From the NCBI RefSeq assembly GCF_900091415.1, contig NZ_FMHU01000001.1, forward strand, positions 124,001 through 188,000: 64,000 nucleotides of DNA, in the 5' to 3' direction. This DNA is from Micromonospora inyonensis. GTDB taxonomy: Bacteria > Actinomycetota > Actinomycetes > Mycobacteriales > Micromonosporaceae. The notes under the pieces are model-generated. The model was not told the DNA's origin. It saw only the letters and a list, made by a program, of their open reading frames with translations, and ran no database searches. Positions 1 to 64,000 of the stretch are shown piece by piece; position 1 is the first letter of the stretch, and each line of letters opens with the position of its first letter. The translations under genes and the position numbers were made by a program.

Positions 1-867
1 CTCTGCCGGTCCGGGGTGGGCAAGGTGGCCTTCACCGGCTCCGCCGCGACCGGGAAGAAGGTGATGGCGGCCTGCGCCGAGTCGCTGACCCCGGTGCTGA
101 TCGAGGCGGGCGGCAAGGACGCGATGATCGTCGACCGCGACGCGGACCTGGACGCGGCGGCCGAGGCGTGCGTCTGGGGCGCGCTGACCAACGCGGGGCA
201 GACCTGCATCGGCATTGAGCGGGTGTACGCGGTCGAGCCGGTCTTCGACACCTTCGTGGCCAAGGTGGTGGAGCGCGCCGGCCGGCTGACCGTCGGCGCC
301 GACGACGCGGACATCGGCCCGATCACCATGCCGTCCCAGATCGACGTCATCCGGCGCCACATCGACGACGCGCTCGCCCGGGGCGGCCGGGCCGTACTCG
401 GTGGCGCGGACGCCGTCCGGCCGCCCTTCGTCCATCCGACGGTGCTGGTGGACGTGCCGGAGGACTCCGCCGCCGTGCGGGAGGAGACCTTCGGCCCGAC
501 GCTGACCGTCAACCGGGTACGCGACGTGGACGAGGCGGTGGCCCGCGCCAACGCCGTCCCGTACGGCCTGGGTGGCGCGGTCTTCGGCCGGCGGCAGGCG
601 GTGGCCGTCGCGCGGCGGCTGCGCTCCGGGATGGCCTCGGTGAACTCGGTGCTCTCCTTCGCCGGCATGTCCACCCTCCCCTTCGGCGGGGTGGGCGAAT
701 CCGGCTTCGGCCGGATCCACGGCGAGGACGGCCTGCGCGAGTTCGGCCGACCGAAGTCGGTCACCCGGCGGCGCGGCCCGTCGCTGCTACCCGTGATGAC
801 CTTCGAGCGGACCCCACGGGACGTCGCCCGACTGGTCAAGGCGATCAGGGTGATGTACGACCGCTGA
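1..867 (+). CDS. Aldehyde dehydrogenase family protein, C-terminal part (5' end outside window)
   Basis: The reading frame is open from the first base, so the N-terminus lies upstream and only about 288 residues are visible. It oxidises an aldehyde to the acid with NAD(P)+; the substrate cannot be told from sequence. The glutamate segment appears as LIEAGGKDAMIV and the catalytic cysteine lies in NAGQTCIGIERVY. Further on are the family segments EETFGPTL and PFGGVGESGFGRIHGEDGLREF, split here by a short stretch, followed by a basic C-terminal tail. The visible part covers the end of the Rossmann domain and the whole catalytic domain. The neighbouring gene nucS converges on it, so it is the last gene of its transcription unit. 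The family is certain; the isozyme is not. Confidence 0.9.
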   Translation, partial: LCRSGVGKVAFTGSAATGKKVMAACAESLTPVLIEAGGKDAMIVDRDADLDAAAEACVWGALTNAGQTCIGIERVYAVEPVFDTFVAKVVERAGRLTVGADDADIGPITMPSQIDVIRRHIDDALARGGRAVLGGADAVRPPFVHPTVLVDVPEDSAAVREETFGPTLTVNRVRDVDEAVARANAVPYGLGGAVFGRRQAVAVARRLRSGMASVNSVLSFAGMSTLPFGGVGESGFGRIHGEDGLREFGRPKSVTRRRGPSLLPVMTFERTPRDVARLVKAIRVMYDR

Positions 868-920
868 GTCCGCCGGCACCGGCCGCCGGCCCCGCGTCGC
901 TGGTGCCGGCCACCGGCGGT

Positions 921-1580
921 TCAGAACAGGGTGAGGTCGTTGCGCTCGATGCCGCGCAGCTTGTCGTAGTCGACGACCACACAGCGGATGCCCCGGTCGG
1001 TGGCGAGCACCCGCGCCTGGGGCTTGATCACCTGCGCGGCGAAGACACCGGCCACCGGAGCGAGCAACGGGTCCCGGTTGAGCAGTTCCAGGTACCGGGT
1101 GAGCTGTTCGACGCCGTCGATCTCACCGCGCCGCTTCACCTCGACCGCGACGGCACCCTGGTCGGCGTCCCGGCAGAGCAGGTCGACCGGACCGATTGCG
1201 GTCATGTACTCCCGGCGGACCAGGGTGAACCCCTCGCCGAGGGTCTCCGGGTTGGCGGCGAGCAGTTCCTGGAGGTGCGCCTCCACGCCGTCCTTGCGCA
1301 GCCCCGGGTCGACACCCAGCTCGTACGAGGTGTCCTGGAAGATCTCCTCCAGGGTGATCCGCAGCTCCTCACCGGCCTTGTTGACCACCCGCCACACGCC
1401 GGGGGCCTCCTCCAGCCGGCACGGTGGGCTCATCCAGTTCAGCGGCTTGTAGGCGCGGTCGTCGGCGTGGATGGAGACCGACCCGTCCGCCTTCACCATC
1501 AGCAGCCGGGTCGCCGCCGGCAGATGGGCCGAGAGCCGTCCGACATAGTCCACCGAGCACTTCGCAATCACCAGACGCAC
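921..1580 (-). CDS. nucS: Mismatch-specific endonuclease NucS (EndoMS)
   Basis: NucS is the endonuclease that takes the place of MutS/MutL mismatch repair in most Actinobacteria, cutting both strands at mismatches. I chose the GTG at 1580 because the protein then starts [15 protein letters not shown], as family members do. A longer frame to 1625 adds only low-complexity residues. The protein has 219 residues, normal for the family. The N-terminal DNA-binding domain is followed by a RecB-like nuclease domain with [10 protein letters not shown] and [13 protein letters not shown], which hold the Asp/Glu/Lys active-site residues. The last residues DLTLF resemble the C-terminal motif by which NucS binds the sliding clamp. 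In M. tuberculosis the orthologue (Rv1321) also lies close downstream of the atp operon and murA. Confidence 0.93.
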
Positions 1581-1651
1581 CCGACGAGGGTAGCGGAGCG
1601 ACCGCCCGTCGCCACCGAGCACCACTGGCGCGCCGGTGCGATCCTGGACGG

Positions 1652-2251
1652 GTGTTCGAAATCCTCACCGGATCCGGCCTGGCCGCGTCGGCCGGACTGA
1701 ACGCCTACATCCCCCTGCTCACCATGGGGCTGCTGGCGCGCTACACCGACGTGATCACCCTGCCCGCCGGCTGGCAGTGGCTCGGCGACGGTTGGGTCAT
1801 CGCGATCCTGGTCGTCCTGCTGGCCGTGGAGGTGGTCGCGGACAAGGTGCCGGTGGTCGACCACGTCAACGACGTCGTCCAGACGGTGGTCCGCCCGACC
1901 GCCGGTGGGCTCGCCTTCGGTGCCGGCTCCAGTTCGGAGACGGTCACCGTCAGCGCCCCCGGCCACTTCTTCTCCTCCAACGACTGGGTGCCGGTCGCGG
2001 TGGGCGTGCTGATCGCCTTCGGCGTGCACCTGCTGAAGTCGGCGGCCCGGCCGGTCGTCAACGCCACCACGGCCGGTGTCGGCGCCCCGGTCGCCAGCAC
2101 CGCCGAGGACGCCGCCAGCGTGGTGATGTCCGTGGTGGCGATCCTCGTACCGGTGCTGGTGCTCGTCCTCCTGGTCGGGCTGGTCGTCTTCGTCTTCTGG
2201 TTCCTACGTCGCCGGGCCGACCGTCGTCGGCGACGTCGCGTCCGGTCCTGA
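1652..2251 (+). CDS. DUF4126 family membrane protein
   Basis: A 199-residue membrane protein starting at GTG 1652 ([13 protein letters not shown]); the frame upstream of this codon is antisense to nucS and looks non-coding. The start [15 protein letters not shown] is typical of DUF4126 proteins. I see about four hydrophobic segments: near residues 8-30 and 45-63 ([16 protein letters not shown]), near 110-130 ([16 protein letters not shown]), and a long C-terminal one followed by an Arg-rich cytosolic tail. Its function is unknown. It is divergent from nucS, with under 75 bp between the starts, so the two promoters must be close together or overlap. Confidence 0.8.
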
Positions 2252-2365
2252 CCGGCCCACGCGGACCCGGCACCCGGCCACGAACGGACCTTCGTCCCCG
2301 ACGCGGCGGCACGTCGGGCCCCCTGGCGGACCGACGGGCGGAGCCGGCACTGCGATCATCTTCCG

Positions 2366-3316
2366 GTGTTCCTGAAGAAGATCCACGTCCTCCTGCTCGC
2401 CACCACCCTGATCGTCGTGACCGGGGCCGCCGCCCTCGCCTGGAGCGGTGACCAGCGGCGCACCGACGGCGGGGCCTGGGTCACCCGGGCGCCGGCCACG
2501 CCGGGCGCGACCGGCAGCGACCCCGCAGGACAACCGGCCCCGGGCGTCTCGGGCCGGCCGGGCGGGACGCCCGGAACCCCGGGACGGATCCCCGGCGCCA
2601 CCCGACCCGGCACCCGGCCACCCGTGGTCGACCACGGACCCCGCACCGGCGACAAGGTCGCGCTCACCTTCGACGCGGACATGACGGACGCGATGCTCTA
2701 CCAGTTGCGGACCGGACGGGTGCGGTCGTACGCGAACCTGCGGATCGTCGAGATGCTGGAGCGGGAGAAGGTGCCGGCCACCTTCTTCCTCACCGGCAAG
2801 TGGGTGGAGCGGTATCCCGACGTGACCCGGCGGCTGGCCGGAAACCCCCGCTTCGAACTGGCCAACCACAGTTACGGCCACCTGGCCTTCACGTCGGACT
2901 GCTACAACCTGCCCCGGATCCCGGCCGGCCAGATGACCTCGGACGTGGCCCGGACGTTCGAGCTGGTGGAGGCGTACGGCGGGCGACAGACCCGGTACTT
3001 CCGCTTCCCCGGCCTCTGCCACGACGGCGCCGCACTCGCCGCACTCGCACCGCTGGGCACGACCGTGGTCGACGGGGACGTGGTGAGCGGGGATCCGTTC
3101 GCCACCGCCTGGCGGCCGATCGTCCGGGCCGTGCTCAGCCAGGTGAAGCCGGGATCGGTGATCGTCCTGCACGTCACCGAGGCGAACGCGGCGATGACCG
3201 ACGAGGCGTTGCCGCACATCCTCGCCGGGCTGGCCGAGCGCGGGCTGACCCCGGCTCCGCTGTCCGAGGTTCTCGGCGACGGGACGCTTGCTGCCGATCC
3301 CACCCAGCAAAGGTGA
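2366..3316 (+). CDS. Membrane-anchored polysaccharide deacetylase (NodB/CE4 fold)
   Basis: A 316-residue protein with a GTG start at 2366. It has one N-terminal hydrophobic segment (residues about 6-26, LLLATTLIVVTGAAALAW), then a Gly/Pro/Thr-rich linker to about residue 95, then a NodB-type deacetylase domain. The family removes acetyl or other N/O-acyl groups from wall or extracellular glycans. Motif 1 reads LTFDADMT instead of the usual TFDDGP. The zinc ligands of motif 2 are intact as NHSYGH, and motif 3 is RYFRFPGLCHDG. A late segment, VIVLHVTEANAAM, corresponds to the usual LHD/LLH strand. The protein most likely sits on the outer face of the membrane. The changed motif 1 means that activity should not be taken for granted. 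Confidence 0.85.
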   Translation: MFLKKIHVLLLATTLIVVTGAAALAWSGDQRRTDGGAWVTRAPATPGATGSDPAGQPAPGVSGRPGGTPGTPGRIPGATRPGTRPPVVDHGPRTGDKVALTFDADMTDAMLYQLRTGRVRSYANLRIVEMLEREKVPATFFLTGKWVERYPDVTRRLAGNPRFELANHSYGHLAFTSDCYNLPRIPAGQMTSDVARTFELVEAYGGRQTRYFRFPGLCHDGAALAALAPLGTTVVDGDVVSGDPFATAWRPIVRAVLSQVKPGSVIVLHVTEANAAMTDEALPHILAGLAERGLTPAPLSEVLGDGTLAADPTQQR

Positions 3317-3358
3317 TAAAGCCATAAAATACGGTCATACCGATTAGAGGAGACCGTG

Positions 3359-3646
3359 ATGACCGGCGCCGTCGAAATGCCCCGTGTGGAGGAGTGCACC
3401 GTCAGCCGGTGCTCGTACAACGAGAACGGCTGTCACGCGTTCGCGATCACGGTGGGCAGCAGTTCCCACGCCCGCTGCCACACCTTCGTGGAGATGCCGG
3501 AACGGGGTGGGATCCAGATGCTGGTCGCCCAGGTCGGCGCGTGCCAGCGGGCGGACTGCCGGCACAACTCCGAACTGGAGTGCCACGCCCCGGGCATCCG
3601 GGTCGGCGAGGACAGCGCCGACTGCCTGACCTACGCGCCGGCCTGA
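3359..3646 (+). CDS. DUF1540 domain protein (two Cys-rich repeats)
   Basis: A small 95-residue protein with two copies of the Cys-rich DUF1540 motif: VEECTVSRCSYNENGCHAFAI early and GACQRADCRHNSELECHAPGI later. The Cys spacing (C-x3-4-C-x5-6-C, then a downstream Cys) suggests a metal-binding knuckle. Function is unknown; related proteins occur in spore-formers and Actinobacteria. I chose ATG 3359 because AGGAG lies at 3348-3352, six bases upstream; GTG at 3356 is a less well spaced alternative. The 40 bases before it (3311-3350) are unusually AT-rich for this genome and probably hold its promoter. Confidence 0.8.
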   Translation: MTGAVEMPRVEECTVSRCSYNENGCHAFAITVGSSSHARCHTFVEMPERGGIQMLVAQVGACQRADCRHNSELECHAPGIRVGEDSADCLTYAPA

Positions 3647-3663
3647 ACAGATGGTGACCGGGT

Positions 3664-3825
3664 TCAGCGCAGCGGGTACACGATCACGTCGGCGGTCAGC
3701 CGCAGCGATGCCGCCGGCGGGAAACGCAGGTCCTGGAAGAGGTGCTCCTTGTTGGTGACGGTGGCCGAGGAGGGCCCGGCGTAGGTGCGCCGGACATCGG
3801 GTGCGCACGGCACCGAGGGTGACAC
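3664..3825 (-). pseudogene. Possible small gene or remnant of a gene C-terminus
   Basis: This frame ends in a coding-like stretch (TVTNKEHLFQDLRFPPAASL, then LTADVIVYPLR and stop) with G or C in nearly every third position. It fills the space between the DUF1540 gene and the ABC transporter. The frame stays open upstream, but only as an antisense shadow of the transporter gene, so any true start must lie inside about 3825 (GTG). It could be a 53-residue small protein, or the tail left after a deletion when the transporter genes arrived. I recognise no family. Confidence 0.3.
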
Positions 3826-3869
3826 GCCCCGGCGGTCGGGCCGCCCGGCGCAGGTCGCACACTTGACGC

Positions 3870-4718
3870 ATGGATGAGGAGCTGGCGATCTCGGTGCGGG
3901 GGCTGCGCAAGGCGTACGGCGACAACGTCGCGGTGGCCGGCGTGGACCTGGCCGTCCGCCGTGGTGAGGTGTTCGCCCTGCTCGGCCCGAACGGTGCCGG
4001 GAAGACCACCACGGTGGAGATCCTGGAGGGCTACCGGCAGCGGGACGCGGGCGAGGTGCACGTGCTCGGCGTTGATCCGGCGCACCCGTCCCCGGGCTGG
4101 CGGGCCCGGATGGGCATCGTGCTCCAGGGCACCGGGGAGTTCGACGAGCTGACCGTCGCCGAGGTGGTCCGGCACTTCTCCGCGTTCTACCCGCACGCCG
4201 ACGACCCGGCGAAGGTGATCGAACGGGTCGGGCTGGCCGACAAGGCGAAGGCCCGCACGCACACCCTCTCCGGCGGACAGAAGCGCCGCCTCGACGTGGC
4301 GCTCGGCATCGTGGGCCGCCCCGAGCTGCTCTTCCTCGACGAGCCGACCACCGGCTTCGACCCGGAGGCCCGGCGCGAGTTCTGGGAGCTGATCCGGGAC
4401 CTGAACGCCGCCGGCACCACCATCCTGCTGACCACGCACTACCTGGACGAGGCCGAGGCGCTCGCCGACCGGGTCGGGGTGATTGCCGCCGGCCGGCTGG
4501 TCGAGGTGGCACCGCCGAGCAGGCTGGGCAACCGTCAGGAGGCCATGGCGACGGTCTCCTGGCGTACCCCGGACGGGGTGGCGCAGAGCGCGGCGAGCGC
4601 GACGCCGACGGCGCTGGTGACCGAGCTGGCCGCGCGGCACGGCGGCGAGGTGCCCGGTCTCACCGTGACCCGGCCGACCCTGGAAGACGTCTACCTGCGG
4701 ATGATCGGACACCGATGA
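3870..4718 (+). CDS. ABC transporter ATP-binding protein, DrrA/multidrug type
   Basis: A 282-residue ABC ATPase. Walker A is LLGPNGAGKTTTVEI (about residues 36-50), the Q-loop lies in GIVLQGTGEFDELT, the signature is LSGGQKRRLDVALG, Walker B is LLFLDEPTTGFDPEA, and the switch His is in LLTTHYLDEAEALADR. The C-terminal 60 residues form the short extension found in daunorubicin-resistance-type ATPases. It energises the membrane partner encoded by the next gene, with which it overlaps by four bases (ATGA, 4715-4718). Export of a hydrophobic compound is the usual role of this pair; the substrate cannot be inferred. Confidence 0.93.
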   Translation: MDEELAISVRGLRKAYGDNVAVAGVDLAVRRGEVFALLGPNGAGKTTTVEILEGYRQRDAGEVHVLGVDPAHPSPGWRARMGIVLQGTGEFDELTVAEVVRHFSAFYPHADDPAKVIERVGLADKAKARTHTLSGGQKRRLDVALGIVGRPELLFLDEPTTGFDPEARREFWELIRDLNAAGTTILLTTHYLDEAEALADRVGVIAAGRLVEVAPPSRLGNRQEAMATVSWRTPDGVAQSAASATPTALVTELAARHGGEVPGLTVTRPTLEDVYLRMIGHR

Positions 4719-5563
4719 CCAGCACCACGAAGCCGGCCACGCCCGCCGCCGACGCGACCCGGGCCCGGCGGGTCGGCCCGGCCGCCCTCGGCCTGCGCCA
4801 GGGCCGGCTGGAGATCACCCAGTTCCTGCGCAGCCGGGAGTCCGTCGTCTTCACGATGGGCTTCCCGATCATCATGATCCTGATCTTCGCGGCGATCTTC
4901 AGCGACGAGATCGCCCCCGGGGTCAGCTACACGCAGTACTTCATCACCGGCATGATCGCGACCGGGCTGATGACGGTGAGCTTCCAGAACCTCGGCATCT
5001 GGATCCCGATCGAGCGGGACCGGGGGGTGCTCAAGCGCTACCGGGGGACCCCGATGCCGAAGTGGGTCTGGTTCGCCGGCAAGGTGATCATGGTGGTGGT
5101 GATCGGCGTCGCCGAAACCGCGCTGCTGCTCGCCGTCTCGGTGGCCCTGTTCGACCTGGATCTGCCGGGCACCGCCGGGAAGTGGCTCACCTTCGCCTGG
5201 GTCTCCGTGCTCGGGGTGACCGCCTGCACCCTCTGCGGCATCGCCATCTCCTCGCTGGCCCGGACGGCGCGCAGCGGCTCGGCGGTGGTGACCCCGGTCG
5301 CCCTGGTGCTCCAGTTCATCTCCGGGGTCTTCTTCGTCTTCACCAACCTGCCCGCCTGGATGCAGCAGGTGGCCGCGCTGTTCCCGCTGAAGTGGATGTG
5401 CCAGGGGCTGCGCTCGGTCTTCCTGCCGGAGAGCTTCGGTGCCCGCGAACCGGGCGGCTCCTTCGAGCTGGACCGGGTCGCCCTGGTGCTCGTCGCATGG
5501 TGCGTGATCGGCCTGCTGCTCTGCCTGGGCACGTTCCGCTGGACCACCCGCCGCGACGGCTGA
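4715..5563 (+). CDS. ABC-2 type transporter permease
   Basis: A 282-residue integral membrane protein of the ABC-2 family, translationally coupled to the preceding ATPase gene by an ATGA overlap. After about 30 cytosolic residues I see six hydrophobic segments. These include FTMGFPIIMILIFAAIF, YFITGMIATGLMTVSF, VIMVVVIGVAETALLLAVS, TFAWVSVLGVTACTLCGIA, VVTPVALVLQFISGVFF and VALVLVAWCVIGLLLCLG. A conserved element before segment five, FTNLPAWMQQVAALFPLKWM, is typical of DrrB-like permeases. It probably forms a homodimeric channel with two ATPase subunits. Confidence 0.92.
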   Translation: MTSTTKPATPAADATRARRVGPAALGLRQGRLEITQFLRSRESVVFTMGFPIIMILIFAAIFSDEIAPGVSYTQYFITGMIATGLMTVSFQNLGIWIPIERDRGVLKRYRGTPMPKWVWFAGKVIMVVVIGVAETALLLAVSVALFDLDLPGTAGKWLTFAWVSVLGVTACTLCGIAISSLARTARSGSAVVTPVALVLQFISGVFFVFTNLPAWMQQVAALFPLKWMCQGLRSVFLPESFGAREPGGSFELDRVALVLVAWCVIGLLLCLGTFRWTTRRDG

Positions 5564-5587
5564 GGCGTTGCCAGCGGCCCGCTGAGG

Positions 5588-5643
5588 TGGTTGCAGGGGC
5601 CCCCTGTTACCGCATTTCGACGAGGAGGGGACCCCTGCAACCA
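5588..5643. repeat. Palindromic intergenic repeat, copy 1
   Basis: A 56-bp inverted repeat with arms TGGTTGCAGGGG...CCCCTGCAACCA (17 pairs, one mismatch) around a centre that contains TACCGCATT. It lies between two convergent genes. Two further copies of the same family occur at 27730-27785 and 30434-30489, both in reverse orientation. It may act as a bidirectional terminator, or be a REP-like mobile repeat. Confidence 0.85.
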
Positions 5644-5666
5644 CTCGGGCCGGCCGCGACCACCCC

Positions 5667-6515
5667 TCAGTACGTGTAGAAGCCCTTGCCGCTCTTGCGG
5701 CCCAGGTCACCGGCGGTGACCATGCGCTGGAGCAGCTCCGGCGGGAAGAACTTCTCGTCGGCGGTGTCGGTGTAGATGTTCTTCGCCGCGTGCATCAGCA
5801 CGTCCACGCCGGTCAGGTCGGTGGTGGCCAGCGGCCCCATCGCGTGACCGAAGCCCAACCGGCAGGCCGTGTCCAGGTCCTCGGCGGAGACCACGCCGGA
5901 CTCGACCAGCTTGACCGCCTCGACCACCAGCGCGGCGATCAGCCTGGTGGTGACGAAGCCGGCGATGTCCCGGTTCACCACCACCACCGTCTTGCCGACC
6001 TCCTCGGCGAAGGCCCGCGCGGTCGCCAGCGTCCCGTCGCTGGTCTTGTAGCCCCGGACCAACTCACAGAGCCGCATCATCGGCACCGGCGAGAAGAAGT
6101 GCGTGCCGACCACCGACTCCGGCCGCCCGGTGACCGCGGCGATCTGGGTCACCGGGATGGCCGAGGTGTTGGTGGCCAGCACCGCGTCCGCCTTGCAGAT
6201 CTTGTCCAGTGCCCGGAAGACCTCGTGCTTGATCTCCAGCCGCTCGAAGACCGCCTCGACGACGATGTCCGCGTCGGCGACGGCCTCCAGATCGGTGGTC
6301 GGGGTGATCCGGCCGAGCGTCGCCTCGACCTCCGACGCCTCGATCCGACCCTTCTCGGCGAACTTCTCCAGCGACTTCCGGATACCGGCGACGCCGCGTG
6401 CGGTGGCCGCGTCGTCCAGGTCCCGCAGGGTCACCTGCCAGCCCGCCTGTGCCGCCACCTGGGCGATGCCCGAACCCATCAGCCCGGCCCCGACGACCGC
6501 GAGTCGACCCGCCAT
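5667..6515 (-). CDS. 3-hydroxybutyryl-CoA / 3-hydroxyacyl-CoA dehydrogenase
   Basis: A 282-residue NAD(P)-dependent dehydrogenase that interconverts 3-hydroxyacyl-CoA and 3-oxoacyl-CoA, in fatty acid oxidation or butyryl/polyhydroxybutyrate metabolism. The Rossmann motif is VVGAGLMGSGIAQVAAQAG at the N-terminus. The NTSAIPVTQIA segment and the catalytic His region GTHFFSPVPMMRLCELV are present. The C-terminal half has GFVTTRLIAALVVEAVKLVE and ends in GRKSGKGFYTY. I chose ATG 6515, preceded by GAGGGAGA, rather than a frame extension to 6557; 282 residues is the usual size of the FadB2/PaaH type. It appears monocistronic. Confidence 0.92.
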   Translation of the reverse strand: MAGRLAVVGAGLMGSGIAQVAAQAGWQVTLRDLDDAATARGVAGIRKSLEKFAEKGRIEASEVEATLGRITPTTDLEAVADADIVVEAVFERLEIKHEVFRALDKICKADAVLATNTSAIPVTQIAAVTGRPESVVGTHFFSPVPMMRLCELVRGYKTSDGTLATARAFAEEVGKTVVVVNRDIAGFVTTRLIAALVVEAVKLVESGVVSAEDLDTACRLGFGHAMGPLATTDLTGVDVLMHAAKNIYTDTADEKFFPPELLQRMVTAGDLGRKSGKGFYTY

Positions 6516-6645
6516 CTGCTTTCTCCCTCGCCTGGTGTTGAGTGCTCTGTCCAGCACCCTAGTGGGCGTTCCTTAGCGAAGGTTAAGGCCGACCGGTCGC
6601 GGGTGGGTCGGGGCGGGGGTCTGTTGGGCTACGTGGGCGGCGCGG

Positions 6646-8088
6646 TCAGATGGTGAGCGCGGGCTCCTCCGAGGTGCGGCCCCGTTCCACCTCGACCCCG
6701 AGCGCCCGCAGGTCGGCGACGAAATCGGGGTAGCCCCGGTCGACGTGGTGCACGTGGGAGACCTCCGTGTCTCCGTCGGCACATAGTCCCGCGATGATCA
6801 GCCCGGCCCCGGCGCGGATGTCGGTGGCACGGACCGGCGCGCCGGAGAGCTGCTCCCGGCCGCGTACCACCGCGTGGTGGCCGTCGGTCTTGATGTCCGC
6901 GCCGAGCCGCATCATCTCGTTGGCGAACATGAACCGGCCGTCGAAGATGTTCTCCGTGATCAGGGAAGCGCCCTCGCTGACCGAGGCGAGTCCGATCGCC
7001 ATCGGCAGCAGGTCGGTGGCGAAGCCCGGGTACGGCAGGGTCACCACGTCCACCGCGGTCGGCCGGTCGTCCATCTGGACCCGGAAGGCGTCCCCCCGGG
7101 TCTCCACCAGGGCACCGGCGGCGACCAGCTTGTCCAGGGCGATCTCCAGGAAGGTCGGGCTGACCCCGGTGACCGTGACGTCCCCCCGGGTCATCGCCGC
7201 GCCGAACGCCCACGTGCCGGCGACGATCCGGTCCCCCACCGTGGCGTGCCGCACCGGCTTCAGGTCCGGTACGCCCTCGATCTCGATGGTGGAGGTCCCC
7301 TCGCCGGAGATCCGCGCACCCATCCGGACCAGCATCGCGCAGAGGTCGACGATCTCCGGCTCCCGGGCGGCGTTCTCGATCACCGTCAGACCGCGGGCGA
7401 GCACCGCGGCCATCACCAGGTTCTCGGTCGCGCCGACGCTGGGGAAGTCCAGGACGATCTCGGCACCGTGCAGTCCGTGCGGGGCGGCGGCGACGACGAA
7501 GCCGTGCTCGCCGGAGATCTCGGCGCCCATCCGGGTGAGTCCGGAGACGTGCATGTCCAGCCCTCGGGAGCCGATCGCGTCCCCGCCGGGGTGGGCCACC
7601 CGCACGTTTCCCCGGCGGGCGAGCAGCGGGCCGAGCACGCAGATCGAGGCACGCAGCCGGCGTACCAGGTCGTAGTCGGCGTCGGAGCCGGGCTGGTCCG
7701 GCACGTCGATGGTGACCGAGCGGGACCGGGCCACGCCACCGTGCGCGACCATCGGGTCGACCGGGGCGTCGGCGTCGAAGCGGACACCGCAGCCGAGCCG
7801 GCGCAGCACCTCCCCCATGATCGCGATGTCGGTGATCCGGGGGACGTTGGTGATCACGCTCCGCCCCGGGGCGAGGAGTGCGGCGGCCATCAGCTTCAGG
7901 GCGGAGTTCTTCGCGCCCACGACGTGCACCGTGCCGGCGAGCCGGGCTCCGCCCCGGACCCGGATCACATCGACGTCTCTGAGCGCCAGATCCCCGGCGT
8001 CGCCGGGCCCCGGGCCCAGCCGGGTCGGGACGACCGGCTCCGGCCGGGCAAGCATCGTCAGGTCAGGTATCCGTAGGCTGTGCGTCAT
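6646..8088 (-). CDS. murA: UDP-N-acetylglucosamine 1-carboxyvinyltransferase (MurA), Cys-to-Asp type
   Basis: Catalyses the first committed step of peptidoglycan synthesis, the transfer of enolpyruvate from PEP to UDP-GlcNAc. The family segments [74 protein letters not shown] and [13 protein letters not shown] are all present. The active-site loop reads [16 protein letters not shown]: the residue that is Cys in E. coli MurA is Asp here (codon 7579-7581, GAC). Mycobacteria have the same change, and it confers intrinsic fosfomycin resistance. The start is uncertain: ATG 8088 gives 480 residues with a long N-terminal extension, and ATG 8055 gives a form closer to the family's start. The gene diverges from the adenosyltransferase gene, as Rv1315 does from Rv1314c. 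Confidence 0.95.
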
Positions 8089-8659
8089 GGCCGTCCACCT
8101 CACGCGCATCTACACCAGGGCCGGCGACGCCGGCACGACCAGGCTGAGCAACAACGAGCAGGTAGCGAAGACCGATCCCCGGATCGCGGCGTACGCCGAT
8201 GTCGACGAGTGCAACGCGGCGATCGGGGTGGCGCTGGCCCTGGGCCAGCTGTCGGAGGAACTGCGGCCCGTCCTGGCCTCGATCCAGAACGACCTCTTCG
8301 ACGTCGGTGCCGACCTGGCCACGCCGGTCGAGCCGGAGCCGGCGTACCCGCCGCTGCGGGTGACCGAGGAGTACGTGGAGCGCCTGGAGGGCTGGTGCGA
8401 CGGGTTCAACGCGCGCCTGGGCAAGCTCGACTCCTTCATTCTTCCCGGCGGAACCGCCGGCGCGGCGTTGCTGCACGTGGCCCGGACCGTCGCTCGACGT
8501 GCCGAGCGGGCCGCCTGGGCCCTCGTCAGCCACGACCCCGAACGAACCAGCACCCTTCCGGCAAAGTATCTCAACCGGCTCTCCGATCTGCTCTTCATCC
8601 TGGCAAGAACGGCAAATCCGGACGGAGATGTGCTATGGGTTCCCGGCGGTAAGCGCTGA
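8087..8659 (+). CDS. Cob(I)alamin adenosyltransferase, PduO type
   Basis: A 190-residue enzyme that transfers the 5'-deoxyadenosyl group of ATP to cob(I)alamin, giving coenzyme B12. The N-terminus [17 protein letters not shown] is the PduO ATP-binding signature. The middle has [13 protein letters not shown] and [15 protein letters not shown], and the active-site helix reads [19 protein letters not shown], then ARRAERAAW. The C-terminal part [14 protein letters not shown] is also conserved. Its ATG (8087-8089) shares bases with the proposed murA start on the other strand, so the upstream region of each lies inside the other gene unless murA starts at 8055. Confidence 0.93.
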
Positions 8660-8884
8660 CCGACGTTCCCGGCCGGGCCGGGCACCCCACCCCGTCGAGG
8701 GCCGGGTACCCGACCTGGCCGCGCTCATCCGCGTTCGGGGGCAGCGCACTGCGGCGGCGGAAATGACCGATCCGGCAGTGGTCTCGCCGGCCAGGGCGGC
8801 GGCGCAACGGACTACGGTCCGGGCAACGGCGCAACGGACTTCGGCCGCAGCGGCCGTCGGGGCGGCCCGGTCAGGCGCAACCGG

Positions 8885-9340
8885 TCAGGCGGCGGGCCAG
8901 TCCTGGTGGGCCAGACGCGGCGAGGCCGCCCCGGGCGGGGCGGCCTCGAGCCAGGAGAGGAATCCGGTGACCGCGGACCGCTCCATGGCGATCTCGATCG
9001 GGGTCTGCTGACTCGTACAGCTCAGGATCACCCAGTCAGCGGGCAGGGAGAGCCGTTCCCGTCCCTCCGGGAGCCGCCGTCGGCGGACCACCAGGGTCTC
9101 CCGCGAGAGCACCCGCTTGGGGCGGAGGGCGAAGCTGAACATCCGGTACCACCGGAGTTCGTCGCCGGCGAAGCGGCCGAGGCCGGGTGACCAGCCCCGA
9201 CCGTCGAGCAGGGTGGAGACCCGGACGTGGACCTGGATGGTGCCGCCGGTGCGGGTCACCAGGGCCCGCCGGAGGAAGAGGATCAGGAACGCCGCGACCA
9301 GGACGGCGAGGCCGATTCCGATCCCCTCCACGATCTCCAT
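8885..9340 (-). CDS. DUF2550 family membrane-anchored protein
   Basis: A 151-residue protein that begins with a single membrane helix (GIGIGLAVLVAAFLILFLRR, residues about 6-25) followed by a DUF2550 domain of about 110 residues: VHVRVSTLLDGRGWSPGLGR, ELRWYRMFSFALRPKRVLSR, LPADWVILSC. The orthologue Rv1312 also follows atpC in M. tuberculosis. Function is unknown. It starts 12 bp after the atpC stop, so the two are almost certainly co-transcribed. The 3' end of the gene itself contains a strong hairpin (8921-8948). Confidence 0.85.
   Translation of the reverse strand: MEIVEGIGIGLAVLVAAFLILFLRRALVTRTGGTIQVHVRVSTLLDGRGWSPGLGRFAGDELRWYRMFSFALRPKRVLSRETLVVRRRRLPEGRERLSLPADWVILSCTSQQTPIEIAMERSAVTGFLSWLEAAPPGAASPRLAHQDWPAA
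8921..8948 (-). terminator. Terminator-like hairpin inside the 3' end of the DUF2550 gene
   Basis: A perfect 12-bp stem (CGAGGCCGCCCC / GGGGCGGCCTCG) with a GGGC loop, lying within the last 20 codons of the DUF2550 gene. There is no T-run, as is usual in high-GC Actinobacteria. It probably ends the lcp-atpC-DUF2550 transcript. Confidence 0.5.
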
Positions 9341-9352
9341 CGGCGGTACGGC

Positions 9353-9637
9353 TCAGTGGCTCTGCGAGGCGGAGACCGGGGTGGCGCTCTCGGCGAGCAC
9401 GGTGACGCCCTCGCGGCTGACCGAGAGGAAGCCGCCGGCCACCTCGTACGCGACCTGCTCGCCGCCGGGCAACTTGATCCGGACCTGGCCGGGCTCGGCG
9501 AGCTGGCCGAGCAGCGGTGCGTGGCCGGCCAGGACACCCAGCTCGCCCTCGGTCGTCCGGGCGACGACCATCTCGGCCTCGCCGGACCAGACCTTCTCCT
9601 CGACGGCTACGAGCTCGACGTGAAGCTGCTGTGCCAC
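9353..9637 (-). CDS. atpC: ATP synthase F1 epsilon subunit
   Basis: A 94-residue epsilon subunit, part of the rotating central stalk of F1. The N-terminal beta-sandwich has [20 protein letters not shown], then [17 protein letters not shown]. The protein is short (bacterial epsilon is often about 130 residues) and largely lacks the C-terminal helical hairpin, so the usual inhibitory C-terminal domain is missing or vestigial. The GTG start at 9637 is preceded by AAGGAG. Unusually, the gene is separated from atpD by an LCP-family gene. Confidence 0.93.
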
Positions 9638-9731
9638 GCTGTCTCCTTGCTGCGGCGGGCGGCGGTTGGCAGAAGTCTAGTCGCGCGCCCCCTGCCCCCA
9701 CTAACGCGGGTACCGAGAGCTGCGACACTCC

Positions 9732-10874
9732 CTACTTGGCCTTGTTCTGGAAATCGGGGTGTTCGAGCATGAACGCGTCGACGGTTCCGTTGCGCAGCGA
9801 GGCGAAGAACTCGTCCGCCTCGGGCAGGAACTGTTCCCCCCGGTACCCCGAACCGGTGCCGATACTTTCCGCCGGGAGCTTGACCATCTGGATCGCGTCC
9901 GGCCGGAGGTCCTTCAGGGTGAAGGCGAAGTCGACGATGCTGTTCCCCCGGCCGCTGAAGACCAGCGACTCGCCGGCCGCGCGGAGCACCCGGTCCAGCT
10001 TGATCGGATTGGTCACCACGTCCGCGCTGAACGCCTGGCTCGCCATCGCCTTGACGAACTGCTGCTGGTGGCGCTGGCGGCCGTAGTCAGCGTCCGGCAC
10101 CCCGTTCTTCGGGTAACGCTGCCGGACGTAGTCCAGCGCCTGCCACCCCTCCAGCCGCTGGGTGCCCTTCGGGTAGACCGCCTGCGGGCCGACGTAGCCC
10201 CCGCCGCCCGGCAGCGGCTCCCGGTGGGTGCCGTCCGGCTCGCGGTGCTCGGAGCGCACCTCCCGCTCGATGTACATCTCGACGCCGCCCATCGCGTCGA
10301 CGATCTTCTTGAACCCGTTGAAGTTGATGATCGCCCCGGCGTCGAAGCGGGCGATGCCGGTCTCCTGCTGGATGGTCTTGGCGAGCAGTTCGAAGCCGAC
10401 GTTCGCGTCCGGGTTCCGGCCGGGCACCCGGCTGCCGTACGACATCGCGGCGTTGAGCTTGTCGGTGCCCCCGTCGAAGCCGGACTTGCTGAACGCCGGG
10501 ATCTCCACACGCAGGTCGCGCGGCAGGGAGAAGAGGTACGCCCGGTCCAGCTCGGCCGGAATGTGCATGACCATGATCGAGTCGGCGAGCGGAGGATCCG
10601 CCGGCTTGCGCGGGTCCACCCCGACCAGCAGGATGTCGAGCGGCCCCTTGATCTCCTTGCGGCGCTCCTGCGCCCCGGCCGCGTTGTCGCCGAAGAGGTC
10701 GCCCTTGCCGACCGAGCCCTCGTACCGGCTGATCAGGACCTCGTAACCCACCAGCACCGCGCCGCTGAGCACCAGCAACACCGAGCCGAAGATCGTGCAG
10801 AGCCGAGCCCACCGGGGCACCCCCGCCCACACGGACGGCTTCGCGCCCCGCTTACCGCTCCGAGCCACGTGCAT
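9732..10874 (-). CDS. LytR-CpsA-Psr (LCP) family cell-wall transferase
   Basis: A 380-residue LCP protein with one N-terminal membrane helix (FGSVLLVLSGAVLVGYEVL). The extracytoplasmic LCP domain shows ILLVGVDPR, LADSIMVMHI, SLPRDLRVEIP, KLNAAMSYG, NFNGFKKIVDAMGGVEMYI and LDYVRQRYP, then DYGRQRHQQQFVKAM. The conserved Asp and Arg residues that bind the polyprenyl-pyrophosphate substrate and metal are visible in DPR, DS, PRD and RQR. Such enzymes attach secondary wall polymers to peptidoglycan. I chose ATG 10874 because GAGGA lies six bases upstream; ATG 10880 is the alternative. It sits between atpD and atpC, which is not the usual place for this family. Confidence 0.9.
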   Translation of the reverse strand: MHVARSGKRGAKPSVWAGVPRWARLCTIFGSVLLVLSGAVLVGYEVLISRYEGSVGKGDLFGDNAAGAQERRKEIKGPLDILLVGVDPRKPADPPLADSIMVMHIPAELDRAYLFSLPRDLRVEIPAFSKSGFDGGTDKLNAAMSYGSRVPGRNPDANVGFELLAKTIQQETGIARFDAGAIINFNGFKKIVDAMGGVEMYIEREVRSEHREPDGTHREPLPGGGGYVGPQAVYPKGTQRLEGWQALDYVRQRYPKNGVPDADYGRQRHQQQFVKAMASQAFSADVVTNPIKLDRVLRAAGESLVFSGRGNSIVDFAFTLKDLRPDAIQMVKLPAESIGTGSGYRGEQFLPEADEFFASLRNGTVDAFMLEHPDFQNKAK

Positions 10875-11058
10875 CTCCATTCCTCACGCCCATGAGGAGG
10901 AGACGGGCGCGAGCCACCTGTTCACTGCGGACGTCAACGCTCGACACGTGAATGTTGCGGATCCGACGGTACCTCGCCAGCACGGCCACTGTCGCATCGA
11001 GCGCCGTCGGCCTGTCAACCCGACACGCGGAACGGCCGAGGGCGCACACCCGGAACGG

Positions 11059-11092
11059 CCGAGGCCGCCCCGGCGAACCGGGACGGCCTCGG
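11059..11092 (-). terminator. Terminator-like hairpin downstream of atpD
   Basis: Arms 11059-11073 and 11078-11092 form a 15-bp stem with one C-A mismatch and the loop CGAA. It lies about 35 bp past the atpD stop and before the lcp-atpC unit. This suggests that the main atp transcript ends or is attenuated here and that atpC may be transcribed separately. A short direct repeat, CGGAACGGCCGAG, occurs just beside it. Confidence 0.6.
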
Positions 11093-11128
11093 ACAAGAGC
11101 CGACGAGAGGTCGGTGCTGATCGGTGGA

Positions 11129-13515
<2,387 letters not shown>

Positions 13516-13524
13516 GAGTCAGCC

Positions 13525-15168
13525 CTACTGCTTCTCGACGTCGTCGCCGCTGTAGCGGGTGACCTTCTCGCGGCCCACCTCGCCCTCCAGCGGCTTGGCC
13601 GGGGCCTCGTTGATCCGACGCTCCTCCTGCTGGCCGAGGAAGACCTGCTTGAACTCGGTGATCGCCCGGTCCAGCGAGCCGACGATCTCGTCGTCCCACG
13701 TGTTGTCGGCGATCGCGGCCAGGACGCCCTCGTGCTTGTGCCGGAGGTACTGGAGGAACTCCGACTCGAAGCGACGGATCTCGCCGACCGGGACGTCGTC
13801 CAGCTTGCCCTCGGTGCCGGCCCAGACCGAGACGACCTGCTCCTGCACCGGGTACGGCGAGTAGTTCGGCTGCTTGAGCAGCTCGACCAGGCGGGAACCC
13901 CGCTCCAGCTGGGCGCGGGAGGCCCGGTCCAGGTCGGAGGCGAAGGCGGCGAACGCCTCCAGCTCGCGGTACTGGGCCAGGTTCAGCCGCAGCGAACCGG
14001 CGACCTTCTTCATCGGCTTCACCTGGGCCGCACCACCCACCCGGGAGACCGAGGTACCGACGTTGATCGCCGGCCGGACGCCCTGGTTGAACAGGTCGGT
14101 CTCCAGGAAGATCTGACCGTCGGTGATCGAGATGACGTTGGTCGGGATGAAGGCCGAGATGTCGTTGGCCTTCGTCTCGATGATCGGCAGACCGGTCATC
14201 GAGCCGCCACCCAGCTCGTCGGAGAGCTTCGCGCAGCGCTCCAGCAGCCGGGAGTGCAGGTAGAAGACGTCACCCGGGTACGCCTCACGGCCCGGCGGGC
14301 GGCGCAGCAGCAGCGAGACCGCGCGGTACGCCTCGGCCTGCTTGCTCAGGTCGTCGAAGACGATCAGGACGTGCTTGCCGCCGTACATCCAGTGCTGCCC
14401 GATGGAGGAGCCGGTGTACGGGGCGAGGTACTTGAAGCCGGCCGGGTCACTGGCCGGGGAGGCGACGATGGTGGTGTACTCCATCGCCCCCGCCTCCTCC
14501 AGCACGCCCTTGATGGACGCGATGGTGGAGGCCTTCTGCCCGATGGCGACGTAGATGCAGCGGACCTGCTTCTTCGGGTCGCCGGAGCGCCAGTTGTCCC
14601 GCTGGTTGAGGATGGTGTCCAGGGCGACCGTGGTCTTGCCGGTCTTCCGGTCACCGATGATCAGCTGCCGCTGACCCCGACCGATCGGGGTCATCGCGTC
14701 GACCGCCTTGATACCGGTCTGCATCGGCTCGAACACCGACTGCCGGGACATCACGTTCGGAGCCTGGAGCTCCAGCTCGCGGTAGCCCTCGTCGGGGATG
14801 TCGCCGAGACCGTCGATCGGCTGGCCGAGCGCGTTGACCACGCGACCGAGGAAGGCGTCGCCGACCGGCACCGAGAGGACCCGGCCGGTGCGCTTGACGC
14901 GCTGCCCCTCCTCGAGCTTGGCGGAGTCGCCGAGGACGACGACACCGATCTCCCGGACGTCGAGGTTCAGCGCCACGCCGAGCGTGCCGTCCTCGAACTC
15001 CAGGAGCTCGTTGGTCATGGTCGAGGGGAGCCCCTCGACGTGGGCGATGCCGTCACCGGTGTCGGCGACGGTACCGACCTCCTCGCGGGAGACGTCGGGC
15101 GAGTAGGAGGAGACGTAGCGCTCCAGGGCGCCGCGGATCTCCTCCGTCGAGATGGTCAGCTCGGCCAT
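13525..15168 (-). CDS. atpA: ATP synthase F1 alpha subunit
   Basis: The regulatory nucleotide-binding subunit of F1 (547 residues). The P-loop is [15 protein letters not shown], the preceding segment is [14 protein letters not shown], and the signature is [15 protein letters not shown]. The conserved Arg that reaches into the beta active site lies in the SVSRVGG segment. The C-terminus carries an extra charged tail ([20 protein letters not shown]), longer than in E. coli and in keeping with the actinobacterial alpha extension that suppresses ATP hydrolysis in mycobacteria; the length here is seen, the role is inferred. It lies 93 bp from atpH. Confidence 0.97.
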
Positions 15169-15261
15169 CCTCTGCTTCCTTAAGTATCAGGGGCCCGGGA
15201 TACCTAGTACCGACCGGTCCGAATGGCGTCTGTCATTCAGGGCGCTGAGCGGCTGGGCTGG

Positions 15262-16083
15262 TCAGCGCTTCGCGAGCGCGTTGCGGGTCTCGTTGAGGCG
15301 GCGCAGGACGGTGCCGTCGTACAGGTCGGAGCCGACCCGCACGCTGGCGCCACCGAGGATCTCGGGGTCCACCGTCTGCTTGACGGAGACCTCCCGACCG
15401 TATATCGCGGCGAGGCGGGCACCCAGTCGGTGCTCCTCGTCCTCGGTCAACGGGGCCGCCACGGTCACGTAGGCGATCTGCCGGTCGCGACGCTCGCCGA
15501 CCAGCTCGACCAGCCTGGTGAGTCCACCGGTGAGGGAGCGTCCGCCGAACCCGCTCAGCGCCACCTCGACGAGGCGGACGGTGACCGGACGGGCCTTGCC
15601 GGCCAGCAGCTCCCGGGCCAGGACGGCCCGCTGCTCGGCCGGGGCCCGCGAGTCGCCCAGCGCTGCGGCGAGCGTCGGCTCGGCGGCGACCACCTGGCCG
15701 AAGCGGAACAGCTCGTCCTCCACCTCGCCCAGGTCACCGGCGGCGTCGGCGCTGGCCAGCAGCGCCTCCACCCCGAGCCGCTCGGCACCGTCGAGCAGTT
15801 CCGACGGCGCCGACCAACGGCCGGAGACCAGGGTGGCCAGCAGGTCGAGCGCACCCGCGTCGATCTTGCCCCGCAGCATGTCGCCGAGGAGCGCGGCGCG
15901 GTCCGCGCCGGACCGGGCCGGCTCGGAGAGCGCCCGGCGCAGCCGGGGCTCCCGCCGCAGCAGACCCGCCACGGCGAGCAGGTCGTCTGCGGTGGCGACC
16001 ACGGCGTCCGGCTGCGCGCCGCGTGCGTACGTGGCCAGGTGCTCGTTGGCGACCCGGTACGACTCCCGGCTGGCGGCCTGCAT
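15262..16083 (-). CDS. atpH: ATP synthase F1 delta subunit
   Basis: A peripheral-stalk subunit (273 residues) that links F1 to subunit b. The C-terminal half carries the delta signature GEVSVKQTVDPEILGGASVR in the variant form GREVSVKQTVDPEILGG, then ASVRVGSDLYDGTVLRRLNE. The N-terminal helical domain starts AASRESYRVANEHLATYA. The protein is longer than the 175-180 residues of most bacteria, as usual in Actinobacteria. Its ATG overlaps the atpF stop by one base (TGATG at 16083). Confidence 0.94.
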   Translation of the reverse strand: MQAASRESYRVANEHLATYARGAQPDAVVATADDLLAVAGLLRREPRLRRALSEPARSGADRAALLGDMLRGKIDAGALDLLATLVSGRWSAPSELLDGAERLGVEALLASADAAGDLGEVEDELFRFGQVVAAEPTLAAALGDSRAPAEQRAVLARELLAGKARPVTVRLVEVALSGFGGRSLTGGLTRLVELVGERRDRQIAYVTVAAPLTEDEEHRLGARLAAIYGREVSVKQTVDPEILGGASVRVGSDLYDGTVLRRLNETRNALAKR

Positions 16084-16610
16084 CAGCGGGCTCCCGTGCT
16101 CTCGAGGTCGGTGAGGAACCGCTCGACGGTGCCCTTGCGGCGGGCCTCGTCGGCCAGCGACTCCCCGACGATCCGGCTGGCCAGCTCGACCGCGATGGTG
16201 CCGACCTCGGTGCGCAGCTCACGCACGATGGTGGCCCGCTCGGCGGCGAGCTGCTCCTTGCCGGCCGCGATGATCCGGTCGGACTCCTCCCGCGCCTTGG
16301 CGAGGATGTCCTGCCGGATGCCCTCCGCGTCGGCCCGGGCGTCGTCCCGGATCTTGGCGGCGTCGGTACGCGCCTCGGCGAGCTGCGCGCGGTACTGCTC
16401 GAGCAGCTGGTTCGCCTCGGCCTGGGCGGCCTCGGCGCGCTTGATGCCACCCTCGATGGCGTCGACCCGGGCCTGGTACATCGCCTCCATGCGGGGGAAG
16501 ACGAACTTGCTCAACACCCAGAGGACGAGGCCGAACGCGACGAGACCGACGATGATCTCAGCCAGGGGCGGGAGCAGGATGTTCCCGCCCTCTTCCGCTG
16601 CTAGGTACAT
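16083..16610 (-). CDS. atpF: ATP synthase Fo subunit b
   Basis: A 175-residue peripheral-stalk subunit. One membrane helix (LAEIIVGLVAFGLVLWVLSKFV, residues about 16-37) is followed by a long charged coiled-coil with regular Ala spacing (ARVDAIEGGIKRAEAAQAEA and onwards). I chose ATG 16610 because GGGGAG lies upstream; an extension to 16640 would add ten unlikely residues. It overlaps atpH by one base, which suggests coupled translation of the two stalk subunits. Confidence 0.95.
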   Translation of the reverse strand: MYLAAEEGGNILLPPLAEIIVGLVAFGLVLWVLSKFVFPRMEAMYQARVDAIEGGIKRAEAAQAEANQLLEQYRAQLAEARTDAAKIRDDARADAEGIRQDILAKAREESDRIIAAGKEQLAAERATIVRELRTEVGTIAVELASRIVGESLADEARRKGTVERFLTDLESTGAR

Positions 16611-16677
16611 GGACACTCCCCTTCGCCAGCGGCCGACCACCAGGGGCCGGCCGATTCAGCTAAGCGCTGGCTGGGTC

Positions 16678-16902
16678 TCAGCCGCCGAGGGCGAACGCGA
16701 GCACCAGACCGAGCAGGGCCAGCGCCTCGACCACGGCGAAGCCCATGAACATGTAGACCCGGGTCAGGCCGGCGCTCTCCGGCTGGCGGGCGGTCGCCTG
16801 GATGTAGGCGGCGAACACCAGGCCCACACCGATGCCCGGGCCGAGCGCCGCGATGCCATAGCCGATGACGTTGACGTTGCCTGAGATCTCGGCCAGGAAC
16901 AT
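16678..16902 (-). CDS. atpE: ATP synthase Fo subunit c
   Basis: The proteolipid ring subunit (74 residues, two membrane helices). Helix 1 has the Gly-rich packing motif YGIAALGPGIGVGLVFAAY. The polar loop contains ARQPE. Helix 2 carries the proton-binding glutamate in GFAVVEALALLGLV, so the ring is proton-driven rather than showing the sodium-site pattern. A strong ribosome site, GGAGGAAA, precedes the ATG, in keeping with the high copy number of this subunit in the complex. Confidence 0.97.
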   Translation of the reverse strand: MFLAEISGNVNVIGYGIAALGPGIGVGLVFAAYIQATARQPESAGLTRVYMFMGFAVVEALALLGLVLAFALGG

Positions 16903-17001
16903 GGTTGGTTTCCTCCTGCGGGGAACGCGTGACCGTCACGCGTTCGACTAGGTGAACTTTTCAGTTGTCGAACGGGGGATGGAGCGGTGCGCGCCGGCGC
17001 C

Positions 17002-17817
17002 TCAGTGCTCGTCGGCGAGCGAGGACTGCAGGTAGGTCGCGGTCAGCAGGGTGAACACGTACGCCTGCAGGATCAGGATGCCCAGCTCGAAGAACGTCAT
17101 CAGGATCGCCATGGCCCAGCTGAGCAGGGCGACCGGCTTGATGAAGATCGACTCAGCGTTGAGCAGCGCCACGCCACCGAGGGTGAAGACCAGCAGGATC
17201 ATGTGGCCGGCGAACATGTTGGCGAACAACCGGACCGCGAGGGTGACCGGGCGCAGCACCAGGTTCGACACGAACTCGATCGGCACCAGGATCGGCTGGA
17301 CCCAGAGCGGTGCGCCGCCGACCCAGCAGCTGGCCTTGATGTAGCCGAAGAAGCCGTGCTTGCGGATGCCGACCGCGACGTAGACCAGCCAACTGGAGAT
17401 GGCCAGCACGATCGGGAAGGCGATGTGCGAGTTCGGCGAGATCTGCGCGAACGGGAAGATGCCCCAGATGTTCAGCAGCAGGATGAAGACGAAGAGCGAG
17501 GCGAGGTACGGCGCGAAGCGCACGCCCTGGTGGCCGATGATGTCCTTGGCGATGTTGTCCCGGGCCAGCCCGTAGACCGACTCGGCCATCCACTGCCGCT
17601 TGGTCGGGACCAGCTGCGGGTTCCGGTAGCTGAGCAGGAAGAAGAGGATGGCGATGGCAGCCGCGATCCAGACCAGCAGAGCGATCTTGGTGAAGGCCGG
17701 CTCCCAGGCCGTACCCTCGAAGCCGGGAATCAGGCTGCGGTAGTTGAAGCTGTCAACGCCGGGGGGGAACTCCGCCGCCCGGATGTCCGCGGCGGCGTAG
17801 GTCGGCAGCTCAGTCAA
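17002..17817 (-). CDS. atpB: ATP synthase Fo subunit a
   Basis: The stator channel subunit (271 residues, five to six membrane segments). The essential Arg is in LAVRLFANMFAGHMILL, with the conserved VPIEFVSNLVLRPVTLAVR preceding it. The N-terminal hydrophobic segments include ALLVWIAAAIAILFFLLS. The start is TTG 17817, supported by GGAGGG about seven bases upstream. It is followed by atpE after 99 bp. Confidence 0.95.
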   Translation of the reverse strand: MTELPTYAAADIRAAEFPPGVDSFNYRSLIPGFEGTAWEPAFTKIALLVWIAAAIAILFFLLSYRNPQLVPTKRQWMAESVYGLARDNIAKDIIGHQGVRFAPYLASLFVFILLLNIWGIFPFAQISPNSHIAFPIVLAISSWLVYVAVGIRKHGFFGYIKASCWVGGAPLWVQPILVPIEFVSNLVLRPVTLAVRLFANMFAGHMILLVFTLGGVALLNAESIFIKPVALLSWAMAILMTFFELGILILQAYVFTLLTATYLQSSLADEH

Positions 17818-17844
17818 CTCGAACCCTCCGTCGGTCGGGCATGG

Positions 17845-18060
17845 TCAGGCGCCCAGCCTCTTCATGGTCAGGTAGACCCCCGCAGCCGTGCCGCCGATCA
17901 GTCCGATCAGCAACCCGACGTTCGGAAGATCCAGCCACCGGTCGACGAGCCAGCCGGCCCCGCCCCAGACGGCCATGCCGCCGAGCAGGTAACCGACCGC
18001 AGCCCAACCCGCGTCCACACCGTGGGGTGCGGGACGTTTGTCGGATCGGTCGTCGGCCAT
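17845..18060 (-). CDS. Small AtpZ/AtpI-type ATP synthase accessory membrane protein
   Basis: A 71-residue protein with two hydrophobic segments: AAVGYLLGGMAVWGGAGWLV with a following Asp/Arg, then VGLLIGLIGGTAAGVYLTMK. The arrangement, size and position at the head of the atp operon match AtpZ/AtpI-like proteins, thought to help c-ring assembly or Mg2+ uptake. I chose ATG 18060 (MADDRSDKRPAPHG); a longer frame to 18231 adds a non-conserved stretch. It lies 27 bp before the atpB start. Confidence 0.8.
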   Translation of the reverse strand: MADDRSDKRPAPHGVDAGWAAVGYLLGGMAVWGGAGWLVDRWLDLPNVGLLIGLIGGTAAGVYLTMKRLGA

Positions 18061-18223
18061 GACGGAGCGAACGGTATCAGCCGCTCGAACGAGGCTGTGA
18101 GTCACCCCCCGCACAACCTGGTCGTGTGGGTCAGGGAAGCCTCGACTGGCGGATAGGCTACGCCTGTCTCGCGCTCGACGGAACTCCATCCCCGGCGTGG
18201 CGACGGCAACCCGACAGCCGGAA

Positions 18224-18625
18224 TCAGCCACCGGGGGTGCTCACCTGGGGACGGTGGTCGCGGAACGTCCACCAGACCTGGGCGGTCACCCAGCCGATGG
18301 TCGCGACGATCATGGCGGCGGCCATCATCCGGATCCCGCCCCAGCCGGTGTCGACGACGCCGAACATCCCCACGCCGAAGAAGAGGAACTTGGTGACGTA
18401 CGCGGTCAACCCGACGCTCATCACCAGTTTCGGGTGGACGGAGTCGGCCCAGGCGAGCACCATACTCGACAACGTGTAGCTGAAGGTGACCAGCGCCACC
18501 CCCGCCGCCCCACCGGCCGCGCCGACGCCGCCGTCGACCAGCCAGCCGGCTCCGGTGGCGAGCACCAGCAGCAGTGCGGAACTGAGCAGCGGCACGACCA
18601 GGTGCCGCAGGCGCTGGCGGATCAT
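18224..18625 (-). CDS. ATP synthase protein I-like membrane protein
   Basis: A 133-residue protein with four hydrophobic segments: [60 protein letters not shown] and [20 protein letters not shown]. It corresponds in position to Rv1303, the membrane protein before atpB in mycobacteria. Its ATG overlaps the glyA stop by four bases (ATGA, 18622-18625), so its translation is coupled to glyA. No catalytic motif is visible. Confidence 0.72.
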
Positions 18626-19908
18626 CGGGGGTACGCCGGAAACTCACGGACCAGCTCGGCCACCTCGCCGGCGATCCTGGTCAGTGCGGTCGGCCCGTCG
18701 GGCCCGCCGGGGTCGGTCCGCACCGCCCGCGCGATCAACGTGGCGATCAGCCCCATCTGCGGCTCGCGCATACCCTGGGTGGTCACGCTGGGCGTGCCGA
18801 CCCGGATGCCGGAGGCGACCATCGGCTTCTGCGGGTCGTACGGGATGGCGTTCTTGTTCAGCGTGATGCCGGCCGCGTCGCAGCGGGCCTCGGCGGCGGC
18901 CCCGGTCACCCCGAGCGCGCGCAGGTCGACCAGGGCGAGGTGGGTGTCGGTGCCGCCGGAGACCGGGCGCATCCCCTCGGCGGCCAGCCCGTCGGCGAGC
19001 GCCCGCGCGTTGCGGACCACCTGCTCGGCGTACGCCCGGAACTCCGGCTGCGCGGCCTCGCGCAGCGCGACGGCCTTGGCCGCGACGGCGTGCATCAGCG
19101 GGCCGCCCTGGGTGAACGGGAAGACCGCCTTGTCGATCCGGGCGGCCAGCGACTCCCGGCAGAGGATCATGCCGCCGCGCGGGCCGCGCAGCACCTTGTG
19201 CGTGGTCGCGCAGACCACGTCGGCGTACGGCACCGGGGAGGGCACGGCTCCGCCGGCGACCAGACCGATGAAGTGGGCGGCGTCCACCATCAGGTACGCC
19301 CCGACCTCGTCGGCGATCTCCCGGAAGCGGGCGAAGTCGATCAGGCGCGGGTACGCGGTCGCGCCACAGATGATCATCTTCGGGCGGTGGGCGAGGGCCA
19401 GGTCCCGCACCTCGTCGTAGTCGATCAGCTCGGTGTCCGGGCGGACGGTGTAGCCGAGCGTGGCGAACCACCTGCCGGAGAAGTTGACCCGGCTGCCGTG
19501 GGTGAGGTGACCGCCGTGCGGCAGGTCCATCGCCAGCACGGTGTCACCCGGCTGGACCAGGGCGGCGTACGCGGCGAGGTTGGCGCTCGCCCCGGAGTGC
19601 GGCTGGAGGTTGGCGTGCTCCGCCCCGAACAGTTCCCGCGCCCGGGCGATGCCGATCTCCTCGGCCCGGTCCACGTCGGCACAGCCGCCGTAGTAGCGAC
19701 GGCCCGGGTAGCCCTCGGCGTACTTGTTCGTCAGCGTCGAGCCGAGCGCGGCGAGCACCGCCGGTGAGGTGAGGTTCTCGCTGGCGATCAGCTGGAGGCC
19801 GCCGCGCAGCCGGTCCAGCTCGCCGAGCACCACCGACGCGATCTCCGGGTCGGTGACCCTGAGCTGCTCGAAATCCGGCCCCCAGAAGGTGGGCGTCGCG
19901 TTGTCCAC
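18622..19908 (-). CDS. glyA: Serine hydroxymethyltransferase
   Basis: A 428-residue PLP enzyme that interconverts serine plus tetrahydrofolate with glycine plus methylene-tetrahydrofolate. The N-terminus has [20 protein letters not shown] and [13 protein letters not shown]. The PLP lysine is in [17 protein letters not shown] (the usual family form is TTTHKTLRGPR), with [13 protein letters not shown] before it. LNKNAIPYD and [15 protein letters not shown] are present in the C-terminal domain. The start is GTG 19908. The stop overlaps the protein I-like gene, placing glyA at the head of the atp transcription unit. It is 35 bp from the divergent epimerase gene. Confidence 0.94.
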
Positions 19909-19943
19909 AACGCCAGAGTCTATGGGGCCCCAGACTGGAGACC

Positions 19944-21425
19944 ATGAGATGCCTGGTCACCGGTGCCACCGGCTACATCGGCGGGCGACTCGCGCCCCGA
20001 CTGCTCGCCCGGGGCCACACCGTGCGCGCTCTGGCCCGGACGGCGAGGCGGCTACGGGACGTGCCGTGGGCGGCCGGGGCCGAGGTGGTGGAGGGCGACC
20101 TGCGCAGGCCGGAGACGCTGCCGGCAGCCTTCGCGGACGTCGACGTCGCCTACTACCTGGTGCACTCGCTCGGACAGGCCGGGTTCGAGGCCGCCGATCG
20201 GGAGGCGGCCACCCACTTCGCCCGGGCGGCCCACGCGGCCGGCGTACGCCGGATCGTCTACCTGGGTGGGCCGGAGCCGGCCGCGGACACGCGCCCCTCC
20301 CCCCACCTGCGGTCCCGCAGCGAGGTGGGGCGGACCCTGCTGGCCAGCGGGGTACCGACCGTGGTGCTCCGGGCGGCGGTGATCATCGGGTCCGGTTCGG
20401 CCTCGTTCGAGATGCTGCGGTACCTCACCGAACGGCTGCCGGTCATGGTCACGCCGCGCTGGGTGCGCAACCGGATCCAGCCGATCGCGGTCCGGGACGT
20501 GCTGCGCTACCTGGTCGCCGCCGCCGACCTGCCGCCGGAGGTGAACCGGGCCTTCGACGTCGGCGGGCCGGACGTGCTCACCTTCGCCGAGATGATGCAG
20601 CGGTACGCCACGGTGGCCGGGCTGCGCCGCCGGATCATCCTGCCGGTCCGGCCGCTGACCCCGTCGCTCTCCTCGCACTGGGTGGGCCTGGTCACGCCGG
20701 TGCCGAACCGGATCGCCCGGCCGCTGGTGGAGAGCCTGGTCCAGGAGGCGGTGGCCCACGAGCACGACATCGCGCAGTACGTCCCCGACCCGCTGGGCGG
20801 GCTGACCGGCTTCGACGAGGCGGTCCGGCTGGCCCTGGCGAAGGTCCGCCACGCCGAGGTGGAGACGCGCTGGTCCACCGCGAGCGGGCCGGACGCGCCG
20901 GCCGAGCCGCTGCCCAGCGACCCGGAGTGGTCCGGCGGCTCGGTCTACACCGACCTCCGGGAACGCCGGGTGGACGCCCCGCCGGACGCGCTGTGGCGGG
21001 TGGTCGAGGGAGTCGGCGGCGAGCACGGCTGGTACTCCTTCCCCCTGGCCTGGTCGCTGCGCGGGTGGCTGGACCGGCTGGTCGGCGGGGTGGGGCTGCG
21101 CCGGGGCCGGCGTGACCCGCAGCGGCTCTACGTGGGCGAGGCGCTCGACTTCTGGCGGGTCGAGGAGATCGTCCCGGGCCGGTTGCTGCGGCTGCGGGCG
21201 GAGATGCGCCTGCCCGGCCGGGCCTGGCTGGAGATGCGCGTCGAGCCGACCGACGACGGCGGGAGCCGGTACGCGCAACGCGCCGTCTTCCTGCCGCGCG
21301 GGCTGGCCGGGCACGCCTACTGGGCCGCGGTCGCCCCGTTCCACGCGGTGGTCTTCGGCGGGATGGCCCGCAACATCGCGCGCGGCGCCGGGCAGGCCGC
21401 CCGCACCGCACCGGTCCGACCCTGA
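19944..21425 (+). CDS. NAD(P)-binding epimerase-like protein with C-terminal DUF2867 domain
   Basis: A 493-residue two-domain protein. Residues 1-290 form an atypical SDR Rossmann domain, beginning [20 protein letters not shown], with [20 protein letters not shown] and [10 protein letters not shown]. No YxxxK catalytic pair is obvious at the usual place, so binding rather than redox activity is possible. From about 320 a DUF2867/SRPBCC-like domain follows ([40 protein letters not shown]). This domain pair is common in Actinobacteria and unassigned. GGAG lies three bases before the ATG. It is divergent from glyA and convergent with the penicillin-binding protein gene. Confidence 0.85.
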
Positions 21426-21518
21426 GCCGCCGCCCCTGGGCCACCGCCGGGGAACGGCCGCCCGTGCCGCACGGTCCGCCCGCGGCCCGTCGCCGGGCGA
21501 AGTCCGTCCGTGGTCCGG

Positions 21519-23630
21519 TCAGTCGCCCGCGCGGCGGCCGGTGCCCCACCGGGCGATCGTCTCGCTCGGTCGCGTGAAGTCGCGGACCGGCTGGCCACGC
21601 AGGGCGGTGGCGACGATGCCGGCGGCCATCTCGACCATCCTGGCCTGCACCGTCTTGCCGGCCGGGTCCCGGGGGTCGTCCGGGTTGGCGGCCATCGAGG
21701 CGACCACGAGCTGCGGGGTGGCGACCACCACCGTCTCCGTGCCGTACCCCTCGGAGCTGCCGGTCTTGCCGATCACCGGACGACCGGCCCGGGTCCGCAG
21801 GCCGGCGGCGGTTCCGCCGTCGCAGCGCCCGTACGCCGACTGGTCCCCGACCGGACAACGGGCGACGTCGGCCGCCGCGCGCGCCACGTCCGCGTCCAGC
21901 ACCCGACGGCAGTCCGGCCGGGCGGCGTCCAACGGTCGGCCCCCACGGTCGACGATCATGCTGACCGGCAGGGGCGTGCAGCGGACCCCCTCGGCGGCCA
22001 CCGTGGCGTACGCGGTGGCCAGGTCGAGCGGGGTGGTGGCCGCGACGCCCAGCACGAACGGGCCCCACTGGCGGGCGCCGTAGCGGGCGCGACGGGCGTC
22101 CTCGTCGGCGCGCAGCACGATGCCGAGCCGTTCGGCCATCGCCACCACCCGGTCCATGCCGACCTGCTCGGCGAGCCAGACGAAGTACGTGTTCACCGAT
22201 CGGCCGAAGGCGGTCCACATGGTGTGCTCGCCGTCCATCGACGCCGGGTCGGCGTTCGCCGGACACCAGCGCCCGCCGCAGCTCGTCGGACCGTCGACCG
22301 GCCACCCGGTGACGATCCGGCTCGGCGCGACGAAACGGGTGTCCAGGGGGAACCCGGCCTCCAGCGCGGCCAGCACGGTGAAGATCTTGAACGTCGAGCC
22401 GGCCTGGTAGCCGTCGATGCCGTCGCCCCCTGCGACCAGCTGGTTGACGGTGTGCGGGCGGTTCTCCTGCCCGGGCGGGTTGGGAGCCAGGCCGTAGGTG
22501 CGGTTGACCGCCATGGCGAGGATCCGCCCGGTGCCCGGTTGCACCACGGCGGTGGGCAGCGCGTGCGGACTGTGCGTGCCGTACACCGCCAGCACCCGGT
22601 CCTGCGTGTCGCGTTGCACGTCCGGGTCGAGGGAGCTGACGATCCGGAAGCCGCCCCGGCGCAGCGTCCGCTGCCGCTCGTCCACCGACGCGCCGAACGC
22701 CGGCTGCCGGTTCCACCAGTCGGTGAAGTAGTCGCAGAAGAAAGCCCAGTCGTTGCGCTCCTCGGGGACCGCCGCGCAGTCGTCGGGTTGCACGCTCGGC
22801 TTCAGGGCGAGGCCCTCCGCCTGGGCCCGGTCGGCCTCGGCGGGCGCGACCGCGCCGGTCTCCACCATCCGGTCCAGCACGTACCCCCGCCGGCGCAGCG
22901 CCGCGTCGGCGTCACCGTGGATCGGGTCGTCGGTGTGCGGTGACTGGACCAGTCCGGCGAGCAGCGCCGCCTCGGCCAGGGTCAGGTCGGCCGGGGCTTT
23001 GGAGAAGTAGCGCCGGCTGGCCGTCGCGACGCCGTACGCCCCGGCGCCGAAGTAGACGATGTTCAGGTAGCGGCCGAGGATCTCGTCCTTGTCGAGCTCG
23101 CGTTCGAGCGCCAGGGCGTACCGGATCTCCTGGATCTTGCGGGCGGTGCTGATCTCACTGGCCGCCTTCCGCTGTTCCTCGCTCAGGGTCGGGTCGCTGC
23201 TCAGCACGTTCCGGACGTACTGCATGGTCAGCGTGGAGGCACCCTGGCGGACCGGGCCGCTGCGGTTGGCGGTGAACGCCCGGGCGATGCCCCGCAGGTC
23301 GACGCCGCTGTGGTCGTAGAAGCGGGCGTCCTCGGCGGCGAGGATCGCCTGTCGCATCACCGGGGCCACCTCGGTCAACGGCACGTCCGCCCGGTTCTCC
23401 TCGTAGAAGGAGGTGATCTCGGTGGTGCCGTCGGCGGCGTAGAGCGTGGAGCGCTGCGCGGTCGGGGGCGTGACCAGGTGCTCCGGCAGTTCGGAGTACG
23501 GGGCGGCGAGCGTGGAGAAGCCGAGCCCCAGCACCAGCGCGAGGGGCAGGGCCGCCGTGGCGAGCACCAGCCCGGCCAGCGTGCCGGCGATCACCACGGT
23601 CAGCAGCTTGTGCAGACGGGCCTGGGTCAT
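21519..23630 (-). CDS. Class A penicillin-binding protein (bifunctional transglycosylase/transpeptidase)
   Basis: A 703-residue peptidoglycan synthase. One N-terminal membrane helix (VIAGTLAGLVLATAALPLAL) anchors it. The glycosyltransferase-51 domain shows AEDARFYDHSGVD with the catalytic Glu, then GASTLTMQYVRN, RKIQEIRYALALERELDKDE and YLNIVYFGAGAYGV. The transpeptidase domain has the SxxK motif as GSTFKIFTVLAAL, the SxN motif as GRSVNTYFVWLA, and KTG as VIGKTGSSEGYG. All three active-site motifs are intact. It stands between a phosphatase gene and a convergent epimerase gene, in a position where related genomes do not usually have a penicillin-binding protein (from memory of gene order). 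Confidence 0.94.
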   Translation of the reverse strand: MTQARLHKLLTVVIAGTLAGLVLATAALPLALVLGLGFSTLAAPYSELPEHLVTPPTAQRSTLYAADGTTEITSFYEENRADVPLTEVAPVMRQAILAAEDARFYDHSGVDLRGIARAFTANRSGPVRQGASTLTMQYVRNVLSSDPTLSEEQRKAASEISTARKIQEIRYALALERELDKDEILGRYLNIVYFGAGAYGVATASRRYFSKAPADLTLAEAALLAGLVQSPHTDDPIHGDADAALRRRGYVLDRMVETGAVAPAEADRAQAEGLALKPSVQPDDCAAVPEERNDWAFFCDYFTDWWNRQPAFGASVDERQRTLRRGGFRIVSSLDPDVQRDTQDRVLAVYGTHSPHALPTAVVQPGTGRILAMAVNRTYGLAPNPPGQENRPHTVNQLVAGGDGIDGYQAGSTFKIFTVLAALEAGFPLDTRFVAPSRIVTGWPVDGPTSCGGRWCPANADPASMDGEHTMWTAFGRSVNTYFVWLAEQVGMDRVVAMAERLGIVLRADEDARRARYGARQWGPFVLGVAATTPLDLATAYATVAAEGVRCTPLPVSMIVDRGGRPLDAARPDCRRVLDADVARAAADVARCPVGDQSAYGRCDGGTAAGLRTRAGRPVIGKTGSSEGYGTETVVVATPQLVVASMAANPDDPRDPAGKTVQARMVEMAAGIVATALRGQPVRDFTRPSETIARWGTGRRAGD

Positions 23631-23787
23631 CCGCTCTCCTGAGCAGGAGCTGGGCTAGGACCCGTTCAGAATGGCCCGGACCGGCTGGCCGGAGTCGCCC
23701 TTTCCGCAAATCAGCAGATAATTCGTAGAAGGCCACGAACTTCCCCGAACTGCTGGCAGAACCGGTAGTTCCGCGCAGGCGGGCGGG

Positions 23788-24399
23788 TCAGGGCAGCAGA
23801 AGCGTCGCGAGCGGCTGCACCGTCTCCTCGATCTCGTCGGCGACCCGGCTGAAGCACTGGTCCCCCCGGCCCCACGGGTCGTCCAGGTCGTCGGTGGGCA
23901 GCGCGGTGGCGACCCCGCGCGCGGCGTGGACCGCCGCGACCAGGGCCGTTCCCCGGGCGTACACCGCCTCCGGGGACGCCTCGGCCGGGGGCAGGGCAGC
24001 CCCGTCCACCGCGCCGAGCAGCCGGCCGAACTCGCCCAGCACGAAGGTCCGCCCGGCGGCGTCCGGGCGCAGCGCCAGCACGTACTCCTGCTGGTCGACG
24101 GTGGCGGTGAGCACCAGGTCCGCGGCGTCGATCTGGTCGGACCGCAGCCGGCGGGCGGCGAACCCGGCGCTGTCCCCGCCCCGGGCGGCGACCTGCCGGG
24201 CCGCCGGCGGGTTCATCTCCGCCCCGACGTGCCAGCCCCCGGTGCCGGCGCTGTGGCTGTGCAGCAGCTCCTCGGCCCGCTCCGGGTCGAGTGCGCGCCG
24301 GGTGAGCCGCTCCCGGACGGCCAGCGCCAGCAGGCGCTCGGCCATCGGCGACCGGCAGATGTTCCCCATGCAGACGTGCAGGACGGTGAAGGGTGGCAC
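23788..24399 (-). CDS. Low molecular weight protein tyrosine phosphatase family protein
   Basis: A 203-residue enzyme with the phosphatase loop VCMGNICRSPMAE (C-x5-R-S) at residues about 9-21 and the general-acid Asp in DDLDDPWGRG near residue 178. It is longer than the classical 150-residue enzymes because of inserts near residues 30-50 and 120-160. In Actinobacteria such enzymes remove phosphate from tyrosine kinases or arginine residues. The GTG start directly follows the sua5 stop (TAG GTG), so the two are translationally coupled. Confidence 0.87.
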   Translation of the reverse strand: MPPFTVLHVCMGNICRSPMAERLLALAVRERLTRRALDPERAEELLHSHSAGTGGWHVGAEMNPPAARQVAARGGDSAGFAARRLRSDQIDAADLVLTATVDQQEYVLALRPDAAGRTFVLGEFGRLLGAVDGAALPPAEASPEAVYARGTALVAAVHAARGVATALPTDDLDDPWGRGDQCFSRVADEIEETVQPLATLLLP

Positions 24400-25041
24400 C
24401 TACGCCACCCGGCTCTCGAGGTCGGGCACCACGTCACGCAGCTCGGTCAACGAGATGGCCCCCTCGCGCACCATCTGCGGCACCTCGCCGGTCAGGTCCA
24501 CGATCGTGCTGGGCACCGGGTCGGGGCAGGGCCCGGCCTCCAGGTAGGCGCGGACCGCGTACCCGAGCTGGTCCCGGGCCTGCTCGGCGGTGAGCGCCGC
24601 CGGCTGGCCGGACTTGTTCGCCGAGGAGACCGCCATCGGGCCGGTCTCCCGCAGCACCTCCAGCGCCACCGGGTGCAGCGGCATCCGCACGGCGACCACG
24701 CCGTTGGTATCGCCCAGGTCCCACTGGAGGCTGGGCGAATGCTCCACGACGATGGTCAAGGCCCCCGGCCAGAACGCCTCCACCAGGTCCCGGGCCGCCC
24801 GGGGCAGGGTGAACACCAGCCCGTCCAGGGTGTGCCGGGAACCGATCAGCACCGGCGGCGCCTGCCGACCCTGACCCTTCGCGTCCAGCAACGCCTTCAC
24901 CGCGAACGGGGTGAAGGCGTCCGCGCCGATCCCGTACACCGTGTCGGTCGGCAGGACGACCAGTTCGCCATTCTTGACGGCCTCGATCGCCGCGGCGATG
25001 CCGCGGTCCCGATCGGCCAGCGACCGGCAGTCGTAGAGCAT
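24400..25041 (-). CDS. L-threonylcarbamoyladenylate synthase (Sua5/YrdC/YwlC)
   Basis: A 213-residue enzyme that makes threonylcarbamoyl-AMP for t6A37 modification of tRNAs. The family motifs are GELVVLPTDTVYGIGADA, VRMPLHPVALEVL and GPMAVSSANKSGQPAALT; ATP and Thr contacts are expected in the KxR/SxN region. The start ATG 25041 overlaps the prmC stop by one base (TGATG). The same gene order (prfA-prmC-sua5) is found in M. tuberculosis (Rv1299-Rv1301). The frame stays open upstream but is antisense-like there. Confidence 0.93.
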   Translation of the reverse strand: MLYDCRSLADRDRGIAAAIEAVKNGELVVLPTDTVYGIGADAFTPFAVKALLDAKGQGRQAPPVLIGSRHTLDGLVFTLPRAARDLVEAFWPGALTIVVEHSPSLQWDLGDTNGVVAVRMPLHPVALEVLRETGPMAVSSANKSGQPAALTAEQARDQLGYAVRAYLEAGPCPDPVPSTIVDLTGEVPQMVREGAISLTELRDVVPDLESRVA

Positions 25042-25982
25042 CACGAGGAGCCAGTCTGCCACGCCCCGGACGGCACGTGCTCGGGGCGGCGCAGGGCGGT
25101 GGTGAATCGGGGGCGGCCGGCGAGGTCGGCATGGCCGCTGACGGCGTCGAACCGACCGTCGGCACCGATCAGTTCGGGCACCGCGCGGCCGTGCGTGTCG
25201 TCGTGCTCGACCGCCAGCGCCCCGCCGGACCGCAGCAGCCGGGCCGCCGCCGCGACCACCGGCCGCACCACGGCCAGACCGTCCGCCCCGCCGAACACCG
25301 CCTCCGCCGGGTCGTGACCGGCCACCTCGGGCGGTACGGCGGTCCCGGCCGGCACGTACGGCGGATTGCAGAGCAGGACGTCGACCCGGCCGGTCAGCTC
25401 GCCGAGGAGCGCGGGGTCGGCGACGTCCGCCTCGACCACCTCGATCGGCCGGTCCCCGGCGGCGGCCCGGTCCGCCGCGTTGCGCCGCAGCCAGGCCAGC
25501 GCCGCCGTCGACCGTTCCACCGCCACCACCCGGGCCCCCGGCACCTCCTGGGCGACCGCGAGCGCGACCGCGCCGGAGCCGCTGCACAGGTCCACCACCA
25601 GCGGCTCGGCACTCCCCCGGGCCCGGGCGATCCCCCACTCCACGAGCAGCTCGGTCTCCGGGCGGGGGACGAAAACACCCGGGCCGACCGCGAGCTCCAG
25701 GTGCCGGAAGCCGGCGGTCCCGGTCAGGTGCTGCAACGGTTCCCGGGCCGCCCGACGCGCCACCAGGGCGTCCAGCCGGGCGAGCTGGTCGCCGGTGAGG
25801 CCGTCGGCCAGCAGCAGCCGGCCCCGGGGCACCCCGAGCACGTGGGCGGCGAGCAGTTCCGCCTCGGTCCGGGGGGCGTCGACGCCCGCCCCGGCGAGGA
25901 TCCGGGTCACCCGGGCGAGCACCGGCGGACACGGGTGTCGGTTGTTCGTCCCTTCGGACGGCTGTTGCGGCGTGACAGTCAC
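25041..25982 (-). CDS. prmC: Peptide chain release factor N5-glutamine methyltransferase (PrmC/HemK)
   Basis: Methylates the Gln of the GGQ motif in release factors, here RF1 encoded 1.8 kb upstream. The SAM motif is VVDLCSGSGAVALAVA, the Gln-binding motif is LLCNPPYVPAG, and the N-terminal helical domain has LLAAHVLGVPRGRLLLAD and EPLQHLTGTAGFRHLELAV, then VPRPETELLVEW. I chose GTG 25982, giving 313 residues; an extension to 26099 overlaps the divergent GGDEF gene and adds unrelated residues. The stop overlaps sua5 by one base. The GGDEF gene has been inserted between prfA and prmC relative to mycobacteria. Confidence 0.92.
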   Translation of the reverse strand: MTVTPQQPSEGTNNRHPCPPVLARVTRILAGAGVDAPRTEAELLAAHVLGVPRGRLLLADGLTGDQLARLDALVARRAAREPLQHLTGTAGFRHLELAVGPGVFVPRPETELLVEWGIARARGSAEPLVVDLCSGSGAVALAVAQEVPGARVVAVERSTAALAWLRRNAADRAAAGDRPIEVVEADVADPALLGELTGRVDVLLCNPPYVPAGTAVPPEVAGHDPAEAVFGGADGLAVVRPVVAAAARLLRSGGALAVEHDDTHGRAVPELIGADGRFDAVSGHADLAGRPRFTTALRRPEHVPSGAWQTGSS

Positions 25983-26137
25983 GACATAATCATGAAGCGT
26001 CGCGTACGTCACCCCGAACGGGCGCGTCCTTCCCTGGTGCGCCCGTGGCGTGGACCGACAGCGGGACGCGGGCTCGCCGGGGTGTCCCGGGGCGACCACG
26101 GTGCGGCGCCGGAGCCGGCGCGGACGGGAGGCTGCGG

Positions 26138-27688
26138 GTGGGTTGGCTCGACCGGGTCACCGACCAGGTTGACGCTCTCACGAAGGCGCGCGACCTCCAG
26201 GAGGCGAGCCGGTCCGCCGAGGCGTGCGTCCTCCTCGACCAGGTGCTCCGCACCACCACCGACCCGTTCGCCCGCGCCGACGCCCGGGTCCAGCGCCTCT
26301 CCGCGCTGATCAACCTCGGTCGGACGGCCGAGTTCACCCGGGCCATCGAGGAGGCAGCCACCGCCGTCCGGGACCTGCCCGAGCCGTACCTGCACGGGCA
26401 CCTGCACGCGCTGGCCGCACTGGCCGCGCACCACCAGGGCGCCCTCGACCGGTGCGTCACCCACCTGGTCCGCGCCGCCCGCATGCTGACCGCGGTGGAG
26501 GACCCGGACCGGGACACCGCGTGGGGCTGGCACGACCTGGCGATGACGTACTCGTACCTCAGCTTCCACGGCTACGCGCTGACCGCCATCGAGAAGGCAC
26601 GGCAGCTCGGGCTGGCGGCCGGCATCCCCGAGGAGACGTTCGCCGCACCCGGGATCCGGCTGCGCAACGCCGTCGCCCTCGACCACAACGGCGACAGCGA
26701 CGGCTGCCTGCGGGTGCTCCGGGACGTCGCCGCCGACCTCGACCGCTTCCGGCGTACCGGGCGGGCCGGGCGGCTGCGCCCGAGCAGTCTCGCCGCGTAC
26801 GGCTACACCGTCGCACGCCGCGCCGCCCTGGGCGACCCGGTGGAGACCGGCACCGAGAACGACCCCGTCCGGCTGCTCGGGTTCGGTGGCGACAGCGCCC
26901 GTGCCCGCGACTTCCGCCAGCTCGGGAAGGTCTGCCTGGCCGTCGCCGACGGCCGACCGGCCGAAGCGATCACCCGGTTGGACACCGCCTCGGTCTCCAC
27001 CGAGACGCTCGGCGCGGCCGAACCGGCCCGGCTGCGCAGCATCGCGCTGACCACGGCCGGGGACCACGCCGGCGCCCACCGGGCCGACCGGATGGCGTTC
27101 CGGCTCGCCGCGCAGCGCAACGACCGGCTGCGGGACGTCTACATCGACGGCATCGCGGCCCGCATCGACCACGAGGAGATGCGCCGCGAGGCCGCCCGGT
27201 TCGAGGGTGAGGCGCTGACCGACCCGCTGACCGGGCTGCCCAACCGTCGCCGGCTGGAACGCCACATCGCCGGCATGGTCAACCGGGGTGAGCGGCTGGT
27301 CATCGGCGTCTGCGACCTGGACGGCTTCAAGGCGGTCAACACCCGGCACGGACACCACTCCGGCGACCTGGTGTTGCAGCGGGTGGCCGGAGTGATCAAC
27401 CGGGTGATGCGGCGCGGCGACTTCGTGGCCCGCTACGGCGGGGACGAGTTCGTGGTGGTGCTCGCCGGCACCGGGATCGAGGAGGCGGCCGAGGTCTCCC
27501 GCCGGGTCGACGCGGCCATCCGGACCGAGGACTGGGAGTCCCTGGTTCCGGGCACCCCGGTCCGGGTGACCATCGGCTTCGCCGAGGTCAATGCCGGTGC
27601 ACCGTTGGGCCGGGACGCCATCCGCGCCGCCTTCGACGCGGCCGACCAGCAGATGCTGCGCGCCAAGTCCCGCACCCGCCCCGGCTGA
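26138..27688 (+). CDS. Soluble GGDEF protein (predicted diguanylate cyclase) with N-terminal helical repeats
   Basis: A 516-residue protein without membrane helices. Residues 1-345 are Ala-rich helical repeats of TPR-like character ([20 protein letters not shown] and onwards). Residues about 365-510 form a GGDEF domain with [45 protein letters not shown] and a C-terminal [13 protein letters not shown]. The active-site GGDEF is intact. An inhibitory RxxD site (RRGD) stands five residues before it, so product inhibition by c-di-GMP is likely. I chose GTG 26138 because GGGAGG lies seven bases upstream. It diverges from prmC. Confidence 0.88.
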
Positions 27689-27729
27689 CCCCGCACCGCC
27701 CCCGACCCGCTCACGGTGTAGGCCCCCTT

Positions 27730-27785
27730 TGGTTGCAGGGGGCCCTTCCTCGACAGAATGCGGTAACAGGGGACCCCTGCTACCA
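27730..27785. repeat. Palindromic intergenic repeat, copy 2
   Basis: The same 56-bp family as 5588-5643 but reversed. The arms are TGGTTGCAGGGGG...CCCCTGCTACCA and the centre contains AATGCGGTA. It lies between the convergent GGDEF and prfA genes and could terminate both. Confidence 0.85.
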
Positions 27786-27811
27786 CCGGGCGGGGCGGGC
27801 GTCGGATCGGT

Positions 27812-28900
27812 TCAGCGGCGACCGAGCTCCGGGTCCCCGGCCAGGCGGGCGGCGCGGTCGGCCTCGGTGAGGGCGTCGAGCACGCCGTCCAGCTCACCGG
27901 CGAGGGCCAGGTCCAGGTTGTACGCGGTGTAGCCGATCCGGTGGTCGGTGATCCGGTTCTGCGGGAAGTTGTAGGTGCGGATCCGCTCGGAACGGTCGAC
28001 GGTGCGCACCTGCGCCTTGCGGGCGTCGGAGGCGGCGGCGTCGGCCTGCTCCTGGGCGGCGGCGAGCAGCCGGGCCCGCAGGATCCGCATCGCCTGCTCC
28101 CGGTTCTGCAGCTGCGACTTCTCGTTCTGGCAGGAGACCACGATCCCGGTCGGCACGTGGGTGATCCGGACCGCCGAGTCGGTGGTGTTGACCGACTGGC
28201 CACCCGGGCCGGACGAACGGAAGACGTCGATACGCAGCTCGTTCGGGTCGATCGTGACGTCGACCTCCTCGGCCTCCGGGAGCACCAGGACACCGGCCGC
28301 ACTGGTGTGGATGCGGCCCTGCGACTCGGTGACCGGGACGCGCTGCACCCGGTGCACGCCGCCCTCCCACTTGAGCCGGGACCACACCCCGTTGCCCCCC
28401 TCCGGGACGCCCTTGGTCTTGATCGCCAGCGAGACGTCCTTGACCCCGCCCAGGTCGGAGTCCTGCGCGTCGAGGACCTCGGTGAGCCAGCCACGCCGCT
28501 CGGCGTACCGGGTGTACATGCGCAACAGGTCGGCGGCGAACAGCGCCGACTCCTCACCGCCCTCGCCGGCCTTGATCTCGACGATCACGTCCTTGGCGTC
28601 GTGCGGGTCGCGGGGAATCAGCAGCTCCGCCAGGCGCTCCTCCAGCTCGGGCAGGGTCGCCGCGATGGACTCCGCCTCGGCGGCGAAGGACGGGTCCTCG
28701 GCCGCCAGCTCCCGGGCGGCGACGAGATCGGCGCGCGCCTGCTCCAGTTCACCGGCCGCCTTGTGCAGCGGCACCAGTTCGGCGTAGCGCCGCCCGACCC
28801 GGCGCGCCGTGCCCTGGTCGGCGTGGATGGCCGGGTCGGCCAACCGCTTCTCCAGTTCGGCGTACTCGTCGAGGAGGGCCACCAGGCGCTCACTGCTCAT
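27812..28900 (-). CDS. prfA: Peptide chain release factor 1
   Basis: RF1 (362 residues) reads UAA and UAG. The GGQ loop is [17 protein letters not shown] and the stop-codon-reading tripeptide is PVT in [18 protein letters not shown] (RF1 has PxT, RF2 has SPF). The conserved [19 protein letters not shown] appears as [12 protein letters not shown]. The C-terminal domain has [20 protein letters not shown]. It lies 91 bp from rpmE, separated by a strong hairpin, and its Gln is the expected substrate of PrmC encoded nearby. Confidence 0.97.
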
Positions 28901-28944
28901 GCTCGTACTCCCTGCGGTCGGCGCGGATTCGGGCAGAGACGGAC

Positions 28945-28981
28945 GACGCCCGCGCCCGGTGGTGAACCGGACGCGGGCGTC
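28945..28981 (-). terminator. Terminator hairpin between rpmE and prfA
   Basis: Arms 28945-28959 and 28967-28981 form a 15-bp stem (GACGCCCGCG core) with one mismatch and a 7-base loop. It begins 11 bp after the rpmE stop. It should lower read-through from the abundant ribosomal protein transcript into prfA. Confidence 0.65.
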
Positions 28982-28991
28982 GAACGGACGG

Positions 28992-29216
28992 CTACTTGGC
29001 CTTCTTCGCCTGAACCTTGGCGTACTTCTGCTGGAACTTCGCGACCCGACCCGCGGTGTCGAGCACCCGCTGCTTACCCGTGTAGAACGGGTGGCAGGCG
29101 CTGCACGTCTCGACGTGGATCGAGCCGCCCTTGGCGGTGCTGCGGGTGGTGAAGGAGTTGCCGCAGGAGCAGGTGACCTCGGTGGTCACATACTCCGGGT
29201 GGATGTTGGCTTTCAT
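28992..29216 (-). CDS. rpmE: Ribosomal protein bL31, zinc-binding form
   Basis: A 74-residue large-subunit ribosomal protein. It starts [20 protein letters not shown] and carries the zinc ligands in CSCGN and [12 protein letters not shown], so it is the C+ form that holds zinc. The C-terminal part is the Lys-rich [14 protein letters not shown] chose ATG 29216; a longer upstream frame is not conserved. rpmE lies between rho and prfA in mycobacteria (Rv1298), and the order is kept here although rho is now about 6 kb away. Confidence 0.96.
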
Positions 29217-29427
29217 GTCGCCTTCGGTCCTCTCGTGGGTGGTCGCCGGGTCGCCGCCCGCGCAGGTCGTGCCTGTGCGGGATCGGGCGTGAACCGGAAC
29301 CGGTGGCCGATTGACCAGTGTGCCATGGGCTTCCGCCGACCCGGAAACCGGGCCACACAGCTGCCCCAACACGGTCCGCACCACCGGCATTCCCGCCCCG
29401 ACCGGGACCATTCACTACCGTGACGGG

Positions 29428-30324
29428 GTGACCCGTCTGATCGCCACCCGGGGGCTGCCGGCCTCCGGCAAGACCACCTTCGCCCGGACGCTCCAACCGT
29501 CGGTCGTCCGCGTCAACCGGGACGACCTGCGCCGCATGCTGCACGGTGGCCGGCTGTTCACCCAGTGGGCGGAGTCCCAGGTCACCACCGCCCAGCGGGC
29601 GCAGGTGGAGGCCCTGCTGCGGGCCCGGGTGGACGTCTGCGTGGACGACACCAACCTGCGCGCCCGCACCCTGCGGGACTGGGCCCGGCTGGCCGCCCGG
29701 TACGGGGCCGGCTTCGAGGTGCACGACTTCACCGACGTCCCGTTGGAGGAGTGCCTGCGCCGGGACGCGGCCCGACCGGCCGAGGACCGGGTCGGCGAGG
29801 AGGCCATCCGCCGCCTGCACGAGCGTTTCCTGGCCAACCGTCCGCTGCCCCTGCCGGTGCCCGAGGTGCCGCCGGGCGGCCCGGCCCGGGTGAGCCCGCC
29901 GGGCCCGGAACCGACCGACGTCGTCCTGGTGGACATCGACGGCACGGTCGCGCTGCACGTCTCCCGCAGCCCGTACGACATGACCCGGGTTAGCGAGGAC
30001 GTGCCGAACGAGGCGGTCATCGCGGCGGTCCGGGCGATGCACGGGGCCGGCTACGGGGTGGTGTTCTGCTCCGGCCGGGACGCCTCCGCCCGCGCCGACA
30101 CGGTGGCCTGGCTGGACCGGCACGTCCGGGTGCCCTACCTGGCGCTGCACCTGCGGGCGGTGGGCGACAACCGGAAGGACTCGATCGTCAAACGCGAGAT
30201 CTACGAGAGCGAGTTGCGCGACCGGTACCGGGTCGTCGGGGTCTTCGACGACCGCATGCAGGTGGTCCGGATGTGGCGCGACGTCGGCCTGACCGTCTTC
30301 CAGGTCGCCGAGGGCAACTTCTGA
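29428..30324 (+). CDS. Polynucleotide 5'-kinase / 3'-phosphatase, phage T4 PseT-like
   Basis: A 298-residue two-domain protein. The N-terminal domain is a P-loop kinase: LIATRGLPASGKTTFART, then RVNRDDLRRMLHGG and DDTNLRARTLRDWARLAARY. From about residue 170 an HAD phosphatase follows: VVLVDIDGTVALH (DxDGT nucleophile), GYGVVFCSGRDAS (Ser motif), then KREIYESELRDRY and VGVFDDRMQVVRMWRD (acidic motif). The kinase-then-phosphatase order is that of T4 Pnkp, which heals RNA or DNA ends before ligation. No ligase gene is adjacent. The GTG start at 29428 is chosen because the kinase strand begins right after it. It is divergent from rpmE. Confidence 0.87.
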   Translation: MTRLIATRGLPASGKTTFARTLQPSVVRVNRDDLRRMLHGGRLFTQWAESQVTTAQRAQVEALLRARVDVCVDDTNLRARTLRDWARLAARYGAGFEVHDFTDVPLEECLRRDAARPAEDRVGEEAIRRLHERFLANRPLPLPVPEVPPGGPARVSPPGPEPTDVVLVDIDGTVALHVSRSPYDMTRVSEDVPNEAVIAAVRAMHGAGYGVVFCSGRDASARADTVAWLDRHVRVPYLALHLRAVGDNRKDSIVKREIYESELRDRYRVVGVFDDRMQVVRMWRDVGLTVFQVAEGNF

Positions 30325-30334
30325 GGGTGCTGGT

Positions 30335-30432
30335 CGCGCCGGTGCCGGATGCGCCGGATGCCGGGTGCCGGATGCGCCGGGTGCGGCGGGTGCGGGTGCG
30401 CCGGATGCCGGATGCTGGATGCCTGGTGCCGG
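30335..30432. repeat. Degenerate short tandem repeat (GGTGCCGGATGC-like)
   Basis: About 100 bp built from imperfect repeats of GCCGGATG / GCCGGGTG / GCGCCGG units after the kinase-phosphatase gene. It is purely intergenic and runs straight into palindromic repeat copy 3. It has the look of slipped-strand expansion. Confidence 0.55.
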
Positions 30433-30433
30433 G

Positions 30434-30489
30434 TGCCTGCAGGGGTCCCCTCCTCCACAGAATGCGGTAGGAGGGGACCCCTGCTACCA
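30434..30489. repeat. Palindromic intergenic repeat, copy 3
   Basis: The third copy of the 56-bp palindromic family, reversed relative to copy 1. The arms TGCAGGGGTCCCCTCC and GGAGGGGACCCCTGC flank a centre containing CAGAATGCGGTA. The outer part of the left arm is changed (TGCCTGCAGG). It lies between convergent genes, as the other two copies do. Confidence 0.8.
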
Positions 30490-30491
30490 CC

Positions 30492-30994
30492 TCAGGCGGC
30501 CGAGGCGACCGCCCCGGACGTGGCGGTGAGCCGCAGCGTCGCCTCGGCGCGTACGCCGTTGACGGTCACCGCGAGCACCACCGAGTCGGCCGGTCGCAGC
30601 GCGGTGAGCGTGCCGGTGGCCGGATCGAAGCGGGCCACTTGCCAGGGCTTCACCCCGTCCGCCGGGCCGACGTGGACGCTCGGCGACGCCGACCAGTCCG
30701 CGCTGGCCGGCGCGGCCACCGGCACGGTACGGCCCCCGGGCTGCGTGATCGTCGCGGTCACCGTCGCCGGGGTGCCGACCGCGACGGTGTCGGGGGCGGC
30801 CAGGGTGAGCCGGTCGACGTGTGCCCGGAACTCTGCGGCCACCCAGCGCGGGCCCTCGACCAGCGCGTCACGTCGGGCGCGCTCAGCCTCCTGCGGGGTC
30901 ACCGGGTCCACTCCGACCATCGTCCAGCCGGTGAACCCGCCCTGGTCGGCGGGGCTGGACGGGCCCTTCCCGGAGTTGCCGTTGATCAGGAAAG
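30492..30994 (-). pseudogene. 3' fragment of the phosphodiester glycosidase/phosphoesterase gene, cut off by IS110
   Basis: 167 codons in frame with the 5' fragment at 32495-35440. The fragment starts right at the core dinucleotide with FLINGNSGKGPSSPADQGGF and ends after an Ig-like beta domain (VTATITQPGGRTVPVAAP, VVLAVTVNGVRAEATLRL). Deleting the element and one CT core restores GVPFLINGNSGK, which looks like the end of the metallophosphatase domain. It lacks its own promoter and signal peptide, so it is probably silent unless read from the element. Confidence 0.85.
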
Positions 30995-31014
30995 ACATCC
31001 CAGGAGCTTGAATG

Positions 31015-32259
31015 TCAAGCAGCAGCCTCGTTGAGGTGATGCGACCAGGCGGTTGCCTCGTCGTACGGGGTGCCGGTTTTGAGGCATCCGTGCAGGATGC
31101 CGACGAGTCGGTTGGCGAGCTGGCGCAGCGCGGCGTTGTAGCTGGCGCCGCGGGCGCGTTGCCGGTCGTAGTAGGCGCGGGCGCCCGGGGAGGCCTTCAA
31201 CGCGGAGAACGCCTGGGTCATCAGCGCGTCGATGAGCCGGTCGTTGTGCACGAACCGGGCCGCGACGGTCCTCTTCTTCCCGGACGCGCGGGTGATCGGG
31301 CTGGTCGCGGCGTAGTTCTTGCGGGCCTTCGCCGAGACGTAGCGGGCGTGGTCGTCACCGAACTCAGCGAGCACCCGGGCACCGAGAACCGTGCCCAGTC
31401 CGGGCTGGGACAGGATGATCTCAGCGTCCGGGTGCCGGCCAAAATGGGCCTCCACCTGCCCCTGCAGGACCTTGACCTGCTCGTTGAGGGTGGACAGCAG
31501 CGCGATCAGCGCGCGGACCGAGGCCGCGTAGGCGGCGGTGACCACGGCGGGCTGGCCGAGGTGCTCGGCGCGCAGCGTGGTCTGGATCGCGGCCGCCTTG
31601 GCCGGAATGTCACGCCGGCGGGCCCGTTTGAGGGCCGCGCTGATCTGCGCCAGGCTCAACCGGGCGGCGCTGGCCGGGTCCGGCGCCTTCGCCAGGAGTT
31701 CCAGGGTGTCGGCGGCGTCGAGGTCCTCGAACGCGGCGAGGGCGGCCGGGAAGTACTCCCGCAGCGCATGCCGCAGCCGCTGGCCGGCGCGGGTACGTTC
31801 CCAGATCAGCGTCTTGTGCATCCGCGAGACGACCTTGACCGCCTCCGCATCAGCGCTGTCACCGGCCATCGGGCGCAGTTGGTGCGAGTCGGTACGCACC
31901 ATGTCCGCCAGCATGTGCGCGTCCGCCGCGTCGCTCTTGGCCCCGGACACCGCCAGGCGCTCCCGGTAACGGGCCGCCTGCAACGGATTCACCGGATACA
32001 CCGTGTATCCGGCGGCGACCAGCGCTTGTACCCACGGACCCCGATCGGTTTCGATACCGATCCTCACCCGCCCGGACACGTCCTCGGCATCGATGTCGTC
32101 ACCGAGCGCCTGACCGATCATCGCGTGCAGCCTCGTCATGCCCGCCATGCCTTCCGGCAGTCGGGCCTTGGCCAGCCGGCGACCGGACGCGTCCATCACC
32201 TCGACGTCGTGGTGGTCCTCCGCCCAGTCATCTCCCACGAACAGCAACACGTCTCCCAC
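31015..32259 (-). CDS. IS110-family DEDD transposase (bridge-RNA-guided recombinase)
   Basis: A 414-residue transposase. The N-terminal RuvC-like DEDD domain has VGDDWAEDHHDVEVMD (Asp 11), IGIETDRGPWVQAL (Glu 70) and GAKSDAADAHMLAD (Asp 110 and 113). The middle is a helical linker. The C-terminal Tnp domain has ILSQPGLGTVLGARVLAEFG and TSPITRASGKKRTV, where the Ser before Gly-Lys-Lys is the likely catalytic serine. The gene is intact from GTG 32259, though GTG codons 4 or 8 could also serve. In the IS110 family the protein cuts and rejoins DNA at a site chosen by the bridge RNA. Confidence 0.92.
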   Translation of the reverse strand: MGDVLLFVGDDWAEDHHDVEVMDASGRRLAKARLPEGMAGMTRLHAMIGQALGDDIDAEDVSGRVRIGIETDRGPWVQALVAAGYTVYPVNPLQAARYRERLAVSGAKSDAADAHMLADMVRTDSHQLRPMAGDSADAEAVKVVSRMHKTLIWERTRAGQRLRHALREYFPAALAAFEDLDAADTLELLAKAPDPASAARLSLAQISAALKRARRRDIPAKAAAIQTTLRAEHLGQPAVVTAAYAASVRALIALLSTLNEQVKVLQGQVEAHFGRHPDAEIILSQPGLGTVLGARVLAEFGDDHARYVSAKARKNYAATSPITRASGKKRTVAARFVHNDRLIDALMTQAFSALKASPGARAYYDRQRARGASYNAALRQLANRLVGILHGCLKTGTPYDEATAWSHHLNEAAA

Positions 32260-32290
32260 CTTCCGAGCCGATCACCTTCGGTAGCCAGGA

Positions 32291-32460
32291 GGAGAACCAT
32301 CAGCGACCTAATGAAGCAGTGCTCACGCCGCGACCGGGCGGGCACGACATCCCATCAGCGATCAACTCTCCACACCGACCGACAGCGGCACGCTCTTTCA
32401 TCAGGACTCCACGTCCAGGCACCACGAGTGCTCGCCTGCCGGCGGCTACCTACCCACCAG
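32291..32460 (-). ncRNA. Predicted IS110 bridge RNA (target and donor binding loops)
   Basis: It is read on the minus strand in the IS left end, before the transposase gene. First loop: CGTGGTGCCT (32417-32426) matches the left target plus core, CGGGGTGCCT, at 9 of 10 positions. GAAAG (32395-32399) is complementary to the core plus right target, CTTTC. The two are separated by a GGAC/GTCC hairpin (32404-32416), and the loop is closed by CGGCA/TGCCG. Second loop: TGGGATGTC (32346-32354) equals the right end plus the first core base. TCATTAG (32308-32314) is the exact complement of core plus left end, CTAATGA. A GTGC/GCAC hairpin (32319-32345) lies between them and GGAGAG/TTCTCC closes the loop. 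The order target loop then donor loop is as in IS621. The exact RNA ends are not determined. Confidence 0.82.
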
Positions 32461-32494
32461 GAGTTTGCCGGATGGCTCACTCCCAGAACTCATT

Positions 32495-35440
32495 AGGCAC
32501 CCCGTCGACCCGGTCGGCGTGGAAGGTGCCGACGTGTCCGCCGACGAAGAGCGCGCCCTTGCCGGTGCGGTGCTGGAAGTCGGCCAGCCACTGCTCCACC
32601 AGCGCCGCCTCCTTCCGGTCGGTGAGCTGGCTGGCCTTGGCCGGGCCGGGGTCGCGCGGCGGGTGGTGGTGCAGCACGGCCACCGAGCCGATCCGGTCGT
32701 CGCCAGCGGCGGAGTCCAGCGCGGACCGTAGGGCCCGGACCTGGTCGAAGCCGCCACCGCGCAGGGTCCCGGTGGAGCTGTTCAGCGTGACGAAGCGGGT
32801 TCCCCTGTGGTCGAAGACCTTCGACGGCGCACCGAAGACCGCCTCGAAGTTGGCGATCGGGGCGCCCATGATCTCGTGGTTGCCCGGCACGTAGTGGTAG
32901 GGCAGCTCGCCACCGAGTTCCTCGTCCAGGATCCGCTTGGCCAGGGCGAAGTCCGCCGGGTAGGCGGTGTCCACGAAGTCCCCGTTGATGAGGAGGAAGT
33001 CCGGCTTCGCCGCCTTGACCTCGCGCAGCGTCCGGCGGGCCTGGGCGACCAGGTCACTGTCCGGGTTCGCCGCGACGAACTGCGCGTCGGAGAGGACCGC
33101 GAAGCGCCACGGCATCCCGGCGACGGTGCCGTCGCGCAGCACCACCCGGTCGGTCCGGTGCGGCTCGGCGGGTACGTCCACAGTGGGCGACACCTTCGCC
33201 ACCAGGTCGTCGATGACCACCTCGCTGGTGTACTTCGCGGCGGCGTTGGTCTCGGCCACGTAGAAGCGGCGGACCCGCAGCGGGTACTGCACCCCGGCGG
33301 GTACGTCGAACTGCACGTACCGCCAGCCGGTCCAGGTGACCAGCGGCCCGCGCAGCACGTGCTGGGTGTCCTGCGCGTCGTGCAGGTGCAGGCTGGGCCA
33401 CTCGCCCGTGCCGTTGCCCTTGATCCACATGCCGAAGGCCTGCGGCTGCCCGGGGACCGCGATCCAGGCCGGCGGGTCGGCGTACGCCGCCCGGGTGCCG
33501 GTGGACTGCCCGAAGTCGTACGACATCCGCAGGCCGGTGCCGGTGCGGCCCGGTGCGGGGGCGACCGAGCCGGTGGCGCGGGCGGCGCTGAACCTCCAGT
33601 TCGCCGCGTCGTCGAAGCCGGCGACCGGCACGTCGGTGAGGCCGACGGTCACCGGCACCACGGTGCGCTGCCCGGCCACGGTGACGGTGACCAGGGCGGA
33701 GCCGCTGTCGCGGAGCGCGGCGACGGTGAGGTTGCCGTTGGTGTCGGGGGTGATCCGCAGCAGCTCCCGGTCGTAGGCGAGGGAGATGTCGGAGGGCTCG
33801 ATCGGCGCGGTGTTGCCCTCGGCGTCGTAACCGACCACACCGAAGGTGCCGGTGCCCCGCGCGTCGGCGAGGCCGACCCGGTCCGCGGTGGAGTCGACCC
33901 GGGCCAGCGGCCCGAGCACGGTGAGGTCCAGCGTGCCGCAGGCCTCGTCGTGCCAGGCGGTGACGGTGGTCCGGCCGGGCCGGACGGCCCGGAAGACGCC
34001 GTCGGCGTCGACGGTGCCGTGGGCGGCCGGGTTGGCCCGCCACGTCGGCGTTCCGGCCGCCGGGCCGTACGTCTCGTCATGGCCGGCGGCGGTGAGCCGG
34101 CGGGTCAGGCCGGGAAAGACCCGGTCCGGCCGGCCGCCCCGGACCGGCGCGACGCCGGGCGCGGCGGTGGGGTCGGCGGCGGTCTCCAGCCAGTACCCGG
34201 TGAGCCGGCCGCTGCCCTTCGGGGCGTAGACGGCCAGGCCGTTCGGGACGGCCCGCTCGGTGCCGTCGGAGGGACTGTTCTCCACCTGGACGGACGCCGC
34301 GCCGGGCTCGCGGGCGAGCAGCGTCGAGGAGCCGCCACCGTCGAGGTTGAGCGCGTGGTGCGCGCCGAGTTCGGCCATCATCCGGCCCATCTCGGTCTGG
34401 GTGACGCCCCGGCTGTCGACCTGCCGGCCGTCCACCGTCAGCATGATCATCTTGCGCCCGTCGGCGGTGAACCCGACCGAGGTGCGTGGGGCCAGGGAGG
34501 TGTCGGCGATCTGCTGCACCACACCGTCGCGGACCAGCACGTTGCCGCCGCCGACCGCGGCGTTCGGGGTGCTGCCGTCCGACGTGCGCGGGCGGTAGGC
34601 GACGGTCACCGCGTCACCCGGGCGCAGGCCGGCGAGGGCGTCCGACCCGGCGTCCCGGCCGAGCAGGATGGTGGTGCCGGCGGGGATCGGGCCGCTGCCG
34701 GCGCGGTCGGTGACGGTGGCGACGCGCCCGTCGACCACGGCGACCTCGGTGACCCGGGTCGCGCCCTCGACCGCCCGGGACCGGTCGTACGAGCCCCAGA
34801 GCGCGGTGAAGACGCCGGTGCCGCCCGCCTGGACCATGTTGTTGAACTGGGTCAGGGTGACCGGCCCGGCGGGCAGGGTGGCGGTGCCCTCGAAGTGCAC
34901 CTGGATCACCCGGCCGAGCCCCTCGGCGGTGACCGCCACCGCGTTGGTGTGCCCGGCGACCGGCGACTGGATCAGCTCGCCGCCACGGATGCCGATGCCC
35001 TGCGCGGCTCCGGAGTTGTTGATGTCGAAGAAGTCGCCGTTGACCGCGGCGACCGCGCGGGAGGCGTCGACCGCGCCACGAAGCGGCTCGGCCCGGCTGA
35101 CCGCGCCGGAGTTGACGTAGTCGACGGTGAGGTCACCGGTCAGGTCGGCGGTGAGGGCGTCGGCCCGCAGCCAGCCCTGCTGGTCGTACCGGTCGAAGGA
35201 GGTGAGGTCGAGCCCGGGTGCGACCGGGCGGGTGGTCTTCGCGGTCTCCAGGCCGTCGGCGGGCGCGACGCCCGCGGCAGCGAGGGTGGTGACCGTGGTC
35301 GGGTGGGAGGAGGCGCGGGGGACGTCCTCGGCGGCCGTGTCGGCCCCGGGCGACGCGACGACGACCGGGGTCGGGCCGGCCAGGCCGAGCAGCGGCGTCA
35401 GCACCAGCACGCCGGCAAGTCGGGCGGATCGGGTACGCAT
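32495..35440 (-). pseudogene. 5' fragment of a secreted phosphodiester glycosidase / calcineurin-like phosphoesterase gene
   Basis: 982 codons before the IS110 junction; the frame then runs into the element and stops at 32477 after NEFWE. It has a signal peptide (RLAGVLVLTPLLGLAGPTPV). A phosphodiester alpha-GlcNAcase (NAGPA/DUF2233) domain has MAELGAHHALNLDGGGSSTL. Ig-like and carbohydrate-binding-like beta regions follow. The C-terminal metallophosphatase domain shows FAVLSDAQF, LLINGDFVDTAYPADF, YHYVPGNHEIMGAP, LHHHPPRDPG and FVGGHVGTFHADRVDG. All metal-binding motifs precede the break, so a truncated but still active enzyme is possible. The intact protein would have had about 1,148 residues. 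The start ATG 35440 is the likely one; TTG 35461 is an alternative. Confidence 0.88.
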
Positions 35441-35534
35441 GCGCGTCAGCCAACCCGACAACGAACAGAACTTTCAATACCCTGCCGGCCAACTGTAGGA
35501 AAACTCCAGCCGGCGATCTCGCTCTGAGCAGTGA

Positions 35535-35568
35535 GAAGGGGCACGACCGCGAACGGTCGTGCCCCTTC
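35535..35568 (-). terminator. Terminator hairpin downstream of rho
   Basis: A perfect 15-bp stem (arms 35535-35549 and 35554-35568, GAAGGGGCACGACCG) with the loop CGAA, 19 bp after the rho stop. It also lies upstream of the disrupted phosphoesterase gene and so insulates it from rho read-through. Confidence 0.75.
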
Positions 35569-35586
35569 CCCAGGTGACCCGGCGGG

Positions 35587-37749
35587 TTACTCGCCCGGCG
35601 TCGACTTGGCGATCTGCATCAGGAACTCGATGTTGGTCCGGGACTGCTTGAGCCGGTCCAGCAGCAGGTCCAGCGCCGCCTGCGAGTCCAGCGAGTGCAG
35701 GACCTTGCGGAGCTTGTGCGTGATGGCCAGTTCCTCCGGCGCGAGCAGGATCTCCTCCTTACGGGTGCCGGAGGTGTGGATGTCGATGGCCGGGAAGACC
35801 CGCTTGTCGGCGATCTTCCGGTCCAGCTTCAGCTCGGCGTTGCCGGTGCCCTTGAACTCCTCGAAGATGACCGTGTCCATCACCGACCCGGTCTCGACCA
35901 GGGCGGTGGCGAGGATGGTCAGCGAGCCGCCGTTCTCGATGTTCCGCGCCGCGCCGAGGAAACGCTTCGGCGGGTAGAGCGCGGTCGAGTCGATACCGCC
36001 CGACATGATCCGGCCGCTGGCCGGAGCCGCCAGGTTGTACGACCGGCCGAGCCGGGTCACCGAGTCGAGCAGCACGACCACGTCGTGCCCCAGCTCGACC
36101 AGGCGCTTGGCCCGCTCGATCGCCAGCTCGGCGACGGTGGTGTGGTCCTGCGGCGGACGGTCGAAGGTGGCCGCGACAACCTCGCCCTTGACCGAGCGCT
36201 GCATGTCGGTGACCTCTTCGGGCCGCTCGTCGATCAGCACCACCATCAGGTGGCACTCCGGGTTGTTGTGGGTGATCGCGTTGGCGATCGCCTGCAACAC
36301 CATGGTCTTACCGGCCTTGGGCGGCGACATGATCAGCGCCCGCTGGCCCTTGCCGATCGGCGTGACCAGGTCGATCACCCGGGTGGTGAGGATGTGCGGC
36401 TCGGTCTCCAGCCGCAGCCGCTCCTGCGGGTAGAGCGGGGTGAGCTTGTAGAACTCCGGACGGCGGCGGGCCTCCTCCGGCTCCATGCCGTTGACCGAGT
36501 CCAGCCGGACCAGCGGGTTGTACTTGTCCCGCCGCTGCTCGCCGTCGCGCGCCGCGCGCACCGCACCGGTGATGGCGTCGCCACGCCGCAGGCCGTACTT
36601 CTTGACCTGGGACATCGAGACGTACACGTCGTTCGGGCCGGCCAGGTAGCCGGTGGTCCGGACGAAGGCGTAGTTGTCCAGCACGTCGATGATGCCGGCC
36701 ACCGGGACGAGCACGTCGTCCTCGCTGACCTGGGGCTCGCGTCCGCCGCTGGCGACGGCGTCCCCGCCGGTCTCGTTGCGCTCGCCACGGCCCCGGCGAC
36801 GGTCCCGGAACCGGCTGCGCCGGCCGCGCCGGCCGCCGCCCTCGCCGTCGTCGTCGACGTCGGTGTCGCGGTCCCGGTCGCCGCGCTGGCCCCGTTCGGT
36901 CCGGTCGCCGCGCTCGTTACGGTCGGCCCGCTCGCCGCGCTCCGTGCGCTCGTTGCGGTCGCTCCGCTCGCCGCGCTCGGCCCGCTCGTTGCGCTCGCCC
37001 CGCTCGGTCCGCTCGGTACGGTCACCGCGCTCGGTCCGCTCACCGCGCTCGGCCCGGTCGTTGCGCTCGGTCCGCTCACCGCGCTCGGCCCGGTCGTTGC
37101 GCTCGGTCCGCTCACCGCGCTCGGCCCGGTCGTTGCGCTCGGTCCGCTCACCGCGCTCGGCCCGGTCGTTGCGCTCGGTCCGCTCGCCACGCTCGGCCCG
37201 GTCGTTGCGCTCGGCCCGGTCACCACGCTCCGCCCGCTCACCGCGGTCACCACGCTCCGCCCGCTCGCCACGCTCGGGGCGCTCGGCGGTCTCCGGGGTG
37301 ACGGCCCCGCGCGGCTCCGCCTCGGTGGTGACCGGGGCGGCGGCAGCGGTCGCGGCGGCGCGCTCGGCGGTGGTCGCGGCCCGGCTGCGCCGGCTCCGTG
37401 GCCGGGATTCGGCCTCGGCCGGAGCGGTCGCCGGCTCCGCGGTCTCCCGCACGTCCGCCCGGATCTCCTCGCGGACGGGCGCGGCGGCTGCGGCCGCCAC
37501 CTCGGCACGCGGTCGAGGGGCCCCGGCGGCGGCACCGCCCTGCCGCTCGGTGATGGCGCTGATCAGCTCAACCTTGCGCATGCGTGCAGTGCCGGAGATG
37601 CCGAGCGACGCGGCCAGGCTCTGCAGCTCCGGCAGCAGCATCGCTGACAGACCGGTGCCGCTGCGCCGACGACGGGCAGGGGCGGCGGCGGTGGTGGCTT
37701 CGCCAGCGACGTTGGAAACATCCGACGTCACGTCGGTGGTGTCGCTCAA
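35587..37749 (-). CDS. rho: Transcription termination factor Rho with long repeat-rich N-terminal region
   Basis: 720 residues against about 420 in E. coli. Residues about 35-65 are the Rho N-terminal helical domain (LPELQSLAASLGISGTARMR). Residues about 75-330 are a disordered Arg/Glu/Asp/Gly-rich insert with tandem GERTERNDRAER units. Then come the RNA-binding fold (VAGIIDVLDNYAFVRTTGYL) and the ATPase core: SPPKAGKTMVLQAIAN (P-loop), VLIDERPEEVTDM, VVVLLDSVTRLGRSYN (Walker B) and GGIDSTALYPPKRFLGAARN. The catalytic residues are intact. The TTG start at 37749 is preceded by AAGGA. Actinobacterial Rho proteins commonly carry such inserts, which bind RNA and help termination on GC-rich transcripts. 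Confidence 0.96.
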   Translation of the reverse strand: MSDTTDVTSDVSNVAGEATTAAAPARRRRSGTGLSAMLLPELQSLAASLGISGTARMRKVELISAITERQGGAAAGAPRPRAEVAAAAAAPVREEIRADVRETAEPATAPAEAESRPRSRRSRAATTAERAAATAAAAPVTTEAEPRGAVTPETAERPERGERAERGDRGERAERGDRAERNDRAERGERTERNDRAERGERTERNDRAERGERTERNDRAERGERTERNDRAERGERTERGDRTERTERGERNERAERGERSDRNERTERGERADRNERGDRTERGQRGDRDRDTDVDDDGEGGGRRGRRSRFRDRRRGRGERNETGGDAVASGGREPQVSEDDVLVPVAGIIDVLDNYAFVRTTGYLAGPNDVYVSMSQVKKYGLRRGDAITGAVRAARDGEQRRDKYNPLVRLDSVNGMEPEEARRRPEFYKLTPLYPQERLRLETEPHILTTRVIDLVTPIGKGQRALIMSPPKAGKTMVLQAIANAITHNNPECHLMVVLIDERPEEVTDMQRSVKGEVVAATFDRPPQDHTTVAELAIERAKRLVELGHDVVVLLDSVTRLGRSYNLAAPASGRIMSGGIDSTALYPPKRFLGAARNIENGGSLTILATALVETGSVMDTVIFEEFKGTGNAELKLDRKIADKRVFPAIDIHTSGTRKEEILLAPEELAITHKLRKVLHSLDSQAALDLLLDRLKQSRTNIEFLMQIAKSTPGE
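37033..37212 (-). repeat. Five 36-bp tandem repeats inside rho
   Basis: The unit starts GGTCCGCTCACCGCGCTCGG on the plus strand and recurs at 37033, 37069, 37105, 37141 and 37177, the last copy with substitutions. Each unit encodes 12 residues of the type GERTERNDRAER. Length changes by whole units would keep the frame, so copy number may vary between strains. Confidence 0.9.
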
Positions 37750-38046
37750 TGGATTCCTTCCCTCGATAGGCCGGGGTCGCCCGGGGTCAAGAGCTCAGGT
37801 GGCCGGGCGGCCTCGGTGCACCCGTGTCGCATGACGCGCCGCGGGAGTCTGTGACACAGCAGCCGGTCGGTTTCCCGACCCACCAACTTCGGCGGGTAGG
37901 TCTCGCCGTCTGCGGCGACCTGCGGAAACTGCGGTACGGCGTGGGCCTAGGCAGAGGTGAGACGGGCTGACCGCCGAGAGCTTCGGGGGTGCGCCGACCC
38001 GCAGGAAGATCGCATGCTTCGCGGCTGTGCTAAGTCTAGAGCGTAA
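37750..38046 (-). promoter_or_regulatory. Non-coding region upstream of rho, possible leader and promoter
   Basis: 297 bp between thrB and rho with no credible frame. Just after the thrB stop the minus strand has a TAGACT hexamer (38033-38038) that could serve as a -10 element, which would leave a leader of about 270 nt before rho. Rho genes are often controlled by premature Rho-dependent termination in such a leader. The assignment is tentative. Confidence 0.3.
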
Positions 38047-38991
38047 TCAACTCATACGACCTGCGGCAACAGGGTCCCGCTCGGCGTGTCCGAGTCTACC
38101 CTGACTGACCCGGGCACCGCTGCTGTCCACTGGTAACCGCCAGAGGTGCCATCCTGTTCCCGGCTCGAAGCCCGCTCCGGGATCGGTCAACGCCAGCACC
38201 GTCGGCCCCGCCCCACTGACCACGGCCGCCACACCGGCCTCCCGCAACGCGGTGACCAGCGCATACGTCGCCGGCATCCCCTCGGCGCGGTAGTGCTGGT
38301 GCAGCCGGTCCTCGGTCGCCGGCAGCAGCAGTGCCGGGTCGGCGGTCAGCGCGTGCACCAGCAGCGCGGCCCGGCCGGCGGTCAGCGCGGCGTCCGCGTG
38401 CGGCACCGAGGCCGGCAGCGCCGCCCGCGCCGTCGCGGTGAGCCCCCGCTCCTGCGGTACGAACACCGTGGGGCTCACCCCGGCCGCCGGGGCGAGCGAG
38501 ACCGCCCGCGCGCCGGTCTGCTCGGTCCAGGCCACGGTGAAGCCGCCCAGCAGGCAGGGTGCCACATTGTCCGGATGGCCCTCGATGTCGGCGGCCAGTC
38601 GCAGCGCCCCGGCGTCGTCGAGGCGTTCCGCCCCGTCGGCCACCAGTGCGCGGGCGAGCAGCACCCCGGCCACGATCGCCGCCGAGGAGGAGCCCAGCCC
38701 TCGGGCCTGCGGGATGCGGTTGACGCACTCCACAGCCAGTCCGGCGGGCTGGCCGCCGAGGGCGTCGAAGGCGACGCGCATGGCGCGCACCACCAGGTGC
38801 CGGTCGTCGTCGGGCAGCTCACCGGCCCCCTGGCCGGTCACCGCCACCCGCACGCCACCGGTGGTCACCTCGGCGGCGACGTCGTCGTGAAGACCGAGCG
38901 CGAGGCCGAGCGCGTCGAAACCCGGCCCCAGGTTGGCGCTGGTCGCGGGGACCCGGACCCGGACGGGACCGGAGGCGAAGTTGAGGGACAC
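38047..38991 (-). CDS. thrB: Homoserine kinase
   Basis: A GHMP kinase (314 residues) that phosphorylates homoserine in threonine synthesis. The N-terminal substrate segment is VPATSANLGPGFDALGLALG, the ATP-binding loop is IPQARGLGSSSAAIVAGVLL, then HPDNVAPCLLGGFTVAW, and the C-terminal GHMP motif is AAVVSGAGPTVLAL. The GTG start at 38991 fits the usual beginning. It precedes rho as in M. tuberculosis, but two transporter genes now separate it from thrC. Confidence 0.95.
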   Translation of the reverse strand: MSLNFASGPVRVRVPATSANLGPGFDALGLALGLHDDVAAEVTTGGVRVAVTGQGAGELPDDDRHLVVRAMRVAFDALGGQPAGLAVECVNRIPQARGLGSSSAAIVAGVLLARALVADGAERLDDAGALRLAADIEGHPDNVAPCLLGGFTVAWTEQTGARAVSLAPAAGVSPTVFVPQERGLTATARAALPASVPHADAALTAGRAALLVHALTADPALLLPATEDRLHQHYRAEGMPATYALVTALREAGVAAVVSGAGPTVLALTDPGAGFEPGTGWHLWRLPVDSSGARVSQGRLGHAERDPVAAGRMS

Positions 38992-39044
38992 GGCTAGATG
39001 CTAGGGCGCGGATCCGACAGTTGGGGGGCCGGGACACCCCGGGT

Positions 39045-40289
39045 TCACCGGGACGTGACCGGATCCACGGCCGCGGGGTCCCCGGTCAGCGAGAGCCGGC
39101 GGGTGGCGACCCGCCAGCCGATCGCGTACACCAGGGTGGTCAGGCCGCAGCCGGCCAGCACGACCCGCTCGTCGACGGAGTCGACCAGGGCCGCCACCAC
39201 CAGTTGGCTGACCGAGATGGCCAGCGTCGCCAGCATCATGTCGGTGGCGAAGACCCGGCCGCGCAACCGGTCCGGCACCTCGCCCTGGAGCGCGAAGTTC
39301 GACATCACCCAGTTGCTGCCCCCGGCGAAGTGCGCCACGAAGACCAGCACCAGGACCAGCGGGAACCAGCCGGTGAGCGCGACCCCGACGTAGGACAGGC
39401 CGTAGGCGGACATGGACAGCGCCAGTCCGGTCAGCAGCCAGCGGCGGTTGGTCAGCACCCGGCGCATCAGGATCGGACCGACCAGCGCTCCCGCGCCGCG
39501 CAGGGCGAAGAGCAGACCCGTGCCGACCGCGCCCACCCCGTACAGGCCGGCCAGCAGGGGAAAGACGGTCAGCACCCCGTTGCCGAGGCCGACCGCCGAC
39601 TTCACGGTGACAAGGGCGAGCACCCGGGGACGGTGGGCGATGTAGGCCAACGCCTCACGGATCGCCGCCCAGGTCCGCTGGACCGGCTCGGTGTGGTCGC
39701 GGGGCACCTGCAGCGGCCGGCGGATCAGCGCGGTCAGGCTGGCGGCGAGCGCCAGGGCCCCCGCCGCCACCCAGAAGCAGACGTACGGACCGAACGCCGC
39801 GCTGAGCAGGCCGCCCAGGGAGGCTCCGACCACGGTCATCGTGCCCCAGGCGGAGCCGGCGACGGCGTTGCCGGCGGCCAGCTCGTCCGGGTCGAGGACG
39901 TTCGGCAGGGCCGCCTGCGCGGCCGGCGAGTAGAACGCCTTCGCCACCGCGATCACGGAGATCGCCAGCATGGCCAGCCAGGCCGTGTCGGAGGTGCGGA
40001 CGGCGAGCAGGAGCAGCGCGCCGACCAGGGCGGCACCGTTCGCCGCCATGAGGATCCGCCGACGGTCGAACCGGTCGGCGATGGTGCCGGTGTAGGGCAG
40101 CAGCAGTGCCACGACCCCGGTGTCGACGGCGAGCACCAGCGCGCCCCACACCCCACTGCCGGTCAGCTCCGGCAGGAGCACCAGCAGGGGGACCATGACG
40201 AACCAGTCCGCGCCGAACACCACCAGCTCGGCGAGAAAGAGGATGCGGAAGTTGCGGTTCCGGCTGAGGACGGAGAGTGTCGACGCCAC
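39045..40289 (-). CDS. MFS transporter
   Basis: A 414-residue major facilitator with about twelve hydrophobic segments. It begins LSRNRNFRILFLAELVVFGA. The loop 2-3 motif is TGTIADRFDRRRILMAANG, a form of GxxxDRxGRR, and SPAAQAALPNVLDPDELAAG is typical of the MFS_3/enterobactin-exporter-like subfamily. The GTG at 40289 is the likely start; the frame runs upstream into the RND gene as an antisense-free overlap without similarity. The substrate is unknown. It lies between the RND pump gene and thrB on the same strand. Confidence 0.88.
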   Translation of the reverse strand: MASTLSVLSRNRNFRILFLAELVVFGADWFVMVPLLVLLPELTGSGVWGALVLAVDTGVVALLLPYTGTIADRFDRRRILMAANGAALVGALLLLAVRTSDTAWLAMLAISVIAVAKAFYSPAAQAALPNVLDPDELAAGNAVAGSAWGTMTVVGASLGGLLSAAFGPYVCFWVAAGALALAASLTALIRRPLQVPRDHTEPVQRTWAAIREALAYIAHRPRVLALVTVKSAVGLGNGVLTVFPLLAGLYGVGAVGTGLLFALRGAGALVGPILMRRVLTNRRWLLTGLALSMSAYGLSYVGVALTGWFPLVLVLVFVAHFAGGSNWVMSNFALQGEVPDRLRGRVFATDMMLATLAISVSQLVVAALVDSVDERVVLAGCGLTTLVYAIGWRVATRRLSLTGDPAAVDPVTSR

Positions 40290-40402
40290 GTGCCCACACG
40301 CTACCCGCCGCGGCCGACGCCGTGGGGCACCGGTCGCCGGCCTGGTCACCCGTCCCGTTGGGCGTCCCCGGTACGGCGGCGGGCCGTACCGGGGACGCGG
40401 GG

Positions 40403-43400
40403 TCACTCCTGCGGGGGCAGCGGCGAGTGCCGGCTCTTCGGCAGCCGCAGCACCTCGAACTGGTCGGTGCCGTCGACCAGCGCCGCCGAGGGCGCCGGGC
40501 GGGCCGGCTCGTCCCCGGACGCCACGGCCGACGCCGGACCGGCGGCGACGGTGACCGGCTCGGGTGACTCGGTCTCCGCCGGCTCCCCGGCGACCGGAGC
40601 GCTGCCGTCGCCGGCCGCCGCCCGCCGGGCCAGCCGCCGCTCCTTGCGGCCCTCCACCATGGTGTAGAGGGTCGGCACCAGCACCAGCGTGAGCAGGGTC
40701 GAGCTGAGCAGGCCGCCGATCACCACGATGGCCAGCGGCTGGGAGATGAAGCCACCCTCGCCGGTGAGGCCGAAGGCCATCGGCAGCAGCGCGAAGATGG
40801 TCGCCACCGCGGTCATCAGGATCGGCCGCAGTCGGCGCCGGCCGCCCTCGACGACCGCTTCCCGCACGCTCATCCCCTGCGCCCGGTACTGGTTGATCAG
40901 ATCCAGCAGGACGATCGCGTTGGTGACCACGATGCCGACCAGCATCAGCACACCGATCAGTGCCGGCACGCCCATCGGGGTGCCGGTGAGCAGCAGCAGT
41001 CCGATCGCGCCGGTCGCCGCGAAGGGGATCGACACCAGCAGGATCAGCGGCTGCACCAGGCTGCGGAACGTCGCTACCATGATCAGGAAGACGATCGCGA
41101 TCGCGGCCAGCACGGCCAGCCCCAGGTCGGCGAAGGCCTCCTCCTGGTCGGCGCTGACCCCGCCGACGCTCAGGCTCGCCCCCGGCACGTCGATCCCGTC
41201 CAGCTTCTCGCGCAGCGCCTGGGTGGTCGCTCCGAGGTTGGAGCCGGTCGCCGTTCCGGTCACCGTGACGCTGCGCTCGCCGTCGATCCGGGTGACCTGC
41301 TGCGGCCCCTCGACCTGCCGCACGTCGGCGATGGCGTCCAGGGTGACCGCGCCGACCCGGAGCTGCCGGAGCTGCTCCACGGTGGCCGGTGGGGCGGCGG
41401 CGAAGCGGAGCACCACGTCCCGCTGTCCACTGTCGAGGGTGATCCGACCCACCGGGCTGCCCCGGAACGCCTGCCCGACGAGCTGGCCCACGGCCGCCTC
41501 GGTCAGTCCGGCGCGGGCGGCGGCCACCCGGTCGACGGTGACGTCGATCCGGGGCACCCGCTCGGCCAGGCTGGACGAGACGTCCTCGACGTCGTCCAGC
41601 TCGGCCATGGCCTTCCGGGCCTCCTCGGCGGCGCGGGCGAGCACCTCCGGGTCGCTGGCCTGGACGACCACCGCGAGCTGGTTGGCCGAGGCACCGCCCT
41701 GGGCGCTGCCGAAGCTGATCTCGCCGGCGCCCGCGCCGAGCGTGTCGAACTCCCGGCGCAGCTCCTCCCGGAGCCGCTCGGCGTCGGTGTCCCCGTCGAG
41801 CGCGACGACGTAGCTGGCGGTGCTGTTGCCGCCCCCGCCCTCCCAGGGCAGGCCGCTGCCACCGATGGTGACCTGGTACGTCTCGACGCCCTCGGTCCGC
41901 TCCAGCACCGCCTCGACCCGGCGGGCCGCCTCGTCGGTACCGGCCAGTCCGGTACCCACCGGCAGCTTCTGGCTGATGTTCAGGGTGTCCTGGCCGGAGT
42001 CGTCGATGAAGTTGGTCTCCAGCCGGGTGGCCAGCCCGAAGGTGCCCAGCAGCACCACCAGGCCGATCGCCACCGTGGCCCACCGCCGTCGGGTGGCGAA
42101 CCCGATCACCGGCAGGTACGCCCGCTGGAGCGGGTTGCGCAGCTCCTTCTCCTCCGCCTCGCGGCGCACCGCCTCGGCGTCGACCGTGCCGCCGACCGGC
42201 TTGAGGAACCAGTACGCCAGCACCGGGATGACGGTCAGCGAGACCAGCAGCGAGGCGAGCAGCGCCACCGTGACGGTGATCGCGAACGGCGCGAAGAGCT
42301 GCCCGACGAAGCCCCCGACCAGGGCGATCGGGGCGAACACCGCGACCGTGGTGAGCGTGGAGGCGGTCACCGCGCCGGAGACCTCCCGCACGGCGGTGAG
42401 GATCGCCCGGCGTTTCGGCTCGCCGTACTCCAGGTGGCGTTTGATGTTCTCCAGCACCACGATCGAGTCGTCCACCACCCGGCCGACCGCGATGGTCAAC
42501 GCGCCGAGGGTGAGCAGGTTCAGCGAGTACTCCCCGCTCCAGAGCGCCAGCAGGGCCACCAGCACGGACAGCGGGATGGAGACCGAGGTGACCAGGGTGG
42601 AGCGGACGGAGACCAGGAAGACCAGGATGACGATGACCGCCATGACCAGGCCGAGCAGACCCTCGGTGGTCAGGCTCTCGATGGACTCCTCCACGAAGGG
42701 CGCCTGGTCGAAGACGACGGTCAGCTCGGCGCCGGAGGCGGCCTCCAGCTCGGCGAGACGGTCCCGGATGTCGTGGGAGATGGCCACCGCGTTGCCGTCC
42801 GGGGTGGCGGTGACGGCGATGCCCAGGCTGTCCCGGCCGTTGGTGCGGGTGACCGAGGTGGGCGGCGCGAGCTGCTCGGTCACCGTGGCCACGTCGGCGA
42901 GGCGGACCGGCGCACCGCCCCGGGCGGCCGGGGCGAGCACGATGCCGCGCAGGTCGTCGAGGGTGGCCAGCGGGGTGCCGACCTGGACGGTCAGCGACCG
43001 TCCACCCTCGACCACCGCACCGGCCGGCACGGTGATCCCGTTGGTCTGCAACGCCGCGCCGATCGCGGTGGGCTGCAACCGCGCGGCGGCCAGCCTGGCC
43101 GGGTCCGGCGTGATCACCACCAGGTCGTCGCGGGTGCCGGTCAGGTCGACGGTACGGACACCCTCGACCGCCTTCAGCTCGGGCAGCACCGCGCTTTTCA
43201 GCTTGCCGGCGAGGGCACGCGGGTCGTCGCCGCCTCCGGAGGCGGCGATCACGACGGCGGGCAGGTCGTCCGTGCTGCCGGCGAGCACCTGCGGCTCGAC
43301 GTCCGTGGGGAGCTGACCCTGGATGCGGTTGACGGCGGTCTGCATCTTGCTGACCATGTCGTCCACGTCGGTGCCGAACTCGTACTGCACGACGACGGTC

Positions 43401-43669
43401 GCGGAGCCCTCATGGGAGGTGGAGGTGATCTCCTCGACCCCCGGGATGCCCTGGAGGCTGTTCTCGACCGGCTCGGTGACCTGGGATTCGACCACCTCCG
43501 GGCCGGCACCGGGATAGGTCGCGACCACGAACGCGGCAGGGAACTCCAGCGACGGCAGGAGTTGCTGCTTGAGCGACGGCACGGCGAACAACCCGAACGC
43601 CGTGGTCACCACCGCGATGAGGGCGACCAGCCCTCGGTTGGCGAGGCTCAATCTGGCGAGCAGTGACAT
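40403..43669 (-). CDS. RND-superfamily efflux permease (HAE1/AcrB-like)
   Basis: A 1088-residue pump with the AcrB layout: a first helix (LVALIAVVTTAFGLFAVPSL), a large extracytoplasmic loop, a helix bundle with GRVVDDSIVVLENIKRHLEY (the proton-relay Asp pair), then FAPIALVGGFVGQLFAPFAI, a second large loop and a second bundle. PSLEFPAAFVVATYPGAGPE near the N-terminus is typical. A cytosolic tail of about 80 residues rich in Ala, Pro and Glu is added. There is no membrane-fusion or outer-membrane partner, as expected in a Gram-positive cell, so it probably works alone. It stands between thrC and thrB. Confidence 0.9.
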   Translation of the reverse strand: MSLLARLSLANRGLVALIAVVTTAFGLFAVPSLKQQLLPSLEFPAAFVVATYPGAGPEVVESQVTEPVENSLQGIPGVEEITSTSHEGSATVVVQYEFGTDVDDMVSKMQTAVNRIQGQLPTDVEPQVLAGSTDDLPAVVIAASGGGDDPRALAGKLKSAVLPELKAVEGVRTVDLTGTRDDLVVITPDPARLAAARLQPTAIGAALQTNGITVPAGAVVEGGRSLTVQVGTPLATLDDLRGIVLAPAARGGAPVRLADVATVTEQLAPPTSVTRTNGRDSLGIAVTATPDGNAVAISHDIRDRLAELEAASGAELTVVFDQAPFVEESIESLTTEGLLGLVMAVIVILVFLVSVRSTLVTSVSIPLSVLVALLALWSGEYSLNLLTLGALTIAVGRVVDDSIVVLENIKRHLEYGEPKRRAILTAVREVSGAVTASTLTTVAVFAPIALVGGFVGQLFAPFAITVTVALLASLLVSLTVIPVLAYWFLKPVGGTVDAEAVRREAEEKELRNPLQRAYLPVIGFATRRRWATVAIGLVVLLGTFGLATRLETNFIDDSGQDTLNISQKLPVGTGLAGTDEAARRVEAVLERTEGVETYQVTIGGSGLPWEGGGGNSTASYVVALDGDTDAERLREELRREFDTLGAGAGEISFGSAQGGASANQLAVVVQASDPEVLARAAEEARKAMAELDDVEDVSSSLAERVPRIDVTVDRVAAARAGLTEAAVGQLVGQAFRGSPVGRITLDSGQRDVVLRFAAAPPATVEQLRQLRVGAVTLDAIADVRQVEGPQQVTRIDGERSVTVTGTATGSNLGATTQALREKLDGIDVPGASLSVGGVSADQEEAFADLGLAVLAAIAIVFLIMVATFRSLVQPLILLVSIPFAATGAIGLLLLTGTPMGVPALIGVLMLVGIVVTNAIVLLDLINQYRAQGMSVREAVVEGGRRRLRPILMTAVATIFALLPMAFGLTGEGGFISQPLAIVVIGGLLSSTLLTLVLVPTLYTMVEGRKERRLARRAAAGDGSAPVAGEPAETESPEPVTVAAGPASAVASGDEPARPAPSAALVDGTDQFEVLRLPKSRHSPLPPQE

Positions 43670-43809
43670 CGGCGTGGCTCACTCCTGGAGTATGGGTTGG
43701 CTCGGTACGGCTAGTCTGCCCGACCGAGACAACGCTCCCACCACTGGGGTCACCGTGAGGAAACTCAGCGTGACCAGCTCTTTTCCCGCCAGCGTCCACG
43801 ACACGCCCC

Positions 43810-43834
43810 CGGGGCCGGGGGAGACCCGGCCCCG
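43810..43834 (-). terminator. Terminator hairpin downstream of thrC
   Basis: A perfect 10-bp stem CGGGGCCGGG / CCCGGCCCCG with a 5-base loop, about 15 bp past the thrC stop and before the RND gene. It separates the hom-thrC unit from the transporter genes. Confidence 0.65.
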
Positions 43835-43848
43835 ATTGGGTTACGAGG

Positions 43849-44898
43849 TCAGGCCAGGTCGAGGGAGCGGGCCGCGGCAAGCGGGTCGTTGCCGATGGTG
43901 ATCGGGGCGGGCGCCGTGGAGATCGCCCACTCCGGGTCCTTCAGCCCGTGCCCGGTGACCGTGCAGACCACGGTCGACCCGGCCGGCACCCGGCCCGCCG
44001 CCGCCTGCTGGAGCAGCCCCGCCACGCTGGCCGCGCTGCCCAGCTCGACGAAGACCCCGACCTCCCGGGCGAGCAGCCGGTACGCGGTGAGGATCTCCCG
44101 GTCGGAGACCGCGGCGATCAGCCCGCCCGAGGCGTCCCGGGCGTCGATCGCCTTCGTCCAGCTCGCCGGGTTGCCGATCCGGATCGCGGTGGCGATGGTG
44201 GACGGCTCGTGCACCACCTGGCCGGTGACGATCGGGGCCGCGCCGGCCGCCTGGAAGCCGTACATCCTCGGGACGCGGGTGGTGGTGCCGGCGGCCAGTT
44301 CCTCGGAGTAGCCCATCCAGTAGGCCGAGATGTTGCCGGCATTGCCCACCGGCAGGCAGTGGATGTCCGGGGCGTCACCGAGCGCCGCGACGATCTCGAA
44401 GGCGGCGGTCTTCTGCCCGTGCAGCCGGTCGGGGTTGACCGAGTTGACCAGCGCGACCGGGTAGTCCTGGGCGAGCTTGGCGGCCAGCGACAGGCAGTCG
44501 TCGAAGTTGCCCTGCACCTGGAGCAGCTTCGCGCCGTGCACCAGCGCCTGGGCCAGCTTGCCCAGGGCGATCTTGCCCTGCGGCACGAGCACCGCGCAGG
44601 TCAGCCCGGCGCGGGCCGCGTACGCCGCGGCGGAGGCGCTGGTGTTGCCGGTGGAGGCGCAGATGATCGCCTTGTTGCCCGCCTCGATCGCCTTGGAGAC
44701 GGCGACGGTCATCCCCCGGTCCTTGAACGAGCCCGTCGGGTTGGCCCCCTCCACCTTGAGGTGCACGTCGCAGCCGAGCCGGCTGGAGAGCACCGGCGCG
44801 GGCAGCAGCGGCGTGTTCCCCTCGTGCAGGGTGACGACGGGCGTGGCGTCGGTGACCGGCAGCCGCTCCCGGTACTCCTCGATCAGACCCCGCCACAT
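43849..44898 (-). CDS. thrC: Threonine synthase
   Basis: A PLP enzyme (349 residues) that converts O-phosphohomoserine to threonine. The PLP lysine is in [20 protein letters not shown], with [20 protein letters not shown] and the Gly-rich phosphate cup [17 protein letters not shown]. The ATG at 44898 is preceded by GAGGAGAGC. This is the shorter, actinobacterial class (Rv1295-like). The gene follows hom after 189 bp. Confidence 0.95.
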
Positions 44899-45087
44899 AT
44901 CGCTCTCCTCGTGTTCCGCGTGCACCCGCCGGACCAGCCCAGCCTGGACCAGTCTCCCGGCCAGCGGGAGAGCGGACCCGGGAATAACCACTTGGCGGGA
45001 CGGGGTGAACCCGGCTCGGCTACCGGCGGCGGCCACTCCCCGCAGCCGACCGGGACGGCTCGGTCCAGGCGCCGGGGCGCTGGTCGC

Positions 45088-46413
45088 TCACTCGCCACCC
45101 TCGACCCGCAGCACGCTGGCGATCGACCGGACCGCGTCCAGGCCACGCAGGTCCTCGACGGTGGCGGCCAGCGCGGCGTCCGGGGCGGTGTGCGTCACGA
45201 TCACCAGCACCGCGTCCGCGCCCCGGCCGGCGGGCTCGGTGCCGGCGGGCGCCTGCCGCACCGTGGCGATCGACACGTCGTGCCGGGCGAAGACGCCGGC
45301 CACGGCGGCCAGCACACCCGGCTTGTCCGCCACGTCCAGGCTGACGTGGTACCGGGTGAGCGCCTCCCCCATCGGCCGGACCGCCAGGTCGGCGTAGGCG
45401 GACTCGCTGGGCGCGCGCACCCCGGCGAGCCGGTTGCGGCAGACCGCCACCACGTCGCCGAGGACGGCGCTCGCGGTGGCCGCGCCGCCGGCTCCCCGGC
45501 CGTAGAACATCAGCGGCCCGGCCGCCTCCGCCTCGACGAAGACCGCGTTGTACGCGTCGCCGACGCTGGCCAGCGGGTGGCTGAGCGGGATCATCGCCGG
45601 GTGCACCCGGACGCTGACCGACTCCCGGCCGGCCGCGTCGGTGCCCCGGGCGGCGATGCAGAGCAGCTTGATCGTGCAACCCATCGCCTTGGCGCTGGCC
45701 ATGTCGGCGGCGGTGACCTCGGTGATCCCCTCCCGGTGCACGTCGGCCGCACCGACCCGGGTGTGGAACGCCAGCGAGGCCAGGATCGCCGCCTTCGCCG
45801 CCGCGTCGAAGCCCTCCACGTCGGCGGTCGGGTCGGCCTCGGCGTACCCCAGTTCGGTCGCCTCCTCCAGCGCCTCGGCGAAGCCGGCACCGGTGGCGTC
45901 CATGGCGGAGAGGATGAAGTTGGTGGTGCCGTTGACGATGCCGGTGACCCGGTTGATCCGGTCGCCGTGCAGCGACTCGCGCAGCGGACGCAGCAGCGGG
46001 ATGGCCCCGGCCACGGCGGCCTCGTAGTAGAGGTCCGCGCCGCCGTCCGCCGCCGCGTCGTGCAGCGACGCGCCGTCCTCGGCGAGCAGCGCCTTGTTGG
46101 CGGTCACCACGCTCTTGCCGGCCCGCAGCGCGTCGACCAGCCAGCTCCGGGCCGGCTCGATGCCGCCGACCACCTCGACCACCACGTCGACGTCGTCGGA
46201 CTTGACCAGGCCGACCGCGTCGGTGGTGAAGAGTTCCGGGGCCACCGGCAGGTCGCCCCGGTCCCGGCCGAGCCGGCGTACGGCGATCCCGGCGATCTCC
46301 AGCGGCGCGCCGATCCGGGCCGCCAGGTCAGCCGACTGCTCGTGCAGCAGCCGGACCACCTCGCTGCCCACGGTGCCGCAGCCGAGTATCGCCAAACGCA
46401 GGGGTGAACTCAT
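45088..46413 (-). CDS. hom: Homoserine dehydrogenase
   Basis: Reduces aspartate semialdehyde to homoserine (441 residues). The NAD(P) motif is LAILGCGTVGSEVVRLLHE and the catalytic region is GIVNGTTNFILSAMDATG, then EADPTADVEGFDAAAKAAIL. A C-terminal ACT domain (HVSLDVADKPGVLAAVAGVF) suggests feedback control by threonine. The ATG overlaps the lysA stop by four bases (46410-46413), so lysA and hom are translated together. Confidence 0.96.
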   Translation of the reverse strand: MSSPLRLAILGCGTVGSEVVRLLHEQSADLAARIGAPLEIAGIAVRRLGRDRGDLPVAPELFTTDAVGLVKSDDVDVVVEVVGGIEPARSWLVDALRAGKSVVTANKALLAEDGASLHDAAADGGADLYYEAAVAGAIPLLRPLRESLHGDRINRVTGIVNGTTNFILSAMDATGAGFAEALEEATELGYAEADPTADVEGFDAAAKAAILASLAFHTRVGAADVHREGITEVTAADMASAKAMGCTIKLLCIAARGTDAAGRESVSVRVHPAMIPLSHPLASVGDAYNAVFVEAEAAGPLMFYGRGAGGAATASAVLGDVVAVCRNRLAGVRAPSESAYADLAVRPMGEALTRYHVSLDVADKPGVLAAVAGVFARHDVSIATVRQAPAGTEPAGRGADAVLVIVTHTAPDAALAATVEDLRGLDAVRSIASVLRVEGGE

Positions 46414-47825
46414 CCCACATCCAATGCCAGCAGGTCCGCTTCCGTCTCCCGCCGGACGATCAGCCGGGCCTGGCCGTCCCGCACGGCCACGACCGGGGGT
46501 CGGGGCACGTGGTTGTAGTTGCTGGCCATGCTCCGGCAGTAGGCGCCGGTACCGGGCACCGCGACAAGATCTCCGGGCCGCACGTCGGCGGGCAGGAATT
46601 CATCCTTCACCACGATGTCCCCGGACTCACAGTGCTTTCCCACCACGCGGGCGAGCAGCGGTTCTGCGGACGAGGCCCGGGAGGCCACCGTCGCCGAGTA
46701 CGAGGCGTCGTAGAGGGCGGTCCGGATGTTGTCGCTCATCCCGCCGTCGACGCTGACGTAGCAACGCTGAGGTCCGTCGACTGCGCCGTTGACGGTGCCG
46801 AGCGGCACGGACTTCACCGTGCCGACCTCGTAGAGGGTGAACACCGCCGGGCCGACGATCGCACGGCCCGGCTCGATCGACAGGTGCGGCACGGCGAGCC
46901 GCTGCACCAGGCACTCCGCCTCGACGATCCGGCGTAGCCGCTTGGCCAGTTCCTGGGGCGCGGCCGGGTCGTCCTGGGTGGTGTACGCGATGCCGAAGCC
47001 GCCGCCGAGGTCCAGCTCGGGCAGCTCCACGCCCCGGGCGTCGCGGATCTGCGCCTGGAGCCCGAGCACCCGGCGGGCGGAGACCTCGAACCCGTCGGTG
47101 TCGAAGATCTGCGAGCCGATGTGCGAGTGCAGGCCACGCAGCTCCAGCACGTCCTCGTCGAGGATCCGCAGGGCCGCCGTGCTGGCGGCCCCGCCCGCGA
47201 GGGAGAAGCCGAACTTCTGGTCCTCGTGGGCGGTGGCGATGAACTCGTGGGTGTGCGCCTCCACGCCGACGGTGACCCGGACCAGCACCCGGGGCCGGAC
47301 CCCACGCTCGCGGGCCAGCGCGGTGAGCCGGTCGATCTCGTCGAACGAGTCGAGGATGATCCGGCCCACGCGAGCGTCCACCGCCCGGGTGAGTTCGGAC
47401 ACGGACTTGTTGTTGCCGTGGAAGCCGATCCGCTCCGGCGGCATGCCGGCGGCCAACGCGACCGCCAGCTCGCCGCCGGTGCAGACGTCGAGGTACATGC
47501 CCTCCTCGGCCACCATCCGGACCACCGCCCGGCAGAGGAACGCCTTGCCCGCGTAGTAGACGTCCTCGGCGGCGAAGGCGGAGCGGAAGTCGCGGCAGCG
47601 TGACCGGAGGTCGTCCTCGTCAAGCACGTACACCGGGGTGCCGAACTCGGCCGCGACCGTCCGGACGTCCAGGCCCGCGACGGTGAGCGCGCCGTCCGCG
47701 CCGCGCGTCACGTTGCGCGGCCAGAGCTGCGGCACCAGGGCGTTGACGTCGGTCGGGGTACGCAGCCACGCCGGTCCCCGGCTGCCGATGTCGCCGTGCA
47801 GCGCACCGGCCTCGTGTGCCCGCAT
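46410..47825 (-). CDS. lysA: Diaminopimelate decarboxylase
   Basis: The last step of lysine synthesis (471 residues). The PLP lysine is in VYYAGKAFLCRAV and the alanine-racemase-like barrel has HSHIGSQIFDTDGF and LDLGGGFGIAYT, then SIEPGRAIVGPAVFT. The cysteine of the second active site is in GKHCESGDIVVKDEFLP. The ATG at 47825 follows a tandem repeat region. Decarboxylating meso-DAP also balances its use in the cell wall. Overlap with hom couples the lysine and threonine branches. Confidence 0.96.
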   Translation of the reverse strand: MRAHEAGALHGDIGSRGPAWLRTPTDVNALVPQLWPRNVTRGADGALTVAGLDVRTVAAEFGTPVYVLDEDDLRSRCRDFRSAFAAEDVYYAGKAFLCRAVVRMVAEEGMYLDVCTGGELAVALAAGMPPERIGFHGNNKSVSELTRAVDARVGRIILDSFDEIDRLTALARERGVRPRVLVRVTVGVEAHTHEFIATAHEDQKFGFSLAGGAASTAALRILDEDVLELRGLHSHIGSQIFDTDGFEVSARRVLGLQAQIRDARGVELPELDLGGGFGIAYTTQDDPAAPQELAKRLRRIVEAECLVQRLAVPHLSIEPGRAIVGPAVFTLYEVGTVKSVPLGTVNGAVDGPQRCYVSVDGGMSDNIRTALYDASYSATVASRASSAEPLLARVVGKHCESGDIVVKDEFLPADVRPGDLVAVPGTGAYCRSMASNYNHVPRPPVVAVRDGQARLIVRRETEADLLALDVG

Positions 47826-47827
47826 TA

Positions 47828-47937
47828 CTGATCTCCGCTTCGCGACTGCGGGGCTCGCAAGCTCACTCCTCGCGCTCGCACTACCTGATCTCCGCTTCGC
47901 GACTGCAGGGCTCGCAAGCTCACTCCTCGCGCTCGCA
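47828..47937. repeat. Two 53-bp direct repeats (57-bp period) between argS and lysA
   Basis: Copies at 47828-47880 and 47885-47937 differ at a single base (CTGCGGGG against CTGCAGGG). The unit runs from CTGATCTCCGCTTCGCGACT to CTCGCGCTCGCA. It fills nearly the whole space between the argS stop and the lysA start, so it forms the lysA leader. Internal symmetry (GCTCGCAAGCTC) suggests a hairpin. Confidence 0.9.
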
Positions 47938-47944
47938 TGAGGTG

Positions 47945-49609
47945 CTACATCCTCTCCGGGGCGGAGACGCCGAGCAGGTGCAGCCCGTTGGCGATCACCG
48001 TGCGGGTGGCGTCGTTGAGCCAGAGCCGGGCCCGGTGCAGGTCGGTGACGTCCTCGTCACCGCGCGGCAGGACCCGGCAGTTGTCGTAGAACCGGTGGTA
48101 CGCCCCGGAGAGGTCCTCCAGGTAACGGGCGACCCGGTGCGGCTCGCGCAGCTCGGCGGCGGTGGCCACCACGGCGGGGAACTCGGCGAGCGCCTTGAGC
48201 AGCTCGTTCTCCTTCTCGTGGTCGAGCAGCTCGGGGCGGAACGCCTCGGCGTCGCCCCGCGCCAGGCCCACCTCGGCGGCGTTGCGGCCGACGCTGGCCG
48301 TCCGGGCGGCGACGTACTGCACGTAGTAGACCGGGTTGTCCCGGGTGGCCCGGGTCCACAGCTCCACGTCGATGTCGATCATCGAGTCGGAGGAGTAACG
48401 GGCCAGCGCGTAGCGGGAGGCGTCCACGCCGATCGCGTCGACCAGGTCCTCCAGGGTGACCACGGTGCCGGCCCGCTTGCTCATCCGCACCGGCGCGCCG
48501 TCGCGGACCAGGTTGACCAGCTGGCCGATGAGGATCTCCAGGTTGCGGGCCGGGTCGTCGCCGAAACAGGCGGCCATCGCCTTCATCCGGCCGATGTAGC
48601 CGTGGTGGTCCGCGCCGAGCATGATGACGACCCGCTCGAAGCCGCGCTCCCGCTTGTCGAGGTAGTACGCGCAGTCGGCGGCGAAGTACGTCCACTCGCC
48701 GTTGGACTTGCGCAGCACCCGGTCCTTGTCGTCGCCGAAGTCGGTGGTCCGCAGCCAGACGGCACCCTCGGTGTCGTAGACGTGACCCTGCTCACGCAGC
48801 CGGTCCAGGGCCTGGTCCAGCTCGCCCCGGTCATGCAGCGACTTCTCGTTGAAGTAGGTGTCGAACTCCACCCCGAAGTCGCGCAGCGACGATTTGATCT
48901 CGGCGAACATCAGCTCGACGCCCTCGACCCGGAAGACCTCCTGGGCCGCCGCGTCGTCCAGGCCGAGCGCGTCCGGCCGCCGGGTGAGCACCTCGGCGGC
49001 GATCTCGGCGATGTACGCCCCGCCGTAGCCGTCCTCCGGGGCCGGCTCGCCCTTCGCGGCGGCGAGCAGCGACCGGGCGAAGCGGTCGATCTGGGAGCCG
49101 GCGTCGTTGAAGTAGTACTCGGTGCCGACGTCGGCACCGGTGGCACGCAGCAGCCGGGCCAGCGCGTCGCCGACCGCCGCCCACCGGACCCCGCCGATGT
49201 GCACCGGGCCGGTCGGGTTGGCCGAGACGAACTCCAGGTTGATCCGCTCACCGGCGAGCCGGTCGCTGCGGCCGTAATCCGGACCGGCCTGGACGATCGA
49301 GCGGGCGAGCACCCCGGCGGCGGCGGCGTCGAGCCGGATGTTCAGGAAGCCCGGGCCGGCGATCTCCACCGACTTGACCCCGGGGGCCCGGCCGAGCTGC
49401 TCGGCGAGGGCGGCGGCGAGCTCCCGTGGCGGCTGCCCGACCTTCTTGGCGAGCTGGAGTGCCAGGGTGGAGGCGTAGTCGCCGTGCTCCGGGTTTCGGG
49501 GTCGTTCCACCGCCGTCCGCTCGGGCAGAGCGGAGCGGTCGAGCCCACGGTCGGTGAAGACGGCGTGGGCAGCGGATAGGACGACCTCGGCGAGTTCTGC
49601 GGGAGTCAC
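47945..49609 (-). CDS. argS: Arginyl-tRNA synthetase
   Basis: A class I synthetase (554 residues). The HIGH motif is [20 protein letters not shown] (HIGG), and the KMSKS equivalent is [17 protein letters not shown]. The N-terminal Arg-specific domain has [19 protein letters not shown], and the C-terminal anticodon-binding domain ends [12 protein letters not shown]. The start is GTG 49609. It is the first gene of the argS-lysA-hom-thrC series, in the same order as in mycobacteria (Rv1292-Rv1295). Confidence 0.96.
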
Positions 49610-49707
49610 CGAACCATGTTATCGGGGGTAGACTCGGTCACTCGTGGGCGACCCTGCACGTCATCGGCCCGCCACGCCCTCCTGACCGACCGACCTGACG
49701 AGGCACC

Positions 49708-50529
49708 ATGAGCATCAGCACCCCGGGCGGCGACCAGCGCCGTCCGTCCGTGGTCAGCACCGGCAAGAAGCCGGCGGCCGGTAGGCCCGCGTCAGGCGGC
49801 AAGTCGGCCGGTGGGAAGACCGACGCCGCCCGGCCGGCGGGGGGCACCCGCCCGGCAGGGGCCGGCAAGGGCCCCCGGAAGCCGATCGCCCCGGTGAAGG
49901 TCAGCCAGGGTCGCTCCTGGGGCCCGATCGCGCTCTTCGTCGCCGTCGGTGTGCTGGCCGCCGCGATCATCGGCTACGGCGGCTGGGCCGCCTTCCAGGG
50001 CTCGAAGCCGTGGGAGGATCGGGCCGCCGCCATCGACGGCATCAGCAACTTCCGGAAGAGCGACCCGGATCTGGTCAAGGGTGGCAACCACCAGACCGGC
50101 GCCATCCAGTACACGGTCCTCCCGCCGGTCGCCGGCCCGCACAACGCCGCCTGGCAGAACTGCCAGGGCGACGTCTACGACGCGCAGATCGCCAACGAGC
50201 ACGCGGTGCACAGCCTGGAGCACGGCGCGATCTGGATCACCTACCGCCCCGACCTGCCGGCCGAGCAGGTCGAGAAGCTGGCCGAGCGGGTGCGCGGCCA
50301 GGAGAAGATGCTGCTCAGCCCGTTCCAGGGGATCGACAAGCCGATCTCGCTCCAGGCCTGGGGGTACCAGCTCAAGGTCGACAACGCCGACGACGGTCGG
50401 ATCGACGAGTTCATCAAGACGCTGCGGATCAACGCCTCGGTCGAGGGCCCGAACGCCAACTGCGGTCAGGGCATCACCGCGACCGGTGCCGCTCCGCGCG
50501 ACCTCGGCGACCCGATGACGCAGGGCTGA
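49708..50529 (+). CDS. DUF3105 family membrane-anchored protein
   Basis: A 273-residue protein. About 70 basic, Gly/Pro-rich cytosolic residues are followed by one membrane helix (PIALFVAVGVLAAAIIGYGG) and an extracytoplasmic DUF3105 domain: HQTGAIQYTVLPPVAGPHNA, EHAVHSLEHGAIWITYRPD, and a Cys pair at QNCQGD and NANCGQG. The invariant His residues (EHAVHSLEHG) suggest metal binding. It is divergent from argS and lies four bases before the DUF305 gene; the pair often occurs together in Actinobacteria. Confidence 0.86.
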   Translation: MSISTPGGDQRRPSVVSTGKKPAAGRPASGGKSAGGKTDAARPAGGTRPAGAGKGPRKPIAPVKVSQGRSWGPIALFVAVGVLAAAIIGYGGWAAFQGSKPWEDRAAAIDGISNFRKSDPDLVKGGNHQTGAIQYTVLPPVAGPHNAAWQNCQGDVYDAQIANEHAVHSLEHGAIWITYRPDLPAEQVEKLAERVRGQEKMLLSPFQGIDKPISLQAWGYQLKVDNADDGRIDEFIKTLRINASVEGPNANCGQGITATGAAPRDLGDPMTQG

Positions 50530-50533
50530 ACCG

Positions 50534-51199
50534 ATGACCACGGCCACCACCAGGGAGAACGCGACTCCGGCCGCCGGTGACGGCGGTCGGGGGACGGCCC
50601 CGACACGGCGCTGGGGCACCGTCGCGCTCGCCGTCGCCGTCGTGCTCGGGCTCCTCCTCGGGTACACCGGCGGCCTGCTCACCCCCCGACTCACCCGGCC
50701 CGGCGACGCCTCGGCGGAGGCCGGTTTCGCCCGGGACATGACCACCCACCACGCCCAGGCGGTGGAGATGGGGCTGATCGCGTTCGACCAGGGCACCGAC
50801 CCCGAGGTACGCCAGATCGGCGGCGACATCGCCACCGGCCAGCAGGGCGAGATGGGCACGATGCAGACCTGGCTGCGCTCCTGGGGCCTGGACCCGACCG
50901 GCTCCCGGCCGCGGATGTCGTGGGTGCCGGACGGCGCCGACATGATGGAGAACGGGCTGATGCCGGGCATGGCCACCCCGGAGGAGATGGCGAAGCTCCG
51001 CGCCGCCCAGGGCCGGGAGCTGGACGTCCTCTTCCTGGAGATGATGATCAGGCACCACATCGGCGGGGTGCACATGATCGACGAGGTGGTGAAGGCCACC
51101 GACGAACCCGACGTGGTCCGCAGCGCCCGGACCATGAAGAACACCCAACAGAAGGACCTGACCAACCTGGAGAACGCACTGGCGCGGCTGCGCGGCTGA
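50534..51199 (+). CDS. DUF305 family secreted/membrane-anchored protein
   Basis: A 221-residue protein with an N-terminal membrane helix (VALAVAVVLGLLLGYTGGLL) and a DUF305 four-helix ferritin-like domain. The duplicated metal-type motif appears as ARDMTTHHAQAVEMGLIAF and as LEMMIRHHIGGVHMIDEVV, both rich in His and Met. Such proteins are tentatively linked to copper or other metal handling outside the membrane. It starts four bases after the DUF3105 gene, so the two form an operon. Confidence 0.87.
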   Translation: MTTATTRENATPAAGDGGRGTAPTRRWGTVALAVAVVLGLLLGYTGGLLTPRLTRPGDASAEAGFARDMTTHHAQAVEMGLIAFDQGTDPEVRQIGGDIATGQQGEMGTMQTWLRSWGLDPTGSRPRMSWVPDGADMMENGLMPGMATPEEMAKLRAAQGRELDVLFLEMMIRHHIGGVHMIDEVVKATDEPDVVRSARTMKNTQQKDLTNLENALARLRG

Positions 51200-51218
51200 G
51201 CCACCTCGCCCACGCTCC

Positions 51219-51261
51219 GACGATCGTCGTCCCGCCTGGCGGGGCGGCGATCGTCGTCCCG
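51219..51261 (+). repeat. Short direct/inverted repeats after the DUF305 gene
   Basis: CGATCGTCGTCCCG occurs at 51221-51234 and again at 51248-51261. The spacer contains CCCGCCTGGCGGG, which can fold back, and GACGATCGTC is itself palindromic. The location 20-60 bp after the operon end suggests a terminator. The rest of 51262-51424 holds no gene that I can see, only an AT-richer stretch near 51335-51390. Confidence 0.45.
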
Positions 51262-51424
51262 GGGCGAGAGCACCCTCCGGGGCGGACGACGGTCGACAGG
51301 ATCCCGTTACCGTCGCCACCCACGACACCGCACAACTTGCGAACCTTTTGCCCGATTCGGTCGCTTCAAGCTTTTTCTACCCACATATCGTGACCAGTTG
51401 TGATTCGGGGTCGTTGCGCAGGAC

Positions 51425-52144
51425 GTGGGGGTTGCACTCAGAGACGCACGACGCTCGGTCACCAGCTGGTGCCGGCGCCACACTATCGGCGGTGACGGAA
51501 CGGTGGCAGCCGTCCGTCGCGGACAGCGGTCGGGCGAGCCGGGATCGCTCAGCCGCGAACAGGAACTCGACCTGATCGACGCCCTGCGGGGTGTCCACCC
51601 CGACGAGTTCGGCCTGGACGAGGAGCTGTGGACGCGGCAGAGCCTCACCAGCCTCATCCAGAGCCGCTACGACCGGTCCATGGACACCGGGGCGGTCGGG
51701 GCCTACCTGCGGGCCTGGGGGCTGGGCCCCCGGGAGCCGAGGGAACGGGCCTGCGGGCTCTGCGTCGGCGCGGTGGAGCACTGGGTCCGCACCGAGTACC
51801 CGGCGATCACCCGGGCCGCCCAGGAGCACCTGGCGGAGGTCTACTGGCTCGGTCGGGTCCGCCTGCGCGGCACCATGCCGGCGGCGGACGTGGTCTCCGC
51901 GGTCTCCTCCCGGGGACGGGTCCGTTTCATGATCACCACGCCGTCGGTGGACCCGCCACTCCCCCGGGACTTCGTGCTCCGGCTCAGCGGCACGGAGGAG
52001 CGGACGGTGCACGTGATCATGGACGGGTCCTGGCCGAGGAACGAGTGGCCCCGGCGGCTGCCCCGACGGATCGTGCTGCACCCGCTGCCCAGCTGCGGGC
52101 GTGCCGTGGCCGCCCGACCCGGTCGCCTCGGACCGGCGGCCTGA
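51425..52144 (+). CDS. Winged-helix protein resembling a degenerate IS630-type transposase
   Basis: A 239-residue protein. Residues about 1-125 look like the N-terminal helix-turn-helix and HTH_33 part of IS630 transposases (VTSWCRRHTIGGDGTVAAVR, LIDALRGVHPDEFGLDEELW, TGAVGAYLRAWGLGPREP). The C-terminal half is about the length of a shortened DDE domain and keeps only faint echoes (TVHVIMDGSWPRNEWPRRLP, RIVLHPLPSC). The catalytic DDE triad is not recognisable. The frame is intact and codon use is normal, so it may be a domesticated DNA-binding protein. The GTG start at 51425 is tentative. Confidence 0.6.
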   Translation: MGVALRDARRSVTSWCRRHTIGGDGTVAAVRRGQRSGEPGSLSREQELDLIDALRGVHPDEFGLDEELWTRQSLTSLIQSRYDRSMDTGAVGAYLRAWGLGPREPRERACGLCVGAVEHWVRTEYPAITRAAQEHLAEVYWLGRVRLRGTMPAADVVSAVSSRGRVRFMITTPSVDPPLPRDFVLRLSGTEERTVHVIMDGSWPRNEWPRRLPRRIVLHPLPSCGRAVAARPGRLGPAA

Positions 52145-52309
52145 CCCGACCCCGCCGCCGCCCGGGGCGGGCGGGAGACCGAGAGCTTCCGCCGACGGCA
52201 GTGTCCTCGACGCGGGCGGCGGCGGGCCGGCACGGATTGCCGGGACACCGTGTTTGACCAGGTACGACGTAACGTCACACCAGCCAGCGGACGGATCGCC
52301 CGATACCGA

Positions 52310-52340
52310 TTGGGCGGTTCCGGGAAGCGTTTGCTACGCT
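52310..52340 (+). promoter_or_regulatory. Possible promoter of the tRNA-Arg gene
   Basis: TTGGGC (52310-52315) and TACGCT (52335-52340) are spaced by 19 bases, and TACGCT ends 14 bases before the tRNA 5' end. The -10 box lies inside an imperfect inverted repeat (GGGAAGCG...CGCTTTCCC). The match to consensus is moderate. Confidence 0.35.
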
Positions 52341-52354
52341 TTCCCGGTCGCTGA

Positions 52355-52426
52355 GCCCCCGTAGCTCAGGGGATAGAGCACCGCCCTCCGGAGGCGGGGG
52401 CGCAGGTTCGAATCCTGCCGGGGGCA
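52355..52426 (+). tRNA. tRNA-Arg (anticodon CCG)
   Basis: The acceptor stem GCCCCCG / CGGGGGC is a perfect seven pairs, with A as discriminator base. The D-loop reads GCTCAGGGGATAGAGC. The anticodon stem CCGCC/GGCGG encloses the loop CTCCGGA, giving anticodon CCG (codon CGG). The T-arm is CAGGTTCGAATCCTG. The 3' CCA is not encoded. CGG is a common Arg codon in this genome. Confidence 0.97.
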
Positions 52427-52445
52427 CCTCTCAAAACCAGGCAAC

Positions 52446-52463
52446 ACCGACAGAGATGTCGGT
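52446..52463 (+). terminator. Hairpin after tRNA-Arg
   Basis: ACCGACA-GAGA-TGTCGGT, a perfect 7-bp stem with a GAGA tetraloop, 20 bp after the tRNA. It is probably the terminator of the tRNA transcript. The following 52464-52710 region shows no gene or structure that I can support. Confidence 0.5.
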
Positions 52464-52710
52464 TGTCGCCGACAGCAACACCGCACGACCAGCAATGACG
52501 ACGGCCACGATCCCGACCGGTTCGTGGTCGTCACAGTTCGTGGGACGCCAGGATCCGGTGGACGGCGCAGGCTCCGCCACCGGCAGCAACGCCCAGCAGG
52601 CTGGGCGGACGATCTTGTGATCCCCGAAGACAGCGGCGTATCGTGGTGGCGCTGTTGCAGCCGACTATGACGTTTGCGTGGTAGCGGGCTCGGCGAGGGG
52701 GATCCTGAAT

Positions 52711-54894
52711 ATGTACAGCATGGGTATCGACCTGGGTACCAGCTTTACCGCCGCAGCCGTCGCCTCCACCGGGACTGTGAACATGGCTCCGCTGGCGGGG
52801 CAGGCGATCGTCACCCCGTCCGTCGCCTTTCTCGACGAGAAGGGCGTGCTGCTCACCGGTGAGCCCGCCGACCGCCTCGGTCTGCAGCACCCCGGCCGGG
52901 CGGCGCGGGAGTTCAAGCGCCGCCTGGGTGATCCCACCCCGGTGGTCCTGGACGGGGCACCGTACTCCCCCACCGCCCTGATGGCCGGTTTGCTCCGGTC
53001 CGTGCTGGACACCGTCGGCGAGGCCCAGGGCGGCCCGCCCGACCGGATCGTGCTCACCCATCCGGCCGTGTGGGGCCCGTACCGGCGCGAGCAGTTCGCC
53101 GCCATCCCGCACCTGGCCGGCCTGTCCCGTCCGCAGACCGAGTCGGAATCCGTGGCCGGGACGGACGGTCCGACCGTCATCACCACCACGGAGCCGGTGG
53201 CCGCGGCCACGTACTACTGCTCCACCCAGCCACTGCCCCCGGACGGCCTGCTCGCGGTCTACGACCTGGGTGGAGGCACGTTCGACAGTGCGGTGGTCCG
53301 CAACGGCCGGGACGGGCTGGAGATCATCGGCACCCCCGAGGGCATCGAATGGCTCGGTGGCGCCGACTTCGACCAGGCGCTCATGGACCACGTGGACCGC
53401 CAACTGGACGGTGCGGTCACCGCGCTGGACCCGGCCGATCCCGGCACCACGTCCGTCCTGGCCGCCCTCCAGCGCAACTGCATGCTCGCGAAGGAGGCAC
53501 TGTCGACCCACGACAAGGCGGAGATCAAGGTGCCGCTGCCCGAGGCGGTACGGCACGTGACCGTGACCCGGGAAGCGTTCGAGCACATGATCACGCCGCC
53601 CGTGGAGACCACCATCGAGACGTTCCGGCGGACCCTGACCGCCGCCGGAATCACCCTGCAGGATCTCACCGCCGTGCTTCTGGTCGGCGGTTCGTCCCAG
53701 ATTCCCCTGGTCAACCGGCTGCTGAGGGACACCCTGGGGCGACCGATCATGATCAACACCCATCCGAAGCACGCGGTCGCGCTGGGTGCCGCGATGCTCA
53801 GCGCCGCACCCCGCCCGAAGGCGCGTGCCATTCCGGCACCCCGGCGGCCCGTGACCGCGCCGGTCACCGCAGCGGCGGCGGTCCGGGCCGAGGCTCCACC
53901 CGCGACAGCCGAACGTGACAGCGGCACACCCGCACCCGCGCCTGCGCGCAAGCCCGCAGCCGCAGCCGCAGCCGTAGCCGCATTCGCCGCCGCGGCCAGG
54001 GCCGCAACCACGGCCGCAGCCACGGCCGTGCTGACGCCCAAGGCCAGGCGCGACGCGAAGCACCCGGCGCAGCCGCCGGCGCCGGCGCAGCCGCCGGCGG
54101 CTGCGCCGGTGAGCCCGGCCAGCGGCCCCGCCGGGCCCACACCCCCAGCGGCCCCACCGCCCACGGCGCCGCGACGGTGGTCACGGCTCGCGATCACGCG
54201 CGTCGCCGTCGCGCTCGGCGCGGTCCTCACCCTGGTGGGCGCGGCGGTCGTGTTCGGGACCGAGACGCCGGATGACCCGACGTCACCCAACGCGACGTCC
54301 AGGACCACCACGCCGAACAGCCCGTCGCAGGCACCGGACCCGACCACGAGCGCCACTTCCGCCCCGCGCAGCACGACGGCACGGCCCTCCAGCCCTCCGC
54401 CCGCCCGGTCCGCCACCCCCAGCACGCAGCCCAACCAGTCGGTGCTCGCACTCACGGACGTCCGGGTGGGCAAGCCGTCGAAGCTGTCCACGGTTCGCCC
54501 GGCAGAGGTCGGTGCCAAGCACTTCGTCGACCGGACAATCAAGATCTCGAGCATTCCGGGGCCGCTCAACGGAGGAGTGCTGATCCCCGGCTCCAGCAAC
54601 GACAAGCGGATGACGTCGCCGGCGGACTACCTGGTCTTCAATGTCGCGCGCAACGCCACCGTGTACGTCGCCATGGACAGTCGTGGGGCACCGAATGTCG
54701 ACAACTGGTGGCCGGCGTGGTTGAACCAGCAGGGCTTCGCGCCCACCAGCATGACCATCAAGACCACCGACACGGCCCAGCCCTATTTCGTCGTGTTCGC
54801 CAAGCAGGTGCCGGCAGGAAACGTCACGCTGGGACCGAACAGCGCGACGAGCGTGTACTCGACCGGCTACATCACGGTCGTGACCGCTCGTTGA
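52711..54894 (+). CDS. Membrane-spanning Hsp70-type ATPase with extracytoplasmic C-terminal domain
   Basis: 727 residues from ATG 52711 (GAGGGGG upstream). Residues 1-370 form an Hsp70 nucleotide-binding domain: YSMGIDLGTSFTAAAVASTG, LLAVYDLGGGTFDSAVVRNG and DLTAVLLVGGSSQIPLVNRL, the three phosphate/adenosine motifs. The DnaK substrate-binding beta domain is missing. A long Ala/Pro-rich linker leads to one membrane helix (residues about 493-516, VAVALGAVLTLVGAAVVFG), then a Ser/Thr/Pro-rich stalk. A C-terminal beta domain of about 150 residues follows (FVDRTIKISSIPGPLNGGVL, YLVFNVARNATVYVAMDSRG, YFVVFAKQVPAGNVTLGPNS). That last domain resembles modules I recall from secreted carbohydrate-active enzymes. 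A sensor or anchoring role is plausible. It converges on the giant gene. Confidence 0.82.
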   Translation: MYSMGIDLGTSFTAAAVASTGTVNMAPLAGQAIVTPSVAFLDEKGVLLTGEPADRLGLQHPGRAAREFKRRLGDPTPVVLDGAPYSPTALMAGLLRSVLDTVGEAQGGPPDRIVLTHPAVWGPYRREQFAAIPHLAGLSRPQTESESVAGTDGPTVITTTEPVAAATYYCSTQPLPPDGLLAVYDLGGGTFDSAVVRNGRDGLEIIGTPEGIEWLGGADFDQALMDHVDRQLDGAVTALDPADPGTTSVLAALQRNCMLAKEALSTHDKAEIKVPLPEAVRHVTVTREAFEHMITPPVETTIETFRRTLTAAGITLQDLTAVLLVGGSSQIPLVNRLLRDTLGRPIMINTHPKHAVALGAAMLSAAPRPKARAIPAPRRPVTAPVTAAAAVRAEAPPATAERDSGTPAPAPARKPAAAAAAVAAFAAAARAATTAAATAVLTPKARRDAKHPAQPPAPAQPPAAAPVSPASGPAGPTPPAAPPPTAPRRWSRLAITRVAVALGAVLTLVGAAVVFGTETPDDPTSPNATSRTTTPNSPSQAPDPTTSATSAPRSTTARPSSPPPARSATPSTQPNQSVLALTDVRVGKPSKLSTVRPAEVGAKHFVDRTIKISSIPGPLNGGVLIPGSSNDKRMTSPADYLVFNVARNATVYVAMDSRGAPNVDNWWPAWLNQQGFAPTSMTIKTTDTAQPYFVVFAKQVPAGNVTLGPNSATSVYSTGYITVVTAR

Positions 54895-54959
54895 CGGGTC
54901 GTTGACGGTGATCCCGTGACGAGGTGACAGCAGGGCCCTGAGCCGGAGCGCCCGGCCGT

Positions 54960-57900
54960 CTAGGCGGCGATGGTAACCGGAGCCGTCAGTGCCTGCTCAC
55001 GCATGAGGTAGAGGCCCCGCTCCACGTCGACCAGCAGGGTCCCGTACGGACCGTAGATGACCGCCGTGACGTCGTAGCGGTACTGGTGGAACGCCCGCTT
55101 CGCCTCCACGTTGCGCTCGTTCACCTCGCTCATCTCGGCCGCGTGGGCTTCGCCGTCCTCGCGACCGACACCGACGCCGTCGCCGTTCCAGCCGAGCTTC
55201 TTCATGCCGCCGGTGCGATCGCCGGTCTGCGGGCCGAACGAGAACTCCCAGCCCGAGGAGGAGTCACCCTTGTTGATCGGGCCGGCCTCGTTCTGCTGGT
55301 ACCGCCGGGCCTTCTGCTCGAAGGCCAGCGGTTGCCCGTCCTTGTCGACGTAGAGCTCCGCCCGCCGGATGTCCAACCCGAGAGTGATGCCGGTGCCCGG
55401 AACCTGGTAACGGTGTTGGAGCAGCGGCTCGAGACGCGATCGCAGCATCATCTCGGACGCGTGGTGCGCCACCAGGCGGTCGAGGTCGCTGCCCCCGTGC
55501 ACGCCCGGCACCCGCCAGGCGCCGTCGGTGCCCAGGTCCAGGCCCTGCCGCAGCCGTGGCGGTTGGGTGGTCAGCGCCGCCCAGCGTTCGAACTCCCGGG
55601 CCACCCGGTGCAGCCGCCACGGATGGAGGTTGCGGTCACCGGCCAGGTCGTCGTTCAACCGGGGCCGGTGAGGCCTGGGTTCCGCCCACCGAGGTATCGG
55701 CCGGCCTGCGCCGGTCGTGGCTGGGACCACGACGAGGGCCAGCCCCTGCCCCTGCCAGCTCCCCGGCTGTTCGGCCGTCGGCCGGGTCAGGTAGCGCGGC
55801 ACGATGAGCCGGACGTCCCCGGCGACCTGGATCTGCTCCTGCCAGCCGATCCCGGGCAGGTTGTCCCAGAGGTCGCGGACCGACCGTTCCAGGTTCGGCT
55901 GCCAGAGGCCGGCGAGCCAGGCGCCCCCGAACAGCACGTTGCGCACCGAGTCGAGCACGTACGTGACCGCCTGGGGCATCTCCGTGGTCAGCGTCATGTC
56001 GATGGTGAAGTCCAACGGGTACTCGACCTCGTGCGACTTCTTGGGTCCGGTCCGGAAGATGTCCTTGGACTCGGACTGCGTGCCGCGTTCACTGGAGTTC
56101 GCGCTCTCCTGCCCGTAGTCACCGTGCCCGCCGAGGACGTTGCCCTCGTCGTTCAACGCGGCCCGGCCGGAGAGGTTGACGAGTCCGCCCCACGACGCTC
56201 CGTAGCTTGCCGTGTTGGACTGGGCGTCGTGCGTCTCCCCCCGCAGGGTGAGGCTGACCCGCTCGCGGGGGCGGTCGCTCGACTGCGCGGCCGACGGGGT
56301 GGCGCTGACCCGCACCCACAGGTACTGCGTGGTGTGGTAGGGCGTGGGCACCGGGAACCAGCCGTACACGCCCTCGCCGGACAGGGGAAGGTACTGCGTC
56401 TCCAGGTTGCGGGAGGAGAACCGCTTCACCAGCGCGCGCCGCAGGTGGTCGGGGATACCGTCGCCGGAGGCGAACAGGCCACGCTGCCGCAGCCGTTGCA
56501 GGATCGTGTCCAGCACGGCGTTGGCCCGCAGCCGCTCGGGGTGCCCCACGGCAGGCAACAGCTCAGGGTCGATGATCTCGCGGGACGGCGGCGGGTCGGG
56601 CGGTTGCGGCCCGGGCCGGTACAGCCCCAGATCCTCGGCCGCACGATCGGTCACCAGGAGATCCACCGCGTCGTCGGCGTCCAGGTAGACGGGAGCGGTG
56701 GCCGTGGTCTCGCCGCCCCGGGTACGCAGGGCGGTGACCTCGAAGACCACCCGGCCGTGATAGGCGTGGACGACGTCGTTGTAGGTGGCCCGGGTGATGT
56801 CGATGGCGCCGTAGTCCCTACCGTCCGAGCCGCCGAACGACACCCCGCCCTCGGCGTACAGGCCGCCCCCGAAGCGGCCGCGCTCGTGGGCCTTGTCCGA
56901 GCCGCCCCGGTCCGAGCCGCCCCGGTCCGGGCCGTCGCTGTCCGGGCCGATCTTCTTCGCGGCGGTCGCGTGGTTGAGGTACTGGCCCCCGACTCCGGCC
57001 TTGCCGCCGAGGCTGAGTGCGTTGCTCGTCCCGGCGGCATGGCTGATCGCCGACTGCCGGTACTGCTCGAGTTCGACACCGTCCGCGCTGTCGATGCCGT
57101 CGCTGCTGTACTGGTACGTCAGGCCCGCCGCGAAGAACCGCTCCCGGATCCGGACGGTCTGCTGGTACCCGTCGTGGGCGGGCAGTCGCAGCTCCCACCC
57201 GTGCTCCTCGACCGCCTCCGGGAACCCGGCGGCCAGTTCCGAGCCGGCGCCGAGATCGAAGATCGCGTCGGGCCAGTTCATCGGCTCGTCGAACCACTCG
57301 TCGGGCAGGCCGTTCACCTGCTGGTACAGCCGCGCCGCAGTGGCGGGCAGCTCGGGCACGTACCGGAAGGCCGCATACATGCCGGCGCTGCCCTGGACGT
57401 CCAACGGCAGGTGCGGCGGCTGGCCGGCCGGTGCCCACGCGGAGTCGGGTCGCGGGCTCGTGCGGGTCACGCCCGCGGCGTCGAGCTGCGCCGTCGTGAC
57501 GGTCCGCTCCTCGCCGGTGCGCGGATCACGCGGCACGTGCTCGACCGGCACCGCGATGTGGGTCGCCACCTCGGCGCCGTGTCCCGCGCCGACCAGCCAG
57601 GTCTCGCGGGGTCCCCAGCCGCTCTCCGTCTGCGCGCGGATCATTACCTCGAACGCCGTACGGTAGCGATGGTCGACGACGTCTCCGAGGGTCTCGGTCC
57701 GGCGGTACTCCTGCATCACCTGGCTGAGCTCGTGCTCCTTCGACCGGGTGTGCTCCGCCGTCACGCCGAGTCGTGGGAAGAACACCCTCCCCTGGAGTTC
57801 CGTCCCGCTCTCCGGCGTCTGCCCGTTCCGGTCGGACTGCTCGACGGTGCCCACCGGCTTGGACACCCGACCGCCCAACCGGCCGCCGACGCTGCCCTCG

Positions 57901-60900
57901 GTCGACCGGGAAGCCGACGTGGTGGCTCCGGTCAACGCACGGGCGTTGACCGTCATCGGGTATTCCGGACTGTCCAGCAGTTCCCGCCGGTGCTCGGTCA
58001 CCAGGATCTGGTACCGCTCGCCGCCGACCCGCACGGTGAACTTCTTCCCGGCCTGCGTCCGCGTCGGATCGGCCTCCATCGCGGCCCGGCCCACCTTCGC
58101 CAGGACGGTGCGGCGCACCACGGCGCCGATGTCGGCGCGCCCCGACTTCTGTCGCAGCACCGACTCCACCAGGTCGGCGACCTGTTCCGACCCGGGCATG
58201 TTCGCCGCGATGCCCAGACCCTGGCCGCGCCGCATCGCCAGCGCCAGCGGCTCGCGGGGCGCCGGGCCGGCGGGCGGCACGTAGGGCTGCCGCGCCTGCG
58301 GCGCCCAGAGCACCGGCGGCGACAACCGGACGGCGATCTCGTCCGCCGGGGTCGGAGCCGGTGCGGGGGTCGCGGCGGCCGGCGTGATCAGCGCCCGTGG
58401 CCGCCCCGTGCCCGGCCCACCGAACTCCGGGGTGAAGACCGTCCCGAAGACGCTGCGCTCGAACTGCTGCGCCTCGCTCACCGGCACGCCCAGCTCCGCC
58501 ACCACCCGCCGGGTCACCGGCGCCACCGTAGCATCGCCGTGCGTGGTCAACGTCAGGTCGAACACCACCCGGTAACGCGCCTGGTCCTCCCTACGGTTCA
58601 GCACCGTGTGGTTCAGCGCCTTGCCGCCCACCTCCAGCGCGGACTCGCGTTCGGACTCGCCGCCCAAGCCGAACGAGAAGCCACCGGCCGTCTTGTCGGC
58701 GGCCTCCTCCCGGCCACCCGGGTCGGCCGCCACGTGGGTCAGTCCGAGGAGCGCCGCGTCCACGTCGAGGCCGGCGCCGCTGGTGTCCGACACCTCCTCG
58801 CCGGAGGTCGCGATCACCCCGAGGTCGTCCCGGACCGTGACGCCCTCGGTGATCCCCACCAGCTGCAACTCCCGCATGACCGCCTTCGTGTCGACGTAGC
58901 CGCGGAACCTGCGGAACGTGCGCCGCTCGTCGATCGTGTCCGTCATGTCCCCGTTCGACAGTACCCAGCGACTACGGTTGCGCGTCGTGCGCTCGTTGAG
59001 CAGTTGGCGGGTGACCTTGTCGGCGATGCTCGCCGCGGTGTCGGCCGGCAGGGCAGCCGTCAGTGCCTGGTGCCAGCCGGTCACGAGTGGGGTCAGGTCG
59101 ATCGCGTTGAGCACGTCCCGGGCCTGCGACGTCGACCGTGTCGGTGGCTCGGGTGGCGACGGCGCGAGCGGGGCCGCCGGGTTCGGCCCGGCGCTGCCGT
59201 TGGCATACAGGGTGGGCAGGGAGATGTCGAGGAGGCCGGTCTCGGCCGGCACCGACGCCCGTCCCCACTCGACGCCGTTCACGAAGACCTGGAAGGACAC
59301 TCCGCTGGTGAACGACGTCGACTGGGTCACGTACATCTTCCGGCCCCAGATGACCCGGGTCTCCCGGGACATCGCGTGCTGGCGCTCGCTCTTGATCGAC
59401 ACGGACGGGAGGTTCGCGAGCAACCTGGACGCGTGCCCGGTCGAGAGGTCGAAGGTCTCCTCCAGCCCACCGTCGATCTTCCGTCCGCTGGACACGGACG
59501 TGCCGTCGCCGGCCTTGGTCGAGCCGAACGAGACTCCGTACACCCGCGTGCCTCCGGCATCCCCTGCGGGCGACGGTCGCGGACCGTACGGCACCGGACG
59601 GATCCACACCAGTCGCCCGCCGGCGCTGAGGGTCACCCCGGAGAACAGCACCTGCTCCCAGCGCTCCCGGTGTTCCTCGACCGCGCGGGAGTCCGCCGGA
59701 TCCGGTGCCGTCAGCAGCGCGTACAGCGCCGCCGACACCCGTGCGTGGATGGCTGCGTTGCCCAGGTCCAGCCAGTCGGTCGCGCCCAACTCGATGTCGT
59801 CGGCGGCCCCGGTCGGCACCCCGGACGGCAGGTCGTCCATCAACTGCGCGAGGGTCTCCGCCACCTGCTGCGGCGTCAGGTGCCGCACCGCCGAGACACT
59901 CAGCTCACCGAGGGCACCGGCGGCGAAGTACCACGGCGTCGCCGGCTCGACGTCCCTGGCCGTTCCCGTGGCCCCGGTCCGGGCCGCGTCGGCTTGATCC
60001 CGCTCCCCGACCGCACGTTCCCAGGCCGTACGCGCGTCGGCCGCCGCATTCCGGGCCCGGTCGAGCTGCCCTTGGTGGTGGGCGACGTGCTGCGCCAACC
60101 GGGTGCGTTCCGCCGTACGCGCCGCCGCGTCGACCGCGTCCCTCAGCTCGGCCTGACGCCACGTCTCCGCCCGGCGCTCCGCGTCGTCGGCGTGCTCCCG
60201 CTCCGCCTCGACGCGCTCGCGTTCCGCCTCGACCGCACGCAGGTCGGCCCGCTGCCGCTCGTCCTCCTGCCGCCGCGCGTCCTCGTCCGCCCGGACCCGT
60301 TCGGCCTCCGCCAGTTCGGCCTTCCGCCGGTCCTCCTCCCACCGCCGCTGCGCCTGCTCGGCCAACTGGTCGTCGGCACGCTGCTGGTCCTGCCGGAGCT
60401 TCGCCGCTCCCTCGGCCAGCTCGCGCTCCCGTGCGCGCCACTGCGCTGCCGCAGCGGTTACCTGCCGTTGCTGCGCACGTTCCGCCGCGAGGTGCTGCTG
60501 CCCGGGGTCCTGGTCCGCCAGCTGTCGCTGCGTCTCCTCCTCCGCAGCCCGCGCCTCCTGCTCCTGGCGTCGTTGCTCCTGCCGGTCGGCCTCCGCCCGC
60601 GCGGCATCGCGGACCGCCTTCCGGGCCGCCAGTGCCCCCTGTACGCCCTGCCAGGTGTCCCACCGGGCCTGCTCGTCCCGCCGGGCCTGTTCGCGTGCCG
60701 CCGCCCGCTCGCGTGCCTCCTGCCCCGCCACCAGGCGCTGGGCCGCCCGGGTGGCCGCCTCCTGCCGGGCCACCTCCCGCTCACCGGCCCACTGGTCCGC
60801 GAGCTGCTCGGCAGCCACCAGCGCCGCGTTCCGCTGCCGGCTCCGCTCCGCTGCCCGGTCCGCCGCCGCTGCCTGGCCCACCTGCAACGCCTGGAGGCCG

Positions 60901-63900
60901 TCCGTCCACTGCTCTGCCGCCGTCCGCCAGTCCGCCTCCCGGCTGGCGGCGTCCTGCTCCAGCGCCTGCCGCGTCCGGTCCGCCGCCCGCACCGCCTGTT
61001 CCAGCAGCTTCTGCGTTGTCCCGCGCTGCCGTTCCAGCTCGGCCACCCGGTCCTGGGCCCGGGTGAGCCGTTCCCACGCCGCACGCTCCGCCGCCTGCGT
61101 CTCGTTTCCGTCAGTCAGCGCCTGTGCTGCGGGCGCCGGTGGCACGGCCGGGCGGGCCTCGACCTGACGCGCCACCGCCTCCCGCGCCGACGACAGCTCG
61201 CTCCGGGCTGCGGCGAGGTCGCTCTCGACGGCAGCGGTCCTGTCCCGGATGCCGGCCAGTTCCCGGTTCAGCCGGTCGACCTCCGGCGTGCTGCCGGCCG
61301 GCGTCGCCGCCACGTCGCCGCCCTCGGCGGGGCTGGCCGCCGTGGAGGGCGCGGGGGCGCTGCCCCCGCCGGCACCGGCCAGATCCTCCCCTGCCGGAAC
61401 CGTCGCGGTCGCGTCCTCTCCCGCCGTCGAGGGCGCCCGCGGCACACCCACCCCGTCGGTCGTCGCCACGAACCGCACCCGACCGGGTCGGGCGGGCCCC
61501 CGGGCCAGCCCACCCTCCTGACCGTCGAGGAACACCACCTTCCCGTCGTCGGTCCGCACCACGTTGACCGCGTGTGAGATCCGGTCGCCCTCACCCGTCA
61601 CCGCCATCACACCACGGGCCCCCGGCGCCGCGGCCTTCATCACCTCCACCACCGCCGCGTAGTCGGCCGCCTCCACCAGCGGCCGGCCCGCGTACCGCTC
61701 CAGCCATGCCACCGGGCTGGCCTTCTCCGGCGGCACCTGGTGCCCAACCCCATCAGCCAACGACAGGTCGGTGCCGATCGCCGCCAACACGCAGTTCGTC
61801 TCGAACTGCTGCCCCCGGCCCCGGTGCGGGTTCACTTCGCGCAGCCACGGGAACCGACTCAACGCCTCGGCCTGCGACAACCCACCCGGCAGCAACTCGT
61901 CTCCCGTCGCCCGGCCGGCCAACCCGGCGGACGCCGGATGCGGGGACGGGACATGGACGACGACGTCGGCCCGGCGGAGGTCGTCGGCCTCCGTGACCCG
62001 GTCAGCGACGGTGTCGCCCAGGTCACGACCCTGAGAGTCCGAGGTGAGCACGATGTCGGCCGCCGTCACGTCCTGCCCGCCATCGAGCAGCGTGGTCAGG
62101 TCCTGGGCCAGGTGCCGACTGAGGACGTCGATGACGCTGTTCGCCCGTTCCCATCCGGTGGCCACCGCGCTACCGGGCCACAGGCGGGTGCCGTTGCCGT
62201 ATCCGGTGACACCGATAGTGGGCAGGGGAAGGCCGTTGTCGTGCCGCCAAACCGCGAGCTTGCTGGTCTGCCGCGAGACCGATCGCAGCATGTTGAGTTC
62301 GACCGGTCCCGGAGTCTTGGACCCTGGATCGAAGCTGATCCGCATCGGATCGGGAAGGGTGGAGCCGCCGACGACGACGGTGGTGAGTGGGTTCGTCAGC
62401 GGAACCGGCACGGCGGCGTCGTAGAGCACCGCCCTCTGCTCGTGGAAGGTTTCGCCGGGGCGCTGGCTGAACATCTTGAAATGCCACATGTCGCTCGCCC
62501 GCGGCAGATCCATCAACTTCGCCATCGCGGCGCGAGCGGACTGCCACGCCACCGCGTCAGACCCGGCCGCCTCGGTTCCCGACTTCTCGACGATGGCGAG
62601 TGCCTCCGCCAGGTCCAATCTGCGTTGCAGCGCGTCGACGGCCTGGGGGTCGCCGCCACCATCCGCCACCGCCCGTGCAAGCGTCGCCTTGACGGTGTCG
62701 AACCGACCGCGATACGCGGCCAGTGTTCGTTCGATCGCCTCGTCGACGGCACGTCTGCGCCCACCGAGACGGACGTAGTTCTCCAAGGTGATCTGGGTCT
62801 TTCCGTCGGCGCTCTGCGCGACGACCGCTCCGAAGTGGTAGCCGTAGGCGTTGGCGACCGTACCGCCACGGGCGAAGTCCGTCGTCATCGAGGCTTCGCC
62901 GTCGGCACCCTGAGACATGATGGCGCTGGTGGCGTAGGCCTCGCCGATCCTGGGCCAGGCATGTTCGTTGATGCCGATCCGCCTCGCGACCTGGCTGAGT
63001 CTGGCGTGCTCGGCGCGGCTCGCCGGATCGTTCCGGAGCGCGGCACCGTACGCGGCACCAGGAAGTGGGGGTTGTGTGACGCCGCCGGTCAACCGCCGGT
63101 CGGCCGCGATCCTGGCCGCCGCCCATCCCGGGTCGACGGCGGCGAGGGGGAGGTCGCCGGCAGCGACGGCAGCCACCCCCTCGGCGAGATGATGCACACC
63201 CAGCAACTCGCTCCCGTTCCCGGCGTCGGTCTCCGCCAGGAAGGTCTGGCCCTCGGCTCGGAACACCACCCCGTCGGGTACGCCACCGAGGACGACGCTC
63301 GCGAAGTCGACGCAGACGTCCGGCGGGGGGTTGTCGAAGTCCGCGCTCACCCTGCGGAGCGTCACCGGTCGACCACCGTGGTCGACCGTGACGGTCACGG
63401 CACTGTCCACCGTCAGCCTGACGTTGGCCCCGGCCCTCGCCAGCCCGCGCCGTGCCGCGTCGATGACCTCATCGGTCGCGTAGAACTCCGTCGCCTCGGT
63501 CACCGGGCGGGCACCGCTGACCGAGGCGATGCCGTTGATGGCGAGCGTGCCGTCGTCGGACAGCCGCAGCGGTGGATGCCTGTGGGTGACCACCTGTTGT
63601 GCCGGAACGTGCGCGGGAAAGTCCGCCTCGGTGGGCTGGCTGTCCCGGCTCGTGCTGACGACGCTCAGCCGCTGGTACGACCGCAACGGAGCCCCGACCT
63701 GACCCGCGCTCGGGCCACCGGACGATGCCTCAAGCTGGTACACGCTCGTCGTTCTGGGCCTCGGCCGGGGGTGCGGCAAGGGTGTTCTCGTCAGCCGCGG
63801 CCGTTCGACCTTCGGCGTGCTTCCGGTCGGCGTCGCGTCCGCCGTCGCGGATGACGTGGCGCCGCCACCTCCGAACGTGGCGGCCCGGCCCTCGGCGTCG

Positions 63901-64000
63901 ACCGGACTGCCGGGGTCGGCCGGCGGGGGCCACTCCTCCGGTACGGCATCCAGCCTGGGCGAGTAGTCGGATCCGAACGGGCTCGGTTTCGGGTCCTCCG
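54960..64000 (-). CDS. Giant polymorphic-toxin-like protein with papain-fold (Tox-PL) domain; N-terminus outside window
   Basis: The frame is open from 54960 to the last base without a stop: at least 3,012 residues, and the N-terminus is missing. A TTG at 63779 is not a credible start because the frame upstream reads as normal protein (DYSPRLDAVPEEWPPPADPG). In order from the N-terminal side: a Pro-rich segment; a domain with YGYHFGAVVAQSADGKTQIT and WHFKMFSQRPGETFHEQ; an OmpA-like segment (TIGVTGYGNGTRLWPGSAVA); and a Tox-PL domain with Cys in QFETNCVLAAIGTDLSLADG (codon 61791-61793), His in RISHAVNVV (61572-61574) and Asp/Gln in VVFLDGQEG. Then comes a coiled-coil of about 450 residues (about 59.96-61.3 kb), then six related modules of 240-310 residues to the C-terminus. 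No signal peptide or membrane helix is visible. Tox-PL proteins act as proteases or glutamine deamidases. No immunity gene is recognisable next to it. Confidence 0.85.
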   Translation of the reverse strand, partial: EDPKPSPFGSDYSPRLDAVPEEWPPPADPGSPVDAEGRAATFGGGGATSSATADATPTGSTPKVERPRLTRTPLPHPRPRPRTTSVYQLEASSGGPSAGQVGAPLRSYQRLSVVSTSRDSQPTEADFPAHVPAQQVVTHRHPPLRLSDDGTLAINGIASVSGARPVTEATEFYATDEVIDAARRGLARAGANVRLTVDSAVTVTVDHGGRPVTLRRVSADFDNPPPDVCVDFASVVLGGVPDGVVFRAEGQTFLAETDAGNGSELLGVHHLAEGVAAVAAGDLPLAAVDPGWAAARIAADRRLTGGVTQPPLPGAAYGAALRNDPASRAEHARLSQVARRIGINEHAWPRIGEAYATSAIMSQGADGEASMTTDFARGGTVANAYGYHFGAVVAQSADGKTQITLENYVRLGGRRRAVDEAIERTLAAYRGRFDTVKATLARAVADGGGDPQAVDALQRRLDLAEALAIVEKSGTEAAGSDAVAWQSARAAMAKLMDLPRASDMWHFKMFSQRPGETFHEQRAVLYDAAVPVPLTNPLTTVVVGGSTLPDPMRISFDPGSKTPGPVELNMLRSVSRQTSKLAVWRHDNGLPLPTIGVTGYGNGTRLWPGSAVATGWERANSVIDVLSRHLAQDLTTLLDGGQDVTAADIVLTSDSQGRDLGDTVADRVTEADDLRRADVVVHVPSPHPASAGLAGRATGDELLPGGLSQAEALSRFPWLREVNPHRGRGQQFETNCVLAAIGTDLSLADGVGHQVPPEKASPVAWLERYAGRPLVEAADYAAVVEVMKAAAPGARGVMAVTGEGDRISHAVNVVRTDDGKVVFLDGQEGGLARGPARPGRVRFVATTDGVGVPRAPSTAGEDATATVPAGEDLAGAGGGSAPAPSTAASPAEGGDVAATPAGSTPEVDRLNRELAGIRDRTAAVESDLAAARSELSSAREAVARQVEARPAVPPAPAAQALTDGNETQAAERAAWERLTRAQDRVAELERQRGTTQKLLEQAVRAADRTRQALEQDAASREADWRTAAEQWTDGLQALQVGQAAAADRAAERSRQRNAALVAAEQLADQWAGEREVARQEAATRAAQRLVAGQEARERAAAREQARRDEQARWDTWQGVQGALAARKAVRDAARAEADRQEQRRQEQEARAAEEETQRQLADQDPGQQHLAAERAQQRQVTAAAAQWRARERELAEGAAKLRQDQQRADDQLAEQAQRRWEEDRRKAELAEAERVRADEDARRQEDERQRADLRAVEAERERVEAEREHADDAERRAETWRQAELRDAVDAAARTAERTRLAQHVAHHQGQLDRARNAAADARTAWERAVGERDQADAARTGATGTARDVEPATPWYFAAGALGELSVSAVRHLTPQQVAETLAQLMDDLPSGVPTGAADDIELGATDWLDLGNAAIHARVSAALYALLTAPDPADSRAVEEHRERWEQVLFSGVTLSAGGRLVWIRPVPYGPRPSPAGDAGGTRVYGVSFGSTKAGDGTSVSSGRKIDGGLEETFDLSTGHASRLLANLPSVSIKSERQHAMSRETRVIWGRKMYVTQSTSFTSGVSFQVFVNGVEWGRASVPAETGLLDISLPTLYANGSAGPNPAAPLAPSPPEPPTRSTSQARDVLNAIDLTPLVTGWHQALTAALPADTAASIADKVTRQLLNERTTRNRSRWVLSNGDMTDTIDERRTFRRFRGYVDTKAVMRELQLVGITEGVTVRDDLGVIATSGEEVSDTSGAGLDVDAALLGLTHVAADPGGREEAADKTAGGFSFGLGGESERESALEVGGKALNHTVLNRREDQARYRVVFDLTLTTHGDATVAPVTRRVVAELGVPVSEAQQFERSVFGTVFTPEFGGPGTGRPRALITPAAATPAPAPTPADEIAVRLSPPVLWAPQARQPYVPPAGPAPREPLALAMRRGQGLGIAANMPGSEQVADLVESVLRQKSGRADIGAVVRRTVLAKVGRAAMEADPTRTQAGKKFTVRVGGERYQILVTEHRRELLDSPEYPMTVNARALTGATTSASRSTEGSVGGRLGGRVSKPVGTVEQSDRNGQTPESGTELQGRVFFPRLGVTAEHTRSKEHELSQVMQEYRRTETLGDVVDHRYRTAFEVMIRAQTESGWGPRETWLVGAGHGAEVATHIAVPVEHVPRDPRTGEERTVTTAQLDAAGVTRTSPRPDSAWAPAGQPPHLPLDVQGSAGMYAAFRYVPELPATAARLYQQVNGLPDEWFDEPMNWPDAIFDLGAGSELAAGFPEAVEEHGWELRLPAHDGYQQTVRIRERFFAAGLTYQYSSDGIDSADGVELEQYRQSAISHAAGTSNALSLGGKAGVGGQYLNHATAAKKIGPDSDGPDRGGSDRGGSDKAHERGRFGGGLYAEGGVSFGGSDGRDYGAIDITRATYNDVVHAYHGRVVFEVTALRTRGGETTATAPVYLDADDAVDLLVTDRAAEDLGLYRPGPQPPDPPPSREIIDPELLPAVGHPERLRANAVLDTILQRLRQRGLFASGDGIPDHLRRALVKRFSSRNLETQYLPLSGEGVYGWFPVPTPYHTTQYLWVRVSATPSAAQSSDRPRERVSLTLRGETHDAQSNTASYGASWGGLVNLSGRAALNDEGNVLGGHGDYGQESANSSERGTQSESKDIFRTGPKKSHEVEYPLDFTIDMTLTTEMPQAVTYVLDSVRNVLFGGAWLAGLWQPNLERSVRDLWDNLPGIGWQEQIQVAGDVRLIVPRYLTRPTAEQPGSWQGQGLALVVVPATTGAGRPIPRWAEPRPHRPRLNDDLAGDRNLHPWRLHRVAREFERWAALTTQPPRLRQGLDLGTDGAWRVPGVHGGSDLDRLVAHHASEMMLRSRLEPLLQHRYQVPGTGITLGLDIRRAELYVDKDGQPLAFEQKARRYQQNEAGPINKGDSSSGWEFSFGPQTGDRTGGMKKLGWNGDGVGVGREDGEAHAAEMSEVNERNVEAKRAFHQYRYDVTAVIYGPYGTLLVDVERGLYLMREQALTAPVTIAA

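Follow-up and report, generated by a model that had tools for sequence, protein, structure and literature searches.

Bridge-RNA systems of IS110 elements

The closest described system is that of IS621, a bridge-RNA system published in 2024. The element described here belongs to this system, in an actinobacterial branch, and the system itself is already known. The IS110 architecture, the CT core, the longer right guides and the junction promoter have all been published (PMC11208160), and every part of the bridge-RNA design is covered by PMC11208160, PMC11208158 and PMC11187229. Bridge RNAs have been predicted in 85.7% of IS110s (PMC11208160). In the IS110-type seekRNA elements, the RNA that chooses the target likewise derives from the non-coding region upstream of the transposase gene, and the account of these elements stresses a shorter targeting RNA of 70–100 nt (PMC11187229). 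The main text of PMC11208160, supplements apart, holds no word starting with “actino” and no “Streptomyces”. In the open-licence literature from 2024 onwards, bridge RNA, Actinobacteria and insertion sequence were not found together, and a published list may well include the element. IS110 and Micromonospora occur together in open-licence literature only in work that is apparently on another subject.

The element lies on the minus strand of a 64,000-nucleotide stretch of Micromonospora inyonensis DNA, the whole of which is referred to below as the window (Table 1). It is alike to IS621 (PMC11208160, PMC11208158) in the recombinase fold, the catalytic residues, the CT core and the promoter predicted at the joined ends. 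The likeness extends to the predicted RNA of the left end, in which a target loop, preceded by a possible 5′ stem-loop, is followed by a donor loop, with guides flanking each loop. The first-pass annotation had proposed an IS110 element with a left-end bridge RNA of this architecture, and the proposal held on testing. There are differences in dimension. The predicted RNA is near 200 nt, within a left end of 237 bp including the core, whereas the IS621 RNA is 177 nt, and the right guide spans the core plus five bases as opposed to 4 nt in all for IS621.

Table 1. Coordinates of the element, its predicted RNA and the interrupted gene in the window
Feature	Position	Strand	Basis or remarks
IS110-group insertion sequence	30995-32496	minus	1502 bp with one CT core counted; 30993-32496 with both cores
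Left CT core	32495-32496	minus	Copy junctions and joined-flank homologues
Right CT core	30993-30994	minus	Copy junctions and joined-flank homologues
Interrupted gene, upstream part	32497-35461	minus	NAGPA and Metallophos domains
Interrupted gene, downstream part (FLINGNSGK...)	30492-30992	minus	Joined-flank homologues
Recombinase	31015-32259	minus	414 aa, GTG start; DEDD_Tnp_IS110 and Transposase_20 domains
TTGACA, -35 half of predicted promoter	31013-31018	minus	Complete only with ends joined; overlaps recombinase stop codon
Predicted bridge RNA	32280-32484	minus	About 195-205 nt; ends inferred from predicted promoter and last helix
5′ stem-loop SL1	32459-32484	minus	Single-sequence fold and hand-chosen register
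Left target guide CGTGGTGCCT	32417-32426	minus	Letters located; covariation with left targets, 49 guides
Hairpin between both target guides, GGAC...GTCC	32404-32416	minus	Helix 3; 98.1% of cells paired; 2/4 pairs with both-side changes
Right target guide ATGAAAG	32395-32401	minus	Pairs with CT plus 5 bases; signal core+1 to core+5, none at +6, +7
Left donor guide TGGGATGTC	32346-32354	minus	Letters identical to right end
Hairpin between both donor guides	32319-32345	minus	Helices 7 and 8 of consensus fold
Right donor guide TCATTAG	32308-32314	minus	Complement of CTAATGA; core+4 covaries

The recombinase

The recombinase matches two Pfam families above their cut-offs (PF01548, E 1.4e-34; PF02371, E 8.7e-11), and scores 171.5 bits, with a cut-off of 140, against the NCBIfam model NF033542, “IS110 family RNA-guided transposase”. 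Residues D11, E70, D110, D113 and S326 align with D11, E60, D102, D105 and S241 of IS621 in a phmmer alignment read by eye, the catalytic residues of IS621 being named as in PMC11208158. The IS621 recombinase (8wt6) is only distantly alike, its best stretch reaching 26.6 bits over residues 255-402. The ISCro4 transposase (9t56), an IS110-type recombinase with a solved structure, is also distant in sequence (E 3.1e-08). The IS1111 group, in which the RNA resides in a long right end, does not fit on this point, the right end here being only 20 bp. The recombinase also has a weak similarity to NF052498, the model for the RNA-guided endonuclease TIGR-Tas (E 2.8e-05; 24.2 bits, cut-off 100).

Element borders and the interrupted gene

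As seen from copy junctions and joined flanks, insertion takes place at a short shared CT core without further target duplication. The left end (237 bp with the core) is non-coding and holds the RNA structure. The ORF of the upstream part of the interrupted gene enters the element and meets a stop at 32477. When the flanks are joined via one CT the gene reads GVPFLINGNSGK, in frame, and it had been claimed that this join fixes the boundaries. Uninterrupted homologues of the host gene from relatives were checked for differing junctions, and all 19 are gapless over 46 columns around the proposed joint, some of the alignments being gapped elsewhere. The core position is occupied by CG in 16 of them, by CC in 3 and by CT in 0 of 19. 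The claim stands for length and frame, which the homologues fix, but not for the exact pre-insertion letters, since the homologues are without CT at the core. The proline codon present before insertion would have been CCT, as deduced from the two CTs of the element.

Guides and fold of the predicted RNA

Every guide string of the first-pass annotation was found on the minus strand exactly as reported. The string GTGGTGCCT occupies 32425-32417, and CGTGGTGCCT starts one base earlier, at 32426; the match of the left guide to the left target, given as 9 of 10, was reproduced. GAAAG (32399-32395) does pair with the core and right target, as had been read, and the guide is in fact longer, reaching core plus five bases across relatives. 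On the donor side, TGGGATGTC repeats the right end at 32354-32346 and TCATTAG complements the core and left end, CTAATGA, at 32314-32308, both in agreement with the earlier reading.

The fold was derived from an alignment of 54 left ends (A1), with a consensus structure of 41 pairs. In this alignment the left guide stands out as variable, flanked by an invariant GAGCAC on one side and the following hairpin on the other. Helix 1 of the consensus fold (GGTAGCC with GGCTACC) joins both ends of the RNA around both loops. One helix closes the target loop, with a hairpin within, and two short helices close the donor loop, again with a hairpin within. The suggested order of target loop before donor loop, with the guides in internal loops around hairpins, is borne out by this fold. 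Changes on both sides occur in 24 of the 41 pairs. Shuffles average 9.3, with 0/500 reaching 24, and no slid version exceeds 11, though the latter comparison favours the consensus structure, which was derived from the same sequences. For SL1, hand pairing at the column pair 9-59 finds C-G in 32 of 48 sequences and G-C in 14, and RNAalifold, run on the same alignment over the first part of the left end, gave no SL1. At the gathering score, a search of the 64-kb window with Rfam returned two families (tRNA and the L31 leader) and nothing on the element.

Covariation of guides with targets and donors

Family loci comprised the best 80 of 397 from one search and 30 from another. The pattern anchors were met by 70 of the 80, by 9 of the 30 (with 3 more left out as duplicates) and by 7 loci of the same genome, and the set holds 88 rows. 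One L087 row was dropped, the L039 guide was placed manually, and the left-target test leaves aside L065, L099 and L121.

Guides and targets vary together on both sides of the core. For left targets (84 rows, 49 distinct guides), the own guide matches 6.89 of 9 positions, core included, versus 4.36 for permuted pairs, the top permutation reaching 5.04. The corresponding values for right targets (82 rows, 31 distinct guides) are 6.74 of 9, 4.20 and 5.31. The own value was reached by 0/10000 permutations on either side, the permutations taking no account of the relatedness of guides. With the left register moved by 1-2 bases, matches fall from 4.65/6 to 1.37-2.32. The left match declines with distance, being 0.94 for the base adjoining the core and 0.46 for the seventh base out, and the right-target signal stops after five bases from the core. 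With ties allowed, no other guide outscores the own one for 32 of the 49 guides on the left and 24 of the 31 on the right. Counted by row, 58 of 84 agree with the guide at five or more of the 7 left positions, and 74 of 82 at four or more of the 5 right positions. Poor fits are also present in the family, with at most 2/7 on the left in 4/84 rows and at most 2/5 on the right in 3/82.

The donor side is more conserved than the target side, yet it covaries wherever it is variable. On the right donor, core+4 (G, C or A) tracks the guide in all 18 guide classes and core+5 in 0.83; for core+4 the own value is 1.00 versus 0.41 permuted (0/10000 permutations). On the left donor, A or G goes with the guide. 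It is identical to its guide in 72 of 83 rows, where the fifth letter is A in 68 and G in 4, and differs from it in the other 11.

The loci L101 and L102, from the same-genus genomes G094 and G057, have the left flanks and guides of L020 (Micromonospora sicca) and L022 (M. marina). Five copies in Phytohabitans flavus (L088-L092) have one common left flank and nearly alike right flanks, so that their target is probably a repeated sequence itself. The right targets of L021 and L029 resemble the 3′ half of a tRNA gene (TTCAAGGCGGTAGC.CGGGTTCGA or close). A tRNA scan of the joined flanks in 83 rows, including these two tRNA-like loci, found none.

What emerges is an actinobacterial branch of bridge-RNA elements whose guides are resolved, comprising 49 distinct left guides together with the targets found for them in nature. 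Such a set could be used for targeting rules in high-GC hosts, and provides candidate recombinases for actinobacterial engineering.

Copies and insertion sites in the same genome

The genome carries six copies of the element whose identity rounds to 100%; five are full and one is interrupted (L006/L013). To these are added a fragment of the left end, L017, and less similar copies at 89%, 72% and 71%. L004 and L005 lie within the same nested host gene, another IS110-type gene, and count as one insertion event, so that the six copies represent five distinct sites. This amounts to a natural test of one set of guides at five sites, one of them needing a bulge.

Sites were scored over seven positions left and five right of the core, with 5718 CT sites elsewhere in the window as background. 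The window site matches its guides at 10 of 12 positions, a value equalled by none of the 5718 (background fraction 0), and the earlier proposal that the guide explains this insertion site is upheld. The other sites score 9/12 (L002; background fraction 0.00017), 8/12 (L013; 0.00052), 7/12 (L003; 0.00297) and 6/12 (L004/L005; 0.01434). The possibility that copies with the same guides sit at unrelated targets had been raised against the proposal. Four of the five sites fit in register, whereas the left half of L004/L005 fits only when bulged. In register it matches 2/7, a chance value reached by 0.57 of background sites, and with one target base skipped it matches 5/7, a choice made after the site was seen; its right half matches 4/5. 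A relative's locus, L050, resembles this site, matching 1/7 on the left in register, with GACCGC recurring one base further from the core. For the L017 fragment only the left flank can be compared, and it shows 5/7 guide matches.

Free perfect sites are not enriched, the exact pattern GGWGCCTTTC occurring 6 times in the genome versus 10 for the reversed pattern. Likewise, GGTGCCTTTC with 2 mismatches occurs 39 times in the window versus 49.8 expected.

Some copies show further features. The copy at L013 (G000:C2 near 3089772-3093208) has an interruption of about 1.9 kb close to its right end, and the two matches overlap by 6 bases. The copy at L003 is located at the 5′ end of another copy of the IS110 relative that hosts L004/L005. 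The L017 fragment (631-857; G000:C1 near 1963626-1963854) keeps the whole predicted guide RNA with no adjacent recombinase, and this RNA could serve other copies in trans. The gene that starts beside the fragment resembles an IS3-type orfA.

A predicted promoter across the joined ends

When the right end is joined to the left end, the sequence reads TTGACA-17-TCTAAT. The CT core falls within the second box, which in the integrated form is TCTTTC instead. The predicted circle junction has the sequence ...TGGGATGTCTAATGAG.... Among 56 distinct predicted junctions, TTGACA is present in 53 and TCTAAT in 52, counts that are partly built in, as the ends were chosen by patterns requiring C[TA]AAT and, mostly, TGACA. 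The independent part is limited to the spacing and the first T, the spacer being 17 in 48 junctions and 18 in 8. A promoter spanning the core of the joined ends has been reported for IS110 elements (PMC11208160).

Proposed mechanism and alternative explanations

The element is very probably an insertion sequence of the IS110 group, with bridge-RNA-guided recombination as its mode of action. At the level of sequence, this reading has behind it the borders, the guide positions, the covariation of guides with targets and donors, the conserved fold, the promoter letters and the catalytic residues. Transcription, circle formation and recombination would proceed as follows. The recombinase would excise the element as a circle, in which the CT core, now between the joined right and left ends, would lie within a newly formed sigma70-type promoter. 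From this promoter the left end may then be transcribed into an RNA some 200 nt long. The first internal loop of the RNA would pair with the left and right target halves, and the second with the joined element ends. The recombinase would swap strands at the CT common to target and donor, so that one CT remains on each side.

It is conceivable that the recombinase protein alone reads a short core motif (e.g., GCCTTTC), the matches in the left end being a by-product of base composition or of conserved ends. Such recognition would account for the near constancy, throughout the family, of the CT and of the C before it, as well as for the right half TTC in many members. It is nonetheless extremely improbable, as closely related elements differ in their guides and their targets differ along with them, permuted pairs never equal the own score, and the signal is lost in shifted registers. 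An RNA mechanism is, moreover, known for IS110 from NCBIfam and published work. The copies could also belong to a true bridge-RNA element and yet be dead, having spread by homologous recombination or segmental duplication as opposed to transposition. L004 and L005 speak for such spread, as they have a common nested host gene around them and the pair needs only one insertion. The other four sites, however, have unrelated flanks and exact CT junctions, and the 100% identity of the copies and the open 414-aa frame point to recent movement, which makes spread of dead copies very unlikely.

A possible target-to-target join

A further locus, L152 (G000:C1 near 3051621), contains the left half of the IS110-type transposase gene that hosts L004/L005, cut exactly at the same core. 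The half-gene is joined through CTTTCA to unrelated DNA starting TTCACTCG, with the right guide still fitted. This is as expected if target halves had recombined, or if a copy had been excised after an exchange of flanks; ordinary end joining at the six shared bases could also produce it. Apart from weak partial matches, no second copy of the L152 right half was found. In assays, deletions and inversions of the genome between insertion sites have been reported as rare events (PMC11208160). We tentatively suggest, while considering it rather doubtful, that the guide RNA has a further role in this genome, rearranging one target site with another, as at L152. If true, the element would give rise not only to insertions but also to precise deletions or inversions guided by RNA.

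Other features in the window

An L31-Actinobacteria ribosomal protein leader is present at 29241-29303 on the minus strand, upstream of the ORF at 28992-29411. Short repeats of the CCGGATG / GGATGCC type lie at approximately 30350-30460, just downstream of the interrupted gene.
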